This document shows positions 1 to 64,000 of a stretch of 64,000 nucleotides of DNA, in pieces. Under the pieces are notes generated by a model. The model worked only from the letters and a program-made list of their open reading frames with translations. It did not search any database and was not told where the DNA came from. Position 1 is the first letter of the stretch. Each line of letters starts with the position of its first letter. Both the position numbers and the translations under genes were made by a program. The DNA comes from Skermanella pratensis (GTDB lineage: Bacteria > Pseudomonadota > Alphaproteobacteria > Azospirillales > Azospirillaceae). The stretch covers positions 1,970,001-2,034,000 of the forward strand of contig NZ_CP030265.1 of NCBI RefSeq assembly GCF_008843145.1. The letters are read 5' to 3'.

Positions 1-1085
1 TCGTGCTGCAGGACGAGCGGGAGTTCAACGCCAGGATCGTCGGTACCGATCCCAAGACCGACCTGGCGCTCCTGAAGATCGACGGCGTGGGCTCGCTGCC
101 GGCCGTGGCTTGGGGAAACTCGGAGCGGATGCGGATCGGCGACTGGGTGCTGGCGATCGGCAATCCCTTCGGGCTTGGCGGCACCGTCACCGCCGGCATC
201 ATCTCGGCCCGCGCGCGCGACATCGGGGCCGGGCCTTACGACGACTTCCTCCAGACCGACGCGGCGATCAACCGGGGTAATTCCGGCGGCCCCATGTTCA
301 ACATGGCGGGCGAAGTGATCGGGGTGAACACCGCGATCTTCTTGCAGTCGGGCGGCAACATTGGCATCGGCTTCGCCGTCCCGGCGGAGGTCGCCCGGCC
401 GATCATCGCGGAACTGCGGGAGACCGGCAAGGTGACGCGCGGCTGGCTCGGCGTCGCGATCCAGCCGGTCACGCCGGAGATCGCCGAGGCGCTTGGCCTC
501 GATCAGCAGCGTGGCGCCCTGGTCGCGCAGGTGACGCCGGACAGCCCGGCGGCCAAGGCCGGGATCGAGCAGGGGGACGTCATCACCCAGTTCGACGGCC
601 GGCAGCTGGAAGGCCCCCGCGAACTCAGCAGGACGGTTGCCCAGACCGATGTCGGCAAGCAGATCAGCATCACCGTGCTTCGTGACGGAAAGAGCCGGAC
701 CCTGGACACGACCATCACGCAGCTGGAGGAGACCCTGTCGGCCGAGGCGCAGCCGCAGGGCGAGAGCGGCAGCGGTCAGGAAGGCCCGCTCGGGCTGACG
801 CTGGCCCCGGTGTCGCCGGAAATGCGCAAGCGCTTCGACCTGGGTTCCGACGCCAGCGGGGCGGTGGTCGTACAGGTCAAGCCCAACAGCCCGGCGGCGA
901 TGCGGGGCCTGCGTCCAGGCGACCTGATCACCCAGGCGGGCCGTCATAACGTCGATGGACCGAGTGACGTGGCGAACGCGGTCAAGCGGGCGCGCGATGC
1001 CGATCAGGACCATGTGCTGCTGCTGCGTCAGCGGGACGGGAATTCCATCTTCGTGCCGCTGCCGATCAACGGCCAGACAGGCTGA
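1..1085 (+). CDS. Do/DegP-family periplasmic serine protease, 3' part
   Basis: Trypsin-like HtrA protease that degrades misfolded envelope proteins. The reading frame is open at the window edge, so the signal peptide and catalytic His lie upstream. The catalytic Asp is visible in TDLALLKI and the catalytic Ser in GNSGGP (Ser codon at 282-284). Two PDZ domains follow, roughly codons 155-245 and 270-350 of the visible part, each with a typical GL.PGD or GIEQGD ligand-loop motif. This is the usual Do architecture of protease plus two PDZ domains. It ends in TGA and is followed by a strong hairpin. Which HtrA paralogue it is cannot be told from a fragment. Confidence 0.95.
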   Translation, partial: VLQDEREFNARIVGTDPKTDLALLKIDGVGSLPAVAWGNSERMRIGDWVLAIGNPFGLGGTVTAGIISARARDIGAGPYDDFLQTDAAINRGNSGGPMFNMAGEVIGVNTAIFLQSGGNIGIGFAVPAEVARPIIAELRETGKVTRGWLGVAIQPVTPEIAEALGLDQQRGALVAQVTPDSPAAKAGIEQGDVITQFDGRQLEGPRELSRTVAQTDVGKQISITVLRDGKSRTLDTTITQLEETLSAEAQPQGESGSGQEGPLGLTLAPVSPEMRKRFDLGSDASGAVVVQVKPNSPAAMRGLRPGDLITQAGRHNVDGPSDVANAVKRARDADQDHVLLLRQRDGNSIFVPLPINGQTG

Positions 1086-1141
1086 TTCCGGTCCGGGCCG
1101 ATACCGTCCGAGGACGGCGGTACGATCGTTGGAAAGCGTGT

Positions 1142-1170
1142 GAACCGCGCCGGCAGTGCCGGCGCGGTTC
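1142..1170. terminator. Perfect 13-bp hairpin between convergent genes
   Basis: The stem GAACCGCGCCGGC (1142-1154) pairs perfectly with 1158-1170 across an AGT loop. It sits between the convergent protease and exporter genes. There is no clear T tract, so it may be a bidirectional or processing hairpin rather than a classic intrinsic terminator. Confidence 0.55.
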
Positions 1171-1189
1171 CGGTCGTTCGTCGGAGCGT

Positions 1190-2248
1190 TCAGGTTTCAT
1201 CCCGTTCCAGGACATCCTCCACATAGGCCATGCGGATCAGAACGATGCCGGCCGCCGCGAGGGGCGTTCCAAGCATCAGCCCGAGCGGGCCGAGCAGGGC
1301 GCCGAACAGGACGAGGGAGGCGATCGTGAGGGCGGGCGGCAAGGCGACCGTTTCCTGCTGGATCAACGGTGTCAGCAGGTAGCCCTCGACCAGCTGCACG
1401 ACGACGTAGAGAAGCGAGACGTAGAGCACCATGGTCGGGCTCTGCACAAGCCCCAGAAGCAGGGCAGGGATGGCCGACAGGATCGCGCCGACATAGGGCA
1501 CGAAGGTCAGCACGGCGGCCAGCAGCGCCAGCGTCAACGCCAGCGGAATGCCGAGCAGCCAGAGGCCCAGGCCGGTCAGGACGCCGGTCGCGATCATGGA
1601 GATCCCCCGGCCTATGAGCCACCATTTCAGCAGGCGTCCGAGTTCGTCCAGGATCCGGTCGACGCGGGGCCGGTAGCTTGGCGGAAACAGCCGGATCAGG
1701 CCGCTCCTGTAAAGTTTGGTGTCGAGCGCGAGGTAAAGCCCGATGAAACAGACGACCACCAGCGTTCCCAGGAAGCTCATGACCGAGGATGCGGCGCCGG
1801 AAAGCCTCCCCAGGATCGATCCGCTGTCCAGGTCGAGGCGGTCCGGATCGAGCTGGCGGAACAGCGTCCCGCTCCAGGAATAATTCGACAGCCCTGCCCG
1901 TAGCTGGTCGATGGATTGCGGGATCGCCTGCCAGAGCTCGTCGACCTGGGACGCCAGGCGCGGAGCGAGAAGCCAGCAGGTCAGCCCGATCAGAAGGATC
2001 AGGGCCAAGGTCACGATGAGGACGGTCCTGCCGCAGCTCAGGCCCGTTGCCCGGGCGAGCTGGTCGCCGAGAGCCCTGAGCATGATCGCGACCAGGATGC
2101 CGGTGAATCCGATCAGCAGGAAGCCGCCGGCGATCCACACCGCCAGCAGCGCCAGCGCCGTCAGCGCGATCCACCGCAGCGTCCTGGCGGTCGGGGAACT
2201 CGTTCCGATGGATAGATCGACGTCTTTCACGAGCACATCATCAATCAA
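1190..2248 (-). CDS. AI-2E family transporter (PerM/YhhT-like)
   Basis: Inner-membrane protein of the AI-2E exporter/PerM superfamily; substrates in this family are mostly undefined. The 352 residues match the family size. Hydrophobic segments occur near residues 27-60 and 78-95, then a soluble helical part (about 100-155, ending SILGRLSG), then further membrane segments to the end. The family-typical C-terminal stretch with GALLGPLGLMLGTPLAA is present. The first possible start is TTG at 2248; a GTG a few codons downstream is equally possible because no strong ribosome site is visible. It is convergent with the protease gene. Confidence 0.9.
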   Translation of the reverse strand: MIDDVLVKDVDLSIGTSSPTARTLRWIALTALALLAVWIAGGFLLIGFTGILVAIMLRALGDQLARATGLSCGRTVLIVTLALILLIGLTCWLLAPRLASQVDELWQAIPQSIDQLRAGLSNYSWSGTLFRQLDPDRLDLDSGSILGRLSGAASSVMSFLGTLVVVCFIGLYLALDTKLYRSGLIRLFPPSYRPRVDRILDELGRLLKWWLIGRGISMIATGVLTGLGLWLLGIPLALTLALLAAVLTFVPYVGAILSAIPALLLGLVQSPTMVLYVSLLYVVVQLVEGYLLTPLIQQETVALPPALTIASLVLFGALLGPLGLMLGTPLAAAGIVLIRMAYVEDVLERDET

Positions 2249-2493
2249 TCTATTTCTACTTCATCGAAGCGGATCGAAGCGCGAAAGTTCCCTTGGACTG
2301 GAGGTCTCTTTGGAGGCGACTGGCGCATCCAATACAAAGCCTGGCCCTTTCATCGACAATCGGCTTCGCCATTGGCGTGACCCGATGAAATGCCCCACTT
2401 TTGCCTGAATTGATTTTGCGACGAGGAGCGCGCCCGAGGGTTGCCCGAGAAATCTCAATTGGGAGGTCTTGCAATCAACCGAGGAGTGAAGCC

Positions 2494-2790
2494 ATGCGCA
2501 AGCTTTCAGCCGTGTTCGTCGCCGCCCTGTTCGCCGCCGGTACCGCATTCGCGCAGGACGACGGCCTGATCGACCGCGGAACCTTCGATATCAATCTCGG
2601 CGACGCCGGCATTTTCGGCGAGTGGGACGATGACGGGAACGGGATCATCAACGATACGGAGTTCGCCGCAGGCTCCTAGGACTGGGGCGGAGACGAGCAG
2701 CTCTCGTTCGGCGACTGGGACCTGAACGGTGACGACGGCATGCTTGCCGAGAACGAGTGGGGCGACTGGGAAGAGGACGGACTGTTCTGA
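2494..2790 (+). pseudogene. Small secreted EF-hand-like protein with in-frame TAG
   Basis: The ATG at 2494 follows a GAGGAG ribosome site. Codons 1-20 form a clean signal peptide ending in AFA|QDD. A canonical EF-hand loop, DDDGNGIINDTE, follows, then a TAG at 2677-2679. The same frame continues after it for 36 more codons with a second, slightly irregular loop (DLNGDDGMLAENE) and Trp/Asp-rich spacers, ending in TGA at 2788. The downstream part reads as the natural second half of a calcium-binding protein, so the TAG is probably a nonsense substitution (for example from TGG) or a base-call error. As written, the product is 61 residues with one EF-hand. Confidence 0.6.
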
Positions 2791-2922
2791 GGCACGCCCC
2801 GGAACCGCCGCATGACCGGTAGCAACCCTGGCTCTTCCGCCAGCGGTTCCTCCGCGACAAGGGTTCGATGGCCGGCCGCGAGCAGCTTCGGTCGGCCATC
2901 GAGTGACGACAGGAGTTCGCGC

Positions 2923-3171
2923 ATGCTCGGCAAAGCGCCTGCATTCGTCTTCGCTGTCCTGGGAGCGCTGATCGTGACAGCCTGTGCTCCGACGGACTTG
3001 CCTCCGGCCAGTCCGGTGTCTTCCGACGACGCCTCCCTGTTCCGCGAGCCGACCCTGCGCGACCCGCTGGGGTACAGCAGCGGCCCGGTGGACAGGGCTC
3101 CCTATACCACGGAACTCGACGGCCAGGGCTTGCCCGGACCGTCGGAGACAGTGGACGACAATGTCCGTTGA
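2923..3171 (+). CDS. Small putative lipoprotein
   Basis: 82-residue product. The start at 2923 was chosen because AGGAG lies just upstream and the residues after it form a lipoprotein signal: MLGK, a hydrophobic core, then the lipobox VTAC with Cys near residue 21. The rest is short, Pro/Asp-rich and has no recognisable domain. It lies in a run of small exported proteins. Function unknown. Confidence 0.6.
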   Translation: MLGKAPAFVFAVLGALIVTACAPTDLPPASPVSSDDASLFREPTLRDPLGYSSGPVDRAPYTTELDGQGLPGPSETVDDNVR

Positions 3172-3337
3172 GAATGTCCGTCTGGCGATGGCGCTCTGAT
3201 CGGAAGCGGGCCGGACAAGCCAAAGCCCCTCTTTAGTCGTGGCCGGACTTGATCCGGCCATCTTTCTGCGGGCCTCGCCGAGGCGCGGTCCTGCGACAAC
3301 CGGCTTTTTCCGAACCGGCTTTCTACGGCGGCATGTT

Positions 3338-3489
3338 TCAGTCGGCGTCGACTTCGTAGGCCACGGCCCGGCTTTCGTCCTCGATGACCACCTGGTCGAT
3401 GCAGGACGTCGCCGTGGCGTCTCCATAGGTGCAGGTCGCCGACGTCACGACGATGATGGCGATGTCGCCGCAGGCCGTCCCCAGGGGGA
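3338..3489 (-). other. Coding-like tail of the preceding secreted protein, out of frame
   Basis: This frame has no plausible start codon but has protein-like composition: residues such as TACGDIAIIVVTSATC then SCIDQVVIEDESRAVAYEV, with four Cys and alternating hydrophobics, ending in TGA at 3338. One extra C (GACGACCTGATC in place of GACGACTGATC on the minus strand) fuses it in frame to the gene ending at 3490. Frame logic supports a missing base; it has not been shown that the longer form exists. Confidence 0.45.
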
Positions 3490-3810
3490 TCAGTCGTCCC
3501 GCTCCAGACCTGGTGCCGGTCCCCGCGGTACCTCGCCGATATCGCTTTCGTTCTCCCGCAGCCCCAGGCCGGCGCCACGCGGCTGGCCTTCGTCCTCGCC
3601 GGCCAGCATCTGCTCGTCCTCGCCGGTTCCGATATCGACCTGATCCGACAGTCCGCGGCCTTCCCGCTCGGGGATCACGCCGCGATCCTCCGTCAGGCCG
3701 ACGGACGGCTCCTCGCCGTCGTCGGAAAAAATCTGTGCCTGCACCGTTCCCGCGCCGATCATGGTCAATACGGTTGCGATGCCGGCGATGCGGTGAAACG
3801 CATTGCTCAT
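3490..3810 (-). CDS. Small secreted acidic protein, probably shortened by a frameshift
   Basis: 106 residues as written. The start at 3810 has AGGAG just upstream and is followed by a signal peptide (MSNAFHRIAG to VQAQ). The mature part is acidic and Gly-rich, with no known domain. The frame stops at 3490, but restoring one base near 3492-3494 joins it to a frame that stays open to 3338 and encodes a Cys-containing tail (see the next entry). The full protein would then have about 155 residues. The family was not recognised. Confidence 0.55.
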   Translation of the reverse strand: MSNAFHRIAGIATVLTMIGAGTVQAQIFSDDGEEPSVGLTEDRGVIPEREGRGLSDQVDIGTGEDEQMLAGEDEGQPRGAGLGLRENESDIGEVPRGPAPGLERDD

Positions 3811-4073
3811 GTCCCGCTCCTGTGATGCGAAATGCGTCCTGATGAAGGTTCCGCTGCCGCCGGCGATGGCGGGCTGATGCGGCCGGCCCGCCTGCGGGGC
3901 GTCGGCATTGGGCGGGACTCGGTCGCCAAGCAGGTTTCCGGCCGGGCCTTCCGCTTCGCGCCCGGCTCCCATCCGCCCGGTGTCGAGGGGCTCGTCGAGC
4001 TTTTCCTCCTTGGGAAGGCCCCTGCCGTCAGGCCGGCGAGCACCGCTCCGACCGTCAAGGACATGCGTATCAT
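3807..4073 (-). CDS. Possible small exported protein, probably frameshifted
   Basis: The ATG at 4073 follows GGGAGA and starts a signal-peptide-like segment (MIRMSLTVGAVLAGLTAGA). After that the annotated frame turns into Ser/Arg/Pro-rich shadow-like sequence. The +1 frame instead reads PKEEKLDEPLDTGRMGAG with better codon use. One missing C in the CCC of TTCCCAAGG would explain the switch. As written it ends by ATGA overlap with the gene starting at 3810. The signal peptide is likely real; the C-terminal half is uncertain. Confidence 0.35.
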   Translation of the reverse strand: MIRMSLTVGAVLAGLTAGAFPRRKSSTSPSTPGGWEPGAKRKARPETCLATESRPMPTPRRRAGRISPPSPAAAEPSSGRISHHRSGT

Positions 4074-4156
4074 CGAATTCTCCCCATCGGTGTCTGCGGA
4101 ATAGCCGTGCGGATCGGGCAGGGGCGGAAACCCGGCAGGAAGTACCGCGATTTCAT

Positions 4157-4828
4157 CTACCGGGCCGACGCGGTTTTCAGATACCGCTGGATGTCCTCCA
4201 GCTTCTCGCGGCAGGCGACACTGTCGCCGTCGGCATAGTTTTCCCAGACCTGCATCATCTTGCGGCGGGCGACCAGTTCCTTGTCCAGAGGCAGCTCGTC
4301 GATCCCGTCGGTGATCTGCTGCCAGCCGGCGGGCTGGCAGGTTCCCATGGCGCTGTACTCGGAGGAACCGCCGCCCGAGGATTTCTGCTGCGCGGTCCTC
4401 TGCACCGACCCGGACGCTCCCGACCCGGACGAGCCGGTTGCGGATGAGCCCGATGCGGACGAGGGGGCCGGAACGACGACGGCGGCCGTGATCGGTTCTA
4501 TCCCGATGATCTCGCCGGTGATGGGGTCTATCGTGACGAACACGTTGTCGCCGCGAATGGTCTCGACCTCGGCTACGTAGCTCGCTCCGACCTTGCCGAA
4601 ATTCACCAGCCTAGCGAAGCCGAGCACGCCGAACTGATTGAGGAGCGTCGTCTGAAGCAGTTCGAGCTTGCGCTGTTCCGGACCGGAGCGTTTCTGGATG
4701 TACTGCTCCAGGTTGGTGCGGGTCGAGGGATCGCCTTTCGGCGGGCTGCCCTGCTGCTGGGCCAGGGCCGGCACTGTCGTTGCGATGACCAGCGCGGCGA
4801 TGCAGGCTGAAGTGCGTTTCAACATCAT
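4157..4828 (-). CDS. Secreted hypothetical protein with PepSY-like segment
   Basis: 223 residues with a signal peptide cleaved after ALA near residue 23. The middle (about 75-115) contains VFVTIDPITGEIIGIEPI, which resembles a PepSY-type beta hairpin but is too short for a firm call. A low-complexity Ser/Gly/Ala linker covers about 118-155. The C-terminal part has two Cys (TCQPAGW and VACREK) that could form a disulphide. The gene ends in TAG, which shows that TAG is a normal stop in this genome. Function unknown. Confidence 0.6.
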   Translation of the reverse strand: MMLKRTSACIAALVIATTVPALAQQQGSPPKGDPSTRTNLEQYIQKRSGPEQRKLELLQTTLLNQFGVLGFARLVNFGKVGASYVAEVETIRGDNVFVTIDPITGEIIGIEPITAAVVVPAPSSASGSSATGSSGSGASGSVQRTAQQKSSGGGSSEYSAMGTCQPAGWQQITDGIDELPLDKELVARRKMMQVWENYADGDSVACREKLEDIQRYLKTASAR

Positions 4829-4977
4829 TCCTACTCCATCGGTCCTTGCTCGGTTGTCAGTTGAAGGCGGGAGCCGGTTCGGGCGGGGAGGGGCGGATCC
4901 CGGCGACCGCCGCTAATCCGCCCAACCTCGCGCCGCCTGCCCGGTTCAGCGTTCCGTCAGGTCGGTGTTGAGTGTAG

Positions 4978-6168
4978 TCAGCGCGCCGCGGGAGCTGTGT
5001 CGCCCGGCGTCTGGTTGAAGGAGGTCATGCTTTCGTCCATCTCGAAGGAGGGCATGTCCTGGACCTGCTCCTTGGTGAGGCCCGAGATCTGCACATCCTC
5101 CTGTCCCTGGCCCATCTTGAGCCGGGACGCGTCGATGGCGACCTGCTTCTCGCCGATGCCGAGGAACCCGCCGACTGCGACGATCACCCGCTGGGCCTTC
5201 CCGGACTGCGGGTCGATCAGGACGTCCTCGATCTCGCCGAACTCCTCGCCCTGGATACCGACCAGCTGCTTCCCGATCAGGGTCTCGGCACGGATGCCGT
5301 CCGGCGCGTCGGACCGGGGCGGCGGGCTCGCCATCTGTGCCTGCTGGCCGCCGGCCTGTCCGGCCTGCTGGCCCTTCTGCTGGTTACCGGCCTGCTCGAC
5401 CTTCACCTGCGGCTTGCCGCCCTGCTGGACATCGACCTGCGCCTCGCCGGTCCGCTTGACGTTGACCTGCGGCTCGCCGGCACGCTGGACGGTGACCTGG
5501 GGCTCGCCCGCGCGTTCGACGTTCACCTGGGGCTTGGCCTGCTCGACCGTGATCTGCGGCTGCGCCTGCTGGACGTTGACCTGCGGCCTCGGCTGCTCCA
5601 CCGTGACCGTCGGCTGGGGCTGCTGAACGGTGACCTGGGGCCGGTGCTGTTCCACCTGGACCTGCGGGGCAGGCTGTTGCACGACCACCTCGGGCGAGGA
5701 CTGCTGGACCGCGACCTGCGTACGGTCGTCGGAACCGGTCGAGGCGGCGGCCATCCGTTCGACGTCGACGAGGATCAGCGCGATCGCCTCGCGCGCTTCG
5801 CGGGCGCCCTCGGCACCTTGCTTGCCCAGTGCCTGCTCGGCGGACTGGATGTTCTTCGTCAGCTGCTGGTTCTGCCCCTGGGGCATCGCCTGACGGATCT
5901 GCTGTATCGCCTGGCGGGCCTGCTGCATGGCCTGCTGCATGGCCTGCTGGCTCCGCTGACCCTGCTGGTTCATGGCTTGGTGCATCTGCTTCTCGGCATC
6001 CCGGAGCTGCTGCAGTGCCTGCCGCATCTGCGGATTCTGCTGCTGGGCCTGGCCAGCCTGCTGCTGGTTCTGCGGATTGGGCTGGTGCTTCTGGTTCTGC
6101 TGGGCCATCGCCGCCGGGACAGCGAGGCCGATGGTCAGGGCCGTCGTCAGCAGGAGCTTGCTACGCAT
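4978..6168 (-). CDS. Secreted PRC-barrel protein with Val/Gln/Pro repeats
   Basis: 396 residues. The start has AAGGAAGG upstream and a signal peptide ending AMA|QQ. Residues about 25-110 are Gln/Met/Ala-rich and helical. Residues about 155-265 are a periodic array of 11-12-residue units of the form PQVxVEQ/PQVTVQQ. The C-terminal part (about 295-380) is a PRC-barrel domain with ETLIGKQLVGIQGEEFGEIE and the GGFLGIGEKQVAID signature. PRC-barrels bind partners or small ligands; alphaproteobacterial secreted versions are common and poorly characterised. It is one of a pair with the gene at 6491-8035, which has the same layout. Confidence 0.75.
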   Translation of the reverse strand: MRSKLLLTTALTIGLAVPAAMAQQNQKHQPNPQNQQQAGQAQQQNPQMRQALQQLRDAEKQMHQAMNQQGQRSQQAMQQAMQQARQAIQQIRQAMPQGQNQQLTKNIQSAEQALGKQGAEGAREAREAIALILVDVERMAAASTGSDDRTQVAVQQSSPEVVVQQPAPQVQVEQHRPQVTVQQPQPTVTVEQPRPQVNVQQAQPQITVEQAKPQVNVERAGEPQVTVQRAGEPQVNVKRTGEAQVDVQQGGKPQVKVEQAGNQQKGQQAGQAGGQQAQMASPPPRSDAPDGIRAETLIGKQLVGIQGEEFGEIEDVLIDPQSGKAQRVIVAVGGFLGIGEKQVAIDASRLKMGQGQEDVQISGLTKEQVQDMPSFEMDESMTSFNQTPGDTAPAAR

Positions 6169-6229
6169 GGATTGAATCCTTCCTTGTGATTTGCTTGTTC
6201 GGGTGTGGCTTGTCCCTCAAGGGGACGCC

Positions 6230-6466
6230 TTACTGGCCGTCGGACTTGGGAGGCACCGCCTCGATGGCGCGTTCGGTGCTTTCGAGCGTGCTCGGCACGC
6301 CAGCCGGTGATTCCTGCCTGTCGGCGGTCGAAGCCGCGGGGGCGGTGGTTTCCTGTTCCGCGGCCTCATCCTCGCCGCAGGCGGCGAGCAGCGGCAGCGC
6401 CAGAACCGCGGCCAGTGCCGGGCGTAAAAGGCGGCGTAGCAGATCGCCGGTGAACTGCTTGGTCAT
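6230..6466 (-). CDS. Small lipoprotein
   Basis: 78 residues. The N-terminus is basic, then hydrophobic, then the lipobox LLAAC with Cys near residue 30, followed by an acidic Glu/Ala/Thr-rich tail. It lies between the two PRC-barrel repeat proteins on the same strand and is probably co-transcribed with them. Function unknown. Confidence 0.6.
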   Translation of the reverse strand: MTKQFTGDLLRRLLRPALAAVLALPLLAACGEDEAAEQETTAPAASTADRQESPAGVPSTLESTERAIEAVPPKSDGQ

Positions 6467-6490
6467 GGTGTGCTCCGATCTCCCGTTGCG

Positions 6491-8035
6491 TCAGCGTGTG
6501 CCGCGGCTGACGAGGTTTCCCTCGGCTGCCTCGGTGTCGAAAACCGGAGCCGCCGCGATCTGAGGCGGGTCCATCACGACGAGCACGGTGCCGTCCTGGC
6601 TGTTGACCATGACGTTGTCGGCGGGGATCTGGACCTGCTGTCCGCCCATCTCGTCCACCAGGGTGATGATCACCGCGTCGAGTTCCCCACCGGGCGCCAC
6701 GAGAAGGTCGGACATCTGCCCGACGTGATCGCCGGAACGCGCGACGACATCGCGGCCGATGAAGGCCTGGAGCCGTGCCGAGCTTTCGTCCAAAGCCTGG
6801 CGTTCCGTCGTCCGGACGTCGGCGGTTCCCTGCCGCTCCACAGTCACCCGCGGCTCGGCCTGCTGGACGCGGACCTGCGGCTGTGCCTGCTCGACCTGGA
6901 CCTCGGGCTGGGCCATGTTGACGTCAACGTCAGGTCGCGGCTGCTGGACGCGGACCCGGGGATCGGGCATCTGCAGGGTCACTTCCGGCTCGGCCCGGTC
7001 GACCTGGACCTGGGGACGGGGGACCTGGACGTTGACGTCCGGCCGCGCCTGATCGACGTTGACCTGGGGATGCGGCTGGTCGACCGCCACCCGCGGTTCC
7101 GGCACCCGCACGTCGACCTCCGGGGCCGCCTGGTTCACATCGACGTGCGGTGCGAACCGCTCCACCCGGACCTGGGGCTGGGCCTGCTGCACCTGGATCT
7201 CGGGCTCGGGCATCCTCACGGCGACCTGCGGCCGGGGCTGGTCGACATTGATGTCGGGGCGGGGCACCTGGATGGAGACCTGCGGCTTGGGCTGATCCAC
7301 GTTCACGTTGGGATCGCCCATGTCGATCGAAACCTCGGGGCGGCGCTGGTTGACGATCACCTCGGGTTCGAACAGGCGGACGATGATCTCGGGCGGCTGC
7401 TGGCGAACCGTGATACGCGGCGCAGGCTGCTCCAGCGTGACCGTCGGCGGCTCCTGGCGCACGATGACCTGCGGCGCCTGCTGTTCGATGCCCACCTGGG
7501 ACGGCCTCTGCTGCACCTCGACCTGGGGTGCCGGCTGCTGGACGGCGACACGCGGCTGTGCCGCCTGGACCAGGACCTGCATCCGGGCCTGCTCGGCACC
7601 GCGGCGGACCTGTTCATCGGCACGCGCGGCGGCGGTGCGGCTTTCCTGCTCGCCGGCCTCGCCGCGCTCGCGGATCGCGGCGAGGGAGGCGTCGACCTGT
7701 TTCCTGGCTTCCTGGAAGGCTTGGCTGGCCTGGGCGTTCTGCTGCACACGCGGCAATTCCGCCACCGCGACCAGCGCTCCCTTCATGTTCTCCAGCACCT
7801 GCTGGACACGGTCGCGGGCCTGCTGGATACCTTGCTCGCCGCCCTGGTTCCGGGCGCGTTCGAGATCCTGATAGGCTTGCCGCAGTTCGCCCTGAGCTTG
7901 GCGCAGCCGCTGCTGGGGGGCCTGGTCCCGGGCCTGCTGCCCTTGACCGGCCTGTCCTTGGTTCTGCTGGGCCCAGGCCGCAGGACTCGTCATGACGAGC
8001 AGCGTAGCGGCAGTGACCAGTATATGTGATCTCAT
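6491..8035 (-). CDS. Secreted PRC-barrel-like protein with about 20 short Val/Pro/Gln repeats
   Basis: 514 residues. The start at 8035 (MRSHILVTA) was chosen because CAGGAGAG lies just upstream and a signal peptide ending AWA|QQ follows; longer starts have neither. Residues about 25-150 are Gln-rich and coiled-coil-like. Residues about 155-425 hold roughly 20 tandem units of the form PxVxVxQPxP with strictly alternating Val, as expected for stacked short beta strands. The C-terminus (about 435-500) resembles a PRC-barrel: LQAFIGRDVVARSGDHVGQM then a hydrophobic strand. It is paralogous in layout to the gene at 4978-6168. An envelope scaffold or adhesin role is possible but unproven. Confidence 0.7.
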   Translation of the reverse strand: MRSHILVTAATLLVMTSPAAWAQQNQGQAGQGQQARDQAPQQRLRQAQGELRQAYQDLERARNQGGEQGIQQARDRVQQVLENMKGALVAVAELPRVQQNAQASQAFQEARKQVDASLAAIRERGEAGEQESRTAAARADEQVRRGAEQARMQVLVQAAQPRVAVQQPAPQVEVQQRPSQVGIEQQAPQVIVRQEPPTVTLEQPAPRITVRQQPPEIIVRLFEPEVIVNQRRPEVSIDMGDPNVNVDQPKPQVSIQVPRPDINVDQPRPQVAVRMPEPEIQVQQAQPQVRVERFAPHVDVNQAAPEVDVRVPEPRVAVDQPHPQVNVDQARPDVNVQVPRPQVQVDRAEPEVTLQMPDPRVRVQQPRPDVDVNMAQPEVQVEQAQPQVRVQQAEPRVTVERQGTADVRTTERQALDESSARLQAFIGRDVVARSGDHVGQMSDLLVAPGGELDAVIITLVDEMGGQQVQIPADNVMVNSQDGTVLVVMDPPQIAAAPVFDTEAAEGNLVSRGTR

Positions 8036-8211
8036 GTGGCTCTCCTGCAGAGAAGGCAATAGTTCCACGTCGCGACGTCGGCCTGATGATTGCCTCACCG
8101 GGTCAAAGATCGCGTTTGATGTCTATTCGGGACACACCAGCATTACTGCTAGCGCCAAAGCTGGAATTGATTGCTTTGACTACGGCAACAGACTTTGCGG
8201 GAAAGTGTGAT

Positions 8212-8228
8212 GTCAGGAAATTCCTGAC
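8212..8228. promoter_or_regulatory. Near-perfect palindrome in a 401-bp divergent intergenic region
   Basis: GTCAGGAA-A-TTCCTGAC (8 + 1 + 8). Just downstream, around 8247-8254, is a related CTGTCAGG half site. The region 8036-8436 separates the minus-strand repeat-protein operon from the plus-strand DUF421/MscS genes and has no convincing gene. A dimeric regulator site is the natural reading; the regulator is unknown. Confidence 0.4.
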
Positions 8229-8436
8229 TCCCGCAAGGTTTTTCCTGTCAGGCTACATTTCGCTCCGCCGGCACATCTTTGCAGATGCATCCAGACTTGC
8301 CCCTGACGCCTGATTCAAGCGGGCAACCCAACGACGTGAGAGCTTTTTCGGTCGAAGTTGTTGCACTGGGAACGTCGCCGCATCGGCCATGTCTGGCCGA
8401 CGCTGGAGCCGGAATTCAAAACGCTAAGGAAGCCTC

Positions 8437-8976
8437 ATGTTTTTTGATGATTGGACAGGCCTGCTGCGGACCCTCGTTGTCGGCGTGCTGGCCTACATCG
8501 CCATCATCATCCTGTTGCGCATCACGGGGAAACGCACCCTGTCGAAGATGAACGCGTTCGACATGATCGTGACGGTGGCCCTGGGCTCGACGCTGGCGAC
8601 GGTTCTGCTGTCCCAGAGCGTGGCCTTGGCGGAGGGTATCCTCGGCTTCGCCGTCCTGATCTTCCTCCAGATGATCGTCGCCTGGGCGTCGGCCCGATGG
8701 CAGGGAGTCCGGGACCTCGTGAAGGCCGAACCGACGTTGCTTCTGCACAAGGGAAACATCCTCGACAAAGCCCTGCTCGATGCGCGGGTAGCGCCCGAGG
8801 AGGTGATGGCCGCCGTCCGCTCGAGCGGGTTCGCGAGCCTGGCACAGGTCGAGGCGGTCGTGCTGGAGACCGATGGAACCTTCAGCGTCGTCGGCCCGTC
8901 TTCCGACGGCTCCACCTCCGCCCTGGCCAACGTCCCCAAGCCGGGCCCGGCGGCGCATTCGTCCGATGCCGCGTGA
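8437..8976 (+). CDS. DUF421/YetF-like membrane protein
   Basis: 179 residues. Three hydrophobic segments (about 8-28, 38-56 and 62-82) surround the family motif RITGKRTLSKMNAFDMIVT. A soluble C-terminal domain follows (about 95-160) with PTLLLHKGNI and EEVMAAVRSSGFASLAQVEAVV, the characteristic DUF421 region, then a short Ser/Pro tail. The family occurs in spores and stress-related loci; its molecular role is unclear. It lies 39 bp upstream of the MscS-type channel and is probably co-transcribed with it. Confidence 0.85.
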   Translation: MFFDDWTGLLRTLVVGVLAYIAIIILLRITGKRTLSKMNAFDMIVTVALGSTLATVLLSQSVALAEGILGFAVLIFLQMIVAWASARWQGVRDLVKAEPTLLLHKGNILDKALLDARVAPEEVMAAVRSSGFASLAQVEAVVLETDGTFSVVGPSSDGSTSALANVPKPGPAAHSSDAA

Positions 8977-9015
8977 CGGCATCGAGCACTCCTGATCCCA
9001 ACCGCAGGAACAACC

Positions 9016-10008
9016 GTGCAGGATACCGATCTGCAAGCCGCCGTGGATGCGGAAATCTCGACGGCCTGGGCGACGATCGACCAGATGATCGACTGGTCGA
9101 TTTCCTTCCTGCCCAAGCTCGCCATCGGCGTCATCGTTTTCATCCTGTTCTGGCTGATCGGCAAAGGCGTGCGCATGGCCGCGCGGCGGGGAACCGCCGG
9201 AGGACCCGCACGCAATGTCGGCCTCGTGCTCGGCCGGCTGGCGCAGTGGGGGCTGACGCTGCTGGGATTGCTGGTCGCGGTGACCATCATGTTTCCCTCG
9301 GTCCGGCCGGTCGACCTGTTCTCGCTGCTGGGCATCAGCAGCGTGGCCATCGGCTTCGCGTTCAAGGACATCCTCCAGAACTTCCTGGCCGGCATCCTGA
9401 TCCTGCTGCGCCAGCCGTTCCGCCTGGGCGACCAGATCGTGTTCAAGGAATTCGAGGGCACGGTCGAGGAGATCGAGACACGCACCACCATCATCAAGAC
9501 CTATGACGGGAGGCGCGCCTATGTCCCGAACGGCGAGATCTTCACCAATGCCGTCGTCGTGAACACCGCCTACGGCATCCGGCGCAGCGAGTGCGATATC
9601 GGGATCGGGTACGGAGACGATGCGCGCCAGGCCGCCGCCGCGATCGTCGAGACCCTGCGGACTGTCGAAGGCGTCCGGCAGGAGCCGGCGCCGGAAGCCA
9701 TCGCCGTGGCCCTCGCCGATTCCAGCGTCAACATCCGTGCGATGTGGTGGACCGACGCGCGCCAGCACGAGGTGCTGCGGGTGCAGCATGAAGTGATCAT
9801 GGCGATCAAGGACAGGATGAGCGCCAGCGGCATCGATCTTCCGTTTCCCACCAGCGTGGTCCTGTTCCATGACCAGACCGAGGAGACCGATGGCGACCGA
9901 ACTCGCCAGCGGGAGGGCTGGCCGTCCAGCCCGAAATCCCGGGCGCCCAGGACCATCGCGGGTACCCTGGCGCGGCAGCCGGCCGCTGACGGAAAGGATG
10001 CGGGCTGA
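9016..10008 (+). CDS. MscS-family mechanosensitive channel
   Basis: 330 residues from a GTG start at 9016 preceded by GCAGGA. The transmembrane part (about 30-130) is followed by the MscS pore/beta-domain signature SSVAIGFAFKDILQNFLAG and FRLGDQIVFKEFEGTVEEI. The mixed alpha/beta cytoplasmic domain extends to about 285. The tail is Arg/Pro-rich. It should act as an osmotic safety valve in the inner membrane. The next gene begins one base after its stop. Confidence 0.92.
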   Translation: MQDTDLQAAVDAEISTAWATIDQMIDWSISFLPKLAIGVIVFILFWLIGKGVRMAARRGTAGGPARNVGLVLGRLAQWGLTLLGLLVAVTIMFPSVRPVDLFSLLGISSVAIGFAFKDILQNFLAGILILLRQPFRLGDQIVFKEFEGTVEEIETRTTIIKTYDGRRAYVPNGEIFTNAVVVNTAYGIRRSECDIGIGYGDDARQAAAAIVETLRTVEGVRQEPAPEAIAVALADSSVNIRAMWWTDARQHEVLRVQHEVIMAIKDRMSASGIDLPFPTSVVLFHDQTEETDGDRTRQREGWPSSPKSRAPRTIAGTLARQPAADGKDAG

Positions 10009-10009
10009 C

Positions 10010-10339
10010 ATGGCGATCCCTACCTTCACGGCCGTCGTCGTCTTCGTCCTGGTGCATGTTTTCGTCGGGCGCCTCCGTTTCCTGGACGGCGTTCCCCGAA
10101 GCCGCTGGCTGTCCATGGTGGGCGGGGTGGCGGTCGCGTATGTCTTCCTTCACGTCCTCCCCGAACTGGGCGCCCATCAGCGGACGTTCGAGACCTGGGC
10201 CACGGACGCCGAGGTCGGTTTCCTGGAGTTCGAAATCTATCCGCTGTGTAGTGGCGGAACGTTGTTGGGATCCGGTCTGTTGGGCGATCAAGCCCGCAGC
10301 CGCCGCGCTAGCGGCGGGGCCCCGCAGGGCCAGGCTTGA
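10010..10339 (+). pseudogene. Integral membrane protein truncated by an IS remnant
   Basis: Starts one base after the MscS-type gene. The first 78 or so codons encode two membrane segments and the motif YVFLHVLPELGAHQ, typical of small uncharacterised ZIP-like membrane proteins. After about 10240 the sequence becomes low-quality and merges with an ISAzo13-type remnant, so the last 33 or so residues are foreign and the remaining membrane segments are missing. Probably non-functional. Confidence 0.55.
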
Positions 10340-10367
10340 GGGCCCACCGCCGTTCGGAACACCCTGA

Positions 10368-10880
10368 TCATCGGTAAGCGGCGGATGTCGAACGATCCAT
10401 GGAGGCCAGCCCCATTATCTCTGGCGCGCCGTGGATCTTCACCGACGCCCGATAGCCTTGACCCCGCAAGGCCACTGCCAGCTTCTCCAAGCTCTTCGAT
10501 ACCCACAGCAGTGGGCGCTCCGGGCAGCCCACCGTCATCGGCGCGACCAACTCCAGCAGAGCGCGCTCCAGCGTCGCATCTGTCTCCGTCAGCCGCTTGC
10601 GCCCGCCGCCCGGTCAGCGCGGGCGTGGCCCGGACGGCGGCACCCCGTCGGCGATCTCCTAGAGCCCGCGCCAGATCGTGCTGGGGGCGATCTCGGTAGC
10701 CCGTGCCACGGCGGCGATGCCACCATAGCCAAGCGCCTGGGCTTGGGTGGCGGCAAACATACGGCGCCTCCGCTGGTCAAGGCTGGGACGCAGAAGGGCG
10801 TATTGGTGGCGTAGCGCGGCTTCATCAATCATGAAGTCGAGGCTATCTACTGCGAGTCCCGCTGAGAATCCCCTCAACAC
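10368..10880 (-). pseudogene. ISAzo13-type transposase remnant
   Basis: The minus strand reads LDQRRRRMFAATQAQALGYGG then VARATEIAPSTIWRGL, the N-terminal DNA-binding region of ISAzo13-type transposases. Two in-frame stops follow (TAG at 10659, TGA about 45 bp on). The same frame then continues PGGGRKRLTETDATLERALL and LVAPMTVGCPERPLLWVSK, ending abruptly after YRASVK. The DDE core is absent. It interrupts the membrane gene to its left. Confidence 0.65.
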
Positions 10881-11241
10881 CCCTCGACCGCATTCGATTC
10901 ATTCATTTTGGCACGCTTCCTTAATTGCATGGCCGCTCCAGCGCGCCGTGTTCTTCGCTGCAAGACTTGACAAAGCCCCAGGGGTACGGAACCGGCGAGG
11001 ACACCGGGGAACAGCCGGCCGAGACGGGTCCGGAGAGCCCCGGGATGCGCGCGCCGAGCCTGCCGCTCGCCCTTCGTCTCCCCGCCAACCTCTTGCCAGC
11101 ACGGGTGAATCGGCGCCCTGCAACGGTCCCGTTTTTCTGGAGATCGTTCTGGAAACCCACAGAGATCCCCTGGTAACCCATTGATTCTGCTCGGGACGGA
11201 TTGAGACGGCGGGAGACTGCTCCGGGCCGGGTTCCAGGCAC
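10881..11241. other. Non-coding gap
   Basis: No convincing gene on either strand; the short open frames have shadow-like composition. It lies between the ISAzo13 remnant and the tRNA-derived left end of the island. Confidence 0.5.
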
Positions 11242-11277
11242 GAAAAAGCCCGTTAAGCTTTTGACTTAGTGGGCTTT
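11242..11277 (-). terminator. Terminator hairpin downstream of the left tRNA fragment
   Basis: On the minus strand AAAAGCCCACTAAG pairs with CTTAACGGGCTTTT and runs into a T-rich tract, directly after the CCA end of the tRNA-derived sequence. A similar hairpin lies at 56945-56978 beside the other copy. Confidence 0.65.
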
Positions 11278-11282
11278 TCTGA

Positions 11283-11322
11283 TGGTAGCGGAGGAGGGAT
11301 TTGAACCCCCGACACAAGGATT
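11283..11322 (-). repeat. Left island attachment site: 40-bp tRNA 3' half
   Basis: Identical to 56982-57021. On the minus strand it reads as a T arm with GGGTTCAAATCCC, the acceptor strand CTCCGCT and ACCA, so it is the 3' half of a tRNA. The bases preserved beside the right copy (CATAA in the anticodon-loop position) suggest tRNA-Met. No 5' half is present here because an IS21-type end (TGCATATTTCGG) starts at 11322. Confidence 0.75.
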
Positions 11323-11519
11323 GCATATTTCGGCTGAATCCGCCCTCTGATTTCGGGGGAAAGCGCCCCCCTGTTTCGGTTCAAACCGCCCTGCCGTTTC
11401 GGCGATTTCGCCCACACGTGGGAGTAGAGATGGGCGGCGTCTGATCCTGTACCGGCATCTACACTGGGGTCCTTGCGACAATGGGCAGGGAGGGTGGGAT
11501 GCCGCGAGGGAGATCGGAC

Positions 11520-13016
11520 ATGCGACGCATCAGGGAAGTCTTGCGGCTGCGCGATGAGTTCGGGGCGAGCGTGCGCCGGATCGCGGCGGCATGCCGGATA
11601 CCGCGCACGACGGTGCGCGATTACCTGCGCCGCCTCGAGAGCGCGGACCTGCGCTTTGGCGACGTGAAGGAGTGGAGCGACGAGGAGTTGGAACGGCGTC
11701 TGTTCCCGCCACCGCCGGCGCAGTCACGTCCCCTGCCGGACTGGGCAGCGGTCGAGCGGGACCTGGGCCGGCGGGGCGTGACGCTCCAACTGCTCTGGCA
11801 GGAGTATCTGGTTTGCCATCCCGACGGCTACCGCTACACCCAGTTCGTCCAGCGGTTCCGGGACTGGCAGGCCGCCCGGGCGGTTCCCCGGATGCGGCGC
11901 GACCATCTGCCGGGCGACGCGCTGGAAGTCGATTACGCCGGCATGACCCTGATGATCGGGATCGGCGCCGATTTCCGCCCGGCGCAGATCTTCGTCGCCT
12001 GCCTGCCGTACTCCGGCTACATCTACGCCGAAGCGACCTGGACGCAGCGGTCGGAGGACTGGCTGGCCTCCCACGTCCGGCTGCTGGAGCACCTGGGCGG
12101 TGTTCCGGCCCGCCTGGTGCCCGACAATCTCAAGGTCGGCGTCAGCCACGCCTCGTTCTACGATCCCACCGTCAACCCCGGCTACCACGACTTTGCCCAG
12201 CACTACCGGGTCGCCGTCGTCCCGACGCGGGTGCGTCAGCCGAGGGACAAGGCAGCAGTCGAGAATGCCGTTCTGCAGGTCGAGCGGCGCGTGCTGGCGC
12301 CGATCCGCGACACCGTCTTCGTCAGCCTCGACGCCGCCAACGCCGCGATCCGGGAGCGTCTGGCCATGCTGAACGCAGCACCGCTGAGCGGCGACAAGGA
12401 CAGCTGCCGGGCGCGGATCCTGGCCGAGCGGGAGCGTGCCCATCTGCGGCCGCTGCCGGCGGACCGCTTCGTTCCGGGAACCTGGAGCCGCTACAAGCTG
12501 GCGCCCGATTACCATGTCGTGATCGACGGCGCCGCCTACTCGGTGCCCTACACCGCGATCGGCAAGACGGTCGATGTCCACGCGACCGCCGCCCTGATCA
12601 GCATCTTCCTACGTGGGCGGCGCATCGCCTGCCATCCCCGGGCTTCGGCCGGCAGCCGGACGACGCTGGAAGCTCACCAGCCGGCCTCCCATCGCGCGGT
12701 GGCCCGCTACACGCCGGAACACCTTCAGGGCGAGTTCGCCGCGGTCGGCTCGGCGGCAACCCTGCTGTTCGAGCGCATCTTGGCGGCGGCGGAACATCGC
12801 GAGCAGGCGGTGCGTGCCGGTCTCGGCCTGCTCCGGCTCGGCGGCGCTCATGGCGCCGACCGGCTGGAACAAGCCTGTCAGGCCGCCCTGGAAGCCAACG
12901 TCCGATCCTGGCGCTACGTCCAGCGCTGGCTCACCACCGGCGGTCCGCCGCCAGCCTCATCCGACGGCTTGGGCGAGCACGCCAACCTGCACGGCCCCTC
13001 TTACTACCGGAACTGA
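11520..13016 (+). CDS. istA: IS21-family transposase IstA
   Basis: 498 residues from the ATG at 11520 with GGGAG upstream. The N-terminal HTH reads SVRRIAAACRIPRTTVRDYL. The DDE integrase core has its first Asp in LEVDYAGMTL, the second in LVPDNLKVGVSHASFYDP and a Glu in DKAAVENAVLQVERRVL. A C-terminal beta-barrel-like region starts at YHVVIDGAAYSVPY. Length and motif order are normal, so the protein is probably intact. istB follows 18 bp later. Confidence 0.93.
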   Translation: MRRIREVLRLRDEFGASVRRIAAACRIPRTTVRDYLRRLESADLRFGDVKEWSDEELERRLFPPPPAQSRPLPDWAAVERDLGRRGVTLQLLWQEYLVCHPDGYRYTQFVQRFRDWQAARAVPRMRRDHLPGDALEVDYAGMTLMIGIGADFRPAQIFVACLPYSGYIYAEATWTQRSEDWLASHVRLLEHLGGVPARLVPDNLKVGVSHASFYDPTVNPGYHDFAQHYRVAVVPTRVRQPRDKAAVENAVLQVERRVLAPIRDTVFVSLDAANAAIRERLAMLNAAPLSGDKDSCRARILAERERAHLRPLPADRFVPGTWSRYKLAPDYHVVIDGAAYSVPYTAIGKTVDVHATAALISIFLRGRRIACHPRASAGSRTTLEAHQPASHRAVARYTPEHLQGEFAAVGSAATLLFERILAAAEHREQAVRAGLGLLRLGGAHGADRLEQACQAALEANVRSWRYVQRWLTTGGPPPASSDGLGEHANLHGPSYYRN

Positions 13017-13034
13017 ACAAGGAGACCCGAGAGC

Positions 13035-13682
13035 ATGAAGCATCCGACCCACGAGGCTCTGCGCCGGCTTCGGCTGTACGGCATGGCGCGCGGCCTGGAA
13101 GATCTCGAGCGCCAGCCCGAACGCAACCAGCTCAGCTTCGACGACCAGCTTGCCCTGCTGGTCGAGCGCGAGACGGCGGAGCGAGCCAACACCGCCCTGG
13201 CCAGCCGGCTGAAGCGGGCCCGGCTGCGCCAGACCGCCTGCCTGGAGGATCTCGACTGGCGCACGCCGCGCGGCCTTGATCGCACGCTGATCCGCGATCT
13301 GGCGAGTTGTCGCTGGGTTCGCGAGCACCAGCCGCTGCTGGTGACCGGCCCAACCGGCATCGGCAAGACGTTCCTGGCCTGTGCGCTGGGCAACCAGGCG
13401 GCTCGGGAAGGTTACGGCGTCTTCTACACCCGGCTGACGCGCCTGCTCGATGATCTGGCGACCGCCCGGCTCGATGGCTCGCTAGCCCGTGTCCTGCGCC
13501 GCCTGGCCCGCCTGGAGGTGCTGATCATCGATGACTGGGCCATGACTGAGCTCACCGCGGCTCAGCGGCTCGACCTGATGGAAGTGATCGACGACCGGCA
13601 TGACCGTGCCGCCACGGTGCTGGCAACCCAGATCCCCGTGGCGAACTGGCACCGGTCGATCGGAGACCCAACGACTTCATGA
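13035..13682 (+). pseudogene. istB: IS21-family helper ATPase IstB, C-terminus replaced
   Basis: AAA+ helper ATPase with Walker A TGPTGIGKTFLACAL and Walker B EVLIIDDWAM. The frame follows the family up to IPVANWHRSIGDPT and then stops after two more residues, about 30-40 residues short of the usual end. The junction coincides with the end of a serine recombinase gene on the other strand, so the 3' end was lost by recombination or deletion. Activity is doubtful. Confidence 0.8.
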
Positions 13683-15102
13683 TGCCTTCCTCCGTGATGG
13701 ACTGGTGTGTCGAACCAGGGCCCGAAGTTCCGGGATCCGCTCGTCATCGAGCGTGATCTGCCAGGGCATGCCCTTGGCAAGTTGATGGCCGGAAAGCCAT
13801 CCCCTCTTCAACCATTTGAAGATGGTCTGGCCGGTGATCCCGAGGGCCTCGGCGGCCCCTGTACCGAGTAGGATCCATCCGGCCAGCGCATCGGATTGGG
13901 AGCCATCCCGTTGATCTTGACGGTCGGGATACTCCACCGCTTGCGCAGCATGTGAATCAGCCCGTGTTCGAATGTCGTGCCGCGCGGCGTCAGAAAACCC
14001 TCGGCATTGAGGACGGCAGCGATTTCGGCGTCCATCCGGCCCGCCGCGTTGAGGGCGCGCACGCGGCTCTCCAGTTCCTCGACCTGGGCATAATTGTCAT
14101 AGGCGTGCACCGTGCGCCGAAAATCGTGATCGCTGACCGCTCCGGTCTGCCAGACCAGGCGGACCAGGACGCGACCGGGCGACCGCTTCTGGTCCAGGAT
14201 GGCTTCTTGCAGGACCAGGCGCACGATGCGTTTGCGATCCGCCGCGGTCGTCGTCGGCGCGTGCCAAACGTCATCGACGCACTCGCCGAGCGCCAGGATC
14301 TCGGCCCGGCCGGCATCGTCCAGTGCCAGCGGCTGTTCCCGGCGCCAGCGTTCGTATTCCTCCTCGACCTGTTCGACGGCGCGTAGTCGTTCCTCCCAGC
14401 CCCGCTCCAGCGACCGGGCGACCAACCGGTTCTCCGGTTCGACCGTGTCGTACTGGCGGCGGGCGCGTTCCGCCTCATACCGGGCGCGCTCGCGCTTGAG
14501 CGCCCATTGCCGCTCCAGCAGGCGGGCCTCCTCTTCGATCTCGCCCAGGGCGGCGACAGCCAACGCCACCTGATCAGGCGCCAGCGCCGCCAGGACCAGG
14601 CGCTCGACCTCGGCATCGAGCGGCAGGGCGCGGACTTCCTGGCAGGTTGGATCGCCCCGCTGGCTCTTGTCGGCGCAGCAGCGATAGACCGGGTATTCGC
14701 CGTGCGGGCCGGAATACCCCAGGGTCATCCGGCGTCCGCAGCGTCCGCAGACGGCAATGCCCTGGAGCAGGGCCATGCCCTTGCGGGGCACCCCCCGGTG
14801 GTTGGCTTCATAGCGGTTGATGTTGTCCGACAGCCGTTTGCGGTTGGCCATGAACTCCTCCCAACTGATGTAGCCGGGGTGTGCGTCGATCAGGCATACC
14901 GGCCAATCCTCCGGAGCCCGCGTCACGGTCCCGCTACGCGGCGATCCGGAGCGCCGGCGACCGGGATCCTGCCAGTGCCGGCCGTAGACGTAGGCCCCAG
15001 CATACCCCGGGTTCTTCAGGATGCTGCGCATCCGGCTGCCGTCGGCCGGCTGCCACACCACCGCGTGCGGCGCGGGCCCCCGCAACGGCCGCATCGGCAG
15101 GT
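13677..15102 (-). pseudogene. Large serine recombinase, N-terminus removed by IS3 and frameshifted
   Basis: Only the recombinase domain and the C-terminal part remain: SRMRSILKNPGYAGAYVYGR, a zinc-ribbon with CGRCGRRM and a later YRCCADK...PTC, a coiled coil, and a C-terminal HTH (GAAEALGITGQTIFKWLKRG). The catalytic N-terminal domain is absent because an IS3 element begins at 15103. The HTH part is in a different frame; one extra G in CAGGGGCC near 13860 joins it. Related C-terminal debris lies at 40025-40709. Confidence 0.75.
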
Positions 15103-15141
15103 TGAACCGCGCCGGGTTTATCGGAGGCCGATTTGGTTGAG

Positions 15142-16047
15142 TCACGCCGCCTTAGCGACGTGCTCGGTTTGAGCATAGTAGCGTGCTTCGGCCTCGGCAG
15201 GCGGAATGTTGCCGATGGGTTCGAGCAAGCGCCGGTGGTTGAACCAATCCACCCATTCCAGGGTGGCGAACTCGACGGCTTCCAGGCTGCGCCATGGCCC
15301 GCGGCGTCGGATCACCTCGGTCTTGTAGAGGCCGTTGATCGTTTCGGCCAAGGCATTATCGTAGCTGTCGCCGACGCTTCCCACGGAGGGCTCGACACCG
15401 GCCTCGGCCAAGTGCTCGGTGTAGCGAATGCTGACATATTGCGACCCGCGGTCGGAATGGTGGATGAGGCCGCTGCCTTTGGCTGGCCGGCGATCATGGA
15501 GCGCCTGCTCCAGGGCATCCAGGACAAATCCGGCGTGTCCGGTGCGCGAGACCCGCCAGCCGACAATCCGCCGCGCAAACGTGTCGATGACGAAGGCGAC
15601 GTAGACGAAGCCCTGCCACGTCGCCACAAACGTGAAATCCGCCACCCACAAGGCATTTGGACGTGGTGTCTGGAACTGACGGTTCACGCGGTCAAGCGGG
15701 CACGGCGCCGATCGGTCACTGATCGTGGTGCGCACCGCCTTGCCGCGCATTGCCCCCTTCAGACCCATGAGCCTCATCAGCCGGGCCACCGTGCAACGCG
15801 CCACGTCAATTCCCTCCCGCTGTAACTGTCGCCAGACCTTCCTGACCCCATAGACCTGGAAGTTCTCATCCCAAATCCGCCGAATAGCCCCGCTCAGCTC
15901 CGCATCGCTTCGCCAGCGGGCCGGAGCCTTGGACGGGTCGGTCCGCCGGGCGGCATGAGCGCGGTAGGTCGACGGGGCGATCGGCAGCACATTGCAGATC
16001 GGCTCGACCCCGTGGACGGCGCGATGCTCGTCGATGAAAGCAATCAT
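15142..16047 (-). CDS. IS3-family transposase OrfB (DDE)
   Basis: 301 residues. The N-terminal HTH_21 region is VEPICNVLPIAPSTYRAHAA. The integrase core has DFTFVATWQGFVY (first Asp), HHSDRGSQY (second Asp) and DNALAETINGLYKTE (Glu). It overlaps the end of orfA by ATGA, as in IS3 elements that use frameshifting or coupling. OrfB itself is intact here, unlike copy 2. Confidence 0.9.
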   Translation of the reverse strand: MIAFIDEHRAVHGVEPICNVLPIAPSTYRAHAARRTDPSKAPARWRSDAELSGAIRRIWDENFQVYGVRKVWRQLQREGIDVARCTVARLMRLMGLKGAMRGKAVRTTISDRSAPCPLDRVNRQFQTPRPNALWVADFTFVATWQGFVYVAFVIDTFARRIVGWRVSRTGHAGFVLDALEQALHDRRPAKGSGLIHHSDRGSQYVSIRYTEHLAEAGVEPSVGSVGDSYDNALAETINGLYKTEVIRRRGPWRSLEAVEFATLEWVDWFNHRRLLEPIGNIPPAEAEARYYAQTEHVAKAA

Positions 16048-16373
16048 TTTCTGAACGGGCGGTCGAGCTCCGCCTGGGCGAAATACGCGGAGGCCTTGCG
16101 AAGGATCTAGTTCGCTTGGCGAAGTTCCCGAACCTCACGTTCCAGCGCCTTGATCCGCTCCTGTTCATCGGTCGTCGGGCCGAGCCGCTTGCCCTGATCG
16201 CGCTCAGCCTGCCGGACCCAGCCCCGCAGTGTCTCCGCCGTGCAGCCGATCTTCGCCGAAATCGAGCTGATCGCCGCCCACTGCGAGGCGTGCTCCCCTT
16301 CGTGCTCGAACACCATCCGCACCGCGCGCTCGCGGACTTCAGGGGCGTATTTGGGTGATGCCTGTTTCGTCAT
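16044..16373 (-). pseudogene. IS3-family OrfA with amber codon
   Basis: Typical Orf[21 protein letters not shown], an [13 protein letters not shown] and a leucine-zipper-like [21 protein letters not shown] replaces GAG at 16107-16109; the frame continues [18 protein letters not shown] to TGA at 16044. Copy 2 has GAG at this position, so this is a substitution in copy 1. The product stops 20 residues early. Confidence 0.8.
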
Positions 16374-16709
16374 GATGACCCCAGTCTCTCAAGAAATGGG
16401 GCCTCCGGTAAACCCGGTGCGGTTCAGTGTTTCTTTTTCTGGCGAGGCCGAGGTGAGATAGAATGCCAGCTCAGTTGTCTCACTCAAGCTGCGTCGGATC
16501 AGCAGCCCTTTCATAAGGTCTCTGAGACAGCGTCGCGGCTCGGTAAGGCGATGATCGATGTTATTCCGGGCGCAGCCGAACTGGAAGCCATATTCCCTGA
16601 AGTTGAACTGGTCGGAGGGCGAGACGGAACGGATCGGAACCAGCTTAACCACGTTTGGGGCCACTTGGCAGTACACTTGGTTTGATTGAAGCGCCCACCG
16701 GAGGAGCGT

Positions 16710-18626
16710 TCAGCCTTTCCTGTCGGAGGAATTCCAGTTCGAGGGGATGGCAAGGCCGGCCTTCCTCAGCCCGTCGGTTATCTTGGCGATGATGGCCGGA
16801 TGTATGTTCCGCCGTTCAAAGTCGGACACCGCTTTGTCGGCGAAACCCGGATCTATCCGCAGGATCTCATCGACCTCGTGCCTGGCGGCGGCGTTTTGTC
16901 CAGTCTGTCCATAGATCATCGCCAGTACGACATGGGTGTAGACGAGATCCGGCATTCCAATCCTCTGGGCCTCCGCCAGAGCCTCGTCGTACCGGCCATG
17001 GATGTAGTGGAACAGGACGAGGATGAGACGATACCAGCCCGGCTGGGCCGGGTTGCGCTCGTACGCCTCCCTAATGAGGGGAATGCCTTTGTCCCAGTTC
17101 CCGATGAGACTGTAGGACCTGCCAAGATCGCCAAGGATTTCGCTGTCGTTGGGATTGAGAGCATGAGCCCGCTCGTACGCGTCAATGCTCAGGAGCGGCT
17201 CGCGCCGAAGCCAATGGGCAAGCCCGGCAGCTTGGAGTGGCAAGGGGTTGTCCGGCGCGAGTTCCCTGGCGTGGTTTGCCAATTTCAGGGCCGTGTCGAG
17301 CGGATCGGGCCGTGCGGTGTTCGGGTTGAAGCCAACGCGCGCCTCGTCGATGTAGATCATGGCGAGGGCGGCCCAGGCATCCGCGTACTGGGGATCGCTC
17401 TGGATCGCGCGTTCCAGGCAGGTTCGGATCCGCCCATGCAGATCCACGCCCGGCAGGCGCCAATAGTCACGGGCCCGCAACATGCACTCGTAGGAGGACA
17501 GCGACTCCGGAGGGAGCCCGGCGCTATTTAGAACCTCCTTGTTATAGATCACGCCATGTGGTTGCGCCAGGACGCGGGCGACCTGCATGGCCATGTCATG
17601 CCGTAGGTCGATCATGTTGCCGGGGGTGAATTCCCTGCGGAAGCGATCGGACCAGAGATACTGATTGTCCGCGGCTTGAAGCAGTGCCACGTTGATCTGG
17701 ATCTGGCTCCCGACCCTGCTGATGCTGCCCTTCAGCACGTAATCGACGTGTACGTCCGGAACGGCGTCCCGCAGGGCCGGCTCGGTGCGGTAACGGAAGC
17801 TGGTTCCGGCACCGAAGACGAGCACGTTCTTGAAGCGGATCAGCCCGCCGATCACCTCCTCGGTGATGCCTTTGGCAAAGATGTCCTGCGCTGGGTCACC
17901 ACCATCGTTCTCAAACGGCAGAACCATAAGCGATGGAGTCTGCTGGGTGATTGTCCGCCCCTCTTCCGAGGTCCGGGTTTGGAGATAAACAGCCGCACCC
18001 ATCAGCGCAACGACCAGCACGGCCGCCAGCGACAGGATGCTGGTCATGAGGTGTGGTCGCCTAAGAGACAGCAGGCGTGGCGTCGTTACCGGAGGATGTG
18101 GGGAAACCGTCACCGCCAGAGCCTGATCCTCAGCCTCTCTGGGCGAATTCTCTCTAGCCAAATTCTCTCTGGCCAAATTGATTTCGCCCGGCTGCCTCCC
18201 ATCCGTCTGGTCGTTGTTCCCCAGGATTTGCGGACCAGAGAGTACGGGGTCTTTCGTCGTGGTGAACCGTGGTACGTAGCCGCCCTTTGGGATCGTGATC
18301 CGGACCGGGTCCGCAGCTCCCTCGGTCAAGTAGTAGTGCTCCAGGCAGCGGCGGAGCCGGCCGGCCTCAATCCGAACCACCGGGTCGATTCCGGGGTCGA
18401 AGCTTGGATCGCGTCCAAAGACATCAACCGCGATGGTGTAGGCTTTGATCTGGTCGGCGTGCCCGGCAAGAGTTTTCTGTACGATGAACTTCAGGAACCG
18501 TCGCTTCCGTTCGGAATTGATGAACTCGTGACTGCCGATCACGCGCTGAAGCGCATCTTGAATGACCTGGGGCGGGATCGCTTCGTCGGTATCGTATGAC
18601 ATGGGATTCGCCTGGCCGTTGGTCAC
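16710..18626 (-). CDS. Membrane-anchored TPR/TolB-N-like regulator
   Basis: 638 residues from GTG at 18626; an ATG at 18602 is an equally good start because neither has a strong ribosome site. Residues about 15-125 are the conserved N-terminal region common in alphaproteobacterial adenylate-cyclase-like/TPR proteins (RFLKFIVQKTLAG, KAYTIAVDVFGRDPSFDP, DPVVRIEAGRLRRCLEHYY). One membrane segment lies at about 193-216. A TolB-N/FlgO-like domain follows (SLMVLPFENDGG, ITEEVIGGLIRFKNVLVFG), and TPR repeats cover about 395-610. It probably senses or signals across the membrane. It is the first cargo gene after IS3 copy 1. Confidence 0.75.
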   Translation of the reverse strand: MTNGQANPMSYDTDEAIPPQVIQDALQRVIGSHEFINSERKRRFLKFIVQKTLAGHADQIKAYTIAVDVFGRDPSFDPGIDPVVRIEAGRLRRCLEHYYLTEGAADPVRITIPKGGYVPRFTTTKDPVLSGPQILGNNDQTDGRQPGEINLARENLARENSPREAEDQALAVTVSPHPPVTTPRLLSLRRPHLMTSILSLAAVLVVALMGAAVYLQTRTSEEGRTITQQTPSLMVLPFENDGGDPAQDIFAKGITEEVIGGLIRFKNVLVFGAGTSFRYRTEPALRDAVPDVHVDYVLKGSISRVGSQIQINVALLQAADNQYLWSDRFRREFTPGNMIDLRHDMAMQVARVLAQPHGVIYNKEVLNSAGLPPESLSSYECMLRARDYWRLPGVDLHGRIRTCLERAIQSDPQYADAWAALAMIYIDEARVGFNPNTARPDPLDTALKLANHARELAPDNPLPLQAAGLAHWLRREPLLSIDAYERAHALNPNDSEILGDLGRSYSLIGNWDKGIPLIREAYERNPAQPGWYRLILVLFHYIHGRYDEALAEAQRIGMPDLVYTHVVLAMIYGQTGQNAAARHEVDEILRIDPGFADKAVSDFERRNIHPAIIAKITDGLRKAGLAIPSNWNSSDRKG

Positions 18627-19312
18627 GCTCGCACTGGGCTAGATCATGCGTCGGCAAAAACTTCAGGGTACATAGAATATTCTGTCTGCGGTAAATGGGA
18701 ACTTCCCCAAAAATCAGACTCCTGGGGGTTATCGGAGTTCTGCAAAAATAGAGTGGCCTTACACTGCCGCACGATTACCTTGGATCGTTCCACCTGTGAT
18801 TACTGCAAAAAAACACCGTATTTGATGTTATCCTGTTTCAAAAAAAACTGGACAGACCGCAAAAGAATTATGCGTCGGTATCTTTCAGTCTCAATTTGGC
18901 AATTGCTTGGGTGCCGAGCCTTGCGTACGCAGTATGTTACCGTATCAAATTTACGGTTGCATGCTTTACCGGTCCGGGCTGCCTGATGCAACCTCCATCG
19001 CAGTACTTTTGCCCGCCCTCCTTTCAAATCTTGCCAGATCCAAGATGCCTTGGGACCCGCTGTACCTGAAAGGGCGGTCGCTCCAGGGGGGCACTTCGAG
19101 AGGCCGCGAGGTGGCCGTGTATGAGAACTTCATGAACTTCGGGCGGAAAGCGACGGACACCGCATCAGTCGGAAAACACGCGTCAGTCACGATCCGGAAT
19201 GGGGGCAATGGCATTCCGGCAGAATCTGGCTCGTAAACGTGGCTGGCGGCTCTCCGGGTCTCGCACCTCCCCAGCCTAAATGAGCTTTCCTCCAGAACCG
19301 GCAGGAGCATCC
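18627..19312. other. Non-coding, locally AT-rich gap
   Basis: 18640-18900 is much richer in A/T than its surroundings and contains A-tracts. No frame here has convincing coding character. It probably carries the promoter of the TPR regulator. Confidence 0.4.
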
Positions 19313-19564
19313 ATGTCGGACAGGGTACGGTACGTCGTCGCACGGTTTCCGGACCTGGCGCTCGCCATCAAGCAGTACAGTTCGGACAATCGCTTTTTCC
19401 GAGGACTATGCGAGGACTACGGAGAGGCGGTTGAAGCCCAGCGTGACTGCGAAATGTTGAGCGGCCCCGCGGCTTTGGAGCGTGCCGGCGCCTGCCGAGA
19501 ACTCATCATGGATCTCGAGCGTGAAATCCTGCTTGACCTGCATCGGTCAATCGATGGCTGCTGA
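19313..19564 (+). CDS. Small hypothetical protein
   Basis: 83 residues from the ATG at 19313, preceded by CAGGAG. The sequence is helical and charged (RYVVARFPDLALAIKQY, EDYGEAVEAQRDCEML). Similar short helical proteins are common in Azospirillum-type genomes, in my recollection, without known function. The downstream MarC gene is on the same strand. Confidence 0.6.
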   Translation: MSDRVRYVVARFPDLALAIKQYSSDNRFFRGLCEDYGEAVEAQRDCEMLSGPAALERAGACRELIMDLEREILLDLHRSIDGC

Positions 19565-19752
19565 CGTCCTGCTTGAACCGTATCGGCGGACCGACAGACG
19601 GCACAGGCCTGAACTGTGCGGAGGAGCCGGACCGACCAGGGGAGCAGGTTACCGTAGCCAACTTCCGCCGGCCGGCGCCTCGTTCCATTCTCTCCCCTCG
19701 ACGGACGCCTTGACCTTGAAGACCTTCATCAGAACCTGACGTTGGAGACCCC

Positions 19753-20400
19753 ATGGATTTCTCGGTCATCGATCTCGAAACTGTCGCCACGCTCCTTCTG
19801 CTGCTCCTGATCGGCATAGGTCCGAAGATCGCGCTGGTGCCGTTCCTTGAGAAGACGAAGAAGTTTGCGCCGGACCAGCAGGTCGCCATAGGCCGACGTA
19901 TGGTGATCACAGCCGTAGTGGCGGCGGTGGCGGTCTTCATCACCGGCGGACTGCTGCTGAGGCTGCTGCACATCACGACCGGCGCCGTCGCGGTGGCCGG
20001 CGGCATCATCCTGGCGCTGATCGCCGTGAAGATGGCGCTGGGCAACGAGGAGGTAGTGGAACAGCACGAGGCGCCGGCTGACCCCGACAAGCTCGCGGTC
20101 TATCCGCTGGCGATCCCGTACCTGTTCAATCCGGTCGGCATCACGGTCCTGATCATCGCGTCCGAAAGCGTGCACTCCATCGCGGCAGCGGCGCTCGTGC
20201 TGGGCCTGGTGCTCCTGGTGGGCGCGTTCGACTACCTGATCTTCAGCAACATCGACAAGATCGCCAAGCGGATCAATCCGACGTCGTTGGTCGTCTCGGA
20301 AATCGTCTTCGGCGTTCTCCTGACGGCGGTGGCAGTGCAACTCTTCGTCTATGGCCTCCGGCTCCTGGAAATCATCGAACCGGCAGTGGCTGCGCACTGA
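19753..20400 (+). CDS. MarC/UPF0056-like integral membrane protein
   Basis: 215 residues with about six hydrophobic segments. The family fingerprint is seen in GIGPKIALVPFLEKTKKF and in PLAIPYLFNPVGITVLIIAS. The soluble loop about residues 98-118 (EEVVEQHEAPADPDKLAVY) is unusually acidic. MarC proteins are inner-membrane proteins of unsettled function. It lies 141 bp upstream of the HlyD gene. Confidence 0.75.
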   Translation: MDFSVIDLETVATLLLLLLIGIGPKIALVPFLEKTKKFAPDQQVAIGRRMVITAVVAAVAVFITGGLLLRLLHITTGAVAVAGGIILALIAVKMALGNEEVVEQHEAPADPDKLAVYPLAIPYLFNPVGITVLIIASESVHSIAAAALVLGLVLLVGAFDYLIFSNIDKIAKRINPTSLVVSEIVFGVLLTAVAVQLFVYGLRLLEIIEPAVAAH

Positions 20401-20541
20401 TCGACTGGCTTCAGCATCCGAAGCTGGCACGATCGCGCGGTGATGATCGTGTCCGGATCGACGCACCGGAGGAAGCAATCGGACCGACTGTCGCGCTCGG
20501 CAGCACTTGGCCTGACAGAACTGACATCGGGAGAGATCAAC

Positions 20542-21705
20542 ATGACAAAGGTCGCCACCCCCAAGGAGTTGCCCGTTGCGCCATCGAATGCCTCCTCGCC
20601 AGAGGACGGCGCTGAACCGGCAAAGCGAGAGAAGCCAACCACGGGCGGCAATCCCCTGCGCCGCACGGCGATGGTGGTGATCGCGATAGCGTTCCTGCTC
20701 TTTGTCCTGTCGATCTTCATGGAGCGGTTGACGCCATCCACCTCTCAGGCGGTCGTCCAAGCCTACGTGGTCCGCATGGCCCCCGAAGTCGCTGGGCGGA
20801 TCATCGAGGTCGGGGTGGTCGATAATGCTATCGTCGCAGCTGATCAAGTGCTGTTCCGCATTGACCCCGAGCCCTACATCATCGCGACTCGCGAAGCCGA
20901 GGCTGGCCTGGCACGTATCGGTCAGACCATCGGCGCCTCGACGGCGGCGGTGGATTCGGCCCAGGCACGCCTTGTCGAGGTCACGGCGAACCGCAACAAC
21001 ATCCGCGATCAGGCGCAACGGGCTGTGGAACTGGTCAAACGAGGTGTCTATGCGCGCGCCAAGGAAGACGAGGCTAAAGCGTCGCTTCAGGCCGCTGACG
21101 CCACGGTGACCCGCGCCGAAGCCGATCTCGCCAAAGCGCGGCAGGAGCTCGGCCCCGCGGGCGAGAACAATCCAGACCTCCAGGCAGCCCTCGCCGCACT
21201 GGAGCGGGCTCGCCTCAATCTCTTCCGCACGGCCGTATCCGCTCCCAGCGCCGGCGTCGTCACCAACCTCCAGCTTGCGGTCGGCGAAACCGTCTCTGCC
21301 GGCGAGTCCGCCATGACTTTCATCGACGCGGCCACGATCTGGATCGCTGCGGCCTTCAAGGAGAACAGCCTCCAGTTCATGAGTCCCGGAGATCAGGCGC
21401 GGATCGTCCTGGACTCGCTGCCCGGCCAGGTGTTCGCGGCTCAAGTCGAAAGCGTTGGATGGGGCGTATCCGGCAACAGCGTGGATCCGGTGACGGGACT
21501 GCCGACCATCCGCAATCAGAGCGGCTGGGTTCGGGAGCCGCAGCGATTTCCCGTTCGCCTGATCTTCGACGGCGGACATCCGGTCGGTGTCCGCTACGGT
21601 TCGCAGGCCAATGTCGTGATCTACACGGGAGAGAGCAACCCCGTGATGAACGCCCTCGGCGGTCTGTGGATCCGGATCATCTCGGTGCTGACCTATGTCA
21701 GCTGA
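20542..21705 (+). CDS. HlyD/EmrA-type periplasmic adaptor
   Basis: 387 residues. The start at 20542 (MTKVATPKEL) follows GGGAGAG. One membrane anchor lies at about residues 40-60. A biotinyl-lipoyl-like half (YVVRMAPEVAGRIIEVGVVDNAIV), a coiled-coil hairpin (about 100-220), the second lipoyl half (VSAPSAGVVTNLQLAVGETV) and a beta-barrel domain follow. It overlaps the next gene by 11 bp, so the two form an efflux pair resembling AaeA/AaeB. Confidence 0.9.
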   Translation: MTKVATPKELPVAPSNASSPEDGAEPAKREKPTTGGNPLRRTAMVVIAIAFLLFVLSIFMERLTPSTSQAVVQAYVVRMAPEVAGRIIEVGVVDNAIVAADQVLFRIDPEPYIIATREAEAGLARIGQTIGASTAAVDSAQARLVEVTANRNNIRDQAQRAVELVKRGVYARAKEDEAKASLQAADATVTRAEADLAKARQELGPAGENNPDLQAALAALERARLNLFRTAVSAPSAGVVTNLQLAVGETVSAGESAMTFIDAATIWIAAAFKENSLQFMSPGDQARIVLDSLPGQVFAAQVESVGWGVSGNSVDPVTGLPTIRNQSGWVREPQRFPVRLIFDGGHPVGVRYGSQANVVIYTGESNPVMNALGGLWIRIISVLTYVS

Positions 21706-22723
21706 CGCGGATGGATTGGCCCAAACTTATGACGTGGCGCCGGCCCGGCGGCAGGGGCTGCGGATCGCCCTGGCGGTCGCTGCCAGCTTCACCGTCGCCG
21801 TTGCCCAGGGCGAGGTTATTCCGTTCCTCGGAGCCATTTTCGCCGTCCAGTTTCTGATGGCGAGCCGACGGCCCATGCGGATTGCCCAAGCAATTGGTTT
21901 CGTTGCGGTGATGGTGCTGGCGGGCCAGGGCTTCATGACCCTTACCGGCCTTCTCGGAGAGCGCCCGATCGCCTTTCTGCTGGTGCTCGGCCTGATCTAC
22001 TTCGCCTGTTTCGCAGCACAACTCAATGGCCGCGGCGGCCCGGCTCCTGCGCTGATCCTCACCATCGGGGTGATCGCACCCCTGCTCGGGGTTCTTGATC
22101 AGGATCTCGGCACATCCATCGTCGTTATTCTCGGCAAAGCGGCGGCCAATGGCATCCTGTTCGCATGGCTTGCCCACGCGGCCTTGCCCGATCCGGGCGG
22201 CGCCGACGCTGAACCAACCCTGTCGGCGGCAGTCCGTCCGGAGGCGGCGCGGATGGCTTTCGCGAACACCGTCATCCTTCTCGTCGTCCTCACGTTCTGC
22301 CTGGTCAACAACGATCTCTCGACTGCCGCTGTCCTGCCGCTGACGGTCATCTCGCTCCTCGGCCAGATCGACCTTGCGACCAGCCTGCGTACGGCATTTG
22401 GTCTGGTGATTGTCAATCTGCTTGGAGGGATCGTCGCCTCGATAGCCTTCACGATCGTCGAACTGCGGCCGGAACTTCCCTGGCTGTTCCTGATCCTTCT
22501 GGTCGTCAGCCTCCTTTTTGGAGGGCGGGCAGCGGCCGATGTGAGGACCGGCAAAGTCTATGCGGGTGTACTTATCACCTTCCTGATCCTGTTCGGGCTC
22601 GGCATCTCGCCACTGCCCGGGAGCAGCGCCGAGGCGTTTTCAACCCGCATTGGTTTTGTTCTCTCAGGCATCCTCTACACGCTTGTTATGGCTGGTCTGA
22701 TTTGGCCTAGGCGGCTGGAATGA
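21695..22723 (+). CDS. DUF2955/FUSC-type membrane transporter
   Basis: 342 residues with roughly ten hydrophobic segments. DUF2955-like features include the short N-terminus followed by IALAVAASFTVAVAQGEVIPFLGAIFA and a mid-protein cytosolic loop (about 160-185). It overlaps the HlyD adaptor gene and should be the inner-membrane partner for export of an aromatic acid or other small molecule. The substrate is unknown. Confidence 0.85.
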   Translation: MSADADGLAQTYDVAPARRQGLRIALAVAASFTVAVAQGEVIPFLGAIFAVQFLMASRRPMRIAQAIGFVAVMVLAGQGFMTLTGLLGERPIAFLLVLGLIYFACFAAQLNGRGGPAPALILTIGVIAPLLGVLDQDLGTSIVVILGKAAANGILFAWLAHAALPDPGGADAEPTLSAAVRPEAARMAFANTVILLVVLTFCLVNNDLSTAAVLPLTVISLLGQIDLATSLRTAFGLVIVNLLGGIVASIAFTIVELRPELPWLFLILLVVSLLFGGRAAADVRTGKVYAGVLITFLILFGLGISPLPGSSAEAFSTRIGFVLSGILYTLVMAGLIWPRRLE

Positions 22724-22878
22724 CTTCCTGCTGCGTGCAATGCTGCTCTGGAGTGGCTTCTTCGGCGCTGGACGCCTTGGGCATGCAAACCTGGGATACA
22801 TCAAGACACACGCGATGAAATAGCCTGACATGCTCTCCAGATCAGGGCTTTGGCTCGCCATGGCTGTGGTGTGTCTAG

Positions 22879-24497
22879 CCCGGATTATTCACGAAGGCGG
22901 TGGGTGTGGCGCGAGCCCCTGAGCGGGCGTAGGATTTGGTTGTCAACGCCAATCCGAGCCCGCGGGAGCGCCCACCCACCTTGACGGAAGATACGCTTAT
23001 CCTGCCCAGCCTGTCACCGCTTGGTGACAAGCCGATTTCAGCCGTCATCGACGACCGGTGCACCTCCGCCGATGGCGGCCTCCTGCTGTTCCAGGAGGTC
23101 GAACGACGCCTGAACCTTGCGGACCGCTTGGCGGCTTGCCTGCGGGATCCGCGGCAGCCGGGGAAGATTACCCATCGGCTCGATGAGATCCTGCGGTTTC
23201 GCATGCTGGCGATTGTCGCCGGCTATCCCGACGGCAATGACTGCGACGTGCTGCGCGGCGATCCCGTCTTCAAAATGGCGCTCGACCGGCCACCGGTTAC
23301 GGGACCGGCCCTGTGCTCCCAGCCGACCGTCTCCCGCATCGAAAACATGCCGCGGCGCACCGAACTCTATCGCATGGCCCAGGCGATGCTCGACCTGTAC
23401 TGCGATAGTTTCCCGATCGTCCCTAACCACCTCACCCTGGATCTCGATGAAAGCTTTGATCGGGTCCACGGCGAGCAGCAACTGCGCAAGTTCAACGCCT
23501 ATTACGATGACTGGGGCTTTCTGCCGCTCCACATCTTCGACACCAGCGGCCGGCTGGTCGTGTCCGTGCTGCGGGAGGCGGCGACGCCGAGCGGCCGCGA
23601 GATCCTGGCCCTGGTGAAGCGGGTGGTCGGCCATCTGCGCGAGCGGTTCCCGCGGGTCCGGATCCGTCTGCGCGGCGACAGCCACTATGCCTGTCCGGAA
23701 GTGATGAGCTGGTGTGAGGCCAACGGCCTGGAGTACATCTTCGGCCTGTCCGGAAACGCCACCCTGGCGGCCTGGGTCCAGACGATCGAAGCGCGTATGG
23801 GCGCGCGCTATGCCACGCGCCGCGCGGCCGAGCCAGCTGGGTTCAAGCTGCGCCGCTACATGGATTTCCAGGGTGGGGCCAAGTCCTGGAAATGCCAGCG
23901 CCGGATCGTCGCCCGGGTCGAAGCCGGACCTGACGGGGTCGACACCCGCTACATCGTCACCAACCTGACCGACCGCCGGGCGCAGCGGCTCTACGAGCGG
24001 AAATACTGCCAAAGGGGCCGGATGGAGAACCTGCTGAAGGCCCATAAGCTTCACCTGGCCTCCGATCGGACCTCCTGTACGAGAGCCTGCGCTAACCAAG
24101 TCCGGCTCTTTCTGCATGGGGCCGCCTATTGGTTGCTCTGGACGTTCCAGAGCCTCATGCCGAAGCGCTCGCCCTGGCGCGTGGTTCAGTTCGATACCCT
24201 CCGGAACAGGCTGATCAAGCTCGTCACCGAGGTCACCGAAACGGCCGATCGCATTCGAATAGCCCTGGCCCCGGTGTTCCCGGTCGAGGATATCCTCACC
24301 GTCGTCTCGACGCGCCTCGCCCGGTTCGTCACCTGAGCGCCGGGCGATGTGCCCGCACCCAGGAACCCGTCCCCGCAACCCCAAACCCGCCGCCCCATCT
24401 CGCCATCAAGACCCGGCCGCACGGACATCGGAAAACCTACAATTGAACTACCGCCAGGAGAGCATCACCCTATCCGCTTCGCTGGTGAATAATCCGG
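22879..24497 (+). mobile_element. IS1380-family element
   Basis: Terminal inverted repeats CCCGGATTATTCAC are perfect over 14 bp (22879-22892 and 24484-24497 on the minus strand). Flanking tetranucleotides are CTAG and ATAG, close to but not an exact target duplication. One intact transposase gene is inside. Confidence 0.85.
22936..24336 (+). CDS. IS1380-family transposase
   Basis: 466 residues from TTG at 22936. The IS1380 DDE core is recognisable: LTLDLDESFDRVHGEQQL (first Asp), IRLRGDSHYACPEVM (second Asp), and YERKYCQRGRMENLLKAHK (Glu). Length is normal for the family and no stops interrupt it, so it is probably active. Confidence 0.92.
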   Translation: MVVNANPSPRERPPTLTEDTLILPSLSPLGDKPISAVIDDRCTSADGGLLLFQEVERRLNLADRLAACLRDPRQPGKITHRLDEILRFRMLAIVAGYPDGNDCDVLRGDPVFKMALDRPPVTGPALCSQPTVSRIENMPRRTELYRMAQAMLDLYCDSFPIVPNHLTLDLDESFDRVHGEQQLRKFNAYYDDWGFLPLHIFDTSGRLVVSVLREAATPSGREILALVKRVVGHLRERFPRVRIRLRGDSHYACPEVMSWCEANGLEYIFGLSGNATLAAWVQTIEARMGARYATRRAAEPAGFKLRRYMDFQGGAKSWKCQRRIVARVEAGPDGVDTRYIVTNLTDRRAQRLYERKYCQRGRMENLLKAHKLHLASDRTSCTRACANQVRLFLHGAAYWLLWTFQSLMPKRSPWRVVQFDTLRNRLIKLVTEVTETADRIRIALAPVFPVEDILTVVSTRLARFVT

Positions 24498-25248
24498 GAT
24501 AGTCATCCCGGGTTGCGGACCGCTCACCCGCTCAAGCGCGGTGCCAGTTGTGGCGGAGAAACAGGCCAGTGGGCATTGTCACGGGAACGGTGGCGCTCCG
24601 TCGGCGACGACAATATTATGCTTGAATGCAACCGATCTCGTACGCCCGCCACCAGTTTCCGCCCGCCGTCATCCAGCACGCGGTTTGGCTCTATCTCCGG
24701 TTCACGCTGAGCTACCGGGACGTCGAGGATCTGCTGGCGGAGCGTGGGCTGGATTTCTCCTACGAGACGATCCGGCGCTGGGTGGGCAAGTTCGGGCCAG
24801 TGATCGCGCGGAACTAGCGGCGGCTGCGCCCCAGGCCCAGTTCACGCTGGCATCTCGATGAAATGGTGGTGCGGATCAACGGCAGGCAGATGTACCTGTG
24901 GCGGGCGGTCGATGATGAGGGCGAGGTGCTGAAGATCCTGATCCAGCGCCGGCGGAACAAGGCTGCGGCCCGAAAGCTCATCCGCAAGCTGCTCCGAAAG
25001 CACGGCTTTGCTCCGACCCGGGTAACGACCGATAAGCTGCGCTCGTACGGGGCCGCGTTCAAGGAGATCGGCCTGAGCGCCGACCATGAGCAAGGCGCTC
25101 GCAGGAAAAACCGGGCCGAGGTGTCCCACCAGCCGCTCCGCCGACGAGAACGTAAGATGCAGAGGTTCAAGTCGCCGGGTTCCGCCCAGCGCTTCGTCTC
25201 TATGCATGCCGCCACCTACAACACCTTCAACATCCAACGCCATCTGAT

Positions 25249-26704
25249 GTAATTGCTCACGGGGTTGTGGGCGTCCGTCGTTCAAGCGATAGCGAAGTCG
25301 CCGTCGATGAGGTTGCGGACAGCGCTCCAGGCTGACGTCCCCTGCAGCCTTGCGGTTCCGGTCACGGATCGGTATCCGGCGTGGATTTTCGGCCCCCATT
25401 GAGATCGGAAGCCGTTTGTGACCTTGCGGAACACGACGGAGGGTCGGATTTCCTGTTCGGAGCGGTTGTTGGTCGGCGGAACCCGCCGGTCCTTGAGGAA
25501 GACGAAGAACTTGGAGCGCCATGCCTTGATCTGGCGCTGGAGTTCCCGGCCGGCGGGATGGGCGGCCGGCACGCCGACGAGCGCATCGAGGCGGTTGTCG
25601 GCCTTGGCGGCGTAAGCGGCCAGCGTGCTGTCCTTCAGGCTGGAACGCCGCTTGCCGACGCGGATCGCCCAGCGCAGGAGGTCGCGGATTTTCGGGGCGA
25701 CGACGGTGTCGCCGCAGTCGATGGCATACTGGACGTCGCGCAGCACATGGGCGAGGCAGACCTGGTGGACCTGGCCCAATTCCTGTTGCCCGGCATAACG
25801 GTCGGAGACCCAGACCTCGGGCCGGACCTCGCCCAGCACCCGCTCCGCCACCGCCCGCCCCCGGCTGGGGACGATCTCGTGCAGCACCGCCGTGTCGGAA
25901 TGGAACACCCACTGCCAACAGGTCACGCCGTCGACCCTGGTCGTCGTTTCGTCCGAGGCGATGACCGGCGCAGTCAGGAGCTTGGCCTTGATCGCCGTGC
26001 ACGCCGTCTCCAGGGCGTCGCCCATCCGCCGGAAGCTGTTGGCGACGGCGCCTTCGGAGATCGTCAGTCCGAACACCTCCTTCAGCATCCGCGACAACCG
26101 CTCGAAACCGACATGATGGCTGTGGTGCAGGTAGGCCAGAAGCGACCGGATGCCAGGCCCGAACGGTGTGCCCGGCGGCATGGTCGCCGGAGGGGCGGCC
26201 CGATACCGCTTGCCGCAGCACCGGCAGCGCCCGCCGAACAGCTCGACCCGCGTGACCACCGGCCGGATGACCGGCAGGTCGATATGGTCGTAACGGTGAC
26301 GGCACCCCTGTTCCGCTTCACCAACGGCCTCGCCGCAATGGGGGCAGGCGTCCGCCAGCCGCCGTTCAGTGCGATCCGGCTCCTCGGCCAGCGGGCGCGA
26401 CGTTCCGGGCCGGGACGGACGCGCTTTCCGGCGCCGTGCCGAGGCCTCCTCCCGGTTCTTGCGCCCGGGACCGTCCGAGGATGGCGGCTGGTGCGAATTC
26501 GACGACGTCTTCTTCGGCTTGCCAACCAGCGATTCCAGTTCCGTCACCCGCGCCACCAAGCGCTGGATCAACGCCGCCTGATCAGCGATCAGGGCGTCCT
26601 TCGCGGCTTCGGTCAGGCGATACGATGGCGGCTTCTCCATCCATACGTTGACTCATATTCTGAGCCCCCTGGCAACCCCTTTCGCCAACCCCGTGAGCAA
26701 TTAC
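25249..26704 (-). mobile_element. Complete IS66-family element (single-gene type)
   Basis: Perfect 19-bp terminal inverted repeats GTAATTGCTCACGGGGTTG, starting with the GTAA typical of IS66. They are flanked by a perfect 8-bp target duplication CATCTGAT (25241-25248 and 26705-26712). It carries only the transposase and no tnpA/tnpB, as in the ISBst12-like subgroup. Intact termini and duplication indicate recent insertion. Confidence 0.93.
25282..26640 (-). CDS. IS66-family transposase
   Basis: 452 residues. The N-terminal leucine-rich segment (AALIQRLVARVTELESLVG) and KKTSSNSHQPPSSDG are typical. A zinc-finger region (CPHCGEAV, then GRCRCCGKRY) precedes the DDE core: VIASDETTTRVDGVTCWQWV, VSDRYAG, and the C-terminal VPPTNNRSEQEIRPSVV with the catalytic Glu. 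Intact length. Confidence 0.93.
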   Translation of the reverse strand: MEKPPSYRLTEAAKDALIADQAALIQRLVARVTELESLVGKPKKTSSNSHQPPSSDGPGRKNREEASARRRKARPSRPGTSRPLAEEPDRTERRLADACPHCGEAVGEAEQGCRHRYDHIDLPVIRPVVTRVELFGGRCRCCGKRYRAAPPATMPPGTPFGPGIRSLLAYLHHSHHVGFERLSRMLKEVFGLTISEGAVANSFRRMGDALETACTAIKAKLLTAPVIASDETTTRVDGVTCWQWVFHSDTAVLHEIVPSRGRAVAERVLGEVRPEVWVSDRYAGQQELGQVHQVCLAHVLRDVQYAIDCGDTVVAPKIRDLLRWAIRVGKRRSSLKDSTLAAYAAKADNRLDALVGVPAAHPAGRELQRQIKAWRSKFFVFLKDRRVPPTNNRSEQEIRPSVVFRKVTNGFRSQWGPKIHAGYRSVTGTARLQGTSAWSAVRNLIDGDFAIA

Positions 26705-26840
26705 CATCTGATTTCCCGCCGAACTCTGAGCACCTTCCGGGCGCAGGCCAGGGCCGACTGGAACGCTGCGGCCGCTGCTGCGTGAGGGCCGCCCAAAACT
26801 CAGGGCCTCTGCGAGCCTGCCCCGTTCCCGTGACAATGCC

Positions 26841-27033
26841 TCCCGACCGACTCCACGATCGCGTCGAACGCGACGTCCAGGCGACGCGCCCGCCGCGCCG
26901 CCTCGCGGAAATGGGGGCTTCGTGTGGAAATCTGGTAGTCCGGGATCTTTCGAAAACCCGCGAACCCCTTGGGCAGGATGCGGCGCCAGACATAGGTGGC
27001 GCCGCGGCGGGCGAGATGGGTAAGCGAAGCCAT
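26841..27033 (-). pseudogene. N-terminal fragment of a DUF6538-type tyrosine integrase
   Basis: Starts MASLTHLARRGATYVWRRIL at 27033 with CCAGGAG upstream. It resembles the start of the integrase at 55229 (MALDTHLYRRGATYYWRRTL). It is cut after 64 or so codons by the IS6 end. The catalytic domain is gone. Confidence 0.65.
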
Positions 27034-27489
27034 GCCGGTCTCCTGGCCGGGCGCGGCGCCGGGGATCGCTGGCACAGGAAACTGGCACAGGCGATTGGCC
27101 GGACCGCGCCGGATGTTGGGACGGCGTGCCAGTCGCGCGGCTTAAAGCCTAGGAGGAAGCAGGATTCTCAAGGAGGTTTGGTTGGGGGACTAGGACCCCC
27201 AACTGGGTTAGCCCGAAAGCCTTGAAATCCGGCGCATTCCGCGCGCCGCCGTCGACGCTGATGGGGGACATGACGGCACAGGTAGATGGCACAGTCAACA
27301 GTGAGAATGATTTTCCATAAGAAACAACCTCGGCGTGCTCATCGAACCGTTTGTTCGACACTCACCGGTACGAAGCGTATTTAGGGGCGAAGATCGCGGT
27401 GGGATTGCACATCGCGCAGTGAAAATTGCGCCCGCGCAGGACAAAATACCCTCGTAAGAAAATCCAATCCAGCGTTTTAACATTAGAAA
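27034..27489. other. Gap without a supported gene
   Basis: Contains the 18-bp repeat at 27178-27195. The remainder (27200-27489) is less GC-rich and has only short open frames without coding character. Confidence 0.4.
27178..27195. repeat. 18-bp att-like repeat, copy 1
   Basis: TTGGTTGGGGGACTAGGA, identical to 55342-55359. On the minus strand it reads like a tRNA acceptor end (TCCTAGTCCCCCAACCA). Both copies lie 110-160 bp upstream of DUF6538-type integrase starts, which suggests attachment sites of that integrase family. Confidence 0.5.
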
Positions 27490-28571
27490 TCAATCAGTTA
27501 AAGTTACGTAACCATGAGATATCGCGCAATTGTTCTCCTTTGTGTGATACAAGCACTTCCATGAGCGCCGATCCTCGTCCAGGCGGGCGTAAATTCGACC
27601 GGAATCATCCTGTCCGTTTGAGATGTGGCGCTCGATCCAATCAGGGATGCCCTCAACTTCTTCCAATTGGCCGGCAATCCTTCATCTCCGGCGGACAGTT
27701 CAGCCAGAGCCCTGTAGAGAAAGCGCCGGTCGGAGAATTCCGCGGCGATCGCCTCGGGACTGCTGCGCAGAAGAGTGATGCGCGGCAGAAGACTCTCGAA
27801 AACGGCGGACACCTCGTCTCGCAACCTGGGCTGGACTAAGTTGCGTGGTGTTGAAGCGGCTTCCAAAGCGAGTGCCTCGGCTGCGGCCCGGTTCCGGGCT
27901 TCCTCCACAAGGGCGCTTTGCAGTGCGTCGAGTTCAGTGCGGGCCTTGGCTTCGTTCCAGACCTCGGCATTCTCCCGTTCGGCAATGGTCAACTTCAATC
28001 GGGCAAGCTCGACCCTGAGAGCCGCTTCTTTGGCTTTTGCGGTAGCTAGTTCGGATTCGACCAAACGTAGCCTGAGTTCTGTGCTTGAGCTTCCGCTACA
28101 CGCAAGTACACCGGCAAGGACACTGGCGACTCGCGTCAGCAATGATCCGGATTGCTGCGGCCCATGTTCAAAGCGAATGAACCAGTCGGGAATGACGTCA
28201 TCGACCGGCTCGCCCAGATAGCGCCCAGTCCTGATTACTTTGAAACCGACCGCGCCCAGACGCGACGCAGCCTGTTCGCATTCCAGTCCGGAACCTTGGA
28301 TCAGAAGATAGGCTTCGTCCGCTCCTTCGATGACTGTGAACCTGCCCTCTGCCGGCTGGGAGCGAGGGGTGGAAGCGGTGCTTCCGGGGATGATCGCCGG
28401 ACCGGCGATGTCTATCCGGGATCCTTCGAGGAGTGGGTAGGCGAGCCCTCTCCAGATCACTCCGGCAACCTGATCCGGCAGAAGAACCTTTCGGCATACC
28501 CGCCCCTCCAAGAATTGCTCACCTTCAAAAACTTTGATACTTATAGTTGGCGTATCGTTGTCCGATTGCAT
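27490..28571 (-). CDS. Uncharacterised gene divergent from zorA, frameshifted near its end
   Basis: 355 residues as written (stop at 27504). The N-terminal 150 residues are a globular alpha/beta region (LIQGSGLECEQAASRLGAV). A hydrophobic patch (LLTRVASVLAGVLAC) follows, then a charged coiled coil about 165-245. After GLPANWK the frame loses protein-like character. Restoring one A near 27655 gives EVEGIPDWIERHISNG and RIYARLDEDRRSWKCLYH, ending at 27490. Only 64 bp separate it from zorA, so the two probably share a regulatory region. I do not recognise the family; a Zorya accessory or regulator role is inference from position. Confidence 0.55.
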
Positions 28572-28635
28572 GGTTAACGCCCGATTAGCCGCACGGATCC
28601 ACTATCTCGCGTTTCTTGATGGTATCATTCAACCA

Positions 28636-30920
28636 ATGAATATCCTGCAACAAGTCGCGCCCATCATCTCCAACCCTATCACGATAGCTGCCGTTATCGG
28701 AGTGCTCGTCATCTGGGCTGGCCTGTCGGGTTGGAAACTGCAATCACGTTCGAAACACCTTGTCAGGGCGTTGGATCTAGCCAGGGAAGAGTTGGAGAAA
28801 GCGTCCGATGTCGCAGCGTTCTCCAACCGCTACCCGGAGACGGACGCAGCCCTCGAACGCAATTCAGTGCTTGGTTCGCGCTGGAGGGAGTTCCGGGAGT
28901 CCCTGCTGATTCCCCATACATCCGGACGGCCGATCCGGACAACCTCCCGTCCGGAGGTCTGGTTCGATCTCGGTTTGTTGCGGGTGCCAGGCATCGATAT
29001 CGATCTGCGCTACCATGCGGCGATGCCCAATCTGCTGGTCGGAGCAGGCTTGCTCTTCACCTTCATTGGCCTTTCGGCAGCACTTGCAACGGCGGGCGGT
29101 GTAGTGACGGGCACCGCCTCGGTGCGGAACGACGCGTTGAAGCTGTTGTTGGAGACTGCCTCGTTCAAGTTCGTGACGTCGTTGGTGGGCATGTTCCTGT
29201 CCATCGTCTACGCGGTTTTGCGAAAGCGGGTTTTGAACGGTGTCGAACGAGCTCTCGACAAGTTCAGGACCGCTCTCGAAGAGCGAATTCCCTTGATGAC
29301 GCCGGCCGCGCTTCAACAAGAAGCGAACGCGTTGCTGGAGCGTCAGAACACCCAGCTTGAAACATTTTCGACGGAACTTGCCCTCAATTGGGAACTGCGT
29401 TCGACAATACCTTCAACGAGCGGCTGGCGGAGCATGTTGGCCCACTGACCGAGGCCATACGCACCCTGGCCGACGGCATGGCGTCGCGGAACGAACAGGC
29501 GATGACGGCCATGCTCGACACGTTCCTGCAACGTCTCCAAGGGGGAACGGGAGATCGCATGCAGGAAGTGGCGGAAAGCCTCGCCGGGCTGGGATCTCGC
29601 TTGGAGGGATTGCAGCAGGGACTGGGAGAGGCGGCAGTAAAGATGGCGCAATCCGCCGATGCTATGGCAGTCCGGATGGGAGAGGGAGCCGAGGCCGCTC
29701 TGTCCCGGATCACCGACCAGGTGAGTGGACTGACCGAAACCCTGCGCGTAATGGCCGAGCAGAGCAGGACGGCCGGCTCGCAGGCCGGTGAGCAGATGGC
29801 CTCGCGAATCGAGGCCGCCGCAGCCGGCTTCGAGGATTCCGCGCGTGCCGTCGCCGCGACCTTGGAGCGAGCCGCCGAAACCATGGAAAGCTCGATGGGG
29901 CGTCAGGCGGAGGAGACCGGTGCCCGGCTGACTGAAAAGGTCGAAGCCATGACCGCCGAGCTTGCCGCCCTTGCCGAGAGCAGTCGGGCGGCGGGCACGG
30001 AGGCATTTGGCCAACTCGCCGCCCGCGTCACGGAGTCGAGCGCTGCCCTCGAACAGACGATCGGGCGGATCGCCGTCCATCTCGAAAGCTCAGCGGCGGA
30101 GGGTGGTAACGCCCTGGGCCGCGGTGCGGAACAGGCCGTCACCCGCATCGCCGACGCGACGGAAGGCATGCGCAGCGAGCTGCAGGCCATGATGGCCGAG
30201 CTTAGGGCGTCTCTTGGCAAGGCGGGTCAGGAACTGCGCGACAGCGGAACAGCGAGCGCCGCGACCCTGAGGGATGCTCTTGGCGAGGCTGGAGAATCGG
30301 TGGCCGTGGCGCTCGGACAAGCGGCCGACCGCCTGAGCCGTGCGGGCGGCGAGGCTTCCGATGCCCTCAGCCGTGGGGGAGAAGCGGCTGCCGGGTCCAT
30401 GCGCGGTGCCGGAGGCGTTCTCGGCGAGCGCGCCGGCGGTCTCGCCCAGCAGATCACGGCGTTGAGCGAAACCGTTCGGGATCTCGGCGCCCGTGGAGCC
30501 GAGTTCGAGCGCGCCGCCGCCGGAGCCGCCGGTCCGCTCGCCCAGTCCGCGGCGAACCTCAATGCGGCGAGCCAGACGATCCGGTCCGCCGTGGACCCTC
30601 TGGCGGCGGCATCCAGCGGCGTCGGGCGGGCGATCGAGCAGGTAGCGGGCGCCTCCACCCGCTTCGATACCGCGGCGGCGTCCGCATCGCGGCTGGTCGA
30701 AAGCCTGAACAGCGCGGCCCAGCGCTTCGAGGGTGTCGATCGCGAGCTGGCGAATACGCTCGGCGCATTGCAGACCGGCCTTCAAGGATTCACCCGCGGC
30801 ATCACGGAGTTCGTCAGCGGGACCGACCAGAACCTTTCCAAGGCCGCGACCCAGCTTGCCAGCCTGATCAAGAGCCTTGAGGCGATTCTCGAAGACTTTG
30901 AGCCGGCCCGGGTCCGCTGA
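28636..30920 (+). CDS. zorA: ZorA, MotA-like proton-channel subunit with long helical tail (frameshift at ~29386)
   Basis: The N-terminal part (28636-29448 frame) has membrane segments at about residues 10-28, 135-160 and 178-200 in a MotA/TolQ/ExbB arrangement (LVGAGLLFTFIGLSAALATA; FKFVTSLVGMFLSIVYAVL). The rest (29388-30920 frame) is about 500 residues of Ala/Glu-rich helix, the long intracellular tail typical of ZorA. The two frames overlap; one extra base in CTCAATTGGG (giving LALKLGTAFDNTF) makes a single protein of about 760 residues. It is followed 11 bp later by zorB. It should form the stator-like motor of Zorya with ZorB. Confidence 0.85.
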
Positions 30921-30931
30921 GGGAGGGATGC

Positions 30932-31888
30932 ATGTCTGCGGCCGGGACCGAAGAGGAAGCCGGGGAAGGCTATTTCGCCTCGATCAGCGACCTGATGATC
31001 GGGGTCTTGTTCATTTTTCTGCTCATGCTGACCGTCTTCGCCCTGAACTTCCGGGATGCCGAGGAAGAACAGATGATCGAGCGGGCGCGGTACGAAGATG
31101 CTCTGCGCCGCGCCGAGACGGCCGAACGACAAGCGAGGGAGGAGGAGAAGCGGGCGGAACTGGCTGTCCAGGAAGCCCGGCGCCAGTCCGAGGAGGCAGC
31201 CAGGCAGCGCGTCCGGAATGACGAGCTGCGACGCCTGCTGGCGGAGGCCGTGGCCCAGCTCGAACGGGACATCGAGAGTCGCCAGACGATGCGCTACCAG
31301 ATGCTCCGTTCCCTTGAGCAGGCTCTCAAGGACCAGGGGGTCAGGGTGACGCTCGACCCATCCTCCGGGATCCTTCGCCTCTCCGGCGACTTGCTGTTCG
31401 AGACGGGGCAGGCAGTCTATCGTCAGGAAGCGACCCAGACGGTGAAGATCCTGGCGGATGCCCTGGCCAGCGTGCTGCCCTGCTACACGGGTGGCGCGGC
31501 TCCGGGATGCGGGGCCGATACAATGCCGATCCTGGAAACCGTCCTGGTGGAAGGCCATACGGATCGCCAGCCCTATCGTAACCTGCCTCAATCGCAATCC
31601 CAGGCAATGAACGACAGATTGTCGACGGAACGCGCCCTTGCGGTGTTCCAGAGCCTGCGCCAGACCCAGTCGGTCCTGGACGTCCTGCGGAACAGCGACG
31701 GCCTGCCCCTGCTCGGGGTGTCCGGATATGGAGAGCGACGGCCGCTTCCGGACGCCCAAGCTGCTGTGGAGGAAGACTACCGGAAGAACAGGCGCATCGA
31801 TCTTCGTTTCGTTCTGTCCGCACGAACTTCGGAGGAACTGCAACGGCTTCGAGATCAGATCCGGGACGTGCTGGGGGCGGCGCAATGA
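30932..31888 (+). CDS. zorB: ZorB, MotB-like subunit with OmpA-type peptidoglycan-binding domain
   Basis: 318 residues with GAGGGAGGG upstream. A single membrane helix SISDLMIGVLFIFLLMLTVF carries the conserved proton-carrier Asp (D20). A long coiled coil (about 45-125) follows. The C-terminal OmpA-like domain has VLVEGHTDRQPY, NDRLSTERALAVF, GYGERRPL and NRRIDLRFV. The frame is intact. It should anchor the ZorA ring to the cell wall. It overlaps zorC by 4 bp. Confidence 0.92.
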   Translation: MSAAGTEEEAGEGYFASISDLMIGVLFIFLLMLTVFALNFRDAEEEQMIERARYEDALRRAETAERQAREEEKRAELAVQEARRQSEEAARQRVRNDELRRLLAEAVAQLERDIESRQTMRYQMLRSLEQALKDQGVRVTLDPSSGILRLSGDLLFETGQAVYRQEATQTVKILADALASVLPCYTGGAAPGCGADTMPILETVLVEGHTDRQPYRNLPQSQSQAMNDRLSTERALAVFQSLRQTQSVLDVLRNSDGLPLLGVSGYGERRPLPDAQAAVEEDYRKNRRIDLRFVLSARTSEELQRLRDQIRDVLGAAQ

Positions 31889-33331
31889 GCCATACGCGCC
31901 AAGCCCTTGTCACGCTTCGGGCCTCCACGGAGCTGCTAGCCCGAAGCATCAAGCTGCCCACCGTCTCGGCGTCGGCCCGAATGGTCGAGGTGTTGGCCGC
32001 GGGGGACGCGGCCCCGGCCGGGCCGGGTCCGGATATACTGGAGGCGGTTCGCCGTAACTTGCTCCAGGCGGCGCGGGCACCGGGGGGGATCGCATCGGCG
32101 TCGCCCCAGGATCTCCGCGACGCGCCCTGGCTGATGTGGGATAGGCGGGAGCCGCTTGCCACGATCCGGGGCTTTTGGATGCCGTTTTCAAACGTTGCGA
32201 ACGCAGTGCGGGGGCACGCCGGGCATTGATCGAGGGGTGGATCCGGGATTTCTCCTACGAGGCTCCCCGGATCGTCGATGCAGGTATCGCCATTCGCCGA
32301 CTGATCACTTCGACTTCCGATGCGCGCATCGCCTCCTGGCGCGACGCGGATAGGTGGTGTCGTTTGTTCGATGCCCGCGAAGGCCCCCGGACGCTCGCCC
32401 GGCAGATCGTGCAGGGACCCGATCCGGTGGAAGATATCCTTAGAAGAGCCTGTCTTGACGATCCGATGCGGGCGGTGTCCGGCTATGTCCGGACGGTTGC
32501 GGAGGAGGCGCTGCGTCTGGTCCCGGATCGGCTCGGCGGCTCGTCCGGTCCGGTGACCATCGAGCGGCTGACGCAGTTCCTGGTCCCCGGCGGAATGATC
32601 CGGTTTCCCGATCCGGAGATGCGTGGTCTGGTTGCCCGAAGCCTGCTGACGCCTTGGCTGGCCGGTCGGGCCGCTCCGGCCGAACCGGTTCGCGCGGCCG
32701 TGCAGACGTTCCTGCTGTCCCATCTCGGCGACCCGCGTCTTCGCGCCAGCCAGTGGAGCCGGGCCGGAGATGATGCCATAGCCCTGATGCGCCAGTGGCT
32801 GGCGCGGGCATCGCTCATCGCCTTCTTCGAGGTTATCGGCGAATACGCTTATGATCGGCACTGGCGCTATCGAGAGGCGTTCTGGTCCGCTTGCCTCAAG
32901 GCGGGTGCGATCGATGACGCATGGCTCGCACTGGGCAATGCTGTCCATACGTCGGCGCGTGCAGTGAAGGATCTCAATGGCGCCTATGCCCGGTTGACGG
33001 GATCTGCGGTTCAAAGTAACCAGTCAATACTATTGCTTAGGGTTCGTAATACAATATTCTGCGAATGGAGCCATGAAGGGAAGCTTCGTGCTTGGCCAGT
33101 TGATTGGAAAACTGCGCCGAAGCTTTATTTGGCCAAGTATACAAAAGAAGATGTAATCGGAGCGGGGTTGCCTTTCCCTCCGAACCTACAGTATGGATCA
33201 AAAGGGCGCCAAGATTCGGAGGATTGTTCCATTGGCATTCTGAAGGTAGTTGGTGGCAGGGAAGCGTCGCCAAGATGCTGGCCGACCGCGCCAACATCCA
33301 CCTCACCCACAAGGATTGGATGCCGAAATGA
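31885..33331 (+). CDS. zorC: ZorC, EH-signature protein (two apparent frameshifts)
   Basis: Three frames in succession make one ZorC. Frame 1 starts at 31885 (MSHTRQALVTLRASTELLAR) and runs to about 32175. Frame 2 covers the middle (RRALIEGWIRDFSYEAPRIV; GEYAYDRHWRYREAFWSACL). Frame 3 gives the EH-signature C-terminus (GGLFHWHSEGSWWQGSVAKM) to TGA at 33329. One extra T in GCTTTTGG near 32175 and one extra G in AAAAGGGCGCC near 33203 restore a protein of about 482 residues. The ATGA overlap with zorD fits an intact operon design. ZorC is the DNA-associated component of type I Zorya. Confidence 0.8.
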
Positions 33332-36282
33332 GCTTCCGCTTCCAGGTCGATCCGCAGCCGAATGAAGTCGAGATCCGCCTGATCGGTCCGGGCGGGCCGG
33401 TCGCCACGGATCTCTGGCCCGTCACGGTTCCCGACGCGATGCTTGCCGGCGTCGATGTGGCGCAACGCCTCGTTGGTGCGGAAATAGCAATCGCGGACGG
33501 TGATCTGCTGCTGGTCGAGCATCGGGCCGCCGCCGGTCTTTCGGCTCGCGAAGCGACGAGTCTGGGACTTCCCGCCCAGGCTCAGGTCGTCGCGCATGTC
33601 CGGACGACGGGAACCATCGCCAGTGCGGGTTTCACCGCCCAGCTGGAGTGGCGCCGGCCGACCGGGCAGCCGGTTCCCGGCGCGGTCCGGACGGGCGCCT
33701 TCCTGAAGATCGGTGACAGGTGGTGGCGTATTCCGGATGCCCTGTACCACATCGCGGAGGCGGTCGATCGCGTCAACCAGGCACCGCCGGACGATCAGGG
33801 AGCCCGTTTCGCCGCGGTGGCGGCCTTGCGTGAGGCTCTGCCTGCCGCCGTCGAGACGGGTACGGCGGAGGCGGGCGGTCTGATCGGGTCGATGACGATC
33901 GCCCTGGCGGACGCCTTCTCCCTCGACCTCAAGGGAGAGGGCCAGGCGGCCAAGCTGGTACCCATCCTTTACCGGTCGGGCGCCACCTCCGACGAACCGC
34001 TGCTGCCCGAGGATCGGCAGAAGGCGTTCGGCGAGGACCAGTTCAACCGATTTGGCGCGGCGCGTCCTGTCTACACGCTCGGCGGCAACTGGTACGCGGT
34101 GATGACTCCGGTCCTCCGGCGCGCCCTGGACGTCGTTCGCCGGGTTCAGTCGGGGCCGGTCGCGACCAAGCGGGCGCTGATGGCTTCTCCCCGTGCGTTC
34201 CTGCGTGACGCCTTGGGGGCGGATGTGGACGACACCGTGCTGGAAACGGTGTTCCGGGAGACTCCGGCCTATGCCGACCGCGTCGTCGGGCTCGGCCTCT
34301 GGCAGCCGCGGGTCGTTCCGTGGATCGCGCTGGAGTCCACGGATTGGTTCGGCGACGGCGGCGCCGTCCCGGCAGGCAGGCCGCAGGCATCGGAAGCGGG
34401 CCCGACGCCGGCCGGGCTGAGGATCGGCGAGCGTCTGGTTTCCCTCGACGAGGAAGAGGCGAAGGCCCTCCAGGCGCGGGTCGAGCAGGCGATCGGCGCC
34501 GGATCTCCGACGGTTCCGCTGGCGGTCGAGGGCGAGATGGTGCCCGTACCGGCCACGACCGAAACCCTGGCCGCCCTGAATGCCTTGAGCGCCGCCCGTC
34601 AGGGCCCATCGGGACGGCCGCCGAAGCCCATTCCCGAAGTTCTTCTCATCCGCCCCAACGAGGCGGAGATTGAGGTCGAGGGTGAGTTCGTGCCACGGCC
34701 CGCTCCGGCGGAGGACTTGCCGCGCGTACTCGCCACGACCTTGAAGCCGCATCAGGCCGAGGGGCTGGATTGGCTCCGCAAGGCCTGGACCATGGGACGC
34801 CCTGGCGTTCTCCTGGCGGACGACATGGGGCTGGGCAAGACGCTCCAGGGGCTCGCCTTCCTCGCCTGGCTGCGGCAGGGCATGGCCGGCGGGACCATTC
34901 CCCGTGCGCCCGTCGCCGTCGTCGCCCCTACGGGCCTGCTGCAGAATTGGCGGGCGGAGGCTGAGCGCCACCTGTCGGGCGACGGGCTGGGCACGTGCAC
35001 CGAGGCATTCGGCCGCGGGCTGGCGGCGTTGAAGCGCCTAGGTGCCGATGGTCGGCCCGGATTGGATGTCGAAGCCCTGGGTGGCGCCGACTGGGTGCTG
35101 ACCACTTACGAAACGCTGCGCGACTATGACCGCGACTTCGGGCAGGTGCGGTTCGCGGCCATGCTGTTCGACGAGGCGCAGAAGATCAAGACGCCGGGCG
35201 TCCGCCTGACCGACGCGGCCAAGGCCATGAATGTCGATTTCCGCGTCGCCATGACGGGCACGCCGGTGGAGAACCGCCTGTCCGACCTGTGGTGCATCAC
35301 CGACGCCGTGCATTCGGCCGTCTTGGGCGACCTCAAGGCGTTCAGCGCGGAGTACGAGCGGTCACCCGATTCCGAGAGGCTGAAGCGGCTCAAGTCGTCG
35401 CTCGATGCCTGGCACTGCGGGCGCCCGCCCTTGCTGCTGCGGCGCCTGAAGCAGGACCGGCTGCGCGATCTTCCCATCCCCGAGGAGAGGGTCCGGGAAA
35501 CGCCGATGCCGGCCGGACAGCGGACCGTCTATGAGGAGGTGGTCGCCGGCGCGCGCGGCGCCGACAAGCCCGGCGCCGTCCTGGCCGCCCTGCAACGGCT
35601 TCGCGGCATCTCGCTGCATCCCGACCCGAAGGCCGAGATGTCGGACGATGCCTTCATCGCCGCCTCGGCCCGGCTTCAGGGAGCCTTCGCGGCACTGGAC
35701 TCCATTGCGGAACGGGGCGAACGCGCGCTGGTCTTCCTCGACGATCTGGAAATGCAGGCCCGGCTCGCCGGCCTGATCCAGAGGCGCTACCGGCTTTCCC
35801 TGCCGCCGATGGTCATCAGCGGCCAAGTCAGCGGCGCGGCGCGTCAGGCGCGGGTGGACCGGTTCCAGGCCGGACCGGAAGGGTTCGACGTCATGATCCT
35901 CTCGCCGCGCGCCGGCGGGGTCGGTTTGACCCTGACGCGCGCCAACCATGTCATCCATCTGACTCGCTGGTGGAATCCCGCCGTGGAGGACCAATGCACC
36001 GGCCGCATCCTGCGAATCGGCCAGACCCGTCCCGTTTACGTGCATGTCCCCATGGCCGTGCTGGGCAAGGATTGCTCGGCCTTCGATCGTAACCTGAACG
36101 CTCTGTTGACCCGCAAGCGCCGTCTGTTCCAGGAGGCGCTGAGATTGCGTCCGTCAAGCTGGTGTAAATTGGGAGGAGGCCATCAGCATCGTAGGTCAGG
36201 TCTTGGTCAGCGCGGCGAGGGCCGCTTCATCACTGGCGGCCATGCCGGTCATGGTCTCAAGCGTCAGGTAACGATGTTGTAG
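33328..36282 (+). CDS. zorD: ZorD, SNF2-type helicase of Zorya, 3' end removed by IS256
   Basis: Start at 33328 (MSFRFQVDPQPNEVEIRL) by ATGA overlap with zorC. The first 470 or so residues are the family-specific N-terminal region. A SNF2/SF2 helicase core follows: LLADDMGLGKT (about 494), VVAPTGLLQNW, TTYETLRDYDRDF, FDEAQKIK (about 612), AMTGTPVENRLSDLW, SPRAGGVGLTLTRANHVIHL and QCTGRILRIGQTRPVYVH. After RPSSW at 36160 the sequence enters the IS256 terminus, and the remaining 40 or so codons are IS-derived. The lost C-terminus may be short, because the helicase core is complete, but a further domain cannot be excluded. Confidence 0.88.
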   Translation: MSFRFQVDPQPNEVEIRLIGPGGPVATDLWPVTVPDAMLAGVDVAQRLVGAEIAIADGDLLLVEHRAAAGLSAREATSLGLPAQAQVVAHVRTTGTIASAGFTAQLEWRRPTGQPVPGAVRTGAFLKIGDRWWRIPDALYHIAEAVDRVNQAPPDDQGARFAAVAALREALPAAVETGTAEAGGLIGSMTIALADAFSLDLKGEGQAAKLVPILYRSGATSDEPLLPEDRQKAFGEDQFNRFGAARPVYTLGGNWYAVMTPVLRRALDVVRRVQSGPVATKRALMASPRAFLRDALGADVDDTVLETVFRETPAYADRVVGLGLWQPRVVPWIALESTDWFGDGGAVPAGRPQASEAGPTPAGLRIGERLVSLDEEEAKALQARVEQAIGAGSPTVPLAVEGEMVPVPATTETLAALNALSAARQGPSGRPPKPIPEVLLIRPNEAEIEVEGEFVPRPAPAEDLPRVLATTLKPHQAEGLDWLRKAWTMGRPGVLLADDMGLGKTLQGLAFLAWLRQGMAGGTIPRAPVAVVAPTGLLQNWRAEAERHLSGDGLGTCTEAFGRGLAALKRLGADGRPGLDVEALGGADWVLTTYETLRDYDRDFGQVRFAAMLFDEAQKIKTPGVRLTDAAKAMNVDFRVAMTGTPVENRLSDLWCITDAVHSAVLGDLKAFSAEYERSPDSERLKRLKSSLDAWHCGRPPLLLRRLKQDRLRDLPIPEERVRETPMPAGQRTVYEEVVAGARGADKPGAVLAALQRLRGISLHPDPKAEMSDDAFIAASARLQGAFAALDSIAERGERALVFLDDLEMQARLAGLIQRRYRLSLPPMVISGQVSGAARQARVDRFQAGPEGFDVMILSPRAGGVGLTLTRANHVIHLTRWWNPAVEDQCTGRILRIGQTRPVYVHVPMAVLGKDCSAFDRNLNALLTRKRRLFQEALRLRPSSWCKLGGGHQHRRSGLGQRGEGRFITGGHAGHGLKRQVTML

Positions 36283-37568
36283 TTGCCACTCGTCATTCTG
36301 CTCGAGAAGTACAGCACCAACAAGCCTGCGAACGCTGGCCTCGTTCGGGAAGATGCCGACGACATTGGTCCGGCGCTTGACTTCCTTGTTCAAGCGCTCG
36401 ATCGGATTGGTCGAGTGCAACTTGCTACGATGGGGTTCAGGATAGTCCATGTAGGCGAGCACGTCGTGTTCGGCATCGTCGAGCAGGGCGGCGACCTTGC
36501 GAAAGCGCGGGCGGAGCTGATCGGCGACGTGGCGCCAGGCCTGTCCGGCAGTCTCGCGATCGGGCTGGACGAAGACCTGCCGGACAGCGGCCGAGACGAC
36601 CGACTGCTGGCTTTTCGGCACATGGGCCAATAGCGATCTCATGAAATGCACCCGGCACCTCTGCCAGGTGGCGCTCAGGACCTGGGTGATGGCCGCCTTG
36701 AGACCTTCGTGGGCGTCGGAGATCACCAGCTTCACGCCCTTCAGGCCGCGACGGACCAGACCACGCAGAAACTCGATCCAGAAGGTGGCGGCTTCCGACT
36801 GGCCCAGGCCGAGCCCGAGGATTTCGCGGCGGCCGTCCTGGTTGACGCCGGTGGCGATTATTGCCGCGATCGACACGATGCGGCCATTCTGGCGGACCTT
36901 GATGTAGGTCGCATCGAGCCAGAGATAGGGCCACTCGCCATCCAGCGGCCGCTCGAGGAAGGACAGCACGCGGGTGTCGATGTCCTGGCACAGCGCCGAG
37001 ACCTGCGACTTGGAGATGCCGGTCATGCCCAGCGCCTGGACCAGGTCATCGACCTTGCGGGTGGACACGCCCTGGATCCACGCTTCCTGGATCACGGCCG
37101 TCAGCGCCTTCTCGGCGGTCTTGCGGGGCTCCAGGAAGGCCGGAAAGTAGGTTCCCTGGCGCAGCTTCGGGATCTTCAGGTCGAGCGTGCCGAGCCGGGT
37201 TTCCAGCTGACGATCCCGATAGCCGTTGCGGTATGTGGTGCGCTCGTCGGAGCGCTCATGGCGCCCGGCGCCGATCAGGCCGTCGACCTCGAACTCCATC
37301 AGCCGCTGGAGCGTGTGAGCGGCGATGGCGCGCAGGAAGTCGCCATCGGTACTGGCCTGGATCTGGTCGAGCAGAAGTGTCATCGTATCCTTGGTCATCA
37401 TGCCTCTCTCGGGGTCTGGTCTCGTGTCGCAACTCGACCTTACCTGATGAGCGTGATGACCACCTCCGCGTCGTTGCGGCCCCAGGGGCGGAGGGTTGAG
37501 GCGGCCCGGGTTCCGCTCTGCGAGCTCCACCCGGGCCGCCTCAACCCTTCAGGGGCCAATTTCCACCA
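36160..37568 (-). mobile_element. IS256-family element
   Basis: Ends read TGGTGTAAATTGG (left) and TGGTGGAAATTGG (right, minus strand). The element lies between the 3' end of zorD and the 3' end of an IS21 istB, truncating both. No 8-bp target duplication is visible, so it arrived with a rearrangement or was the site of a later deletion. Confidence 0.8.
36196..37401 (-). CDS. IS256-family transposase
   Basis: 401 residues from the ATG at 37401 (MMTKDTMTLLLDQIQ). Family motifs: ERTTYRNGYRDRQLETRLG, LDATYIKVRQNG (first Asp), LVISDAHEGLKAAI (second Asp), CRVHFMRSLLAHV and LHSTNPIERLNKEVKRRTNV with the catalytic Glu. Intact. The longer upstream frame crosses the IS inverted-repeat region and was not used. 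Confidence 0.93.
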   Translation of the reverse strand: MMTKDTMTLLLDQIQASTDGDFLRAIAAHTLQRLMEFEVDGLIGAGRHERSDERTTYRNGYRDRQLETRLGTLDLKIPKLRQGTYFPAFLEPRKTAEKALTAVIQEAWIQGVSTRKVDDLVQALGMTGISKSQVSALCQDIDTRVLSFLERPLDGEWPYLWLDATYIKVRQNGRIVSIAAIIATGVNQDGRREILGLGLGQSEAATFWIEFLRGLVRRGLKGVKLVISDAHEGLKAAITQVLSATWQRCRVHFMRSLLAHVPKSQQSVVSAAVRQVFVQPDRETAGQAWRHVADQLRPRFRKVAALLDDAEHDVLAYMDYPEPHRSKLHSTNPIERLNKEVKRRTNVVGIFPNEASVRRLVGAVLLEQNDEWQLQHRYLTLETMTGMAASDEAALAALTKT

Positions 37569-37571
37569 CTC

Positions 37572-38281
37572 CGCTGGACGTTACCAAGTTCTCCCAACCC
37601 GATAAGCGGCGTGAACGATGCGATCCAGTATCGCTTCGGAATAAGTGGAATCCCCGATCGCCCGATGCCAGCTGGTCAGGGGGATTTGGGAGGCCAGGAT
37701 GATCGAGCCGCGGTCATGGCGGTCATCGACGATCTCCATCAGGTCCCGGCGCTGGGGGCGGTCAGCTCACTCATCATCCAGTCGTCGAGGATCAGGAGAT
37801 CGACCCTGGCAAGCCGCCGCATCAGAGCGCCGGCTCCTGAGCCAAGACGCGCCGTCGCGATGTCGTCCAGCAGGCGCGACAGCCGGGTGTAGAGCACGCT
37901 GAAGCCTTCCCGTGCCGCCTGATTGCCAAGCGCGCAGGCGATCCAGGTTTTGCCGGTGCCGGTCGCCCCGGTCAGGATCACGTGGCGGTGTTCACCGATC
38001 CAGCGGCAGGTGAACAGAGTGCGGATCAGTCCCTTGTCCAAGCCGCGGGTCGCCTTCAGATCCAGGTTCTCGAAGCAGGCCGCCTGCCGCAGACGAGCGC
38101 GCTTGAGCCGCATCTCCAGAGCGGCATTGGTGCGATCGGCCGTTTCCCGCTCGATCAGCAGGGCGAGCTGATCATCGAAGTCGAGCCGGCCACGGTCGTC
38201 CAGTCCCGTCAACTCCTGCAGCGCCCGGACCATGCCGAACAGACGCAGGGACTTCAGTTTTTCCAGATTGGCGTGATGCAT
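37572..38281 (-). pseudogene. istB: IS21 helper ATPase IstB, frameshifted and truncated
   Basis: Starts MHHANLEKLKSLRLFGMVRA with Walker A TGATGTGKTWIACALG and Walker B LILDDWMM. The frame stops at 37739 after SELTAPSAGT. Restoring one C in the CCCCC run near 37755 continues as RRDLMEIVDDRHDRGSIILA and IGDSTYSEAILDRIVHAAYR until IS256 cuts it. Confidence 0.8.
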
Positions 38282-38298
38282 GGTTTGTCTCCGGGCAG

Positions 38299-39810
38299 TC
38301 AGTGGTAGTAGGCCGGGCCGCGCAGGTTGGCATGGGCACCAAGGCCGCCGGCGGCATCCTCCACGGCCTCGATCCGGCCCCTGGTCAGCAAGTGCTGGAC
38401 GAAGCGGTATGAGCGCACGTTGGCGCTCAGTGCCGCCGTTGCGGCGGCCTGCAGAGCCACGGTCCCGTGCAGCCGGCCCAGTCGCAGCAGGCCGGCGACC
38501 TGACGCGCGGCCTGGTCGGGATGATCGGCATCGGCGAAGATCCTGTCGGCCAGCAGCCCGAGCGCGCCGCCGAGGCCGGCAGCCTCCGCCCGGACCGCCT
38601 CCGGCGTCAGCAGCACTGCGGCGCGGTGATTGGGCGGCCGGTGCTCGTCGAGCGTCACCGTCGCCCGCCCCGGTTCGCCATCCTGCCGGGCATGGGCCGC
38701 AACCCGCTCGCCCTTGTGGAAGATGCTGACCAGACTGACCGTGCAGAACACATCGACGTGCTTGCCGATCAGCCGGTAGGGCACCGAGTACGCCACTCCC
38801 TCGATGCTGACGTGATAATCGGGCGCCAGTTTGTAACGGAACCAGCGGCCGATCACGAAGGGCTCGGCCGGCAGCGGTTTCAGGAGCGGCTTCTCGCGCT
38901 CCTCGAACAGCCTGCGCCGGGTCAGCGTCCTGTCGGTCGTCAACGGCCGCGCGTTGACTGCGGCGACCAGCTCCCGGATCGCCGCGTTGGCTTCGTCCAG
39001 CGTGAAGAATACGCGATTGCGCAGCGCCGCCAGCACCCTGGTCTCGACCACCTGGACGCCCTTCTCGGCGCTGGCCTTGTCCCTTGGGCGACGGACCCGC
39101 GTCGGAACAACACCGGTGCCGTAATGGCGCGCCAGCTCGTGATATGAGCGGTTGACCACCGGATCGTAGAAGCTGGCATGGGTGATCCCGGTCTTGAGAT
39201 TGTCCGGGACGAGTTTCGGCACGACGCCGTCAAGGTGGGTGAACATCCGGACGTGGCTGGCCAGCCAGTCCTCGGCCGTCTGGGTCCACGTTACCTCGGC
39301 GTAGAGGTAGCCGGAGAACGGCAGGCAGCCGACGAAGACGCTGGCCTGGCGCGGCCCCTCGGCCGTGCTGATGGTCAGCGTCATGCCGGCGTAATCCACC
39401 TCGCACGCCGCCCCCGGGGCATGCTCCCGCCGCATCCGCGGTTCGACGCCGGCGCTGGTGTGGTCCAGGAAGTGGCGCCGGAACTGGCTGTAGCTGTAGC
39501 CGTCCCGGTGCTGCTGGCGGTACTCTTCCCAGACCAGCATCAGGGTCACGCCGCGCTTGCCAAGCTCGGCCGAGACCCACGCCCAGTCCGGCATCGGCCG
39601 CTGTTCGGGCGGAGCGGCCCGCTGAAACAGCAGCGCCTCCACCGCTTCCTCGCTCATCCCGGCGACATCGGCGTAGCGCAGCCCGGCAGCATCGGCTCGC
39701 GCCAGGTAGTCGCCCACCGTCGTCTTCGGCATGCGGATCGACTGCGCGATCTGCCGCTTCGAATAGCCCAGCTCGTGGGCCAGCCTCAGAAGTTCCTTCA
39801 CTCGTCGCAT
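38299..39810 (-). CDS. istA: IS21-family transposase IstA, copy 2
   Basis: 503 residues from the ATG at 39810 (MRRVKELLRLAHELGYSKRQ) with GGAAAGG upstream. DDE core: CEVDYAGMTLTI, KLVPDNLKTGITHASFYDP and DKASAEKGVQVVETRVL. It is homologous to, but clearly diverged from, the IstA at 11520-13016, so the two IS21 elements are different members of one group. Intact. Confidence 0.92.
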   Translation of the reverse strand: MRRVKELLRLAHELGYSKRQIAQSIRMPKTTVGDYLARADAAGLRYADVAGMSEEAVEALLFQRAAPPEQRPMPDWAWVSAELGKRGVTLMLVWEEYRQQHRDGYSYSQFRRHFLDHTSAGVEPRMRREHAPGAACEVDYAGMTLTISTAEGPRQASVFVGCLPFSGYLYAEVTWTQTAEDWLASHVRMFTHLDGVVPKLVPDNLKTGITHASFYDPVVNRSYHELARHYGTGVVPTRVRRPRDKASAEKGVQVVETRVLAALRNRVFFTLDEANAAIRELVAAVNARPLTTDRTLTRRRLFEEREKPLLKPLPAEPFVIGRWFRYKLAPDYHVSIEGVAYSVPYRLIGKHVDVFCTVSLVSIFHKGERVAAHARQDGEPGRATVTLDEHRPPNHRAAVLLTPEAVRAEAAGLGGALGLLADRIFADADHPDQAARQVAGLLRLGRLHGTVALQAAATAALSANVRSYRFVQHLLTRGRIEAVEDAAGGLGAHANLRGPAYYH

Positions 39811-40024
39811 GTCTGACCTTTCCGCGGCACGCCTCGCCCCCTGGACTGGACCAAAGGGGACAGTCATACCGCGCCTGTGAGGTCAGACGCCCAACTCGCC
39901 TTTCACGGGTGCTGTCCGGGCTGAAAACGGGTGGCCGAAATCATGAAAACGGCTGTCCGGTTTCAATGAACATCGGTGTCCGGTTTCCATGAACACAACT
40001 GGCCGAAATCGATGAAAATATGCA

Positions 40025-40709
40025 CCTGGAGGAACAGCTCGCGGCGCTCGACTCCGGCCAGGCGGCGGCGCTCACGGCGGAGGAGCGCGCCCGACTGATG
40101 ACGCTCGGGGCCGACGTCGAAGCGCTGTGGCATCACCCCGGCGCCACGGCGGAGACGCGCAAGCGCATCCTGCGGACGATCATCGTCGAGATCGTGGCCA
40201 AGGTCGTGGGCGAGACCATCGAGCTGGTGATCCACTGGCAGGGTGGCGATCACACCCGCCTGAGCGTGGCGAAGAGCCGGACGGGCCAGCATCGGTGGGG
40301 AGCCGATGCCGAGACGGGTGACCTCATCCGGGCCCTGGCCCGGCAGCAGCCCGACGCGGGCATCGCCGCCATCCTGAACCGGGCCGGCCGGCGCACCGGC
40401 AAGGGCAACACGTGGACCGAGGCGCGGGTCCGCACCTTCCGTAACGCCCACGGGATTGCCGTCTACCGGGCTGGCGAACAGGCCGAGCGCGGCGAGCTGA
40501 CCCTGGAGCAGACGGCGGAACGCCTGAAGGTCAGCAAGATGACGGTGCTCCGGCTGATCGGCAGCGGAACCCTCCAGGCGCGGCAGGTCTGCAAGGGGGC
40601 TCCCTGGGCCATCCCCGAGGCCCAACTGACGGGGCTGGAGGTCCGGGGCGTGCCGTCACGCCGTCCAGTAACACAAGATCCGGATCAGCGGACCCTTGAC
40701 TTCCAATGA
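40025..40709 (+). pseudogene. C-terminal fragment of a large serine recombinase
   Basis: Begins within the coiled coil (EEQLAALDSGQAAALTAEER) at the IS21 boundary. It continues through ETRKRILRTIIVEIVAKVVG and a C-terminal HTH (LEQTAERLKVSKMTVLRLIG) to TAATAC-free TGA at 40707. The catalytic and DNA-binding N-terminal domains are absent. It is related in layout to the recombinase debris at 13677-15102 but diverged in sequence. Confidence 0.7.
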
Positions 40710-40725
40710 CATAGCGAGGTGGGCA

Positions 40726-42629
<1,904 letters not shown>

Positions 42630-42675
42630 TCACCGCTTCCGTCAGCGACGTCCTTTTCCAGGAAAGGAGGTCGGT

Positions 42676-42728
42676 GTCGCGGTCGTGACTACGGTCGGGC
42701 TACGCCCGCCCTCCGTCACGACCGCGAC
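42676..42728. repeat. Inverted repeat upstream of the IS1326-like istA
   Basis: GTCGCGGTCGTGAC (42676-42689) pairs perfectly with 42715-42728; an inner CGGGC-TAC-GCCCG hairpin is nested in the loop. It may be part of an IS end or a promoter-proximal hairpin. Confidence 0.45.
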
Positions 42729-42742
42729 ATTCCATTCCGACC

Positions 42743-42784
42743 CTGTTTGACGCTCTTCCTATCCTGTTTGACGCTCTTCCTATC
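42743..42784. repeat. 21-bp tandem duplication
   Basis: CTGTTTGACGCTCTTCCTATC occurs twice in tandem (42743-42763 and 42764-42784) with a partial third copy. It lies at the broken 3' end of the ISKra4-type gene. Confidence 0.6.
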
Positions 42785-43475
42785 CTGATTGTCGGGCCAT
42801 ACGCTGCGAACACTTGGCGCGCCCCGTTCGACGTCTCGATGTTGCCGAGGCGAACTTCCAGGTGCCGCTGACCCTCCTCGCAGCTGCGAATGAAGGTCGA
42901 GTCCAAGCGCAGGGTAATCGCTGCCGCTGGAGCCGTCGGCTCGACCGCAGCGGTGTCGCGCAGCTGGTCGCCGACTACCAGGGTGCGCCGGCGCACGGTC
43001 TCGGAATGGATCCCGGCATCGACCGGTAAAAGATGTTCAAGCAGACCGGCAGCGATCCGGTAGGGCATGAGCGCCGACAGATGCGCTCGGACCTGATCGA
43101 GCTCGGGTGTCGAACGGCAATGCGCCGGCCAGTCGACACCGGCCTCCGCCCTACCGCACCTCGCACAGCGGAAACGGGGCAGCCGGAGCGTGACCTGGCC
43201 AAACACGGTTGCGATCTGGTGGAGCCTGTAGTCCTTGACCTGACACGGTGTCGCGCAGATCGGCAGGTCGGTTTCTGGGCGGCATGGTCGCGGCTCTGCG
43301 CCGCGACCAGCGCCTGCTGGACCTGGGCCACAAGCCGCTTGCCATCCACCAGGCTCAGTCCAAGATCCTCGAGGTCAACTAGGTCACCCGTGCGGACGAT
43401 TTCCAGCACGTCAACGCTCCGGACCACGCCCTCGATCCCGGTTTCCACCAAACGCAGAATCAACCTCATCCTCAA
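42785..43475 (-). pseudogene. ISKra4-type transposase, N-terminal part, frameshifted
   Basis: Minus-strand frames together read LILRLVETGIEGVVRSVDVL, then after a one-base shift near 43268, CATPCQVKDYRLHQIATVFG, LRLPRFRCARCGRAEAGVDW, STPELDQVRAHLSALMPYR and LRLDSTFIRSCEEGQRHLEV, which carries the first catalytic Asp. The sequence ends after GARQVFAAYG. The second half of the DDE domain is missing. Confidence 0.65.
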
Positions 43476-43557
43476 TCCCCAGCCGCCGACATGACCGGCC
43501 GGTCATAACCCTGCCCAGCAAGGCCCCCAATTTTGCGGCAGTCCCGCTTTCAGAGCG

Positions 43558-43611
43558 CCACTGTTGCCGTGACATTGCCGCGCGCTGGCCAAGTTACCAT
43601 GACAATGCCTG
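43558..43611. repeat. Solo IS termini resembling the IS6-type ends
   Basis: The minus strand reads GGCATTGTCATGGTAACTTG and, 30 bp on, GGCAATGTCACGGCAACAGT. Both resemble the IS6 end at 24572 (GGCATTGTCACGGGAACGGT). There is no transposase between them, so they may be solo scars. Confidence 0.4.
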
Positions 43612-43668
43612 ATGGAAGCCGACTTGGAATGTCGAAATTCCAGTTCGCGTCCCTTCGCCCCTGTGTTA

Positions 43669-43684
43669 TAGTTACATGTAACTA
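43669..43684 (+). promoter_or_regulatory. Operator palindrome of the toxin-antitoxin operon
   Basis: TAGTTACATGTAACTA is a perfect 16-bp palindrome. It overlaps a TATAGT-type -10 element and ends at the ribosome site AAGGAGA just before the antitoxin ATG at 43696. This is the expected place for autorepression by the antitoxin or the toxin-antitoxin complex. Confidence 0.6.
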
Positions 43685-43695
43685 AGGAGATCACG

Positions 43696-43935
43696 ATGAC
43701 AGCAACCCCAAAGTCATCCAGGGAGAAGACCAGGGCCAAGGTCCGCACCCACCGGGAAAAGCTGCGAGCACAGGGTTTGCGGCCGATCCAGATATGGGTT
43801 CCGGATGTCCGGTCGCCGGAGTTCGCCGCCGAGGCACACCGGCAGTCGCTCCTCGTCAGCCAGAGCCCTCAAGAAGCCGAGGATATGGCATGGGTCGAAG
43901 CCGTGTCGCTGCCGATCTGGGATGAGGAAGAGTGA
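43696..43935 (+). CDS. MazE-like antitoxin (DUF3018-type)
   Basis: 79 residues. The basic N-terminal part with REKTRAKVRTHREKLRAQGL and RPIQIWVPDVRSPEFAAEAHR is typical of DUF3018-like antitoxins; the acidic C-terminus (WVEAVSLPIWDEEE) would bind the toxin. Strong ribosome site AAGGAGA. Its stop overlaps the toxin start (GTGA). Confidence 0.85.
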   Translation: MTATPKSSREKTRAKVRTHREKLRAQGLRPIQIWVPDVRSPEFAAEAHRQSLLVSQSPQEAEDMAWVEAVSLPIWDEEE

Positions 43936-44279
43936 ACGTCGTCCCTGCGGCCAAACGGGGTGAGGTCTGGACGGTGTCCGGCGGCCCCGATTACGCCAGG
44001 AAGCCGAGACCGGCGGTCATCCTCCAGGACGACCGTTTCGACACCCTACGATCCATCACCGTCTGCGGCTTCACCTCCACAGGCACCGATGCCCCGCTAT
44101 TCCGCCTCACGGTCGATCCCAGCGAGACCAATGGACTGGCGAAGCCCAGCGAGATCATGGTCGATAAGATCATGACGGTGCCCCGGGCGAAACTTGGTCA
44201 GCGAGTCGGTCGCCTGAGCGACGCCGACATGGTGCGGCTCAACCGGGCGGTGATCGTTTTCCTCGGGTTGGCCGGCTAG
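43932..44279 (+). CDS. MazF/PemK-family endoribonuclease toxin
   Basis: 115 residues from GTG at 43932. PemK fold motifs: RGEVWTVSGGPDYARKPRPA, then a conserved hydrophobic strand, and PSEIMVDKIMTVPRAKLGQ and VGRLSDADMVRLNRAVIVFL. Length and order match the family. It ends in TAG just before IS3 copy 2. It should cleave mRNA when the antitoxin is lost, stabilising the island or acting in abortive defence. Confidence 0.9.
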   Translation: MNVVPAAKRGEVWTVSGGPDYARKPRPAVILQDDRFDTLRSITVCGFTSTGTDAPLFRLTVDPSETNGLAKPSEIMVDKIMTVPRAKLGQRVGRLSDADMVRLNRAVIVFLGLAG

Positions 44280-44324
44280 TACTATTGAACCGCGCCGGGA
44301 TTTCCGGAGGCCGATTTGGTTGAG

Positions 44325-45257
44325 TCACGCCGCCATAGCGACGTCCTCGGTTTGAGCATAGTAACGCGCTTCGGCTTCGGCGGGCGGGATATTGCCGATG
44401 GGTTCAAGCAGGCGCCGATGGTCGAACCAGTCCACCCATTCCAGGGTGGCGAACTCGACGGCTTCCAGGGTGCGCCATGGTCCGCGGCGCCGGATCACCT
44501 CGGTCTTGTAGAGACCGTTGATCGTCTCGGCCAAGGCGTTGTATCGCCTCCGGCGTTAGCTAAAAGCTCCGTAGCTGTCGCCAACGCTGCCCACGGAGGG
44601 ATCGACGCCGGCATCGGTGAGACGCTCGGTGTACTTGATGGCGACATATTGCGATCCACGGTCGGAATGATGAACGAGACCGCTGCCTTTGGCAGGCCGG
44701 CGGTCGTGGAGCGCCTGCTCCAGGGCATCCGGCACGAAGCCCGCGTGGGCGGTGATGGAAACCCGCCAGCCGACGATCCTCCGGGTGAAGGCGTCGATGA
44801 CGAAGGCGACGTAAACGAAGCCCTGCCAAGTCGCCACAAACGTGAAATCCGCCACCCATAGGGCGTTCGGACGGGGCGCCTGGAACTGCCGGTTTACCCG
44901 GTCCGCCGGGCACGGTGCCGCCCGGTCGCTGACCGTCGTCCGCACCGTCTTGCCGCGTGCCACTCCCTTCAGACCCATGCGCCGCATCAGCCGCCCCACC
45001 GTGCAGCGCGCCACGTCAATGCCTTCCCGCCGCAACTGCCGCCAGACCTTCCGGACCCCGTAGACCTGGAAGTTCTCATCCCAGATCCGACGGATAACCA
45101 CGCTGAGTTCCGCGTCGCTGCGCGAGCTGGCCGGCGCCTTTGACGGGTCAGTCCGCCGGGCGGCATGGGCGCGGTAGGTCGACGGGGCGATCGGCAGAAC
45201 CTTGCAGATCGGCTCGACCCCGTGGACGGCGCGCTGCTCGTCGATGAAGGCGATCAT
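44325..45257 (-). pseudogene. IS3-family OrfB interrupted by a 27-bp insertion
   Basis: Same protein as copy 1 up to SVGSVGDSY. Extra sequence between about 44540 and 44570 then introduces GAFS and a TAA. The frame resumes with NALAETINGLYKTE including the catalytic Glu. The insertion is a multiple of three but carries the stop, so the enzyme is cut before its last catalytic residue. Confidence 0.85.
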
Positions 45258-45583
45258 TTCCTGAACGGGCGGTCGAGCTCCGCCTGGGCGAAATACGCCG
45301 ATGCCTTGCGAAGGATCTCATTCGCCTGGCGCAGTTCCCGGACCTCGCGCTCCAGCGTCTTGATCCGCTCCTGCTCGTCCGTCGTCGGGCCGGGCCGTTT
45401 CCCCTGGTCGCGCTCGGCCTGCCGGACCCAGCCCCGCAAGGTCTACGCCGTGCAGCCGATCTTCGCCGCGATCGAGCTGATCGCCGCCCACTGCGAGGCG
45501 TGCTCCCCTTCGTGATCGAACACCATCCGAACCGCGCGCTCGCTGACTTCAGGGGCGTATTTGGGTGATGCCTGTTTCGTCAT
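45254..45583 (-). pseudogene. IS3-family OrfA with amber codon, copy 2
   Basis: The frame reads [13 protein letters not shown]-like sequence from 45583 and hits TAG at about 45440-45442, where copy 1 has GAG (CTAETLRGW). It then continues to TGA at 45254 with the ATGA overlap to orfB. Position 16107 of copy 1, which is TAG there, is GAG here. The two copies were broken independently. Confidence 0.8.
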
Positions 45584-45636
45584 GATGACCCCAGTCTCTC
45601 AAGAAACGGGGCCTCCGGTAAACCCGGTGCGGTTCA

Positions 45637-45909
45637 CGCGGCGTCCAGCTGGGCAATCCGGCCAACCTTTCCAATCAGCTCGACGGCAGCGCCAAGGGCA
45701 ACGCCGCGAAGACGGCCAATGCTGCCAAGCGGGCGGCCGACCTGCTCCCCCTAATCCTGCCCATGAAAGCAGGTGGTGCGTCGCTGCGCCAAATCGCTGA
45801 CGGGTTGAACCGATGTGGCGTTCCCGCCCCACGCGGCGGGGAATGGAGTGCTATTGCCGGCAAGCGGATCTTGGACCGGCAGGTGCGACAAACGGTAGCC
45901 TCGGCGTAA
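45637..45909 (+). pseudogene. C-terminal fragment of a small serine recombinase/resolvase
   Basis: The frame has no start because IS3 copy 2 ends at 45636. It reads VQLGNPANLSNQLDGSAKG, AAKRAADLLPLILPMKAGGA, SLRQIADGLNRCGVPAPRGG and EWSAIAGKRILDRQ, the C-terminal HTH region of Tn3/phage-type resolvases. It ends in TAA at 45907. A more decayed relative lies at about 51095-51240 in the same orientation. Confidence 0.65.
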
Positions 45910-45938
45910 ACCCCACGGTTTCGGCCTTGGGTGGCCGG

Positions 45939-48900
45939 TTAGGTGGAGTTCACCGCCCGTGATGCCGATTGGATCCGCTTAAGAGCTTCCTGGGCCGCGT
46001 TGACAACCTCTTGATTAGGGTCCTGAAGAGCGATCTTGAGCGTCGGCACCGCCTCGACCGCCACCGGCCCGATCTCCCCTAGGGCCCAAGCGACGCCCCG
46101 GCGAACCTCCTCATTGGCTTCACTGAACGCAGTGATTAAAACTGACACGGCCTTTTTTGACAGGATCTCGGCCCACGGCTCGGTCTGCGCCAGGGCCCAG
46201 GCGGCGGCCACGCGGACCGTCAGGTCGGCATCGCCCAGCGCGGTGATCAGTGCCGGTACAGCCTCGGCCGCCGCCGGCCCGATTTGCCCCAGGGTCCAGG
46301 CGGCCCCCCAGCGAATCTCCTTGTTGGCATCGCCCAGCGCGGTGATCAGCGCCGGCATCGCCTTGACCGCCGCCGACCCGATTTGCCCCAAGGCCTCGGT
46401 GGCGCTCCGGCGGACTTCCAGATTGGCATTGCCCAGCGCGATGATCAGCGCCGGCACCGCTTCGGCCGTCGCCGGCCCGATACGTCCCAAGGCCTCAGCG
46501 GCGTGCTGGCGGATTTCCAGGTTGGCATCGCCCAATGCAATGATCAGCGCTGGCACCGCCTCGACAGCCGCCGGCCCGATACGTCCCAAGGCCTCGGCGG
46601 CGCTCCAGCGAACTTCCTTGTCGGCATCGCCCAGCGCGGTGATCAGCGCTGGCACCGCTTCGGCCGCCGCCGGCCCAATAAGCCCCAAGGCCTCGGCGGC
46701 GCTCCAGCGAACTTCCTTGTCGGCATCGCCCAGCGCGGTGATCAGCGCAGGTACAGCTTCGGCCGTCGACCCAATCGACCCCAAGGCCTCGGCGGCGCTC
46801 CGGCGGACTTCTATGTCGCCATCGCTGAGGGCGGTGATCAGCGCAGGTACCGCCGCTAGCCCGATACGTCCCAAGGCCTCGGCGGCGCGGTGGCGGACCA
46901 GCCAAGCGGCATCGCCGAGGGCGGTGATCAGCGTCGGCACCGCTTCGGGCGCCGCCGGCCCGATTTGCCCCAGGGCTCCAGCGGCGCTCCGGCGCACCTC
47001 CATATCGGTATCGCCGAGGGCGGTGATCAGCGCCGGCACTGCCTCAGCCGCCGCCGGCCCGATACGCCTCAGGGTCCCGGCGGCGCTCCGGCGCACCTCC
47101 ATATCGGTATCGCCGAGGGCGATGATCAGCGCCGACACCGCCTCAGTAGTCGCCGGCCCAATTTGCCCGAGGGCCCAGGCGGCGCCCCAGCGAATCTCCT
47201 TGTTGGCATTGCCCAACGCGATGATCAGCGCCGGCACCGCCTTGACCGCCGCCGACCCGATACGCCCTAAGGCCTCAGCAGCGCTCCGACAAACCTCCTT
47301 GTCGGCATTGCCCAGCGCGATGATCAGCGCTGGCACCGCTTCGGCCGTCGCCGGCCCGATACGTCCCAGGGCCTCGGTGACGTTCCGGTGGATTTCCAGG
47401 TTGGCATTGCCCAGCGCGGTGATCAGCGCCGGCACCGCTTCGGCCGCCGTCGGCCCGATGCGCCCCAAGACCTCGGCGGCGCTCCGGCGGACCTCTATGT
47501 CGGCATCGCTGAGGGCGGTGATCAGCGCCGGCACCGCCGCCAACCCGATCCGCCTCAGGGCCTCGGCGGCGCTCCGGCGGACCTCTATGTCGGAATCGCT
47601 GAGGGCGGTGATCAGCGCTGGCACCGCCTCGGCCGCCGCCGACCCGATACGTCCCAAGGCCTCGGCGGCGCTCCGGCGGACCTCTATGTCGGCATCGCTG
47701 AGGGCGGTGATCAGCGCTGGCACCACTTCGGCCGCCGCCGGCCCGATGCGCCCCAAGACCTCGGCGGCGTGCTGGCGGATTTCCAGGTTGGCGTTGCCCA
47801 ACGCGGTGATCAGCGCCGGCACCGCTGCCGGTCCGAGTTGCCCCAGGATCTCGGCAGCGCGGTGGCAGACCAGTCGAGCGGCATTGCTAAGGGCGGTGAT
47901 CAGCGCCGGCACTGCCGTTAGCCCGATTTGCCGCAGGGCCTGGGTGGCGCGTTGGCGTATTTCTAGGTTGGCATGGCCCAGCGCGGTAATCAGCGCTGGC
48001 ACCGCCTCGGTTGTCGCTGGTCCGATCTGCCCCAAGGCTTCGGTGGCGCTCCGGCGAACTTCCAGATTGGCATTGCCCAGCGCGGTGATCAGCGCCGGTA
48101 CAGCCTCGGCTGCCGCCGATCCGATTTGCCCCAGGGTTTCAGCGGCACGCTGGCAGATTTCCAAGTTGACATCGCCCAACGCGATGATCAGCGCCGGCAC
48201 CGCCTCGACCGCTGCCGGCCCGATACGCCCCAGGGCTTCGGCGGCGCTCCGGCGAACTTCCATGTCAGCATCACCCAACGCGGTGATCAGTGCTGGCACC
48301 GCTCCGACGGCCGCCGGTCCCATCTGTCCCAAGGCCTTAGCGGCGCTCCGGCGGACTTCCGTGTCGGAATTTCCGAGAGCCCCGAGGGCGGTGATCAACC
48401 TTTGGACTCGCTGCAATTCGTTTCGATTGTAGTCCAGCCACTCGTGCAGTGCCGGCCACTCCGAGATAAGAGCTTCGTGAGCCAGCGTGACGCCAGCACC
48501 CTCAGCAACCAGCAAGCGCCCCTCAACCAACTTATTGATGATCATTCGTGCTTGGTCTACTTTGTCCGGGTCACCCAAAAACATCCGCTGGCGTGTCGGT
48601 GTGCCGGCAGCATCGACGTGGACCAAAGCTTGGAATATTCCCGGCAATGCGGCATCAAGATCTACACCCCAGGTTGTGCTAAGATCTTCTAGGAGTTCAG
48701 CAGCACGGCGACTGATCACACCGCGCAGTCGGCCAAGGGCGTTGTAAGCGTCTATGGTTAGCCGCTGATCAGGGGAGGTCTTCCGGTATAGCTCATCCAG
48801 GCAGAACGCCATCAAAGGAAGCGTCCCTGGATCAGTGCCAGCGTCCTCGAGGACCTCATCTGCCAAGCCATCCTCAAGAACCAGTCCCGCGCGTTCAGCC

Positions 48901-50195
48901 GGCTTGCGGATCATGTCGGCGAGCGCGACTAGCCCGGGCGGCGCCAGTAGGTAAAGTGCCGCGGGAGCTTGAAGCAGCTGGGCGAGATCTGGCAGGACGG
49001 CGCACTGAGGCAGAAAATCCGCCCGCAGCGTAGCCACAACCCTCAGATGCGGCTGGGCGGCGGCATGTGCCAGCAGCGCACCGAAAGACTCACGTTGCAG
49101 GATCGCGGCGTGCGTGAACAGCTCTTCCAGCTGATCCACGAACAGTAGGACCGCACCGCCGGCCGGAGCGACGGCATATTCCGAAATGCGTTGTGGCTCC
49201 TCATTGAGGGCTGTTGCAATCCTGATGGGTGGTTTATGGGCCAGCGCTGGCAGCAAACGGACCAGTCCGTAGGCCAATGCGAGGAAGGGATTGTCGCCGG
49301 CCTCCCCCGGTGTGCAGGTGACCACGCGCCAGTCCTGACTGCCTTCAATAGCACCATCTTGAAGGCGCGGGATCAGGCCGGCGTAGACGAGGGACGATTT
49401 GCCGGTGCCGGAGGCGCCGACCACCGCCAGAAACCGCTGGGCCGGATCGCGCAAACGCGCGATTAGGGCATCGACCTCGCGCCCGCGTCCAAAGAAGATC
49501 GGGGCTTCCTCCAGCGTGAAGGGCCGCAATCCAGGGTAGGGTGAAGTAGGCCAGTCCGGCTCCACCGGCCCAGTCGGTCCCGTATCGCTCTTATCAAGAC
49601 GCTTGCGGAGAATGCGTTTCAGGTCAGAGGCGAGCCGTTCTTTGAAAGCTGTCGGTGTGTCGTAGGGCGTCACGCTTCCTCGGAATGAACCATCCGGTTT
49701 CATGGAAATGCGCTCGCAGAACTGCCCAACCAATTGATATTGCCGCTGCTGCTCCGTCAAGTCCGAGGCCTTTAGACCGACCTTGGGCTCTTCTGTCCGC
49801 GCATAGATGAGGATGTCCGCCTTGCCCTTGCAGGCGTCCTCGTATTCCCATTCGGTCCCGGATAGGTAGGGCTCGCCGTTGGCTTTCTGGAATCTGGTCA
49901 GATCGAGATGTGTCCCGAGCCGGGACCAAAGCACAACGATGACGATGTCGCATTCCGAGGGCTTGGTCTCGAACTGGATCACCGCTTCGTGGGGTGTGAG
50001 ATGGGCTGGCATTGGTGTCGGTGCCGCCGGATCATCCCAGCTCACGATGTCGAACGTCACACGACTGCGCAGGAACGGATCATAGGGCAGTTCTTCTTTA
50101 AGCAGACGGCGAACCAAGGCGCGCTCGTCGGCCACATCGCCGGGCGAAGCGAGAAAGACGCGCAGGTGCTGTGGCGCCGGCTTCGCAGGAAGCAT
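45939..50195 (-). CDS. DUF4062 / STAND NTPase / 25-HEAT-repeat protein
   Basis: 1418 residues. Residues 10-130: DUF4062-like (LRVFLASPGDVADERALVRR, ECDIVIVVLWSRLGT, GTEWEYEDA). Residues 220-600: novel-STAND/NACHT-like NTPase with Walker A GASGTGKSS (260-268) and Walker B VLLFVDQLEELF (349-360), a later RADFLPQ and a winged-helix-like region ending in LAHEALISEWPALHEW. Residues 600-1418: 25 tandem HEAT repeats, mostly 33 residues (VPALITALGDADMEVRRSAA then EALGRIGPAA), several 30. No nuclease, TIR or protease effector is fused. The layout of switch ATPase plus repeat sensor is that of bacterial NLR-like immune proteins. The upstream DUF4231 gene is the likely membrane effector. Confidence 0.85.
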   Translation of the reverse strand: MLPAKPAPQHLRVFLASPGDVADERALVRRLLKEELPYDPFLRSRVTFDIVSWDDPAAPTPMPAHLTPHEAVIQFETKPSECDIVIVVLWSRLGTHLDLTRFQKANGEPYLSGTEWEYEDACKGKADILIYARTEEPKVGLKASDLTEQQRQYQLVGQFCERISMKPDGSFRGSVTPYDTPTAFKERLASDLKRILRKRLDKSDTGPTGPVEPDWPTSPYPGLRPFTLEEAPIFFGRGREVDALIARLRDPAQRFLAVVGASGTGKSSLVYAGLIPRLQDGAIEGSQDWRVVTCTPGEAGDNPFLALAYGLVRLLPALAHKPPIRIATALNEEPQRISEYAVAPAGGAVLLFVDQLEELFTHAAILQRESFGALLAHAAAQPHLRVVATLRADFLPQCAVLPDLAQLLQAPAALYLLAPPGLVALADMIRKPAERAGLVLEDGLADEVLEDAGTDPGTLPLMAFCLDELYRKTSPDQRLTIDAYNALGRLRGVISRRAAELLEDLSTTWGVDLDAALPGIFQALVHVDAAGTPTRQRMFLGDPDKVDQARMIINKLVEGRLLVAEGAGVTLAHEALISEWPALHEWLDYNRNELQRVQRLITALGALGNSDTEVRRSAAKALGQMGPAAVGAVPALITALGDADMEVRRSAAEALGRIGPAAVEAVPALIIALGDVNLEICQRAAETLGQIGSAAAEAVPALITALGNANLEVRRSATEALGQIGPATTEAVPALITALGHANLEIRQRATQALRQIGLTAVPALITALSNAARLVCHRAAEILGQLGPAAVPALITALGNANLEIRQHAAEVLGRIGPAAAEVVPALITALSDADIEVRRSAAEALGRIGSAAAEAVPALITALSDSDIEVRRSAAEALRRIGLAAVPALITALSDADIEVRRSAAEVLGRIGPTAAEAVPALITALGNANLEIHRNVTEALGRIGPATAEAVPALIIALGNADKEVCRSAAEALGRIGSAAVKAVPALIIALGNANKEIRWGAAWALGQIGPATTEAVSALIIALGDTDMEVRRSAAGTLRRIGPAAAEAVPALITALGDTDMEVRRSAAGALGQIGPAAPEAVPTLITALGDAAWLVRHRAAEALGRIGLAAVPALITALSDGDIEVRRSAAEALGSIGSTAEAVPALITALGDADKEVRWSAAEALGLIGPAAAEAVPALITALGDADKEVRWSAAEALGRIGPAAVEAVPALIIALGDANLEIRQHAAEALGRIGPATAEAVPALIIALGNANLEVRRSATEALGQIGSAAVKAMPALITALGDANKEIRWGAAWTLGQIGPAAAEAVPALITALGDADLTVRVAAAWALAQTEPWAEILSKKAVSVLITAFSEANEEVRRGVAWALGEIGPVAVEAVPTLKIALQDPNQEVVNAAQEALKRIQSASRAVNST
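45942..48398 (-). repeat. DNA-level array encoding 25 HEAT repeats
   Basis: Roughly 25 tandem units of about 99 bp (some 90 bp). Neighbours are near-identical at DNA level (for example GCGGTGATCAGCGC recurs in most units) but differ at a small set of codons such as DADMEVRRS, NANLEIRQH and DADKEVRWS. The array also creates long spurious frames on the plus strand. Such homogeneity favours unequal crossing-over or gene conversion. Confidence 0.85.
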
Positions 50196-50372
50196 CAGCT
50201 ACCGAATACGATCCGGGTCTTTAGGATCACCCCGCCAACACCATAGGTATCCAGGGTTCCAGCGCATAACGCATTCCTGTGCCTTTACCATCTTAGAGCG
50301 AATTAGACCTTTCGGCGCCGACATCGCGCAAGTGCCTCATCAGTGCAGTGCCGATCGAGCTTATCGTCCGCT

Positions 50373-50873
50373 TCAGTCATCGCGAACTGACCCCGCCCCG
50401 GCGCTTAGATCTTTGCTTCTAGTGCCTTCTGACAGTAAAACCGGGCGCGATCCCGCTTTCGCGGCCTGTTCTTGGACCGACACCCACTTTGCATGTTCCT
50501 GTGAGATCAGGCCCTCGATGCGGTCGGCTAGGAGTGCCAAAGGTTTTTCAGCATCCATGTAAGGTCCGGCGCTGGACAGGAACAGATATTTTTCATGCTT
50601 CAGCGTCTCGCAGGTTGAACGATAGGCGATCCAATTCTGCTGATCCTGGCTCAACTGCTGAACGGTCTCCACGATCAGGATGACTAGGCCTAGGACGGCC
50701 GCAACTTTCTCTGGATGTGGGATGTTGAAAACAGGAAGTAGAGGGAGCAAGGCAGCAGCAACGACTTGCACGAGCTTCAGAACCTTATATCGCCTCTGTG
50801 CCGATTGGCTTTTCCGGTCGTACCAGTTGATTTGGTCCTCTAAGCGGTCGAGGATGGGGGTCTGCTCGCTCAT
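50373..50873 (-). CDS. DUF4231/SLATT-like two-helix membrane protein
   Basis: 166 residues from the ATG at 50873 (MSEQTPILDRLEDQINWYDR). The longer frame upstream has no coding character. Two adjacent membrane helices (LKLVQVVAAALLPLLPVF and KVAAVLGLVILIVETVQQL) are followed by a cytosolic helical part with QNWIAYRSTCETLKHEKYLF, the DUF4231 fingerprint. SLATT-type proteins are proposed pore-forming effectors in nucleotide-signal and other conflict systems. It lies 177 bp upstream of the STAND-HEAT gene on the same strand, so an operon is likely. Confidence 0.75.
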   Translation of the reverse strand: MSEQTPILDRLEDQINWYDRKSQSAQRRYKVLKLVQVVAAALLPLLPVFNIPHPEKVAAVLGLVILIVETVQQLSQDQQNWIAYRSTCETLKHEKYLFLSSAGPYMDAEKPLALLADRIEGLISQEHAKWVSVQEQAAKAGSRPVLLSEGTRSKDLSAGAGSVRDD

Positions 50874-51094
50874 GACGTTGATCTCACCATCAGTGTTCGG
50901 ACTGGCCTGAGCTCCAGATATCATCCCACACGGCTGTTGGCTCGAACGCAACCCGTCATCGCGGATCGTCAGCGAAATCCACTGCCGCCGGACCGGCAAT
51001 TCCTTCGATCGTGCCGGCCAGGTGCGCTGACCATAGCCCAGCAGATGGATGATGCGCACCCCGGACTTGGGCCGCCATCAGATGCTGGACCATG

Positions 51095-51240
51095 TCGTAA
51101 AGATCGCGAAGGCGGGCAGGGCGGACAAGCGGGTGGCCGATCTGCTCCCTCATCACGCCCATGAGGGCTGACGATGCGTTAGAACGCTGACGGGCTGAAC
51201 CGTTGCGGCGTCCCCGCCCCCTGTAACCTTCACGGGTCGA
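51095..51240 (+). pseudogene. Decayed serine recombinase remnant
   Basis: The plus strand reads AKAGRADKRVADLLP then loses frame; bases up to about 51228 (CGCTGACGGGCTGAACCG) align with the recombinase fragment at 45637-45909. Several stops are present. It lies on the far side of the STAND/DUF4231 module in the same orientation. Confidence 0.5.
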
Positions 51241-51444
51241 ACGGTCGGCGGTATCATAGCGCCGTTGACTGATCGGGCCGATCCGCCGGGAGCAACCTTT
51301 TGCCCCCTGTGTCACGAACACCTGGGGGGACGCGTGCCCCGTCGGCAGGCCGAGGCTGAGGCCCAGTGGGGAGTCAGCGCCAAGCGAGCGCCAGTACAGG
51401 GGTGGATCCAGGCTGCGGCGGCCCATTTGGATGGGAGCCCTTGG

Positions 51445-52062
51445 ATGAGTGAGATGTTCGACTGGTATGTCGGCATCGACTGGGCGAGCGAGGTTCATCA
51501 GGTCTGCCTGGTCGATGATCGTGGCGTGGTACGCGGGGAGCGCGCGGTGCGCCACAGTGGCGAGCAACTGGCCAGTCTGGCGGCTTGGCTGATCGAGACC
51601 ACGGGCGCCGCTCCGGAACGCATCGGCATTGGCATCGAACTGCCCCACGGTCCGGTCGACGCTCTGATCCCTTTTATTCTGGTGTACCTGCGGACATACC
51701 GGCCGCTGCTCGATGTCGAAGGGCGACCGGAACTGCTGCTCACCGAACAAGGCCGTGCGATGACGCCACGGGCAATCGGGCACGTGTTCCGTACGCGAAC
51801 CGGGAACGCTCTCGGTCGCGCCTTCAGTCCTCATCATGTCCGGACGCTCTATGCCACCGATATGGCGAGCCTGAGCCTGGAGGCAGCGCCAGCGATCCGG
51901 GCTATGCTGGGGCACAGCGATCCGGAGACACTCCGGCATTATCTGGCCCTCGGGACCAGCAGCCTGGCCGCTCGGCAACTCCAGGATGTGACGGAGAAAC
52001 TGCGCCAGGGCGACGCCGGATATGATCGGAGCAGCCGCCGGCGGAAGGTGCACGCTGACTGA
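51445..52062 (+). CDS. Chimeric ORF: IS110 transposase N-terminus joined to tyrosine recombinase C-terminus
   Basis: 205 residues from the ATG at 51445 with GGGAG upstream. Residues 1-74 are the IS110 DEDD N-terminus (WYVGIDWASEVHQVCLVDDR, ERIGIGIELPHGP). From about residue 75 the sequence is the catalytic end of a tyrosine recombinase (SPHHVRTLYATDMA, AIRAMLGHSDPETLRHYLAL). The join is in frame near 51670. Both halves lack the rest of their active sites (the recombinase lacks its first Arg region), so it is most likely a recombination junction rather than a working enzyme. Confidence 0.65.
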   Translation: MSEMFDWYVGIDWASEVHQVCLVDDRGVVRGERAVRHSGEQLASLAAWLIETTGAAPERIGIGIELPHGPVDALIPFILVYLRTYRPLLDVEGRPELLLTEQGRAMTPRAIGHVFRTRTGNALGRAFSPHHVRTLYATDMASLSLEAAPAIRAMLGHSDPETLRHYLALGTSSLAARQLQDVTEKLRQGDAGYDRSSRRRKVHAD

Positions 52063-52320
52063 GCGGAGATCGGACACGTCCATCAACGGCCAATGATGGT
52101 ATGAAGTTTTTTCGCGGATTGCTGGATGTCGTCGACCGCGCTGAATCACACTGTACCATATCCTGTTCAGGACGGCGCCGCGCCAGGGCAGAGGTGACCG
52201 CCCTCGACCAGAGTTGTACGGCTCGCACGTATCCCGAACAGCACCGCGCGGCTTCGCGCGTCTTGATCCGCGCCGTGGACGATCCCCGGCGTCGAGGATC
52301 CTGACTGTGAAGGACATGCG

Positions 52321-52689
52321 ATGATGAGCTCTGCGATGACTGGGACGATGTCGGTACTGATCACTGGCGGCGGGTCGGCGCTGCGCGCGCGAGTTCGCGC
52401 CGGTGACACGGGAGTGGTCGCGCGCGCGTTGGCGATCGTACGGGACGACGCTGCGGCCACGCTCGAGGCGATTTCTGCGGTAAGCGGGATCAAGCGTGTC
52501 GGCCCATGCGCCGAGGGCGAGATCGAACTCGAGTTGGCTGAACCCGTGAGCCGGCGCGGCCTGCGTCGAGTGGCGCTTCTGAATGAGCGAAGCATGCGGC
52601 GGCTGGGCTACGTGCTGGAGCGTGAGGTGGTCGCAGATGGCGGCCAGGTCGTCAGCGTCTATGCCCGGCAGCGCCGGCACCACGCGTAA
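52321..52689 (+). CDS. Hypothetical protein
   Basis: 122 residues; AAGGA lies just upstream of the ATG. Composition is coding-like, with Arg/Ala/Val-rich alternating segments (ARALAIVRDDAAATLEAISA; LRRVALLNERSMRRLGYVLE). No domain recognised. It precedes the small gene at 52707 by 17 bp, suggesting a two-gene unit. Confidence 0.5.
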   Translation: MMSSAMTGTMSVLITGGGSALRARVRAGDTGVVARALAIVRDDAAATLEAISAVSGIKRVGPCAEGEIELELAEPVSRRGLRRVALLNERSMRRLGYVLEREVVADGGQVVSVYARQRRHHA

Positions 52690-52706
52690 GTCGGGAGGAG
52701 CGGAAT

Positions 52707-52904
52707 ATGCACAACGCCGCACTGCTTCATCTGGCTCATCTGGCGGGATATGACCTGACCATGACGTGTGATCGGTACTCCGCCCAGGTCCTGGTGCTGT
52801 CGCGTAACGGCGGACAACTGACCTTCCTGGATAGGTGCGAACTGATCGCCTTCCTCCGCGAGCAGGTGGATCTGATGATCGAACTCGCCGACCGGTTGGG
52901 TTGA
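52707..52904 (+). CDS. Small hypothetical protein
   Basis: 65 residues with the strong ribosome site GGGAGGAG. Sequence such as HLAHLAGYDLTMTCDRYSAQ and LTFLDRCELIAFLREQVDLM looks globular. Function unknown. Likely co-transcribed with the gene at 52321. Confidence 0.5.
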   Translation: MHNAALLHLAHLAGYDLTMTCDRYSAQVLVLSRNGGQLTFLDRCELIAFLREQVDLMIELADRLG

Positions 52905-52972
52905 TCGAGTAGGGGTATTTTTTCCACCTGAAGGAGTAATGCCCTTTCAAGTCTTCTAGGGGCTACCGAAAA

Positions 52973-53019
52973 CCGGCCCGCCGAAGCGTCCCTCTGTGAG
53001 GTCCGCACAGGCGGGCCGG
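52973..53019. terminator. Hairpin between convergent genes
   Basis: CCGGCCCGCC (52973-52982) pairs perfectly with GGCGGGCCGG (53010-53019). It separates the plus-strand small genes from the minus-strand integrase. No T tract. Confidence 0.4.
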
Positions 53020-53043
53020 AGCCTTTCCGGCCGGAGTTATCCG

Positions 53044-54375
53044 TCATTCATTCGGCAACAATGTCAATCTGTCATCGATAATCCCGACGTGCAGGCGGTA
53101 GTCAATCGATGCGATCGCCTCCACCAGTCGGGCCAGCGAAGCTCCCTTGTAATAGCGGCTCCCCGTCTGCCCTTGCTGCACGTGGCCCATCAGTTCGCTG
53201 ACCTGGATCTCGGGAATCTGGCGATTGAGCAGATGGGTGTCGAAGCTGTGTCTCAGGGAGTACAGGCAAAGCCCCTCCCGCGCCATTCCGACATATTCGA
53301 GGTAGCGGCCGAACCACTCGCCCAGCTTTGCGCCGGATCGAAGGGCTTTGGCCGATTTCAGGCCGGGAAACAGGTCTATCTTCCCCTTAACTTTCTGATC
53401 CGCGTGATAGTCCAGGAAGCCGAGTTCCAACAGAAGCGGATGGATCGGGACGATCCGCTTCGAGGTGCCGGTCTTCACCCGCTTTCCCTTTTCCTCGTCC
53501 GGCATGACCTTGATGCACCAGATGGCAAAGGTAGCCGAGCCATCCTGACCGGCTGGCAGAAAGCGGCGCAGGCGTGCCCAGACCCCGGTCTGCGACCGGA
53601 CATCGATATCCCATTCTGCAAAATGCTCCTCGTCGAACTGCACGGCGACGATGTCTTCGGTAAGCAACTGGGCGGCTTCGCCGAGACGCAGTCCCTGGTG
53701 CGCCATCATGAGCGGAAGCCAGTATTTCGCATCCTTGACGACGTGCTTGCCGCGACGGTGCCGGTGATGGTCACCGGCGCACCCGCTCCAGGCCGGGCTG
53801 GCAAACAATTCGCGCAGTTCGGCGTTCAGGAACGCGTCGCGGTCGTTCCTGGCGGATCGATCGAATTCCTTCACGCCGTATCGCAGCTTCAGGGCGAGCA
53901 GGTCCCGGTTGATCGGTACCTTCTTCGTCTCTGCGAGCCACCGGAGCAGGCCTTTGATTTTATCGAGGTGCTTGTTGATGGTCTTCATGGCCAGCCGGCG
54001 CTCTTTCGCCGACTGCAACTCGTGCCGGAGATTGTCCGGGTCGATCTCTCCCGCTGCTGCCTTCGCCTCGACGAGGGAAACCGCCCGGTCGGAACGTCCA
54101 TCCGCCTTGCGGATCGCCTCGGACGCGGTCATGGCGCGGTACGGACCGCGTCCGAACAGCGACGGCACGCGATGCAGCATCGCCCTGAAGTTTACGAGAT
54201 CCTCCTCGGTGATATCGACCACCTTCCGGTTACCGACAAGGTCCGCGAACAGGTCGCCGGCGACTCGGTAGTTCCGCACCTCCTCCTCGCACAGGAGTGA
54301 CGTCCTGTTGCTGCCCTGGAGGCTTTGCCGCTGTTGGATCCACGATGCCATGGCCTGCGTCACCGTCCATTCCAC
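53044..54375 (-). CDS. Tyrosine integrase, catalytic half
   Basis: 443 residues from GTG at 54375, which has no ribosome site. It contains a core-binding region (about 70-170) and a catalytic domain: MMAHQGLRLGEAAQLL (Arg I), GTSKRIVPIHPLLLE (Lys), YSLRHSFDTHLLNRQI (His-x-x-Arg region; here RHSFD), SELMGHVQQGQTGSRYYKGA (His and Tyr). The N-terminal half lies in another frame at 54360-55229. One extra G in CCGGGAAG near 54400 would join them into one integrase of about 730 residues. Confidence 0.75.
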   Translation of the reverse strand: MEWTVTQAMASWIQQRQSLQGSNRTSLLCEEEVRNYRVAGDLFADLVGNRKVVDITEEDLVNFRAMLHRVPSLFGRGPYRAMTASEAIRKADGRSDRAVSLVEAKAAAGEIDPDNLRHELQSAKERRLAMKTINKHLDKIKGLLRWLAETKKVPINRDLLALKLRYGVKEFDRSARNDRDAFLNAELRELFASPAWSGCAGDHHRHRRGKHVVKDAKYWLPLMMAHQGLRLGEAAQLLTEDIVAVQFDEEHFAEWDIDVRSQTGVWARLRRFLPAGQDGSATFAIWCIKVMPDEEKGKRVKTGTSKRIVPIHPLLLELGFLDYHADQKVKGKIDLFPGLKSAKALRSGAKLGEWFGRYLEYVGMAREGLCLYSLRHSFDTHLLNRQIPEIQVSELMGHVQQGQTGSRYYKGASLARLVEAIASIDYRLHVGIIDDRLTLLPNE

Positions 54376-55229
54376 CGCGGCAGGAGGCGGGTGATGCTTC
54401 CCGGCCGGGGATGAACGGCGTCGCTGACCCTGTCTCGTGAGGGGGCTTGCAGGCTCTGATGCGGGCCTGCCGGCAGGTCCATCGCCGCCAAGGGCAGGGG
54501 AGACAAAGGCGGTTGGGGAGCATGCGGACGGCTCGCGGCGGTCCGGTCGGACACCGTGGCCGAAGCGGTTGCCCGTGGAGCCGAAGCGACAGGATTTTCC
54601 GTGACGGCAAGGCTCCGCGCAGCGGGAGTGCCGCCGATCGTGCCCCCGGATGGCCCGGGCAGCCAGTCCGCGCTATCGTCGTCGTAGGCGCCGGCTTCAC
54701 GCTGGGCGTTGATGCGATGGACTGCCGGCAGGCCGCGCAGTACGAGGCGGGCCAGCACGGTGTGCTCGTCCGTGCCAGTCTCCGGAATGTCCAGGCCGTC
54801 CGCTGCCGCACGCGCCAGGACATCGCGTGCGAGATCCAGGCGGTTGTGACGGATCGCATCCTGTATACCAGAGACGGCGGCGTGTTCAGCCTCGACACGG
54901 CGTGCGACCTCGTCCGGGCCGCGTTCGCCGCCGAGGGCACGGGCGACTTCGGCGCGCTCCAACTCGGCGCGCAGGATCGGGGCGAGGAGGGCGCGCAATC
55001 TCTCGGTATCGACAAGTCCGGCCTGCATGGCATCGCTCAGAAGATCGAGCACGGCGTCCGTCGCGACGCCGAGGCGCCGCGCGCGTTGCCGTGCGGGAGC
55101 CAGGACCTGGGTGCGAAGCGAGATGCGGAGGTCGGCACCGCCGGCTTTCGAAAAGCGCGGGCAGGCGGGAAGAGTGCGGCGCCAGTAGTAGGTCGCGCCG
55201 CGCCGGTAGAGATGGGTGTCCAGTGCCAT
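54360..55229 (-). CDS. DUF6538-type N-terminal half of the same integrase
   Basis: Starts MALDTHLYRRGATYYWRRTL at 55229 with CGGAG upstream. The DUF6538-like DNA-binding region (first 60 or so residues) is followed by a helical part and a Pro/Ser/Ala-rich linker. The frame ends at 54360, overlapping the catalytic half by 16 bp. A shorter relative remains at 26841-27033. Confidence 0.7.
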   Translation of the reverse strand: MALDTHLYRRGATYYWRRTLPACPRFSKAGGADLRISLRTQVLAPARQRARRLGVATDAVLDLLSDAMQAGLVDTERLRALLAPILRAELERAEVARALGGERGPDEVARRVEAEHAAVSGIQDAIRHNRLDLARDVLARAAADGLDIPETGTDEHTVLARLVLRGLPAVHRINAQREAGAYDDDSADWLPGPSGGTIGGTPAARSLAVTENPVASAPRATASATVSDRTAASRPHAPQPPLSPLPLAAMDLPAGPHQSLQAPSRDRVSDAVHPRPGSITRLLPRWNGR

Positions 55230-55341
55230 GGTCCGCTCCGTGGTCCGGAGCGTCGTCGGCGGCACACCCGGACGGCACAGCACGGAAACCGGTGCTTATG
55301 CCGCCTGGAAGTACTGGAAAATCAAGGCTTTGGGAGAGAAG

Positions 55342-55359
55342 TTGGTTGGGGGACTAGGA
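55342..55359. repeat. 18-bp att-like repeat, copy 2
   Basis: TTGGTTGGGGGACTAGGA, identical to 27178-27195; here it continues ATTC, as in a tRNA T-arm. It lies 113 bp upstream of the DUF6538 integrase start. Confidence 0.5.
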
Positions 55360-55529
55360 TTCTCGGCCCATCAGGCGATCACCCGTTCCCTCTCAGGTCA
55401 GACAGTCTTCGCTGCCTGACCATCCCCGTGAGCAATTACAAAATTTCGATGCCGAGATTCTTTCGACCGTGCCTGTCCGCTCGCCCCCGAACGCACCCTT
55501 ATCCGCTATCTCTCAATTAGGAGGTAGTT

Positions 55530-55841
55530 TTGAGCCTGGACTTGACTGCCGATGAAGTTGCTAAAATGCTTCGCGTAACGCCGCAGTGCGTTCGTCGCTG
55601 GGCAGCGGCATGCAAGCTTCCGGGATACCGCATCCTGGGTGACTCGTGGCGCTTCAAGAAAGATGAGGTGGAAGCGTGGATAGAAACCCAGAGGCCTAAG
55701 CCTCCGAAACCTAAGGAGAAAATTGAATGGCGTCCATCTATCTCCGCAGCTCAGTCTACTGGGGTCGTGCCACCGTCGCAGGGGTCGAGCACCGCAAGTC
55801 TCTTGAAACAGCGTCTCGGCCTGAAGCCGAAAGCCGCCTGA
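55530..55841 (+). CDS. Excisionase-type HTH protein
   Basis: 103 residues from TTG at 55530 preceded by a perfect AGGAGGT. The HTH_17/MerR-like domain covers residues 1-55: LTADEVAKMLRVTPQCVRRW, GYRILGDSWRFKKDEVEAWI. The C-terminus (IEWRPSISAAQSTG...) overlaps the integrase start by 115 bp in another frame. Its position just before the integrase suits a recombination directionality factor. Confidence 0.75.
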   Translation: MSLDLTADEVAKMLRVTPQCVRRWAAACKLPGYRILGDSWRFKKDEVEAWIETQRPKPPKPKEKIEWRPSISAAQSTGVVPPSQGSSTASLLKQRLGLKPKAA

Positions 55842-56809
55842 AGCAGTGGGTCGAGTACTTGAAAAATCCTCAGCCGGTCGCGATTGAACTCCCGGAGCGA
55901 ACATTTGAGTCATTGGCCATGCTGTTCATCGACAAGCACCTGCCGCGGCTGAAGCCGAACAGCATCAAGCGTTACGAGCAGTCGATCCGCCGCCTGATCG
56001 CGCTCTATGAGGGCCGGGACGCGATGAGGTTCACTGCGGCAGCACTGGCCGAGTTTGAGACCGCCCGCAGAGCACAGGGAGTCCAGCCGGCGACCATCCG
56101 TCGTGATCTCGCATGCCTGTCGAGCATGCTGAGCCTGGCACCGGAACTCTGGGGGGATGACGACTTGGTCGTCGCCAACCCGGTGCCGGCTTATTTGAAA
56201 CGACACCGGAAAACTCTCCGGGAAGGAGAGCCGGGCAAGCGCTACCTGACTAAGCATGAAGAGGTCGCGCTACTCGAAGCCGTCAAGGACATTCCGGTGC
56301 TGTGGCAGAACATTGCCGTCGCTATCGACACGGGGCTCCGGAGCATGGAGCAGTTTGCGCTCCGCATCAAAAACGTCGATCTCGTCCGCGAACGCATCAC
56401 TGTTCCCGCCGACGAGGCAAAGAGCCACCTTTCCCGCACTGTTCCACTGCGGAAGCGATCTGTCGAGATTCTGCGGGAAGTGATAGCCGGACGGAAGACG
56501 GGATACGTTTGGACCAATCCGGCGACAGGGAAGCACTACACACGGTTCACACGGGGCTTGGCGGGAGCTGTGAAGCGCGCTGGGGTAGAGCCTATCGTGT
56601 GGCACGACCTGCGCCGCACGTGCGGGTGCCGGCTGCTGCAGGACGACCAGATGGCGCTCGCTGGGGTTAGTAGGTGGCTCGGGCACCAGACTGTCGCGCA
56701 GACCCAGCGGGCCTACGCATTCCTTGAGATTGACAACCTTCATGACGCTATCCGCAGAGATCCCCCGGTCTTGCTAGCAGTCCCCGGTGGGCATGCCAAA
56801 ACGGGGTAA
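55727..56809 (+). CDS. Tyrosine integrase of the island
   Basis: 360 residues. Core-binding domain about 60-160 (ESLAMLFIDKHLPRLKPNSI). Catalytic residues are all visible: AIDTGLRSMEQFALRI (Arg I), VPADEAKSHLSRTVPL (Lys region), VWHDLRRTCGCRLL (His-x-x-Arg), VSRWLGHQTVAQTQRAYAFL (His and Tyr). It lies 172 bp from the right attachment site and should catalyse insertion into the tRNA 3' end. Confidence 0.92.
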   Translation: MASIYLRSSVYWGRATVAGVEHRKSLETASRPEAESRLKQWVEYLKNPQPVAIELPERTFESLAMLFIDKHLPRLKPNSIKRYEQSIRRLIALYEGRDAMRFTAAALAEFETARRAQGVQPATIRRDLACLSSMLSLAPELWGDDDLVVANPVPAYLKRHRKTLREGEPGKRYLTKHEEVALLEAVKDIPVLWQNIAVAIDTGLRSMEQFALRIKNVDLVRERITVPADEAKSHLSRTVPLRKRSVEILREVIAGRKTGYVWTNPATGKHYTRFTRGLAGAVKRAGVEPIVWHDLRRTCGCRLLQDDQMALAGVSRWLGHQTVAQTQRAYAFLEIDNLHDAIRRDPPVLLAVPGGHAKTG

Positions 56810-56841
56810 ATCGGCACACTTCCCGGCACACTCGGCAAAGC

Positions 56842-56877
56842 AAAAAGCGGCAGATTCACTGGAGTTGCCGCTTTTTT
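56842..56877 (+). terminator. Intrinsic terminator after the integrase
   Basis: AAAAAGCGGCA (56842-56852) pairs with TGCCGCTTTTT (56866-56876), followed by T. Classic stem plus T tract, 33 bp after the integrase stop. Confidence 0.85.
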
Positions 56878-56944
56878 CATTCCTTCGTGGTAGGCACAAG
56901 ATTTCGGCACAGGCACAAGGATCAATTTTGGCCAGGGCAAGAAA

Positions 56945-56978
56945 AAACCCGCTAAGTCATTGACCTAGCGGGTTTTAA
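56945..56978 (-). terminator. Terminator hairpin beside the right tRNA fragment
   Basis: On the minus strand AAAACCCGCTA pairs with TAGCGGGTTTT and runs into TTCTTG. It is located like the hairpin at 11242-11277 and similar in sequence, so both copies of the tRNA end carry their own terminator. Confidence 0.7.
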
Positions 56979-56981
56979 TTC

Positions 56982-57021
56982 TGGTAGCGGAGGAGGGATT
57001 TGAACCCCCGACACAAGGATT
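56982..57021 (-). repeat. Right island attachment site: 40-bp tRNA 3' half
   Basis: Identical to 11283-11322. The next bases (ATGATGATGCG on plus) keep an anticodon-like CAT on the minus strand, but a tRNA D-arm and 5' acceptor strand are not seen in 57030-57100. So this copy is also not a full tRNA, which points to another element to its right. Confidence 0.75.
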
Positions 57022-57183
57022 ATGATGATGCGTGTGTTACTAATAGTTTCTATGGCTTAGGACCGTTTTTCTGGGTTTTTCCTGGAGTCTCAGCATGTCT
57101 CGCCGCGTATTACTGCATTACGGTTCTATCAAACCCGTGTGAGCTATGGCGGCATTTGGGTGACGAGGTGTTCAGGCGGTGCT

Positions 57184-57756
57184 TTATGATGTCGACACGC
57201 TGACCTCAATGCCGTCAGAGAATCTGACGCCCTGAATGACTTTGGGTAACTGGTTTTCGCCCTTCAGCTTCCGCCAAGTCTTGCCAGCTGCCGTGATGAG
57301 CTTGAAGACCATGAGCTTGGCTGTGAGGGTGATGAATGCTGTCACCGGCTGGAAGCGCAATCGGACGGAGAGCCCGCAGGACGCATAGATCAGGCGAATG
57401 ATGAGTTCGGGAAGGTCATTCTGCGCATCCCGGCGCTCGCCCCATTGGGTCAGGTTGGTGGCGTTGATCCACTGCATCGGAGCGCCGGGTCCCAGTTCCG
57501 GAAGCGGGAGCGCAGGTCTGGCGGTTGTGGTCACCCCGCCGTCGACGAAGCTGAGACCCTTCGCCTCCAGCGCCTTGCGATCGCCTCAGCGTTGTTGGGC
57601 ATCGGCGTCCGCTGCCCGCGCTCGAAATCCGCCACGGTGGAGATGCCAATGCCCGCAGCCGCAGCCAGATCCTGCTGGGACCATGCGAGCAGTGCGCGGG
57701 CGGCGCGAACTTGTTGGGGTGTTATACCGCATTCAGAAGATTCTGACTCTTGAAGA
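57184..57756 (-). pseudogene. XRE-type gene fused by deletion to an IS256 transposase tail
   Basis: The minus strand from about 57756 reads an XRE HTH (ITPQQVRAARALLAWSQQDL, GIGISTVADFERGQRTP). After AEAIA a one-base shift (A2 to A3 near 57588) gives KALEAKGLSFVDGG and runs into the frame MQWINATNLTQWGERRDAQN, DLPELIIRLIYA, the start of a domain seen at the N-termini of several large anti-phage-type proteins. From about 57330 it becomes MVFKLITAAGKTWRKLKGEN and VIQGVRFSDGIEV, the tail of an IS256-type transposase. So most of a larger gene has been deleted. Confidence 0.55.
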
Positions 57757-57850
57757 GGCTGGCTAGGGCTGGTGAAAGGTTGCTACCGGGGCTTGCAGGA
57801 GCAGGCAGTTTGTGATTCGGTTTCACTGCGGTGATTTACGGAGGAACAGG

Positions 57851-58917
57851 ATGGTGGCTGTTGCGATCCGGCGAGACATTGCGGCGGGCGACTTGCGACG
57901 GCAGGTTCGCCTGGAGCGGGACGGTCGGGTTGCCAGTCGGCTCCTGGCGCTGGCGGCGGTGCTCGATGGCGTCAGCCGTGAGCAGGCCGCTCGCCTCGGC
58001 GGAATGGATCGGCAGACCCTGCGGGACTGGGTTCACCGCTTCAACGAAGCGGGTGTGGAAGGCCTACGCGACCGTACCCGACCCGGTCGGCCTTGCCTAC
58101 TGGCCGAGGAGTTGCTCCCGGAGTTGGCAGCCTTGATCGCCGACGGTCCGCAGATTGAGCGCGATGGTGTGGTGGAGTATCGCCTGTCGCATATCCGCGA
58201 GCTGTCCCGGCGTCATTTCGGCGCTGACTACAGTCAGGGCGGCATGCACGCTGTGCTGCGTCGGATGGGCTTTTCCTGGCTGAAGCCCCGGCCGATCCAC
58301 CCCAGGACCGACCTGGCTGCCCAGGAGGCGTTTAAAAAAACTTTGCCCAGACGGTGGCGAGCATCCAGGATCAGCATCCCAACGCCGAGCGGGTGGAGGT
58401 CTGGTTCCAGGACGAGGCCAGGGTTGGCCAAAAAGGCTCGCTGACCCATCTGTGGGCACCAACTGGCACGCGGCCGAGGGCGGTGCGTGACCATCGCTTC
58501 AAGTCCGCCTACATCTTCGGCGCGGTGTGCCCGGAGCGGGATACCGGTGTGGCCCTGGTGGTTAGCCGAGCCAGCACCGAGGCGATGAACCTCATGCTCA
58601 CCGAAATCAGCCAGGCAGTCGGCGACACGGCGCACGCCGCCGTGCTGATCGACGGAGCCGGCTGGCACAGCGCAAACGATCTCATGGTGCCGACCAACAT
58701 CACCCTCGTCCCGTTGCCGCCCTACAGCCCAGAGCTCAATGCCATCGAGCGTCTGTGGCAGGTCATGCGAGACACCCTGCTCTCACACCGCCTGTTCACC
58801 GATCTCAACCACATCATCGAGGTCTGCTGCACAACCTGGAATGCTCTCCTTAACCAGCCAGGACGGATCCGATCCACATGCGGCTATGCCTGGGCGGCTC
58901 CGGTCAAAATTTCCTGA
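57851..58917 (+). CDS. IS630-family transposase in two frames joined at an A7 run
   Basis: Frame 1 from the ATG at 57851: an HTH (LDGVSREQAARLGGMDRQTL) and a winged second HTH (LSRRHFGADYSQGGMHAVLR). Frame 2 from about 58341: VEVWFQDEARVGQKGSLTH (first Asp), AAVLIDGAGWHSANDLM (second Asp) and PYSPELNAIERLWQVMRD (Glu). The switch is exactly at TTTAAAAAAAC (A7 at 58334-58340); a -1 slip gives KNFAQTVASIQDQH. Either programmed frameshifting or one missing A would yield a full protein of about 355 residues. Confidence 0.82.
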
Positions 58918-59462
58918 ACTTGGTATTAGGGGATCAATCATTGGTCATGCCATAAATGTTGGAGCAGGCCGATGAACCTGCTCTGGTTCGAAGCGCCTGG
59001 TTCCCTTAAAGGTGCGCTCGTCTTCGGACGCGTGATACTGCATCTTGCATGCCAGCGCCTCCATGGTGCTGGCGATCAGGATGGGCGATGCCCTGCCGGT
59101 TGCGGTGCCTTCCAGGCCAGGGCGATGCCGGCGACTGCCCAGCTGAGCTGCTGCACGAACAGCGCACCGCCGATACCGGCACCACACGCTCCTGATGGAA
59201 GCGCATCGACGGGCGCAGACCGAGGCTGCGGTCGATGCGATCACCGTCAAACGCATCAGACGAAGGCACAATCCAGGCGAGGTTTGCCTTCATCCGACGG
59301 TGTAAGGTCGTTTGACGAAACGGCGCAGCGCGGACCCTTCCTCTTGTGCGCCCAGGCTAATGGGCTCGCGCAAAAGGTAACGAAATTCTTTTGCAACCTT
59401 CAACCAAGAATGCTAAACGCCGCGACCTTCGATACCGAATCACGGTAGCATGCGGGACTGCG
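58918..59462. other. Gap without a recognisable gene
   Basis: Short frames on both strands are Arg/Ser/Cys-rich and match no family I know. It probably holds the IS630 right end and the promoter of the next gene. Confidence 0.4.
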
Positions 59463-62400
59463 ATGATTATTCAGCCTTCAAAAATTGGCGCCTATGTGTC
59501 CCTGGGACATTGCGATCGTTTCCTGCACCTCACGGCTGTCGAGCAAACCAGCGCGGCCGCCGGCAGCCCGGAGCAGCCGGCAGCCGAAGGGGTAACTCGC
59601 GCCGAGCTCCGGGGCCGGGAAACCGAAGCAATGGTCGCGGAACTGCTCGAAGGGAGGGGCTTTGAAAAGCAGGACGGCGGCGGGCTTCGCGACCTGATCA
59701 AGAGCGTGGAGGGAACGGGCCGACCGCGCTACGCGACACAATGTCCCGTCCGCGGGTGCCTCGTGGTGGATGCGGCGGACGTGACCGTTTCTGGCTCGAT
59801 CGACGTCTTGATGGTCGATCGCAACGAAGCGAAGGGCCACATCCGCCTGACCGTGCTCGAATGCAAGAGTTCCGGCCGAATGTGGAGTGCCGCCTTGCTG
59901 CAGACGGCGCTGTACGTCAAGCTCCTACGGGATGACCTTCCGGCGGAGGTGCAGGTTCGGGCGAACATCGTGACCCGCGATCCGGACACGGATCGGGTGT
60001 CGGAGGAGAGCGTGTTCGATGCCGGCTTGCCGGAGCTGGACCTGGAGGTCGGCCTCACCGACGCCATGTCGATCATCCGCCAGCAGATTGAGCTGGCCGG
60101 AGCGGAACTGCCAGCGCCGTATTTTGCCGAAAGATGCCAATTCTGCCCCCATATCGAACGCTGCTTTGCGGAAGCCATCGACGGCCGACTGGATTGGGCG
60201 GTTCTGGGGCTGCCGCCTGCCGAGCGGGACGCCTTGGTGCGGGAGGGCGCTCCCTATGCCGAAGACAACGTCGATCGCGCCAAAGTCAAGGCCGCTTTCC
60301 GCCGTGGTCTGCGCCGAAACAAGTCGCAGCTTCAGCGCCTGTATCGGCTGCGCAGCGCCTATTACGGTGCGGCTGCCGGTCAGGAGCAGCGGCGCGATGA
60401 AGTACTTCCCCGAAGCATCGGCCGCCTCCCCTGTGCTGGACCCAATCCGCTCAAGAAGGTGTTCGTGCGGGTCGTGCCCGATGCGCAACGGCGGCGCATT
60501 GCCGCGCTGGGTGTCCGCGTGCGAGTCGAGCGGTACGACGAGCCGGCGCAGACCCTTATGGACGCGTCTTGGAGCATGTCCAAGGACGACGAGTCGGAGA
60601 GGCAGACGCTGCTCACGATGGCCCGGCACATCGGCGACGTGCTGGCGCCGGATGCGCAAACGGGCAACGTCTGCTTCCATGCCTATTTCTGGTCTGAGGA
60701 CGAATTCATCTTCCTCATCGACCGGCTTTATGCGTGCGCGCAGGAACGCTCCGACGACCCGCTCCTCATGCTGGCTGCCGGTCTGACCGAGCGGGATGCA
60801 CCGGAACTGCATCTGGGCACACGCCTGCCGCGAGTGACCCATCTCCGGAATTATATCCAGCAAAGAACGAATTTGGCCAGCATCGGCGTCTCGCTCCTCG
60901 AGGTTTCCTTCCTGGACTGGGCTGGGCGCACGGACGCCGCTTGGCTGGCGGAATTGCCGGTTCTGGCGTGCTGCCTGGGAGACGGCGAGACGGACTGGCC
61001 GCTGGACGCCGGCACCGTGCGCCAGCGGCTACGCCAGCGCCCGAACTTCTTCGATCGCCTTGACCCAACGATGGTCGAACGCATCCAGGACGACGCCGCT
61101 TTCCGAAAGGCATTCATCGGTGTCTGGTTTAACGCGCTCACGTCCGTCGAAAGGGCCCTGGCGGCGCTCCACGGCACCAACACCATGCCTGCGATCCCTG
61201 TGCACCGGGAGAACCCTGTGCGGGTTCCGCTGGCGGATACCGCGCGTCCTCTCATCGAGGCGGCGCGGCAGTATCTGGAGGGCTCGCAGGACAACGTGCG
61301 CCGCGCGTGGTACGCAAAGCACCTCAACAGCATTGAGGAACTGGTGAGTTCGGGAACGGCGATTGAACTGACCAATCCAGTTTGGGCGGAATACAACGCC
61401 AAGGACGAGAACGACGACCGCCTCTGGCTGGAAGGCGAGACCGACGCGGAGGCGCTAGTCGCGCTGGGAGACGCCACCGGCGGAACTGACGGAGCCCGGG
61501 CGCTACGGCTCAAGGAACTGGGCAGGCAAGCCACCGATGCTCTCGGCAATCTGAAGCTGCGCAAGGACCTTCGGGCCGTTCCGATCACGCACACCCAGAC
61601 CGTACTGACCTCCGAGGACATCGTAGACCAAGGCATCGAACTGACGATTCTGAAGATCGAAGAGCTGCGGCTGGGAGGGCGGGCCGTGGCGAAGGCGCTT
61701 CCTCGCCAGACGCCACGGCAGAATGGCGTGGAGAGCAGGGCACGCGCTTGGCAGGACACCGAGCCGGGCGCACCCCTTTGCCGTGCCGATGGGCAGGCGG
61801 TGAACCGTTTTGTCGTCTTCAAAGACTTCGAGCCGGTCGACCCCAGGGTCCGTGCCGCGCTCGCCAAGTTCGCAGACGTGGACCGCGACACGACGTTGGG
61901 AGCGCTCGACTGGTGGAAATCCGACACACTGCCGGAGGACATTGCGCTGACCGACGCAGAACGGCTGCGCCTTGAGACGACGTTCAAGGCCTACGCCCAC
62001 CTGCGTGAAGCGTGCAGTGACGAGTTCCTCGCTTTCCGGACGGCGCTGGAGCGGACCCGAGATGCAGTTGGTGTCGGCCAAAGCCTGGCGAACCTGGAAG
62101 CGGCTATTGCGGCTACCCTCGTAACCTACGATCCGGATCGTCCCAAGGCGTCCAGGGAATCGACATACGAGCAGACCGCCGCGGATGCCGCGCAACGCAT
62201 CGTGATCGACTTGCTGCCCCGCCGCCTGGGCCTTGTGCAGGGGCCTCCCGGAACGGGGAAGACGGAATTCGCCGCCCTGGCCATTCTCGTCTGGGCGCTG
62301 ATTCAAGGCGAACGCACACCGGAGGATCTTCCTGCCGTCTTCGTGACAGGCGTTTCCCACCAATCGGTTTCGAACGTTCTTCGCCGCTGCGCGGCGGTTG

Positions 62401-63647
62401 CCCCGCTTCTGGCCGGAGCTTGGCGGGCGACGACGCGGCGCGCCGGTGCGGCGATCCGAATTGAACGGTGGTCCGTCGATCCGAAACACACATTGCTCGA
62501 GGCGCCGCTCGCCGGACCACAACGGCGCCTCTCGATCGTCGATTCTCGGATCGACGTCGTTCAGGGCCGGGCTCAGGCAGAATGTTACGACGACGGGCAA
62601 CTGCGTAAGTGGGGGGACATCCTGGAGCAGCTTGCCGTGCGCATCGTCGGATGCGTCACGGCGCAGCTGCCCAACTTGGCCCCAGACGCTCCTATCCTTG
62701 CAAAGCCCTTCCGTTACATGGTCTTTGACGAGGCGAGCCAGACGAAGCTCCAAGACGCCCTCCTCGCGCTACCCCTGCTCGACCATGAGCGTGGACAGGC
62801 GCTCGTGATCGGCGATCACCGGCAGTTGGGTCCTGTGGAGAAGGGCGTCGGCGAGGCCGACCTTCGCTACCTCGTACGCCGCCACCAGCCCTACGGCAGC
62901 TTCTACGACTTCGTTAGCAAGCACGTCCAACCGGTGGCGCTGTCCTACACGTTTCGCCTTCAGGAGGACGCATGGCGGCTGATCGCATCCGTGTACAAGG
63001 ACGATGCGGTGCGGCTTCTCGGGCGTGCACGGGGCGATGCGCCGCATCCCTCCAAAGCATCCGGACTGCTGAGCGACGCTGTGGACTGGGAGGGCGTGTG
63101 CCTGTTGACCTACGATTCGATCCGCTGGCCGGGCGATCAAAAAGTCAACCCGATCGAAGTGGCCATCATTGAGAGGTTGTTCCAGAATGGCTCCAAGGCG
63201 ATCCTGGACCAGACCGCCATTCTCGCCCCGTTCAAGGCGCAAGAGCAGGAACTCATAAAAAACTTTACAAAACAGCGGGTCGGAACGGTCGATTCCATGC
63301 AGGGCTCCGAGCGGCCGACGGTCATTTATTCGGCGACGGGAGCGGCTGCCGCCTTGACGCGCTTTGAGGAGTTCATGATCGACCTGCGGCGTGCCAACGT
63401 TGCGATGTCCCGGTCGAAGAAGCGCCTCATCGTCATCGCGTCCCAGGACCTGCTCAGCTACACGCCATCGGACCCCGAAGCGTTCGAGGTGATGCGGATA
63501 TGGAAGCATCTGCGTCGATACGCGGATAAGCGACTGGACGGTTCGCCATACGACGTCACCGTTACAGATGAGGACGGAAAGATCCGCAGGATCGCAGTGG
63601 AGGCCCTGCAGGTCCGTCATCCGGCGGAGCAGGCAGAGGAAGCGTGA
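59463..63647 (+). CDS. Cas4-like Fe-S nuclease fused to Dna2-like SF1 helicase
   Basis: 1394 residues from the ATG at 59463 (a start 24 codons upstream is possible). N-terminal PD-(D/E)XK nuclease: SIDVLMVD and LTVLECKSSG (Glu-x-Lys near 133-135). Four Cys suited to an Fe-S cluster: C17 and CQFCPHIERC (225, 228, 234). A long middle region follows (about 240-880). C-terminal SF1B helicase: GPPGTGKTE (about 927), FDEASQTKLQDALL (about 1088), IGDHRQLGPV, YTFRLQEDAWRL, VDSMQGSERPTVIY and RRANVAMSRSKKRLIVIAS. This is the TM0106-RecB-like nuclease/AAA_11-AAA_12 helicase arrangement. A defence role is suggested by context only; DNA repair is the alternative. Confidence 0.85.
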   Translation: MIIQPSKIGAYVSLGHCDRFLHLTAVEQTSAAAGSPEQPAAEGVTRAELRGRETEAMVAELLEGRGFEKQDGGGLRDLIKSVEGTGRPRYATQCPVRGCLVVDAADVTVSGSIDVLMVDRNEAKGHIRLTVLECKSSGRMWSAALLQTALYVKLLRDDLPAEVQVRANIVTRDPDTDRVSEESVFDAGLPELDLEVGLTDAMSIIRQQIELAGAELPAPYFAERCQFCPHIERCFAEAIDGRLDWAVLGLPPAERDALVREGAPYAEDNVDRAKVKAAFRRGLRRNKSQLQRLYRLRSAYYGAAAGQEQRRDEVLPRSIGRLPCAGPNPLKKVFVRVVPDAQRRRIAALGVRVRVERYDEPAQTLMDASWSMSKDDESERQTLLTMARHIGDVLAPDAQTGNVCFHAYFWSEDEFIFLIDRLYACAQERSDDPLLMLAAGLTERDAPELHLGTRLPRVTHLRNYIQQRTNLASIGVSLLEVSFLDWAGRTDAAWLAELPVLACCLGDGETDWPLDAGTVRQRLRQRPNFFDRLDPTMVERIQDDAAFRKAFIGVWFNALTSVERALAALHGTNTMPAIPVHRENPVRVPLADTARPLIEAARQYLEGSQDNVRRAWYAKHLNSIEELVSSGTAIELTNPVWAEYNAKDENDDRLWLEGETDAEALVALGDATGGTDGARALRLKELGRQATDALGNLKLRKDLRAVPITHTQTVLTSEDIVDQGIELTILKIEELRLGGRAVAKALPRQTPRQNGVESRARAWQDTEPGAPLCRADGQAVNRFVVFKDFEPVDPRVRAALAKFADVDRDTTLGALDWWKSDTLPEDIALTDAERLRLETTFKAYAHLREACSDEFLAFRTALERTRDAVGVGQSLANLEAAIAATLVTYDPDRPKASRESTYEQTAADAAQRIVIDLLPRRLGLVQGPPGTGKTEFAALAILVWALIQGERTPEDLPAVFVTGVSHQSVSNVLRRCAAVAPLLAGAWRATTRRAGAAIRIERWSVDPKHTLLEAPLAGPQRRLSIVDSRIDVVQGRAQAECYDDGQLRKWGDILEQLAVRIVGCVTAQLPNLAPDAPILAKPFRYMVFDEASQTKLQDALLALPLLDHERGQALVIGDHRQLGPVEKGVGEADLRYLVRRHQPYGSFYDFVSKHVQPVALSYTFRLQEDAWRLIASVYKDDAVRLLGRARGDAPHPSKASGLLSDAVDWEGVCLLTYDSIRWPGDQKVNPIEVAIIERLFQNGSKAILDQTAILAPFKAQEQELIKNFTKQRVGTVDSMQGSERPTVIYSATGAAAALTRFEEFMIDLRRANVAMSRSKKRLIVIASQDLLSYTPSDPEAFEVMRIWKHLRRYADKRLDGSPYDVTVTDEDGKIRRIAVEALQVRHPAEQAEEA

Positions 63648-64000
63648 GTGGCTTTGGCCACGACACCTAGCTGGTGCAACACTGGACGCGTAACCCCCGG
63701 CCGTCTTCGAAGTGCCGGGGGCGGACTGGTCTCTCTGCCCGATCCACGCAGGACTATGTAGGCCCGTCGAAAGCCTCCTGGGCCGAAGGACCCTAGGCGA
63801 CACGGCGGCAGTTTGTGTGCATGCGCGACTTGGGGGCCTTGCTTCCAAGACGAGTTCACAATGTACTGAACACCACTGCATGCATCATGAGCACATGTCC
63901 AGGGCAAGTATGTGAATCCATCTAAAATGTTATGATTAGTTCTGCGCGATGCCTCCGCGGCCAGAGGTGAGCCAATCATCGATCATGCTTATCGGCATCA
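63648..64000. other. Gap at the window end
   Basis: No supported gene. The last 100 bp are AT-richer. A short hairpin-like CCCCCGGC...GCCGGGGG (about 63693-63721) follows the helicase stop and may be its terminator. Confidence 0.35.

What the first reader, a model, noticed from the sequence alone, without database searches (positions are those of the whole stretch)
59463..63647. Single-gene Fe-S nuclease/SF1 helicase in an accessory segment
A Cas4-like nuclease with four cluster-type Cys is fused through a 640-residue uncharacterised middle to a Dna2-like helicase. Single-protein nuclease-helicases such as Nhi are anti-phage factors, and this one sits next to a defence island and an XRE-type remnant of another possible defence gene.
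Basis: inference. Interest (0 to 1): 0.55.

Follow-up and report, generated by a model that had tools for sequence, protein, structure and literature searches.

The report
Lone nuclease-helicase in a defence island
This large single gene encodes a DNA-cutting enzyme fused to a DNA-unwinding motor, belongs to a rare family scattered across bacteria and salt-loving archaea, and most likely helps destroy invading virus or plasmid DNA, though nobody has yet tested that.

Summary
Window 59463-63647 (+) is one intact 1394-aa frame: a Cas4/AddB-like 4-Cys PD-(D/E)XK nuclease joined to an SF1B UPF1/Dna2-like helicase. The "uncharacterised middle" is mostly explained: residues about 328-574 fold like a DnaQ/RNase T exonuclease whose motif-I D-x-E is absent in 47 of 47 family rows, and residues from about 588 on match the UPF1/IGHMBP2/Dna2 helicase fold. 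The protein is a divergent member of a rare family (63 of 1724 genomes in five samples), distantly related to the TM0106 RecB-nuclease family but separate from it. It is not housekeeping: in its GTDB family only this genome of 82 has a full-length copy, and the genome has its own AddB. Relatives lie beside R-M genes, pAgo (Piwi), CBASS-type E1-E2, TGT/PLD or Cas12k genes; here an Hma (helicase-methylase-ATPase) locus starts 413 nt downstream. Best reading: a stand-alone DNA-degrading defence protein. No function is shown, no fixed partner was found, the window copy sits on a very long branch, and the neighbouring HmaB is split between frames. New variant of a known kind.

The parts
59463..63647 (+). 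whole gene, 1394 aa nuclease-helicase (ATG start; a TTG at 59391 would add 24 aa)
   Evidence: family alignment
59463..60191 (+). Cas4/AddB-like PD-(D/E)XK nuclease with four cluster Cys (residues 1-243)
   Evidence: PDDEXK_1 21.5 bits; Cas4 SSO0001 4ic1 Z 10.6 (model 1-249), Dna2 5eax Z 8.1 (model 1-243), Cas4/Cas1/Cas2 7mi4 Z 11.9 (model 1..528)
59511..59513 (+). C17, first cluster cysteine
   Evidence: C in 45 of 46 relatives
59802..59804 (+). D114, nuclease motif II Asp
   Evidence: D in 46 of 46 relatives
59859..59867 (+). E133-x-K135, nuclease motif III
   Evidence: E/D and K in 46 of 46 relatives
59901..59915 (+). Q147-x3-Y151 motif
   Evidence: 46 of 46 relatives
60135..60164 (+). C225, C228, C234, remaining cluster cysteines
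   Evidence: each C in 45 of 46 relatives
60438..61184 (+). DnaQ/RNase T-like exonuclease fold lacking the motif-I D-x-E (residues 326-574), probable pseudo-exonuclease
   Evidence: RNase T 3ngy Z 12.7, rmsd 3.6, 164 aligned; D-x-E in 0 of 47
61224..62162 (+). stalk and beta-rich region leading into the helicase (residues about 588-900)
   Evidence: match to IGHMBP2/UPF1/Dna2 starts at model residues 13-18, i.e. about residue 588; pLDDT mostly 30-60 in much of it
62160..63557 (+). SF1B UPF1/Dna2-like helicase core (residues about 900-1365)
   Evidence: AAA_11/AAA_30/AAA_12; IGHMBP2 4b3g Z 21.9, UPF1 2gk6 Z 21.6, Dna2 5ean Z 19.2
62241..62264 (+). Walker A GPPGTGKT (residues 927-934)
62727..62738 (+). 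Walker B / motif II DEAS (residues 1089-1092)

Best explanation
A stand-alone, DNA-degrading defence protein. Proposed action: the UPF1/Dna2-like motor loads on exposed single-stranded or end-containing DNA of an invader (for example phage replication or injection intermediates), translocates along it, and the Cas4-like nuclease at the other end of the chain cuts the strand. The inactive DnaQ-like module between them probably binds a 3' end or ssDNA, or a DNA-bound protein, and gates the nuclease. Shown here: the domains, conserved catalytic and cluster residues, loss of the exonuclease motif I, rarity, and neighbourhoods. Inferred: DNA as substrate, polarity, trigger, the Fe-S cluster itself, and the defence role.
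For: Nuclease and helicase active-site residues are kept although identity to the window is only about 17-25%. Patchy distribution: 63 of 1724 genomes in five samples, 1 of 82 full-length in its GTDB family; AddB is present separately. Neighbours: Hma locus 413 nt downstream (HmaA 1566 bits); SLATT and nSTAND-HEAT genes upstream; in relatives Cas12k (870 bits) and E1-E2 (473 bits), SacI-family REase and dcm, restriction endonucleases, Piwi, TGT plus PLD. Twenty neighbourhoods (117 proteins) hit 157 PADLOC models against 41 for 120 proteins from 20 control stretches of the same genomes. C5 MTases of one family lie near 4 loci, Piwi near 3, TGT near 4 stretches (two of them one record), none of these in the 20 control stretches (57 focal stretches).
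Against: No assay. PADLOC counts are numbers of models, not proteins, and overlapping models inflate them. Two of 11 annotated plasmid loci show no defence gene. Chloroflexota and cyanobacterial members each form one clade and the haloarchaeal ones need only two changes, so transfer between phyla is limited. The window copy has a very long branch (3.51) and its Hma neighbour has a split HmaB and a partial HmaC match, so the island may be decaying. A role in plasmid or replicon maintenance is not excluded.
Confidence: 0.6

Rival explanations
1. A repair or replicon-maintenance nuclease-helicase (Dna2/AddAB-like end processing) carried by plasmids and islands for their own DNA metabolism, not for defence.
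For: Fold match to Dna2 in both halves; 10 plasmid records match a relative's middle domain; one plasmid locus lies beside thymidylate synthase, DHFR and a DNA polymerase, another near primase genes and directly before a metallophosphoesterase and AAA ATPase pair.
Against: Restriction, pAgo, CBASS-type and Cas12k neighbours recur; host AddB is present; no constant replication partner.
Confidence: 0.22
2. An auxiliary effector of the adjacent Hma (DUF499/BREX-related) system or of whichever modification system it sits beside, rather than an independent system.
For: HmaA begins 413 nt downstream on the same strand; C5 MTases of one family lie near 4 of the 11 nearest-clade members; auxiliary nucleases near BREX and DUF499 systems are described in PMC12839542 (passages seen).
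Against: HmaB and HmaC have no match in any other focal stretch and HmaA only weak helicase matches in two; apart from the gene itself no neighbour cluster spans more than 6 of the 50 stretches clustered.
Confidence: 0.12
3. A decaying or repurposed copy without present activity in this genome.
For: Longest branch of the 47-row tree (3.51); insertions of its own in the middle; split HmaB and broken IS630 nearby.
Against: Full-length frame with all nuclease, Cys and helicase motif residues kept.
Confidence: 0.06

Closest known systems
TM0106 family RecB-like putative nuclease with C-terminal helicase (TIGR03491)
   Same: Same order: RecB/Cas4-like nuclease, RNase H/DnaQ-like region, SF1 helicase; profile comparison prob 99, E 3e-18 over window residues 3-427
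   Different: Window has no TIGR03491 hit at E<=1; five relatives score 22-32 bits against a cut-off of 97.45; motif-I D-x-E is invariant in the 10 TM0106-type rows (D341, E343) and absent in 47 of 47 rows here; separate clade, SH-aLRT 98
Dna2 nuclease-helicase (eukaryotic)
   Same: Four-Cys PD-(D/E)XK nuclease N-terminal to a UPF1-type SF1B helicase; Z 8.1 and 19.2
   Different: No DnaQ-like insertion in Dna2 (recalled); accessory here, essential there (recalled)
Nhi, nuclease-helicase immunity
   Same: One protein with nuclease and helicase, proposed to act on phage DNA (passages in PMC10732053 and PMC12904381)
   Different: No Nhi model among the PADLOC hits at E<=0.01; Nhi's nuclease family was not compared here
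Mokosh MkoA/MkoC
   Same: Helicase region matches MkoA (94 bits) and MkoC (65 bits)
   Different: Match confined to the helicase (residues 859-1339); no kinase or PLD domain found in this protein
Hma system and Hma-embedded candidates (HEC)
   Same: Directly precedes an Hma locus on the same strand
   Different: Lies outside the Hma genes, not embedded between them; no other focal stretch carries HmaB or HmaC
Argonaute-associated Cas4-family protein ACE1
   Same: Nuclease fold match Z 8.1 (9iac); some relatives lie beside Piwi genes
   Different: The ACE1 chain has 268 residues and so no room for a helicase; Piwi was found near only 3 of 57 focal stretches

Membership tests
TM0106 family (TIGR03491) | score above the curated cut-off 97.45 | tested here: not met
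   no hit for the window protein at E<=1; relatives 22.2-32.3 bits
TM0106 family (TIGR03491) | homologous collinear nuclease and RNase H-like domains | tested here: met
   hhalign prob 99, E 3.1e-18, 385 columns
TM0106 family (TIGR03491) | intact DEDD motif I (D-x-E) | tested here: not met
   0 of 47 family rows
Cas4 / four-Cys PD-(D/E)XK nucleases | catalytic D, (D/E)xK, QxxxY and four cluster Cys | tested here: met
Cas4 / four-Cys PD-(D/E)XK nucleases | TIGR00372 (CRISPR Cas4) cut-off 65 | tested here: not met
   no hit for the window protein at E<=1; five relatives 11.7-18.6 bits
UPF1/Dna2-like SF1B helicases | motifs I-VI and UPF1-type fold | tested here: met
Nhi | match to Nhi profile and its nuclease type | tested here: inconclusive
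   no Nhi model among the PADLOC hits; whether that library holds one was not checked
Mokosh | full-length MkoA or MkoC architecture | tested here: not met
   helicase part only; no kinase or PLD domain
Hma | being HmaA, HmaB or HmaC | tested here: not met
   no Hma model among its hits
anti-phage defence system | measured protection against phage | not testable with these tools
   needs phage assays

The most novel reading that the evidence does not exclude
An unrecognised family of self-contained defence enzymes, spread over bacteria and haloarchaea and carried even by a Cas12k transposon, in which a dead DnaQ-like exonuclease has become the sensor: it grips the 3' end or ssDNA of foreign replication intermediates and licenses the Cas4-like nuclease while the UPF1/Dna2-type motor feeds the strand.
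Probability: 0.3. Interest if true: 0.65.

Novelty: new variant of a known kind. Interest (0 to 1): 0.48.

Why it matters
If it is a defence system, it is a one-gene, portable DNA-degrading module found in both bacteria and archaea that the PADLOC, Pfam, NCBIfam and PHROG libraries used here see only in part. It would add a natural example of a dead proofreading-type exonuclease reused next to a live nuclease, and would help explain why large genes annotated only as AAA domain-containing proteins recur beside pAgo, R-M and Cas12k loci.

Tried and rejected
Close relatives were first sought with the window protein alone: genome contigs gave none, viral contigs none, phage records none. Only an alignment of five distant relatives opened the family, and of its 80 loci most matched in the helicase only. 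The identical length (1418 aa) of the ORFs at 45939-50195 (-) and 59391-63647 (+) is chance: the first is an nSTAND-HEAT protein. A fixed partner gene was sought by clustering the neighbours of 50 stretches: none recurs in more than 6. Cas12k/TnsB/TnsC/TniQ genes like those of L017 were sought in the other stretches: none found, so the transposon cargo is a single case. An insertion-site comparison with relatives was not attempted. Foldseek alone gave no PDB hit at E<=0.001; fold statements rest on VIA-align 2, a second look at Foldseek's candidates, on models with mean pLDDT 63-64. Paper searches for a description of this family found none; the library holds open-licence PMC papers only, so this is no proof of absence.
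Full report
What is there. The frame 59463-63647 (+) encodes 1394 aa without an internal stop. Pfam gives AAA_12, AAA_11 and AAA_30 above their cut-offs and PDDEXK_1 just below (21.5 against 22 bits). PADLOC gives MkoA (94 bits, helicase part) and weak Cas4 (16 bits); NCBIfam gives only helicase-region hits far below cut-off; PHROGs gives phrog_25411 over the helicase; the PDB sequence search gives UPF1/NAM7, IGHMBP2 (SMUBP-2), SEN1 and Dna2 over the helicase.

The family. tblastn on plasmids found matches in 31 records, none covering 80% of the query; four that I fetched proved full-length on alignment: Chlorohelix, Haladaptatus, Halorubrum and Salinirubellus. Profiles of the three modules showed six full-length relatives among the 96 loci held at that time, the window's own set aside (L011-L014, L017, L020), plus L018 with a broken frame. 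The middle module was then used as probe: Pseudomonadota 2 of 398 genomes, own included; phylum of Aphanothece 6 of 339; phylum of Hymenobacter 2 of 345, one of them a weak hit at E 3.7e-4; phylum of an uncultured Chloroflexi bacterium 24 of 350; class of the haloarchaeon G1514 (Salinarchaeum) 29 of 292: 63 of 1724, seeds included; and 0 of 10 further genomes that had given only helicase hits. Of the 73 loci examined, the middle-module hits carry the nuclease in the same frame except L115 (weak), L133, L140 and L141 (cut at the stretch's edge), L170, and the second pieces of frames that are broken within the module (L137, L139, L167, L168). Nuclease plus middle and helicase lie in two separate, neighbouring or overlapping frames in five haloarchaeal loci (L144, L145, L147, L148, L149).

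Catalytic residues. In an alignment of the window with 46 relatives, D114, K135, Q147 and Y151 are kept in 46 of 46, position 133 is E (23) or D (23), and each of the four Cys is kept in 45 of 46. Helicase K933 is kept in 44 of 46 (2 gaps), D1089, E1090, D1118 and Q1121 in 42 of 46 (4 gaps). The gaps were not followed row by row; several rows (for example L018, L178, L179) end before the helicase.

The middle. The model of residues 1-910 (35-row alignment; mean pLDDT 63, pTM 0.60; blocks at 320-440 mostly 75-90) matches Cas4-type nucleases over the first 250 residues (4ic1 Z 10.6; 7mi4 Z 11.9 with a longer range) and RNase T over 328-574 (3ngy Z 12.7, rmsd 3.6, 164 aligned), with TREX1/2, DNA polymerase exonucleases and a DinG close behind. 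Motif I D-x-E is kept in 0 of 47 rows, whereas the 10 TM0106-type rows have D341 and E343 invariant. Profile comparison with the TM0106 type gives prob 99, E 3.1e-18, over window residues 3-427. The model of residues 575-1394 (38 rows; mean pLDDT 63.6) matches IGHMBP2 (Z 21.9), UPF1 (Z 21.6) and Dna2 (Z 19.2), beginning at about residue 588; the beta-rich part, about residues 634-785, has low pLDDT. So only about residues 245-327 remain without a fold assignment, and the parts modelled at low confidence should be read with care.

Relationships. With eight TM0106-type and two other proteins added, the 24 family rows used are one clade (SH-aLRT 98) with the window inside, next to the cyanobacterial, Hymenobacter, G443 and two haloarchaeal members (95). 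In the 47-row tree Chloroflexota (14 rows, which includes L011 and L020) and Cyanobacteria (6 rows) each form one clade and the haloarchaea (24 rows) need two changes; the window's branch is 3.51 long and its highest identity 23%. Limited mixing between phyla speaks against rampant transfer across phyla, and the long branch makes the window's exact place unsure.

Not housekeeping. Of 82 genomes of the GTDB family (own included), 8 match at E<=0.001, but only the window's own is full-length; the other seven match only over 87-275 residues, nearly all within the helicase. The genome holds one copy and a separate AddB (1049.5 bits, cut-off 486.5).

Neighbourhood. Left of the gene: IS630-type transposase in two frames (57812-58917), tyrosine recombinases (53044-54375, 55727-56809; 54360-55283 carries a DUF6538 domain), SLATT gene (50373-51059), nSTAND1-HEAT protein (45939-50195). 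Right, beyond the window: HmaA (1181 aa, 1566 bits) from 413 nt after the stop codon, HmaB in two overlapping frames (558 and 528 bits), HmaC with a match to 2-696 of 941 (733 bits). Hma was named in PMC8565338 (passages seen); PMC12988326 says that several Hma-embedded candidates have demonstrated antiviral activity (passages seen); PMC12839542 refers to an experimental study of the HmaA helicase and places Hma among DUF499-centred BREX-related systems (passages seen).

Neighbourhoods of relatives. L017 (Aphanothece): Cas12k 870 bits; TniQ-, TnsC- and TnsB-like frames were recognised by eye. L018 (Hymenobacter): C5 MTase whose end overlaps the gene's start, E1-E2 473 bits. L012: SacI-family REase and dcm. 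L109: C5 MTase. Of 11 annotated plasmid loci (L011-L014, L232-L238), I count seven with clear defence annotation (L012, L013, L233, L234, L235, L236, L238), two ambiguous (L014, L232) and two without (L011, L237); this is my reading of the product names; L012 and L238 are the same plasmid, where one 20-kb control stretch shows none. PADLOC on 117 neighbour proteins of 20 loci: 157 models hit; on 120 proteins from 20 control stretches of the same 20 genomes: 41 models hit. The sets were three frames of 110-1200 aa on each side where available. Pfam models hit were 79 against 141, as expected of less-annotated accessory DNA. Only the first 25 families were listed each time, so proteins cannot be counted. 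The control set also had hits (mad3, AriA, AbiLi, GajA-like). The focal loci L191-L211, fetched, were not put through PADLOC.

Recurrent neighbours. In 57 focal stretches (overlaps and same-record pairs included) against 20 controls, blast found C5 MTases of one family in L012, L013, L018 and L109; Piwi in L203, L235 and L236; TGT in L184, L188 and L211/L238; HmaA-like helicase in L196 and L203; and an HsdR-N-like hit outside its own locus in a control only (L227). No partner is constant, which favours a self-sufficient protein.

Mechanism. Shown: domains, active-site conservation, loss of the exonuclease motif, rarity, context. Inferred: an ssDNA-loading motor feeding a Cas4-like nuclease, the inactive DnaQ-like module as sensor or gate. 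Related logic in print: phage SSB as trigger of Nhi, Hna, Hachiman and AbpAB (PMC10732053, PMC12904381, passages seen); UPF1-like helicases in CoCoNuT systems (PMC11090510, passages seen).

Verdict. A real, divergent member of a rare nuclease-helicase family, probably a single-gene defence system: new variant of a known kind; defence role about 0.6.

Noticed in passing
window 45939-50195 (-) and 50373-51059 (-): nSTAND1 NTPase followed by a long array of HEAT repeats, beside a SLATT-domain gene; looks like a STAND-type defence pair.
   Followed up: partly
L097:1061-11246 (genome 2034061-2044246, just after the window): Hma locus: HmaA intact (1566 bits), HmaB split in two overlapping frames, HmaC matching only 2-696 of 941 positions.
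   Followed up: partly
window 57812-58917 (+): IS630-type transposase in two overlapping frames between the integrases and the nuclease-helicase gene.
   Followed up: no
L017:70-11765: In Aphanothece hegewaldii the family member lies between a Cas12k gene (870 bits) and TniQ/TnsC/TnsB-like frames (by eye): apparently cargo of a type V-K CRISPR-associated transposon.
   Followed up: partly
L144, L145, L147, L148, L149: Five haloarchaeal loci have nuclease plus middle in one frame and the helicase in the next: apparently a natural two-gene form.
   Followed up: no
L203, L235, L236: Family members beside or near Piwi (pAgo) genes in haloarchaea.
   Followed up: partly
L238 (Haladaptatus plasmid), L184, L188: Family members near tRNA-guanine transglycosylase genes (with PLD and DEAD helicase in L238), suggestive of Dpd-type DNA modification loci.
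   Followed up: no
L012 and L238: One Haladaptatus plasmid carries two distant paralogues of the family, each in a different defence-like neighbourhood.
   Followed up: partly
L097:11775-13049 (-): Dynamin-like helical domain protein (PF18709) after the Hma locus, next to a DDE transposase.
   Followed up: no
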